DNA from: Phytoactinopolyspora endophytica
Lineage (GTDB): Bacteria > Actinomycetota > Actinomycetes > Jiangellales > Jiangellaceae
Assembly (NCBI RefSeq): GCF_004138495.1
Contig: NZ_ML142850.1
Span: 182,754 to 197,701 of the forward strand
Direction of reading: 5' to 3'
Length of the DNA stretch: 14,948 nt
The stretch's first letter is position 1. Each line of letters starts with the position of its first letter. Under the pieces are notes generated by a model that was given only the letters and a program-made list of their open reading frames with translations, was not told where the DNA came from and searched no databases. Below, in pieces: positions 1 through 14,948 of this stretch. Made by a program: the position numbers and the translations under genes.

Positions 1-13
1 CGACGACCCGTAA

Positions 14-28
14 GTACGGGCCCCGTAC
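14..28. promoter_or_regulatory. Perfect 15-bp inverted repeat near left edge
   Basis: Arms GTACGGG (14-20) and CCCGTAC (22-28) flank a single C. A second, overlapping arrangement exists: CCCGTA (7-12) against TACGGG (15-20). It lies 13 bp before the ATG at 42, so it could be an operator. The downstream reading frame is open through it, however, so it may instead be coding sequence. No promoter boxes are evident. Confidence 0.25.
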
Positions 29-41
29 CGACCTCACCGCC

Positions 42-1088
42 ATGCGTGGCGTTCACACCGACGCCACACTCGATGTCGCTGCGCCCGATGCCACTTGCAA
101 TGCCGACGTCAGCACCGCACTCGACGCCGATATCAGCACGACGCACGATGGCAAGGTGGACATCGACCTGGACCGCATCGCCGCCGCGTCCACAGTGATC
201 GACCCGGCCTTCCTGGACACGCCGCAATACATCGACGAGCAGCTCTCCGACCGGCTGGGACGTCGTGTGCTCGTCAAGATCGAGACCTTGAACCCGCTGC
301 GCAGCTTCAAGGGGCGCGGTGCCACATTCCGCATCCAGCAACTGCCCGCTGGGACCGTCGTCGTATGCGCGTCCGGCGGAGGCAACTTCGGCCAGGCTGT
401 CGCCTACGCCGCGCGGCAGTGCGGGCTGCGGTCCGAGGTGTTCGTCCCGCCCACTTTGTCCCAGCTCAAGACACGCCGGATGGCAGCGTTCGGTGCCCAG
501 GTGCACGTCGCCGACCACGACCATCAGAGTGAAGCCACGACCTTCGTGGATGCCGCGCCTGAACGCGTTCTGGTGGTGGACGGCCGCGACGTCGCCGTCG
601 CCGAGGGCGCCGGCACCATCGGCATCGAGCTGATGAGGGACGCCGGCTTCGACACGGTCGTTCTTCCGCTCGGCGACGGCGCCCTGATCACCGGCGTGGC
701 GCGCTGGATCAAAGCACAGGCGCCGGATATCCGGGTCGTCGGCGTCGCGGCCGCACCCGCGCTCGTGGAGAGCTGGCGCGCGGGCAGGGTCATGTCCATC
801 GAGCGACGCAGCGCCTTCGCCGCCGCGATCTCGATCACCCGGCCGCATCCCGAGGCCGTGCAGCGGACTCGTGCGCTCGTCGACGACATGGTCATGGTCG
901 AGGACCACGAGCTCGTGGCAGCGATGCATCTGACCGCCCACACGCTCGGCATACTGCCCGAGCCGGCCGGCGCCGCCGGGATCGCAGCCATCGCGGGGGG
1001 CCATGTGGCCGGCAATCACATTGCGACCGTCATCACCGGCGCGAACGCCGACCTCGCACCGTACGCGGAGGCGTGGCCACGCGAATAG
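42..1088 (+). CDS. PLP-dependent threonine/serine dehydratase-like enzyme
   Basis: A fold-type II PLP enzyme of the threonine dehydratase/serine racemase class, 348 aa from this ATG. SFKGRG carries the likely Schiff-base lysine (K90). SGGGNFGQ (111-118) matches the SGNHGQ substrate loop. LGDGALITG (about 210-218) replaces the usual glycine-rich GGGGL phosphate loop, with an Asp inside it. PEPAGAAG (about 306-313) is the conserved EPAGA segment. The likely chemistry is a cytosolic beta-elimination or racemisation on a hydroxy amino acid; the exact substrate cannot be read from sequence. Family similarity begins only near residue 40 (DIDLDRI). The first 38 residues are an Asp/Ala/Thr-rich tail, there is no Shine-Dalgarno before the ATG, and the frame is open to base 3. 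The real start may therefore be upstream of the window, or at the GTG at 156. Function class is confident; the start is not. Confidence 0.85.
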   Translation: MRGVHTDATLDVAAPDATCNADVSTALDADISTTHDGKVDIDLDRIAAASTVIDPAFLDTPQYIDEQLSDRLGRRVLVKIETLNPLRSFKGRGATFRIQQLPAGTVVVCASGGGNFGQAVAYAARQCGLRSEVFVPPTLSQLKTRRMAAFGAQVHVADHDHQSEATTFVDAAPERVLVVDGRDVAVAEGAGTIGIELMRDAGFDTVVLPLGDGALITGVARWIKAQAPDIRVVGVAAAPALVESWRAGRVMSIERRSAFAAAISITRPHPEAVQRTRALVDDMVMVEDHELVAAMHLTAHTLGILPEPAGAAGIAAIAGGHVAGNHIATVITGANADLAPYAEAWPRE

Positions 1089-1191
1089 CGCCACCGGCCG
1101 CCATGTCCGCTGACAGGTGCCGATCGCCGCTCGGGTGGCGGAACGCCGCGCGTCGCATAAGATCCTTAATCACGCCGAGGCCTTGAGATGA

Positions 1192-1211
1192 GGGCAACAC
1201 TTTCGTTGCCC
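1192..1211. promoter_or_regulatory. Inverted repeat upstream of HicA-like gene
   Basis: Perfect 7-bp arms GGGCAAC (1192-1198) and GTTGCCC (1205-1211) around ACTTTC. It sits 58 bp before the HicA-like GTG start. It could be an operator for the HTH protein of this unit, or a stem-loop terminator of the preceding enzyme gene. No T-run follows it. Confidence 0.4.
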
Positions 1212-1235
1212 GAGCCATCGCGGTCGCCTCACTCC

Positions 1236-1251
1236 GTTGAATTAACTCAAC
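1236..1251. promoter_or_regulatory. AT-rich inverted repeat next to the RBS of the HicA-like gene
   Basis: Arms GTTGA (1236-1240) and TCAAC (1247-1251) enclose ATTAAC. It is the most AT-rich stretch of this intergenic region and ends three bases before the AGGAGT ribosome binding site (1255-1260). Position and symmetry suit an autorepression operator, as is usual for toxin-antitoxin units. No clear -35/-10 pair was found, so this rests on inference. Confidence 0.4.
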
Positions 1252-1269
1252 ACCAGGAGTAGGCTGACC

Positions 1270-1506
1270 GTGCCTAAACATCCCAACAAAGAAGTCCGAG
1301 CAGCCATCGCCGAGCTTGAGTCTGCAGACTGGCGGATCGAACCAAGTCCGGGGCACCCATGGGGGCGCGCCTACTGCCCAGGTGGGCGCAACGGTTGTCC
1401 GCCCGTATCGATCTGGTCGACCCCACGAGTGCCCGAGCGTTTCGCCAAATGGCTCCGCCATTGCCTAAAAGAGTGTCCGCATAGCGACCGGAAGGACGAG
1501 TGCTAA
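1270..1506 (+). CDS. HicA-like small protein (candidate toxin)
   Basis: A 78-aa protein starting at GTG 1270, nine bases after AGGAGT. Its layout matches the small HicA mRNA-interferase fold: an N-terminal helix (KEVRAAIAELESADW), a strand, a short loop with a conserved-looking Gly-His (PSPGHPWGRAYCP, about 26-38), a strand (PVSIW), and a C-terminal helix (PERFAKWLRHCLKEC). The histidine after the glycine is where HicA toxins carry their catalytic His. Five cysteines (three near the C-terminus) are unlike classic HicA and might bind metal. Its stop codon shares one base with the ATG of the next gene, so the two are translationally coupled. Toxin-first order is normal for hicAB. Assignment rests on pattern resemblance; toxicity is inferred. 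Confidence 0.6.
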   Translation: MPKHPNKEVRAAIAELESADWRIEPSPGHPWGRAYCPGGRNGCPPVSIWSTPRVPERFAKWLRHCLKECPHSDRKDEC

Positions 1507-2030
1507 TGCCTGTGTACGTATTCGAGGTGGAGCTCGTCGGCAATATCGACGAGTCGCTCGACGCCCTGTTCGAGGCCGGTTACGACGATGCACTCGTCCG
1601 TGGCGACGACCGTGGCGGCTCCGCCGGATTCGATCGCGAAGCCGGGACTGCGATTGAGGCGATTGTGTCCGCCATCGACCAGGCCGAGGCGTGCGGACTG
1701 GAGGTCGTCGGCGTGACGGAAGACCTCGTGACGCTCGGAGAGATTGCAGAGCGCACCGGCCGGACGCTCGCGGCGGTCGAGAACTGGGTGAAAGGACGCC
1801 GCGGTCCGGGAGACTTCCCCGAGCCCAGGGTTCCTCGCCCGCGTGCAGCTCTGTACAGCTGGGCGGACGTCGCGACGTGGCTCTCCGTGCACGAGGTCTT
1901 CGAGATCAACCCTGTCGACCTCGAGACAGCACACGCCTGCACCGTGATCGACGCCGCGATTCGAACTCGCCGCGGGCTGCGCACAATCCCCCAGCCCGAT
2001 CGAGACAGGATCGTCAAGCTCGTCGCCTGA
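1506..2030 (+). CDS. HTH DNA-binding protein, candidate antitoxin partner
   Basis: A 174-aa protein starting at ATG 1506 (preceded by GAAGGA at 1491-1496), overlapping the previous stop by one base. A GTG at 1500 is an alternative start. Residues 1-70 form an acidic alpha/beta region (FEVELVGNIDESLDALFEAG, later AIEAIVSAIDQAEACGLEVVGV) reminiscent in layout of a HicB-like ligand/toxin-binding domain. Residues about 75-127 form an AlpA/MerR-like winged HTH: VTLGEIAERTGRT, then VENWVKGRRGPGDFPEP, a basic stretch, and YSWADVATWL. The C-terminal 45 residues are unassigned. Coupling to the small HicA-like gene and the palindromes upstream suggest an autoregulating antitoxin. A stand-alone regulator remains possible. 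Confidence 0.65.
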   Translation: MPVYVFEVELVGNIDESLDALFEAGYDDALVRGDDRGGSAGFDREAGTAIEAIVSAIDQAEACGLEVVGVTEDLVTLGEIAERTGRTLAAVENWVKGRRGPGDFPEPRVPRPRAALYSWADVATWLSVHEVFEINPVDLETAHACTVIDAAIRTRRGLRTIPQPDRDRIVKLVA

Positions 2031-2051
2031 GCTCGCGAATCGTCAAGCTCG
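2010..2051 (+). repeat. 13-bp direct repeat across the end of the HTH gene
   Basis: ATCGTCAAGCTCG occurs at 2010-2022 and again at 2039-2051, a 29-bp period. The first copy encodes the last residues of the HTH protein and the second lies just past its TGA (2028-2030). It could be a local tandem duplication, a remnant of recombination, or a protein-binding pair. Confidence 0.6.
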
Positions 2052-2053
2052 CA

Positions 2054-2069
2054 GCCACAGGCCTGTGGC
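2054..2069. terminator. Palindrome between convergent genes, possible terminator
   Basis: GCCACAGG followed directly by CCTGTGGC is a perfect 16-bp palindrome. As RNA it gives a six-pair stem with a GGCC loop. It lies between the convergent HTH gene (stop 2030) and VOC gene (stop 2093), where a bidirectional terminator is expected, but it has no T-run. Confidence 0.35.
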
Positions 2070-2092
2070 GCGGGCACGATACGAAGGCATCA

Positions 2093-2482
2093 TCAGCCCT
2101 GAGGAGCGTTCTCCCAAAGTCCCATGATGTTGCCCTCAGGATCCCTGAAGTAAGCCGCGTACCCCAAGTTGGCAACCGCCTCCTTGCCGACAATCGCTGA
2201 ACCTCCGGCCTTCTCGATCGTCTCCAGCGCCGCATCGATGCTCTCGACGTCAACGGTGATCACTGGTCCGGTTGACGGGCCGACGCCACGTTGCAGCATG
2301 CCGCCGTTGATGAAGCCCGGCTCGCTCGGCATGCCGTCTTCCGTCGTTGGACCGGACGTCGCCATGGTGTAGCTCATCTCCGGGAGTTCCAGGACCGTCC
2401 AGCCGAAGGCTTCCCGGTAGAAGTTCCGTGCCCGGTCACCGTCGTCGAACGGAATCTCGAAATGCACAACCTTGCCGCTCAC
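2093..2482 (-). CDS. VOC family protein (glyoxalase/bleomycin-resistance fold)
   Basis: A 129-aa single VOC domain made of two beta-alpha-beta-beta-beta units. It opens with GKVVHFEIPFDDGDRARNFY, whose His is the usual first metal ligand, and closes with YFRDPEGNIMGLWE, whose final Glu is the usual last ligand. The middle ITVDVESIDAALETIEKAGG is the second unit's opening strand and helix. The GTG at 2482 is chosen because GGGAGGTGA lies just before it; an upstream TTG at 2503 in frame has no such site. VOC proteins bind or transform small molecules in the cytosol, but substrate cannot be predicted. It is converted with the HTH gene on the other strand and 139 bp downstream of the LigD-like gene on the same strand. 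Confidence 0.85.
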   Translation of the reverse strand: MSGKVVHFEIPFDDGDRARNFYREAFGWTVLELPEMSYTMATSGPTTEDGMPSEPGFINGGMLQRGVGPSTGPVITVDVESIDAALETIEKAGGSAIVGKEAVANLGYAAYFRDPEGNIMGLWENAPQG

Positions 2483-2621
2483 CGCCGTCACCTCCCACGT
2501 CAACAGGAATCATCGACGCTCACGCTAGACCCCCGGGCCGACGGAGAATAGACCACAACGAATTCTTTACCTAACATTCCATCTACCTCCGAACGCGACC
2601 AGCACGTCCGGCGTCGTCATA

Positions 2622-3605
2622 TCAGTCACCGCGGGCCGCGCGGGCACGTCGTTTGCCCTCGTGCATGGCCTGGACCCGGGCAACCGGGATGGTGTGGCCC
2701 TCGTCGATCAGGTCTTGAGGCAAAGGCTGCGCCTCGGGCATCAGCTGCGTCCAAGGGTCCGCGTCGCCGATCAGTTCCGGCACCGTGTGCACGGTGAAGT
2801 CACGGGGATGGATGCCGTCAAGATCATCCCAGGCGACCGGACATGACACCGGCGTGCCCGGCCGGGCACGTGGACTGTACGCAGCGACCACCGTCGCACC
2901 CCCAGCCCGCGTCGAGTCAAGGAACACCTTGCCCTCGCGCTCCTCCCGGATGTACGCCGTCGTCGCGAGCGCCGGATCGAGACGCTCAGCGCGGGCAGCC
3001 AGCGCACGCGTGGCCGCGGCGACGTCGTCGGTCGCAGCCGGGGCCTTGAGCGGCACGAAGATGTGGACTCCCTTCGCACCGCTGGTCTTCACCGCACCCG
3101 ACAGCCCCGAGTCGGCCAATGCCTGCCGGATCAGCAGCGCCGCACCCACCACCTTCTCGAATTCACCGCCTTCCGGCGGGTCGATGTCCAGCACCATGTA
3201 GGTCGGCTGATCCAGGTGGTCCGCAGGGACCAGGGTCACGTGGTACTCCACGGCCCGCTGGTTGGCGAACCACAGCAGCGTCCTGCGGTCGTTGCACAGC
3301 GCATATGAGACCTCCCGTTTCGAGGCCTCCGCCCACATCGACACCGCCTCGATCCACGACGGCGCGTACTTCGGGAGGTTCTTCTGCATGAACGGTGCCT
3401 GGCCACGGACCGTGCGCAGCACCGACAACGGCCGGTCGCGCAGCTGAAGGATGATGCGGTCACGGACGGCGTCGAGATAGTCGACCAAGTCCCGCTTCGT
3501 CGCGTCGGCCCCTTCGAACAAGGCCTGATCGAGGTTGGTCAGCGACACCCCATCCCGTTCTTCGCCGCTCTTCCCGCTGCTCATCGGATCACCCGTCCCG
3601 GTCAT
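2622..3605 (-). CDS. ligD: LigD-type DNA polymerase/primase domain, stand-alone
   Basis: A 327-aa protein of the archaeo-eukaryotic primase class found in LigD, the bacterial end-joining polymerase. YMVLDIDPP supplies the DxD metal pair, KTSGAKGVHIFVPL the conserved Lys/His nucleotide-binding strand, and VFLDSTRAGG the third acidic residue. YSPRARPGTPVSCPVAWDDL is the typical segment after it. VRGQAPFMQKNLPKYAPSW near residue 67 is also typical of the family. It lacks the ligase and phosphoesterase domains of mycobacterial LigD, and no ku or ligase gene is in the window; separate genes are common in actinomycetes. It would add nucleotides and fill gaps at broken DNA ends. ATG 3605 has no clear ribosome site; ATG 3584 is an alternative. 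It lies 77 bp downstream of the ArsR-type gene on the same strand. Confidence 0.88.
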   Translation of the reverse strand: MTGTGDPMSSGKSGEERDGVSLTNLDQALFEGADATKRDLVDYLDAVRDRIILQLRDRPLSVLRTVRGQAPFMQKNLPKYAPSWIEAVSMWAEASKREVSYALCNDRRTLLWFANQRAVEYHVTLVPADHLDQPTYMVLDIDPPEGGEFEKVVGAALLIRQALADSGLSGAVKTSGAKGVHIFVPLKAPAATDDVAAATRALAARAERLDPALATTAYIREEREGKVFLDSTRAGGATVVAAYSPRARPGTPVSCPVAWDDLDGIHPRDFTVHTVPELIGDADPWTQLMPEAQPLPQDLIDEGHTIPVARVQAMHEGKRRARAARGD

Positions 3606-3682
3606 CTAGCCGTGTGAGGATGCTATGCCCATCCTCCTCATGGAGACCGTTCTGCGACCCAGAACTCATCGCGACATCCGCA

Positions 3683-4486
3683 TTATCCGGCTGGCTCTTT
3701 AGCTTCCGGAAGTGTCTCACCCGTCTCCAGCAGGGTCTTCAGGCTGGACAACAGCTCTGGCCAGCCCTGGCCGACCATTTCCAGCATCGTGCTACCCGGC
3801 TCGAAGCCGTCATGTACGACGGTCAGCTTGACCATCTCCCCATACGGCTCGATGTCGAACGTCACCTTCGACCGCGTCTCGTCCCTGAGCTTGCCGGCCG
3901 CTTCGTCGCTCAGCTCGACGGCCTTCGCGAACTCGGGCGTCACCGTGTGCCAGGTGAAGGACAGCCGGCGACAGGGTTCTGACTCCAGAATGACCTGGGC
4001 CGGGTCGGCCATCGACACATCGCCCATGTTCCAGGTCATCGTCGATCCGACCTTCCAGTCCGTGTCGAAGGTGACATGCCAATAGCGGCGGGTGAAGGCC
4101 GGATCGGTCAGCGCCTGCCAGAGCTTCTCGGGCGTGGTGTTGATGTAAGTGGTGTAGACGAACTCGGGCTTGTCCATCGGACTCTCCTCCAACGCTCTCT
4201 TCAAATCGGCGAGGGCATGTACGCGCTCGCGGTGGTACTGGTTGATCCAGCGTTCGGAGATGGCGTTGATGGGCTCCGGGTTCAGGTAGTGCAGCTTCTC
4301 CCGGCCGCTCCACACCGTGGTCACCAGGTTCGCCCCCTCCAGCACGGCCAGGTGCTTGCTGACCGACTGCCGGGCCATGTCCAGCCCTTTGCACAGCTCG
4401 CGCAAGGTCTGACCGTCGTGAGCGTTCAAGCTGTCGAGGAGCCGCCGACGACTCGCGTCCGCCAGCGCCTTGAACACCTCGTCCAT
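3683..4486 (-). CDS. ArsR-type HTH fused to SRPBCC (AHSA1-like) domain
   Basis: A 267-aa two-domain protein. Residues 1-85 are an ArsR-type winged helix (MDEVFKALADASRRRLLDSL, then TLRELCKGLDMARQSVSKHLAVLE as the recognition region). Residues about 104-255 are an SRPBCC/AHSA1-like ligand-binding domain (PEFVYTTYINTTPEKLWQAL, then YWHVTFDTDWKVGSTMTW, ending in GWPELLSSLKTLLETGE). No ArsR metal-site cysteine motif is seen, so sensing of a hydrophobic small molecule by the SRPBCC cavity is more likely than metal sensing. ATG 4486 is chosen because GGAGGA lies ten bases before it and the family starts with this sequence; longer in-frame starts run into the palindromes. The two palindromes just upstream suggest autorepression. 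Confidence 0.88.
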   Translation of the reverse strand: MDEVFKALADASRRRLLDSLNAHDGQTLRELCKGLDMARQSVSKHLAVLEGANLVTTVWSGREKLHYLNPEPINAISERWINQYHRERVHALADLKRALEESPMDKPEFVYTTYINTTPEKLWQALTDPAFTRRYWHVTFDTDWKVGSTMTWNMGDVSMADPAQVILESEPCRRLSFTWHTVTPEFAKAVELSDEAAGKLRDETRSKVTFDIEPYGEMVKLTVVHDGFEPGSTMLEMVGQGWPELLSSLKTLLETGETLPEAKEPAG

Positions 4487-4503
4487 CACGTTGCCATCCT
4501 CCA

Positions 4504-4557
4504 ACATGCAGCCTTTTGGCTGCATGTCCAAAATAGGCAGCCATTCGGCTGCATGTC
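4504..4557. promoter_or_regulatory. Tandem palindromes upstream of the ArsR/SRPBCC gene (operator)
   Basis: The first has perfect 10-bp arms, ACATGCAGCC (4504-4513) and GGCTGCATGT (4518-4527), around TTTT. The second has 6-bp arms, GCAGCC (4537-4542) and GGCTGC (4547-4552), around ATTC. Both share the string GCAGCC-N4-GGCTGCATGTC, and their centres are 29 bp apart. On the gene strand the proximal palindrome ends one base before the GGAGGA ribosome site, and a TATTTT stretch lies between the two. This suits binding by the adjacent dimeric ArsR-type protein over its own promoter. The divergent gene at 4631 could share it. Confidence 0.75.
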
Positions 4558-4630
4558 AACCCGCCGATCGACGCTGACGCTGCGCGCGCCTCGCACCACA
4601 GCCCGGATGCCCGGTGCCATCATGGTGGTC

Positions 4631-5344
4631 ATGACGGAACAAGCCCACGACGCCAACCGGAAGCTGAGCCGGCAGGAGGCATCCGAGGCGGTGAGCGAGC
4701 TCGGATGGCGGTACGTACTCGGGGCTTTCTGCACGAGCGTCAAGGTCACCTCGATCAGCCAAGCCGGGGACATCGCCGCGCTGGCCGCCGATGTGGCCGG
4801 CGCCCACGCGGACGATCATCTGCGCATCGACCTTCGGCGGGACCGTGTCATCCTCACCCTGCAGACGCTCTCCGTCGCGGCCGTGACCGCTCGCGATGCC
4901 GACCTGGCTGATCGGATCTCTTCAGCCATCGACGACCTCGAGCTTCAACCCACGCCCGGCGTCGACACCGACGCGCGGCGCTCCGTGCAGCTGATCGAGA
5001 TCGCGATCGACGCCATCGACATCCCGTCGATCCGGCCGTTCTGGAAGGCCGTGATGGGCTACGCCGACGAAGCCGACCGCACCGGTCCCAAGGATCCGCT
5101 GGTAGACCCGCTAGGACAAGGACCGGCCATCTGGTTCCAGCAAATGGATACCCGCCGCCTCGAGCGTAACCGGATCCATCTCGACGTCTCGGTTCCCCAT
5201 GACGAGGCACAGCGGCGGGTCCAAGCCGCACTCGACGCCGGCGGGACCCTGGTCTCCAACGCCGCAGCTCCTGCCTTCTGGGTACTCGCCGACGACGAGG
5301 GGAACGAGGCATGCGTGACCACCTGGCAGGGCCGCGACAGCTGA
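4631..5344 (+). CDS. Pterin-4a-carbinolamine dehydratase-like domain fused to VOC domain
   Basis: A 237-aa fusion. Residues about 12-95 resemble pterin-4a-carbinolamine dehydratase: KLSRQEASEAVSELGWRYVLG, then the helix and strand HADDHLRIDLRRDRVILTLQT, then LTARDADLA-like VTARDADLADRIS. The active-site His-His-Pro of the family reads Asp-His-Leu here, so one catalytic His is replaced. Residues about 115-233 are a VOC domain (IEIAIDAIDIPSIRPFWKAVMGY, later NRIHLDVSVPHDEAQRRVQAAL and FWVLADDEGNEACVTTW). The family function in actinomycetes is unestablished, and the altered site argues against simple pterin recycling. ATG 4631 fits the domain start but lacks a good ribosome site; ATGs at 4622 and 4607 are in frame. 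It diverges from the ArsR/SRPBCC gene. Confidence 0.8.
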   Translation: MTEQAHDANRKLSRQEASEAVSELGWRYVLGAFCTSVKVTSISQAGDIAALAADVAGAHADDHLRIDLRRDRVILTLQTLSVAAVTARDADLADRISSAIDDLELQPTPGVDTDARRSVQLIEIAIDAIDIPSIRPFWKAVMGYADEADRTGPKDPLVDPLGQGPAIWFQQMDTRRLERNRIHLDVSVPHDEAQRRVQAALDAGGTLVSNAAAPAFWVLADDEGNEACVTTWQGRDS

Positions 5345-5360
5345 TCGGCCACCGCTCCGG

Positions 5361-6146
5361 TCAGGGGCGATGCGCGCGGATCAAGAACCTGTGGTTCCGG
5401 ACAGTGAAGCCGCCATACGCCCGGATGTGAGCGTCGATCTCGCGCAACGGTCCGTCGAACGTCTCGACGTCGAACCCCGGAACCTGCCATGGCACGGCCA
5501 GCAGCTGGAACACCACGGCACCGACGTCCAGGAACCGGCTCGCCGGGAACTCCTCCTCCGCCAGGTCGACCACCAGGCCGGACGACTCTAGAGCCGAGAC
5601 GGTCGTGTCGAGGGTACGCGCATCGAGTTCGCCCGGCAGCGCGACGCCCAGAGCGTCGTTGAACTCCATGTCGTTCCTGCTGCCGACCTGCTGCGTGAGG
5701 AGGACGCCACCCGGCGTCAGCACTCGCGAGATCACGGCGGCGTCGAGTGCCCCGTGGCGGTTGAGCACCAGGTCCACGCCACCATCCGGCACCGGCAACG
5801 CACTGGCGTCGCCAAGGCGGACGTCGACGCCAAGCGGGCCAAGCCGTGCGGTCGCGACCGGCACGTTCGGCTCGTAGGGCTCGGTCGCGACGGCGGACGG
5901 CAGCGGCATGAGACTCGCGAGCATCTCGCCGCCTCCCGTGTCGACGTCGAGCAGACTCTTCGAGCGGTCTATCGCCTCGCGGGCAAGAGATGGGTAGTGC
6001 CAGGACAGGTCGTCGCCGTCGACACGTCCCGATAACCATGTGAAATCCCATCCTTCAGGCGGGGCTTCACGCGCTTCAGAGACCAGTTCCTCGAACGAGC
6101 GGTCAGAGTCATCAGGCGACGAGTGGTCGCGAACATCGTTGGTCAT
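5361..6146 (-). CDS. SAM-dependent methyltransferase, class I
   Basis: A 261-aa class I methyltransferase. Motif I is LLDVDTGGGE (65-74), where the usual LDxGTGGGE has its first Gly replaced by Asp. The acidic residue after strand 2 is in ATEPYEPN (about 87-94). RLGDASALPVPDGGVDLVLNRHGAL (about 110-134) is motif II with a His-Gly instead of the more common sequence. VLTPGGVLLTQQVGS (about 142-156) is motif III. Substrate is unknown. ATG 6146 is preceded by GAAGGA at a normal distance. It converges on the PCD/VOC fusion with 16 bases between the stops, and its start faces the divergent second methyltransferase across a 340-bp gap. Confidence 0.85.
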   Translation of the reverse strand: MTNDVRDHSSPDDSDRSFEELVSEAREAPPEGWDFTWLSGRVDGDDLSWHYPSLAREAIDRSKSLLDVDTGGGEMLASLMPLPSAVATEPYEPNVPVATARLGPLGVDVRLGDASALPVPDGGVDLVLNRHGALDAAVISRVLTPGGVLLTQQVGSRNDMEFNDALGVALPGELDARTLDTTVSALESSGLVVDLAEEEFPASRFLDVGAVVFQLLAVPWQVPGFDVETFDGPLREIDAHIRAYGGFTVRNHRFLIRAHRP

Positions 6147-6400
6147 GGAGTTCCTTCATGCGAGAGAGACATGGACTGCCGAATCACCGCATGCGCCGTT
6201 CACCCCGGCTATGCGGTTCAGGACCCCGGCCGACGCCGAGGGCCCTCACGTCATGCAACCCGTAGGTCGCGGCTACTTATCTCGCATGCAGCCACCATAC
6301 GGCGAGGTGGCCACGTGTGTCGCCAGAATTCAGTGGAGCGGCGTGCCGCACCCGCCTAGAGTTGGATCCGTTCGGTGTCCTTACTTAAGAGGTGCGTTAC
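6147..6400. other. Divergent intergenic region
   Basis: About 340 bp separate the two divergent methyltransferase starts. I see no RNA gene, no mobile element and no convincing coding sequence in 6147-6400. The recognisable elements are the ribosome site for the minus-strand methyltransferase near 6152-6157, a possible plus-strand promoter at 6334-6362, and the AAGAGGTG ribosome site at 6387-6394 for a short ORF. Open frames here are shadows without family resemblance. Confidence 0.5.
6334..6362 (+). promoter_or_regulatory. Possible promoter for leader ORF and methyltransferase
   Basis: TGGAGC (6334-6339) and TAGAGT (6357-6362) are spaced by 17 bp. The -10 fits TANNNT; the -35 matches consensus poorly (three of six). 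Transcription would begin near 6369, about 30 bases before the short ORF at 6401. Confidence 0.3.
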
Positions 6401-6502
6401 ATGAGGGTCAACGCTCTGCCGGCAGTCGCCGCTCAGATCAGCAGTTCGACCGTCATGTACACCTCATACGTAAGGAATCATAGAAGTGGATCTTCCACGT
6501 AG
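6401..6502 (+). CDS. Possible 33-aa leader peptide upstream of methyltransferase
   Basis: ATG 6401 follows AAGAGGTG by six bases, a better ribosome site than that of the downstream gene. The peptide begins MRVNALPAVAAQ and ends at TAG 6500-6502, overlapping the methyltransferase GTG (6486) in another frame. Such an arrangement could couple or attenuate translation of the methyltransferase. The peptide resembles no family I know, and the overlap could be chance, so this is a candidate only. Confidence 0.35.
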   Translation: MRVNALPAVAAQISSSTVMYTSYVRNHRSGSST

Positions 6503-7232
6503 TTTTACCATCCGCGAGAGCAGCCACCGCATACTCGATCCGTTCACGAGCGAGAAGCTCGCGACCCTTGGACAGGCGCTGCGCCTGCTGGCCGGCTCTC
6601 GCCTGCTCGACTTGGGAAGCGGCAAGGGCGAGCTCCTCTGCACGTGGGCACGTGACCACGGCATCAGCGGCACGGGCGTCGACATCAGCACGGCGTTCAC
6701 CGAGGCGGCACGTACCAGGGCCACGGAGCTCGGTGTGGCAGGCAACGTGACGTTCGTTCACGCGGACGCGTCCGGGTATGTCGCCGATGAGCCGGTTGAC
6801 GTCGCCTCGTGCTGCGGCGCCACATGGATCGGCGGAGGCGTCGCCGGCACCGTAGAGCTTCTATCGAAGAGCCTGCGCCCGGGTGGCATGGTCCTCATCG
6901 GCGAGCCGTACTGGCGGCTCGACCCCCCGGATCAAGCCACGATCGAGGGCTGCTACGCAAGTAGCAAAGACGACTTTATGACCCTGCCCGAGCTGGTGGA
7001 GCACTTCCACGACCTCGGCTACGACGTCGTCGAGATGGTCCATGCCGACCAGGACAGCTGGGACCGCTACGTCGCCGCTCAATGGCTCAACATGCGACGT
7101 TGGCTCGACGAGAACCCCGACGACGAGCTGGCCGACGAGATCCGCGAGGATCTGACCGTGTCTCCGGTCAGGCACGCCAGATATCAGCGGGAGTACCTCG
7201 GCTGGGGTGTCTTCGCCTTGATGCGGCGCTGA
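6486..7232 (+). CDS. SAM-dependent methyltransferase, YjhP-like
   Basis: A 248-aa class I methyltransferase that closely resembles the E. coli YjhP type along its length: MDLPRSFTIRESSHRILDPF at the start, motif I LLDLGSGKGE (40-49), the acidic ribose-binding residue in GVDIS (64-68), HADASGYV (92-99), GATWIGGGVAG (about 111-121), and the C-terminal tail YQREYLGWGVFALM. Substrate of this family is not established. GTG 6486 is supported by AAGGA (6472-6476) and by the family start sequence. It ends 28 bp before a strong terminator hairpin. A 33-codon ORF overlaps its first codons. Confidence 0.88.
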   Translation: MDLPRSFTIRESSHRILDPFTSEKLATLGQALRLLAGSRLLDLGSGKGELLCTWARDHGISGTGVDISTAFTEAARTRATELGVAGNVTFVHADASGYVADEPVDVASCCGATWIGGGVAGTVELLSKSLRPGGMVLIGEPYWRLDPPDQATIEGCYASSKDDFMTLPELVEHFHDLGYDVVEMVHADQDSWDRYVAAQWLNMRRWLDENPDDELADEIREDLTVSPVRHARYQREYLGWGVFALMRR

Positions 7233-7260
7233 CCCTTCGACAGCCGGCGCGTCATCAGCA

Positions 7261-7300
7261 GTGGGTGCGTTCCCGCCTCTCGATGGCGGGACGCACCCAC
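7261..7300. terminator. Bidirectional stem-loop terminator
   Basis: GTGGGTGCG (7261-7269) pairs with CGCACCCAC (7292-7300). After one bulged T, TCCCGCC (7271-7277) pairs with GGCGGGA (7285-7291), leaving a seven-base loop. The 16-pair GC-rich stem lies between the convergent methyltransferase (stop 7232) and ComB-like remnant (stop 7310). It lacks a T-run, which is common for actinomycete terminators. Confidence 0.8.
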
Positions 7301-7309
7301 AACGGCGGC

Positions 7310-7603
7310 TCAGCTACATTCGCCCTTGATGTCGACGAAACGGCCGTCGACCAGGAGCCGAACGCACGCGCTGGAATCGGCGAGTTTCGCGTCGTGCGCG
7401 TGCGCATAGTCGGCGGCCGAATCGTCCTTCCAGCGATACGGATAGACGGTGGCACCCTGGTCCATCGCCACACTGAGCGTCGTCGTGAAACTCAGGACAT
7501 CCACGACGACGGCGAACGTTGCTCCGAGCGCCGTCTCCTCACCGCCGGCTCGGCCCCACTCCATGCGAACTCGCGCCACTGACTGCCTATGTGGGCTTTC
7601 CAC
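7310..7603 (-). pseudogene. Shortened ComB-like (2-phosphosulfolactate phosphatase family) gene, internal deletion
   Basis: A 97-aa ORF. Residues about 5-72 match the start of the ComB phosphatase family: ARVRMEWGRAG, then FAVVVDVLSFTTTLSVAMDQGA and VYPYRWKDDSAADYAHAHDAKLA. The family is normally about 230-250 aa. The last 25 residues (LADSSACVRLLVDGRFVDI) look like the C-terminal end of the same family, in which a strand ending in LVDG or LRDG is typical. An in-frame loss of roughly 130-150 central residues, with the catalytic core, is the simplest explanation; the join would be near 7379-7388. It follows the GNAT gene by 27 bases in the same direction. The start is uncertain (GTG 7603 or an internal GTG). 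Probably non-functional as a phosphatase. A distinct short protein is less likely. Confidence 0.65.
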
Positions 7604-7630
7604 GGCAGCAGCCCAGGCAATACGCGTCCA

Positions 7631-8116
7631 TCACAGGTATCGATGCATGATGTGCAGGCCGACGCGGCCCTGCGAACGGTGTTCGAAGGCTTCCGGCACA
7701 GTTCCGATGATCTGGAACCCGAGGGACTCCCAGAGCAGCACTGCCGCGTGGTTGCTTTCCACGACCGCGTTGAACTGCACGGCCGCATACCCCTGCTCGC
7801 GCGCCCACCCGAGGGCGTACTCACCCAGCGAACGCCCGACACCCATGCCTCGCGCCTGGCCGGCCACCATGAAGCTTGCCGTGGCGACGTGTGATCCCGG
7901 TCCCGGCCGGTTGGGCCCCATCTTCGCCGTCCCGAGCACTCGGTCCCCGTCCACACAGACCACCGTCTGAGCGGGAGGGGCCTCCACCCAAACGCCTTTG
8001 GCCTGCTCGGAATCCCAGTCGGGATCGTAGACAAACGTCTCACCGGCGGCGACGACCTCGCGAAAGATCGGCCACACGGACTCCCAATCGGAGTCGTCAT
8101 AGTCGCGAATCTGCAC
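7631..8116 (-). CDS. GNAT family N-acetyltransferase
   Basis: A 161-aa single GNAT domain. The acetyl-CoA pyrophosphate loop is QARGMGVGRSLG (about 87-98), preceded by the strand ASFMVAG. AVVESNHAAVLLWESLGFQIIG (about 117-138) is the conserved motif B region. The overall pattern (N-terminal IRDYDDSDWESVWPIFREVV, ETFVYDP) is that of the Pat/RimI-like small-substrate acetyltransferases annotated near phosphinothricin acetyltransferase; the actual substrate is unknown. It starts at GTG 8116 with no Shine-Dalgarno but a TAGCGT box exactly six bases ahead, suggesting a leaderless mRNA. The ComB remnant lies 27 bp downstream in the same direction. Confidence 0.88.
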   Translation of the reverse strand: MQIRDYDDSDWESVWPIFREVVAAGETFVYDPDWDSEQAKGVWVEAPPAQTVVCVDGDRVLGTAKMGPNRPGPGSHVATASFMVAGQARGMGVGRSLGEYALGWAREQGYAAVQFNAVVESNHAAVLLWESLGFQIIGTVPEAFEHRSQGRVGLHIMHRYL

Positions 8117-8128
8117 GTCCGCACGCTA
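8117..8128 (-). promoter_or_regulatory. -10 box of a leaderless promoter for the GNAT gene
   Basis: On the gene strand TAGCGT (8128 down to 8123) is followed by six bases and then the GTG start. In actinomycetes a TANNNT box at this distance puts the transcription start at the first base of the start codon. No Shine-Dalgarno is present. No good -35 was found. Confidence 0.5.
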
Positions 8129-8187
8129 ACAATCACGACTGCGCACGTCGACTGGATTCCCGTCTGTTGACCCGCACCACCGAAGCA

Positions 8188-8207
8188 CGCGAAACTATTA
8201 TTTCGCG
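8188..8207. promoter_or_regulatory. Palindrome overlapping a TATTAT -10 box
   Basis: Arms CGCGAAA (8188-8194) and TTTCGCG (8201-8207) enclose CTATTA, and the -10-like TATTAT (8196-8201) sits inside. A TTGACC lies at 8167-8172, but the 23-bp gap is too long for an ordinary -35. The site is 21 bp before the ATG of the ABC ATPase gene, so a repressor bound here would block its promoter. No regulator can be assigned. Confidence 0.5.
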
Positions 8208-8228
8208 AACGTACCGTCGGAGGTGAAG

Positions 8229-9281
8229 ATGGCGACGATGTCTACCCGGGCCGTCGATGAGGCTGCCGAGGCGGGCGCGGACGCCGGCGAACCGCTGATC
8301 GCCGTTCGCGACCTGACCGTCAGCATCGATGGCAACGAGCTCGTCGCCATCGACGAACTCGACATCCCCCGTGGTGGCCGGCTCGGCCTGGTAGGAGAGT
8401 CCGGCGCGGGCAAGACGATCACCGCGCTAAGCCTGCTGGACCTCCAGCCCCGACAGGCACAACGGACCGGGTCGGTCCGGCTGGAGGGGCGTGAGCTGGT
8501 CGGGCTGACCGACCGTGAGCTCAGCCGTGTCCGGGGCGCTGACGTCGGTGTGGTCCTGCAAGACCCGACGAGTGCGCTGAACCCGCTCACCCGCGTAGGT
8601 CGCCAGATCGACGAAGCGATCCGCATGCACTCGTCCATGACGAGACGGCAACGCAAGGAGCGCGTCCTCGAGCTGTTGTCACAGGTCCAACTCCCCGACG
8701 TCAAGCAGCTCAGGCGCCGGTTCCCCCACCAGCTCTCCGGCGGCCAGCGGCAACGCGTCATGATCGCGATCGGCATCGCGTGCAACCCGAAGCTCCTCAT
8801 CGCCGACGAGCCCAGCTCGTCGCTCGACGTCAACGTCCAGGCCGAGATACTCGATCTGCTCGTACGCCTCGGCGAAGAACACAACATGGCGACGTTGTTC
8901 ATCAGCCACAACCTGGGCGTCGTGCGCATGATCTGCGAACGGGTCGCGGTGCTCTACGGCGGCAAGGTCGTCGAGCAGGGGCCCAGCGATGCAGTTCTCG
9001 ATCACCCGCGGCACCGCTATACCGAGGCCCTGATCGCGGCGAACCCCGATCAGATCGCATCGGACGCCGTGCAGGGCGCACTCGGGCAGCCGCTCTGGCC
9101 CATTCCGGGCGAGACACCGTCGCCAGGGCAGTTTCCCAGCGGATGCCGCTTTCGCAACCGGTGCGCACACGCCCTCGCCTCGTGCGCCGAGGACCCGCCG
9201 ATCAAACGGACTCCGGCCGACGGCTCGTTCATCTGCTGGAATCCCGCCGACGACGGCGAGCGCCCCGACGCTCGCGGTTGA
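8229..9281 (+). CDS. Opp/Dpp-type peptide ABC transporter ATP-binding protein
   Basis: A 350-aa nucleotide-binding subunit of the DppD/OppD type. From this start it has Walker A GESGAGKT (56-63), the Q-loop VLQDPTSALNPL (about 109-120), signature LSGGQRQR (159-166), Walker B LLIADEP (179-185) followed by SSSLDV rather than the usual TTALDV, and the H-loop SHNLG (His 217). The C-terminal extension has the family's four cysteines (286, 292, 299, 316), which in OppD/DppD proteins of mycobacteria hold an iron-sulfur cluster. It would energise oligopeptide or related uptake from the cytoplasmic side. ATG 8229 is chosen because GGAGGTGA sits at 8219-8226; GTG 8223 falls inside that site. No permease, binding protein or DppF gene is nearby, which is unusual. 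Confidence 0.9.
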   Translation: MATMSTRAVDEAAEAGADAGEPLIAVRDLTVSIDGNELVAIDELDIPRGGRLGLVGESGAGKTITALSLLDLQPRQAQRTGSVRLEGRELVGLTDRELSRVRGADVGVVLQDPTSALNPLTRVGRQIDEAIRMHSSMTRRQRKERVLELLSQVQLPDVKQLRRRFPHQLSGGQRQRVMIAIGIACNPKLLIADEPSSSLDVNVQAEILDLLVRLGEEHNMATLFISHNLGVVRMICERVAVLYGGKVVEQGPSDAVLDHPRHRYTEALIAANPDQIASDAVQGALGQPLWPIPGETPSPGQFPSGCRFRNRCAHALASCAEDPPIKRTPADGSFICWNPADDGERPDARG

Positions 9282-9329
9282 CACATCTCACTCCTGGATC
9301 ACACGGGATCGACGCCCGCGAAAACTCGC

Positions 9330-9358
9330 TTTAGCCATGGCCAGGCAAGCAATACGCT
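9330..9358 (+). promoter_or_regulatory. Possible proS promoter
   Basis: TTTAGC (9330-9335) and TACGCT (9353-9358) are 17 bp apart. The -10 fits TANNNT; the -35 is weak. It would give a leader of about 42 bases before GTG 9407. Confidence 0.3.
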
Positions 9359-9406
9359 GAACGTCATAGAGCCCCAGCCCGCGAGCGTCGGATGGAGAGC
9401 GCGACC

Positions 9407-10843
9407 GTGTCGGACGTACGTCACACCCAAAGCCAGACGTCATCGGTGCTTACGTCGCCGGACGTGGACTTTCCGCGGTGGTACCAAGACGTGCTCACGA
9501 AGGCGGAACTGGCCGAGAACGGGCCGAGTCGCGGCAGTATGGTCATCCGTCCGTACGCGTACGCCATCTGGGAGCTCATCCAGTCCGAGATCGATCGCAG
9601 AATCAAGTCAGCAGGGGCGCAGAACGCGTACTTTCCGCTGCTCATCCCGCAGTCCTATATCGATCGGGAATCCGAGCACGTCGAAGGGTTCAGTCCCGAG
9701 CTCGCCATCGTTGAACACGCCGGCGGCAAGGCGCTCGATGAGCCGCTGGTCGTACGGCCCACGAGTGAGACGGTCATCGGCGAGTACATGTCCCGGTGGG
9801 TTCAGAGCTATCGGGATCTTCCGCTGTTGCTCAATCAATGGTGCAACGTGCTGCGGTGGGAGATGCGCCCACGCCTTTTCATACGTACATCGGAGTTCCT
9901 TTGGCAGGAAGGCCACACGGCGCACGCGACGCACGGAGCCGCCATCGCATACACGTTGAAGATCCATATGGATGTGTATCGGGACTTCCTGATGAATGAG
10001 CTGGCCCTGCCGGTGTTCATCGGGCGCAAGACGCCACGTGAACGGTTTGCCGGGGCCCTCACTACGCTGACGTGCGAAGGCATGATGGGCGACGGCAAAG
10101 CACTCCAACTGGCGACCTCTCATGATCTTGGACAGAACTTCGCTCGATCGTTCGATATCCGGTACCTCGATCGAGACGGCTCCCACCAGCTCGCATGGAC
10201 CACCTCGTGGGGTTCGTCCACCCGGCTGCTCGGCGGCCTCATCATGGGCCATGGCGATGCCCACGGCCTTCGACTTCCACCGCGGCTGGCGCCGACCCAG
10301 GTTGTGGTGATCCCCGTGCGATCGGACGACGACGTGGTCCAGCAACGATGTCACGAGATCGTCGATCGAATGCGGGCGAACGGCCAGCGGGTCGCGATCG
10401 ATCGTGCGGCCGGGGGTTTCGGTCGTCGGGTTACGGACTGGGAGGTCAAGGGCGTACCGCTACGTATCGAGGTCGGTCCGCGTGACGTGTCGCGCGACGA
10501 GGTGACGATCGCCCGGCGAGACACCGGGCAGAAGCAGACCGTCGGCATGGAGCAACTACCGACCGTCGTCCCTGCTCTGCTCACCGACATTCAGACCGAG
10601 CTCTGCTCGCAGGCGTTGCAACGTCGCGACGACCGGACCATGGCGGTGGAATGCATCGACGACGCCGCCGAGGCAGCGCGCACGGGCTTCGCGACGGCAC
10701 CCTGGTCCATGATCGGCGAAGAGGGTGAATCGAAGCTTGCAGACCAGGGAATGAGCGTCCGCTGTCTGCAGCGGCCCGATGGGACGATTCCTGAGTCAGA
10801 CGATGAGCGAGAGCTCATCGCGGTCATCGGCCGGGCGTACTGA
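9407..10843 (+). CDS. proS: Prolyl-tRNA synthetase, archaeal/eukaryotic-like type
   Basis: A 478-aa class II synthetase that charges tRNA-Pro with proline in the cytosol. Landmarks: DFPRWYQDVLTKAELAENGP near the start, the RPTSE proline-binding segment (about 117-121), motif 2 and the following WQEGHTAHAT loop (about 156-165), RFAGALTTLTCEGMMGDGKALQ, motif 3 with GHGDAHGLRLPPRLAPTQVVV (about 281-301), and the C-terminal anticodon-binding domain (WEVKGVPLRIEVGPRD). It ends in the terminal Tyr typical of this type. The C-terminal zinc-cysteine cluster of archaeal forms is absent, as in other actinomycete members. GTG 9407 is preferred because GGAGAG lies at 9395-9400; ATG 9392 has no ribosome site. 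Compared with typical actinomycete copies it looks divergent, so it may be an extra or alternative copy. Confidence 0.92.
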   Translation: MSDVRHTQSQTSSVLTSPDVDFPRWYQDVLTKAELAENGPSRGSMVIRPYAYAIWELIQSEIDRRIKSAGAQNAYFPLLIPQSYIDRESEHVEGFSPELAIVEHAGGKALDEPLVVRPTSETVIGEYMSRWVQSYRDLPLLLNQWCNVLRWEMRPRLFIRTSEFLWQEGHTAHATHGAAIAYTLKIHMDVYRDFLMNELALPVFIGRKTPRERFAGALTTLTCEGMMGDGKALQLATSHDLGQNFARSFDIRYLDRDGSHQLAWTTSWGSSTRLLGGLIMGHGDAHGLRLPPRLAPTQVVVIPVRSDDDVVQQRCHEIVDRMRANGQRVAIDRAAGGFGRRVTDWEVKGVPLRIEVGPRDVSRDEVTIARRDTGQKQTVGMEQLPTVVPALLTDIQTELCSQALQRRDDRTMAVECIDDAAEAARTGFATAPWSMIGEEGESKLADQGMSVRCLQRPDGTIPESDDERELIAVIGRAY

Positions 10844-11948
10844 ACGGGGCCGGCGCCGTCGACGCGCCCTGCATCAGCTTGGTGGGCAGGACGATCTTCT
10901 CGACCAGGTGCCGATCGCCGAGCTGTGCCTGCACGGTCCCGATCGCCCGCTCCCCCAGCTGACGTTGCTGCTGGCGGACGTGGGTGAACCGGAACAAGCC
11001 CGAGTCGAAGCGGGCTTCGGGGTGGTCGAAGCAGACGATCGAGATGTCGGCGGGCACCCTGAGCCCGAGCCGTCCACAGGCTTCGCGCAGCATGAGGGCG
11101 ATGTTGTACTCAGCGGCGAGGTAACCGGTGATGGCGGGATTGTCGCGCACGAACCCCACCAGCGCCTTGATGTCATCCTCGGTGTCGGTGGTGCTGCCGG
11201 GAATGGTCGAGGCCAGGGTGCGCAGTTCCGCGCTGTTCTCCAGCGGGACGTCCAACGTGGCGTGCGCGTCCACGTAGCCGTTGCGCCGGTCGTCGCTGGT
11301 GGAGACATGGCCGGCGGCACTGACGAAACCGACGGTGCGATGGCCGAGTCTCAGCAGGTGCTCGGTGGCAGCCCGTGCGCCGGAGCGGTTGTCGGAGCAC
11401 ACGGTGGAGACCGGGATGCCCTCGAAGATGCGGTCCAGAATGACGAGCGGGAATTGCTGTGTCACCAGCTCAAGAGCTGCCGGCGGGATGTACGCGGACG
11501 AGCTGGGAAGGAGCGCCAGGCCGGACACGCCCGCCCCGATAAGCGACCGGATGTGCTCGTCCTCCTGGTCGATGTCGCCCATCGACCGGGTCACGATCAG
11601 ATAGGCGTCCGTACCGGCCGCGGCCATCATCCCCTCGATGACGTGAGTACCGAAGGTGTCGTCGAAGTTCGTCAGGAGGACACCGACAAGCGGCTTGGCA
11701 CCGCCGGTCACGGTGGTTGCGCGCTGCGGCACCGGAGAGGAGCTGGTCACGAACGTGCCGAGACGTGGGCGCCGTACGATGAGCCCGTCGACACGCAGCA
11801 ATTCGAATGCACGCTTGACGGTGATCGCACTCACCGAGAACGTCTTCGACAGCTCCGCCTCTGATGGCAGCTTCGTCCCGACCGGGTACCTACCGTCGAC
11901 AATCCCCTGACGCAGCGCCTCGTAGACGCGCTTGTACAGAGCGGCCAT
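10824..11948 (-). CDS. GntR-HTH/LacI-type sugar-responsive transcription regulator
   Basis: A 374-aa regulator with the AraR-like architecture. Residues 1-68 are a GntR winged helix (YKRVYEALRQGIVDGRYPVGTKLPSEAELSKTF, then SAITVKRAFELLRVDGLIVRRPRLGTFV). Residues about 84-370 are a LacI/GalR-type periplasmic-binding-like domain (VGVLLTNFDDTFGTHVIEGM, LVILDRIFEGIPVSTVCSDN, HLLRLGHRTVGFVS, PADISIVCFDHPEARF). It probably senses a sugar or similar metabolite, but no catabolic genes are next to it. ATG 11948 has GGAGAG just ahead; a longer frame from 11978 overlaps the palindrome. Its last 20 bp overlap the end of proS on the opposite strand. Confidence 0.88.
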   Translation of the reverse strand: MAALYKRVYEALRQGIVDGRYPVGTKLPSEAELSKTFSVSAITVKRAFELLRVDGLIVRRPRLGTFVTSSSPVPQRATTVTGGAKPLVGVLLTNFDDTFGTHVIEGMMAAAGTDAYLIVTRSMGDIDQEDEHIRSLIGAGVSGLALLPSSSAYIPPAALELVTQQFPLVILDRIFEGIPVSTVCSDNRSGARAATEHLLRLGHRTVGFVSAAGHVSTSDDRRNGYVDAHATLDVPLENSAELRTLASTIPGSTTDTEDDIKALVGFVRDNPAITGYLAAEYNIALMLREACGRLGLRVPADISIVCFDHPEARFDSGLFRFTHVRQQQRQLGERAIGTVQAQLGDRHLVEKIVLPTKLMQGASTAPAPFSTPGR

Positions 11949-11962
11949 GACTCTCCGAAGCA

Positions 11963-11980
11963 GAATGAATATATTCAATC
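11963..11980. promoter_or_regulatory. Operator-like palindrome upstream of the GntR/LacI-type regulator
   Basis: A perfect 12-bp core TGAATATATTCA (11966-11977) lies within an 18-bp near-palindrome with one mismatched pair. It starts 15 bp before the regulator's ATG and contains the -10-like TATATT on the gene strand. A GntR-type dimer binding here would repress its own gene. The AT-rich core stands out against the GC-rich surroundings. Confidence 0.65.
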
Positions 11981-12016
11981 TACAAGACGGCCGTGGCCGC
12001 GGCCATAATGACCGGG

Positions 12017-13117
12017 TCAGCTACCGACGTCGATCCCAGCAAGCTGCACCTGCCGAAACGCCGCCAGCCGCTCAGCTTGCTCCGTCAGCGCGTCGCGAAC
12101 GGATGCGAAGTCATCCCGCCAGAGCTCGACCTGGACCTTCAGCCGTGTCCCGGATTTGCGCGGGCGCCAGGTACCTGCAACCTCACCATCGACGAGCACC
12201 GCTCCGGGGCGGCCGAGCACCGGCCACAGAACCTTGGCACGGGCCGGATCATCGACCAGGAGGTGACGGTCCTTTGCCTGCAGGAATAGGTCATACGGCC
12301 CGAGCAGCCTGGTCGTTCTCGCCGGGCCGGCGGTCAGCGTGTCCCGGTCGGACGCCAAGACCCACCGCCGTTCTCCCTCCACGGTCACCTCGACGACGTC
12401 CGACGGCCAGCGGTCCTTGACCTCTTTCACGGGAGAGTCCAGGTATCCAGCGACATGCTTCGGTGTGGACGGACCGAACATCCGGAGACAGGTACGGATC
12501 ACGTCGTACTGATCCGGTGGCTCGGCGGCTGCTTCGAACCCCGGGATCGGCTCCATGACCGGCGGCGACGTCCCCGCCTGCAGCTCCAGCCCAGCACGCA
12601 GCGCCGCCAGCCGGAACGGCATCTCATACAAGTGCGTCGCGTCGCACGACCGGCAGAACCTCAGATACGGGGCATCCATCAGCGCCGAAACGCGCGCTGA
12701 GACCTCACCCTTCACCATCGGCTCGGTCACCACGGAGCGCATCACAGCGGCAACCGCATCCAACGCCTCCAGCGGAGCGATCCCCGCCGCCTTCAGCGGC
12801 TTGGCCGCGTCGAAGATCCGTTTGCCGGCGTCCGCGTCGGAGAAGGGTGCGACGGCTGCTGCGACCGCCGGCAGGTCCATGCGCCGATAGAGGTGCGGTG
12901 CTCCGCGGATGGTCCAGGCGGTGGCCAGCTCGTGACCGGCCACCGCAGCTACGTCGACGCCGCGCACCGCCAGCGCCCACAGCCCACCGTCGGGTCCGGT
13001 GTCCTGCACGCCGGCATCCAGGACGACGGTGTCCGCCAGCTCGCCCTCCGTGCGGTCGAGCTGCTGGGCACGGACACGGAAGCCGAGCACCTGGTCGCGA
13101 GTGATGACGGTCCCCAC
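12017..13117 (-). CDS. Winged-helix DNA-binding protein of the HTH_42 (YcaQ/AlkZ-like) class
   Basis: A 366-aa protein. It matches the winged helix DNA-binding family related to AlkZ and YcaQ, DNA glycosylases that unhook interstrand crosslinks: VLGFRVRAQQLDR near the start, LWALAVRGVDVAAVAGHEL, TIRGAPHLYRRMDL, PFRLAALRAGLEL, YDVIRTCLRMFGPSTPKHVAGYLDS as the HTH segment, and LLGPYDLFLQAKDRHLLV with a LWPVLGRPGAVLVDGEVAGTWRPRKSG tail. Glycosylase activity is not proven for this branch. The start at GTG 13117 has no Shine-Dalgarno but a TACGAT box six bases upstream, suggesting a leaderless mRNA. It precedes the GntR/LacI-type gene by 68 bp on the same strand. Confidence 0.85.
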   Translation of the reverse strand: MGTVITRDQVLGFRVRAQQLDRTEGELADTVVLDAGVQDTGPDGGLWALAVRGVDVAAVAGHELATAWTIRGAPHLYRRMDLPAVAAAVAPFSDADAGKRIFDAAKPLKAAGIAPLEALDAVAAVMRSVVTEPMVKGEVSARVSALMDAPYLRFCRSCDATHLYEMPFRLAALRAGLELQAGTSPPVMEPIPGFEAAAEPPDQYDVIRTCLRMFGPSTPKHVAGYLDSPVKEVKDRWPSDVVEVTVEGERRWVLASDRDTLTAGPARTTRLLGPYDLFLQAKDRHLLVDDPARAKVLWPVLGRPGAVLVDGEVAGTWRPRKSGTRLKVQVELWRDDFASVRDALTEQAERLAAFRQVQLAGIDVGS

Positions 13118-13129
13118 CGAGTCATCGTA
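13118..13129 (-). promoter_or_regulatory. -10 box of a leaderless promoter for the winged-helix gene
   Basis: On the gene strand TACGAT (13129 down to 13124) is followed by six bases and the GTG start. The layout matches that before the GNAT gene at 8116. No Shine-Dalgarno and no clear -35 were seen. Confidence 0.5.
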
Positions 13130-13289
13130 TGGCGCGCTGGAGTGCTACCGCGATCATATGGATGCCCGCATCAGCTGCCTGACCCGGAGGCGGGACGCTA
13201 TCAACGGCTACATCGCCGCTGTCCGCACCAGGCCCTCCGGTTCTGCGTAGCGGGAGCCCATCTCCGTAGGCTCGGCTGCCAGACCGTCG

Positions 13290-14738
13290 TCAGCCCAAGT
13301 TCACCGTAGGGTATAGCGGGTATCCGGCCAGCACGTCGCCGGCCTGTCGGGCCACATCGCCGGCGATCTTCTCGTCGAGCAGATGCTTCCCCCTCGACAG
13401 GCCGCCATCGCGTGCCGGCGCCCGTTGGGTCTCGGTGAGGACAACGTCGATCAGCCGGGCGATCTCGCCCATCTCGGCCGGGCCCAAGCCTCGTGTGGTG
13501 AGTGCCGGTGTGCCGACCCGGATCCCCGACGTGAACCAGGCACCGTTGGGATCCCGCGGCACGGAGTTGCGGTTGGTGACGATACCGGCGTCGAGCAGCG
13601 CGTTCTCGGCCTGTCTGCCGGTGACGCCGTAGTTGGTGACGTCGATCAGCACCAGGTGGTTGTCGGTGCCGTCCGTCACGAGCTTCGCGCCGCGCCTCAT
13701 CAGCTCTTCGGCGAGAGACTCCGCGTTCTCCACGATCCGCTGCGCATACGTCTGGAAATCGGGCTGCCGCGCCTCGGCGAGCGCCACCGCCTTCGCCGCC
13801 ATCGCGTGCGACAACGGCCCGCCCAGTACCATGGGGCAACCCCGGTCCACGTGCTCCGCGAGCTCCTGCTGGCACAGCACCATGCCGCCGCGGGGGCCTC
13901 GCAGGGATTTGTGCGTAGTGGTGGTGACGATCTGGGCGTGTGGCACGGGGTCGAAGTCACCGGTGAAGACTTTGCCCGCGACCAGGCCGGCGAAATGTGC
14001 CATGTCGACCATCAGCGTCGCGCCGACCTCGTCGGCGATCTCCCGCATGATGCGGAAGTTCAACTTCCGCGGGTACGCCGAATACCCCGCGACCAGGATC
14101 AGCGGACGGAACTCGCGCGCTGTCTCGCGCACCGCGTCGTAGTCCAGCAGTCCCGTTTCCGGGTCGGTACCGTAGCTTGCCTGCTCGAACATCTTGCCGG
14201 AGATGTTCGGGCGGAAGCCGTGCGTGAGGTGGCCTCCCGCGTCCAACGACATACCCAGCATCCTCTGGTTGCCCAGCTCGCGGCGCAGCCTAGCCCAGTC
14301 TTCCTCGCTGAGATCGTTGACGTGGCGCACCTCGGCCTGCTGCAGCGCGGGCAGCTCCACCCGCTGCGCTAGTACCGACCAGAACGCCACCAAGTTCGCA
14401 TCGATGCCGGAATGCGGCTGTACGTAGGCGTGATCCGCGCCGAAGAGAGCGGCGGCGTGCTCAGCCGCGATCGACTCAACCGTATCGACATTGTGGCAGC
14501 CAGCGTAGAAGCGCCGCCCTATCGTGCCCTCGGCGTACTTGTCGGACAGCCAGTTGCCCATCGCGAGCAGCGTGGCCGGAGACGCATAGTTCTCGCTGGC
14601 GATGAGCTTGAGTGACTCTCGCTGGTCGGCCAGCTCCGCTCGGATGGCGTCGGCGATGCGCGGCTCGATGGCGTTGACCGCCTCCAGAGCGTTGTAGAAA
14701 GCGACGGACTCGGGCGTCAGCGGGGATGTAGTGGCCAT
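13290..14738 (-). CDS. glyA: Serine hydroxymethyltransferase, long actinobacterial form
   Basis: A 482-aa PLP enzyme that interconverts serine and glycine while loading tetrahydrofolate with a one-carbon unit. Landmarks: LIASENY (45-51), SDKYAEG (65-71), [20 protein letters not shown] (254-265), and [15 protein letters not shown] with the PLP lysine K277. A segment of about 45 residues (roughly 121-165, including [20 protein letters not shown]) is an insertion found in the long form of actinomycetes; typical GlyA is about 420 aa. ATG 14738 follows AGGAGG by five bases; an in-frame longer start at 14807 is inside the riboswitch and is rejected. A ZTP riboswitch lies directly upstream, linking this gene to folate/purine status. 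Confidence 0.95.
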
Positions 14739-14794
14739 GGGACCTCCTCGTCGGCGGCTCGCTTGGTCGAGCCGGCCTGTCGTTTCAGAGGCCC
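14739..14794 (-). promoter_or_regulatory. Expression platform of the ZTP riboswitch (SD sequestration)
   Basis: The 3' strand of aptamer P3, extended as GGGCCTC (14794-14788), is complementary to GAGGTCCC (14746-14739), which holds the SD of glyA and runs to its ATG. Seven pairs form with one bulged U. A local hairpin CGGCTCG/CGAGCCG lies between. When ligand keeps P3 folded the SD is free, and without it the SD is masked: a translational ON switch. Seen directly is the complementarity; the mechanism is inferred. Confidence 0.6.
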
Positions 14795-14868
14795 AGACGC
14801 GCGGCACTACTCATCACGGGCCGCTCCCCGATGGTTGAATCCATCTCGACGGCGTCAGTCACGACCCG
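14791..14868 (-). promoter_or_regulatory. ZTP (pfl) riboswitch aptamer upstream of glyA
   Basis: On the glyA strand the sequence carries the pfl signature: CGGGTCGTGACTGACG at the 5' end, GGGGAGCGGCCCG in the middle and CGCGTCTGGGC at the 3' end. P1 is CGGGTCG (14868-14862) with CGGCCCG (14823-14817), seven pairs with one G-U. P2 is GATGG with CCATC (14845-14841 and 14834-14830). The pseudoknot pairs GACG (14856-14853) with CGTC (14799-14796), where the family usually has GGCG with CGCC. P3 closes GCC (14805-14803) with GGGC (14794-14791). ZTP riboswitches sense the purine-pathway signal ZTP/ZMP, which builds up when 10-formyl-tetrahydrofolate runs low, and switch on folate genes such as glyA. 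Confidence 0.93.
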
Positions 14869-14875
14869 AGAAGAC

Positions 14876-14881
14876 AGCCTA
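14876..14881 (-). promoter_or_regulatory. Possible -10 box for glyA and its riboswitch
   Basis: TAGGCT on the glyA strand fits TANNNT. Transcription six to seven bases later would start at about 14869, exactly at the first base pair of riboswitch P1. A weak GTGACG -35 lies upstream with a short 15-bp gap inside the adjacent terminator hairpin, so the promoter is only moderately supported. Confidence 0.4.
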
Positions 14882-14886
14882 CTAAC

Positions 14887-14920
14887 AAGCCGGGCACGTC
14901 ACACCTGTCGTGCCCGGCTT
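14887..14920. terminator. Strong hairpin terminator at right edge
   Basis: AAGCCGGGCACG (14887-14898) and CGTGCCCGGCTT (14909-14920) form a perfect 12-pair stem with a ten-base loop. A short T-stretch flanks it on either strand. Because glyA is read leftward, it most likely ends a minus-strand gene lying beyond the right edge and insulates the glyA riboswitch. Confidence 0.8.
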
Positions 14921-14948
14921 TCGTCGATCGGTTCCGCTCTACTTGCCC

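Follow-up and report, generated by a model that had tools for sequence, protein, structure and literature searches.

A putative Shine-Dalgarno-masking ZMP/ZTP riboswitch ahead of a probably transferred long-type glyA gene in Phytoactinopolyspora endophytica

The long-type serine hydroxymethyltransferase gene glyA2 of Phytoactinopolyspora endophytica is preceded by a ZMP/ZTP riboswitch that probably acts as a translational ON switch by masking the Shine-Dalgarno (SD) sequence; the gene and its sensor were probably taken up jointly from a donor resembling Micromonosporaceae. Both lie on the minus strand, near the end of the 14,948 nt stretch of contig NZ_ML142850.1 that was analysed as a whole and is here called the window (Table 1).

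The aptamer covers the covariance model of the pfl motif (Rfam RF01750) end to end (1-86), and the match is far above chance (E = 1.4e-7 when the window is searched against all Rfam families); RF01750 was also the sole Rfam family to match the window above its cut-off. In P2, the Rfam structure line joins 14858-14857 to 14828-14827 and 14844-14841 to 14834-14831, the four-pair pseudoknot between J1/2 and L3 is present, and the gene downstream is a one-carbon gene, whose product is named glycine hydroxymethyltransferase in NCBIfam NF010094. A preliminary description had proposed a ZTP riboswitch on glyA, and the search against the pfl model as well as the gene assignment bear this out. The span it gave, 14739..14868, takes in aptamer, linker and SD but misses four bases at the 5′ end of the aptamer, which reads on the minus strand. 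The riboswitch is an additional, ordinary member of the known class, with which it shares aptamer architecture, pseudoknot position, signature bases and gene association; it differs in having A-U for G-C at the second pseudoknot pair. Known targets of ZTP riboswitches are glyA, purH and folD (accessible text of PMC2864571), and we infer that ZMP/ZTP is the ligand of this aptamer.

Table 1. Elements of the glyA2 leader and its surroundings, in window coordinates.
Feature	Position	Strand	Basis
ZMP/ZTP riboswitch aptamer (pfl motif)	14784..14872	-	Rfam RF01750, 58.6 bits, gathering cut-off 39
P1 5′ strand, partner strand 14815-14824, single U.U mismatch	14861..14870	-	Rfam structure line
P1 3′ strand	14815..14824	-	Rfam structure line
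P2 region	14827..14858	-	Rfam structure line
Pseudoknot strand in J1/2, GACG (consensus GGCG)	14853..14856	-	Rfam alignment and sequence
Pseudoknot strand in P3 loop, CGTC (consensus CGCC)	14796..14799	-	Rfam alignment and sequence
P3 5′ strand GUGCC, one U.C mismatch with 3′ strand	14803..14807	-	Rfam alignment
P3 3′ strand GGCCU	14789..14793	-	Rfam alignment
Anti-SD strand UGGGCCUCU, overlaps P3 3′ strand	14787..14795	-	duplex energy and minimum-energy fold
Hairpin in linker from P3 strand to SD, 7 bp with 6-nt loop	14755..14774	-	read from sequence
Shine-Dalgarno GGAGG; masked strand goes on as CCCA 14741-14738, U14742 bulged	14743..14747	-	
ATG start codon of glyA2; mask ends with its A	14736..14738	-	
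Long-type serine hydroxymethyltransferase (glyA2), 482 aa	13290..14738	-	NCBIfam NF010094, 833.8 bits, cut-off 735
TAGGCT, candidate -10 element immediately ahead of aptamer	14876..14881	-	inferred from sequence
12-bp perfect inverted repeat AAGCCGGGCACG/CGTGCCCGGCTT	14887..14920		read from sequence

The pseudoknot, GACG with CGTC, consists of four standard pairs, with A-U at the second, and is a rare form. Among 393 genomes of the class, a pattern combining GACG with CGCC or CGTC occurred in two places, the window and one in genome G054, whose 3′ arm is not visible; the latter is taken as a chance match because RF01750 gave no match in G054 at E ≤ 0.001. The corresponding GGCG pattern with CGYC occurred in 116 places in 106 genomes. 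Patterns read backwards as a control gave 12 matches for GGCG and 0 for GACG, so some of the 116 places are due to chance. CGTC, the G.U form, is visible in at least 4 of the 116 (G212, G235, G267 and G275, all of one genus), a few other 3′ arms not being visible among the matches listed, and no aptamer found by the patterns across the 393 genomes had an A.C mismatch at the second pair. Such patterns detect only exact ACTG, GGGGAGC and CTGGG with limited spacing, and the host's own glyA leader escapes them. The occurrence of G-C, G.U and A-U states supports real pairing at this position, and the compensatory change claimed in the preliminary description stands in the sense that the pair is kept, as A-U in one sequence and as G.U in four others. 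It is very improbable that the variant marks a degenerate aptamer that has lost ligand binding: although GACG/CGTC recurred in no other aptamer found by the patterns, the second pair is maintained, the score is well above the family cut-off, and the aptamer outscores the other listed aptamer of the genome (58.6 vs 54.4 bits).

Complementarity of the P3 3′ strand (GGGCCTC) to the SD region (GAGGTCC) had also been noticed earlier and is confirmed. By duplex prediction, UGGGCCUCU forms nine pairs with GGAGG(U)CCCA, including one G.U and a bulged U, at -14.4 kcal/mol; counted alternatively, GGGCCTCT forms eight contiguous pairs with GGAGGTCC, two of them G.U. The SD lies four bases upstream of the ATG, and the masked stretch comprises the whole SD and the A of the AUG. 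In the unconstrained, ligand-free minimum-energy fold of 180 nt this aptamer strand does pair with the SD, the unpaired probability of which is 0.00-0.06 per base; the inner six pairs of the linker hairpin are also present. Enforcing the aptamer pairs over the same 180 nt, with the pseudoknot strands withheld, opened the SD only partially (unpaired 0.03-0.76 per base) and left the first two bases of the AUG unpaired with probabilities of 0.92 and 0.80. In a shorter leader, holding the P3 strand away raised the SD unpaired probability from 0.21 to 0.88. The masked fold has an energy of -72.3 kcal/mol vs -55.6 kcal/mol for the aptamer-locked form, a gap of 16.7 that includes neither pseudoknot nor ligand energies; with the masked fold lower by this amount, switching would therefore have to depend on co-transcriptional kinetics. 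Taken alone, the mask has a chance rate of about 4% (193 of 5000 trials reached -14.4 kcal/mol when CTGGGC and the SD were fixed and combined with random 8-nt tails and random 4-nt spacers). In this one sequence it is only mildly unexpected; what supports it is the fold of the whole leader and the relatives.

For the latter, 83 long-type glyA loci were assembled (80 from one search plus L001, L005 and L007), and leaders were extracted by pattern from 42 of them. A looser pattern matched four of the 41 missed leaders, three plausibly (L031, L040, L062) and one in a chance-like manner (L086); the remainder, mostly from Nocardioidaceae, Mycobacteriaceae and Propionibacteriaceae with some Streptomycetaceae and a few others, counts as not detected rather than absent. 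Over the 42 leaders, the mean probability that the SD is paired with the P3 strand was 0.30 vs 0.13 after linker shuffling, and the mean duplex energy was -12.07 vs -10.89 kcal/mol after tail shuffling (lowest of 200 shuffles, -12.08). The mask is patchy: its probability exceeded 0.5 in only 14 of the 42 leaders, only 12 showed a gain in SD opening above 0.1 when the P3 strand was held away, and the mean SD unpaired probability was 0.30 in the free leaders vs 0.36 with the P3 strand held. Within the gene's own clade (10 leaders including the window, two of them missed by the first extraction pattern), the mean pairing probability was 0.72 vs 0.26 with shuffled linkers (0 of 20 shuffles as high) and the mean duplex energy -13.6 vs -11.1 kcal/mol after tail shuffling (a value reached by 1 of 1000 shuffles), with three leaders falling short (L033, 0.01; L040, 0.21; L031, 0.49). 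The P3/SD complementarity thus recurs above shuffled controls in the clade's ten leaders, and conservation of the mask, as it had been anticipated for relatives, holds for this clade and is patchy over the 42 leaders at large.

Permutation detected no covariation between tail and SD: swapped partners were as good in 1508 of 5000 permutations of all 42 leaders, and a rerun gave 1552 (all 42), 1718 (16 non-Streptomyces leaders), 792 (one per genus, 14 leaders) and 1489 (40 unique leaders) of 5000. Because re-paired tails and SDs match as well as the true pairs, the two strands are described as conserved and complementary without covariation; the masking platform shows conserved pairing in the gene's clade and no compensatory covariation. 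Directly after the SD GGAGG, a YC dinucleotide that could base-pair with GG in the aptamer's GGGCC was found in 33 of the 42 leaders (four without GGAGG were scored as misses) vs 29 of 116 background SDs from other genes in loci L031-L110, relatedness being uncorrected. This background may include some glyA starts, which were removed by protein motif only; this would make the test conservative. The mask could instead be a by-product of a G+C-rich leader that combines an invariant GGGC with a G-rich SD, the aptamer working through another pairing. We consider this quite unlikely: the chance rate, the lack of covariation and the many leaders without a strong mask (28 of 42 not above 0.5, 30 of 42 not opened by more than 0.1) speak for it, yet it leaves aside the excess of the clade over both tail and linker shuffles and the enrichment of YC after the SD.

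Control could also be transcriptional, with the linker hairpin or Rho acting on untranslated RNA and the SD pairing being secondary. Terminators are predicted to overlap many pfl RNAs (accessible text of PMC2864571), and PMC10085676, PMC7484762 and PMC7337938 deal with transcriptional ZTP switches as far as their accessible parts go; Rho-dependent coupling would be compatible with the sequence as well. However, the scanned leader region (L117, 4700-5500) contained no terminator-like site on the minus strand, both scan matches lying on the plus strand, and the linker hairpin is followed by CCGACGAGG without a U run. An intrinsic-terminator platform, which calls for a G+C-rich hairpin with a trailing U run downstream of P3, was rejected for the scanned region on these grounds, and transcriptional control as a whole appears unlikely.

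The accessible literature describes pairing of a ligand-free invader with the P3 3′ strand as the mechanism of the class (PMC10085676, PMC7337938), with ligand-gated strand displacement during transcription in its transcriptional members (PMC10085676, PMC10907184). The transcriptional switches of Clostridium beijerinckii, Fusobacterium ulcerans and Thermosinus carboxydivorans (PMC10085676, PMC7484762, PMC7337938) likewise have a downstream strand that pairs the P3 strand without ligand and is resisted by the ligand-bound aptamer; in the present leader, by contrast, the SD/start region itself would act as invader, and the scan revealed no intrinsic terminator. A Pectobacterium ZTP leader was used as a translational lacZ fusion (accessible text of PMC10117056), which alone is no proof of translational control. 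No title on glyA ZTP platforms of actinomycetes was found among the matches listed in a literature search that mostly did not extend to subscription papers. The 2015 paper by Kim that established the ZTP class is said to allow ribosome-site control in some members.

We regard a two-state translational switch as the best-supported mechanism and as likely. A shortage of 10-formyl-THF would let ZMP/ZTP rise and bind the nascent aptamer; the bound ligand would lock P3 together with the GACG/CGUC pseudoknot and make the P3 3′ strand unavailable, and the SD would stay open for translation of glyA2, whose serine hydroxymethyltransferase would supply one-carbon units. Without ligand, the SD itself would invade P3 and, through GGAGG(U)CCCA, become hidden together with the first base of the AUG. 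The aptamer is transcribed before the SD, and co-transcriptional kinetics would decide between masked and locked form; regulation would thus run in the ON direction and may involve no transcriptional step. In the two-state model of the preliminary description, the parts resting on complementarity, fold and clade recurrence are well founded, while the release of the SD by ligand is something we infer.

In a tree of 83 proteins, the enzyme from the window groups as sister to Micromonospora plus Actinoplanes, and Catellatospora branches outside them (support 100/89 and 97/81). The terminal branch leading to the window's enzyme is long (0.31), and the tree program flagged its placement as unsure. 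Long-type glyA was not found in 21 other genomes of the host's family, where the best matches were to the short-type enzyme (top segment identity 54%). The long-type glyA leaders of Micromonosporaceae (Micromonospora, Actinoplanes, Paractinoplanes and Catellatospora; L031, L033, L036, L039, L040, L046, L067-L069) share gene type, aptamer, GGGCCYUC tail and GGAGGNC SD with the window. They differ in the distance from the aptamer GGG to the SD, 17-19 nt vs 44 nt with a hairpin in the window, and the pseudoknot variant is particular to the window leader. Because of the placement with Micromonosporaceae, the absence from the host's family and the shared tail and SD sequences, riboswitch and glyA2 probably arrived together by transfer from a Micromonosporaceae-like donor. 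In G004, G005 and G029, the loci (about 4.1 kb) that carry an orthologue of the downstream gene (12017-13117) lack glyA2, which fits a gain, short of proof; the synteny comparison revealed no flank shared on both sides. A further idea, that the native glyA was broken and replaced by the newcomer, is unsupported: the host's own short-type copy on contig C23 matches in pieces and contains 57 consecutive N, a gap or mask that is uninformative about damage. A fuller scenario, to which we give about even chances, is that of a portable sensor-gene unit, in which a foreign second serine hydroxymethyltransferase moved with its ZTP riboswitch between actinomycete families into a genome whose own glyA and purH already had ZTP-type leaders, two isozymes came under one alarmone, the SD and the A of the AUG serve as invader so that no additional strand is required, and the pseudoknot drifted via G.U to A-U.

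Upstream of the aptamer, a sigma-70 scan of the leader region found no promoter-like site. The inverted repeat at 14887-14920 is possibly the terminator of the upstream gene, insulating glyA2; its loop of 10 exceeds the 3-8 range of our terminator scan. A close-in glyA2 promoter would overlap this repeat or sit in the 14 bases after it. A scaffold gap of 10 N begins at genome position 197702, one base past the window end, so the upstream neighbour of glyA2 is uncertain. Elsewhere in the window, a family I proline--tRNA ligase (9392-10843; TIGR00408, 484 bits) adjoins a transporter ATPase gene.

Several other leaders of this type were observed. That of the host's short-type glyA (C23, about 44535-44448; L115) shows a ZTP signature by eye (ACTGGCG, ACCACCGGGGAGC, CGCGCCTGGGG) and is absent from the RF01750 matches at E ≤ 0.001, perhaps owing to a long insertion between GGCG and P2. 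A ZTP aptamer of 54.4 bits lies ahead of purH (contig C13, 67418-67506; L002, L116); a simple P3/SD match is not evident by eye in its tail and SD (GAGGAGAGAG), and its platform may differ. Short-type glyA leaders of the host's family (L016-L021, L023-L030) contain, by eye, a purine-rich SD, ATGTGGC or GTG, a short stretch and ATGACC, a pattern that could reflect a GTG/ATG start lying a few codons ahead in the same frame, or else a very short upstream frame ending at or overlapping the ATG. The long-type glyA with ZTP leader of Nocardia otitidiscaviarum NBRC 14405 (L057) stands beside Streptomyces in the tree, a possible transfer or contamination. By pattern, no ZTP leader was recognised on the long-type glyA of Nocardioidaceae, Mycobacteriaceae and Propionibacteriaceae (loci with none recognised: L066, L072-L075, L079, L080, L082-L093, L095-L098, L100-L105, with the chance-like match in L086), while relatives in Blastococcus and Klenkia have one; presence and non-detection on the same long-type gene suggest gain or loss of the switch.

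The overall picture of the ZTP class is unchanged by these results; what they add is small, namely the A-U pair in the pseudoknot and the apparent transfer of sensor and gene together. If the proposed mechanism is true, the leader represents a compact translational form of a class whose examined examples are, in the accessible literature, transcriptional, and its natural pseudoknot variant would let the share of the second pair in ZMP binding be tested. If the transfer is true as well, a metabolic isozyme moves with its own metabolite sensor and would come under the alarmone at once.
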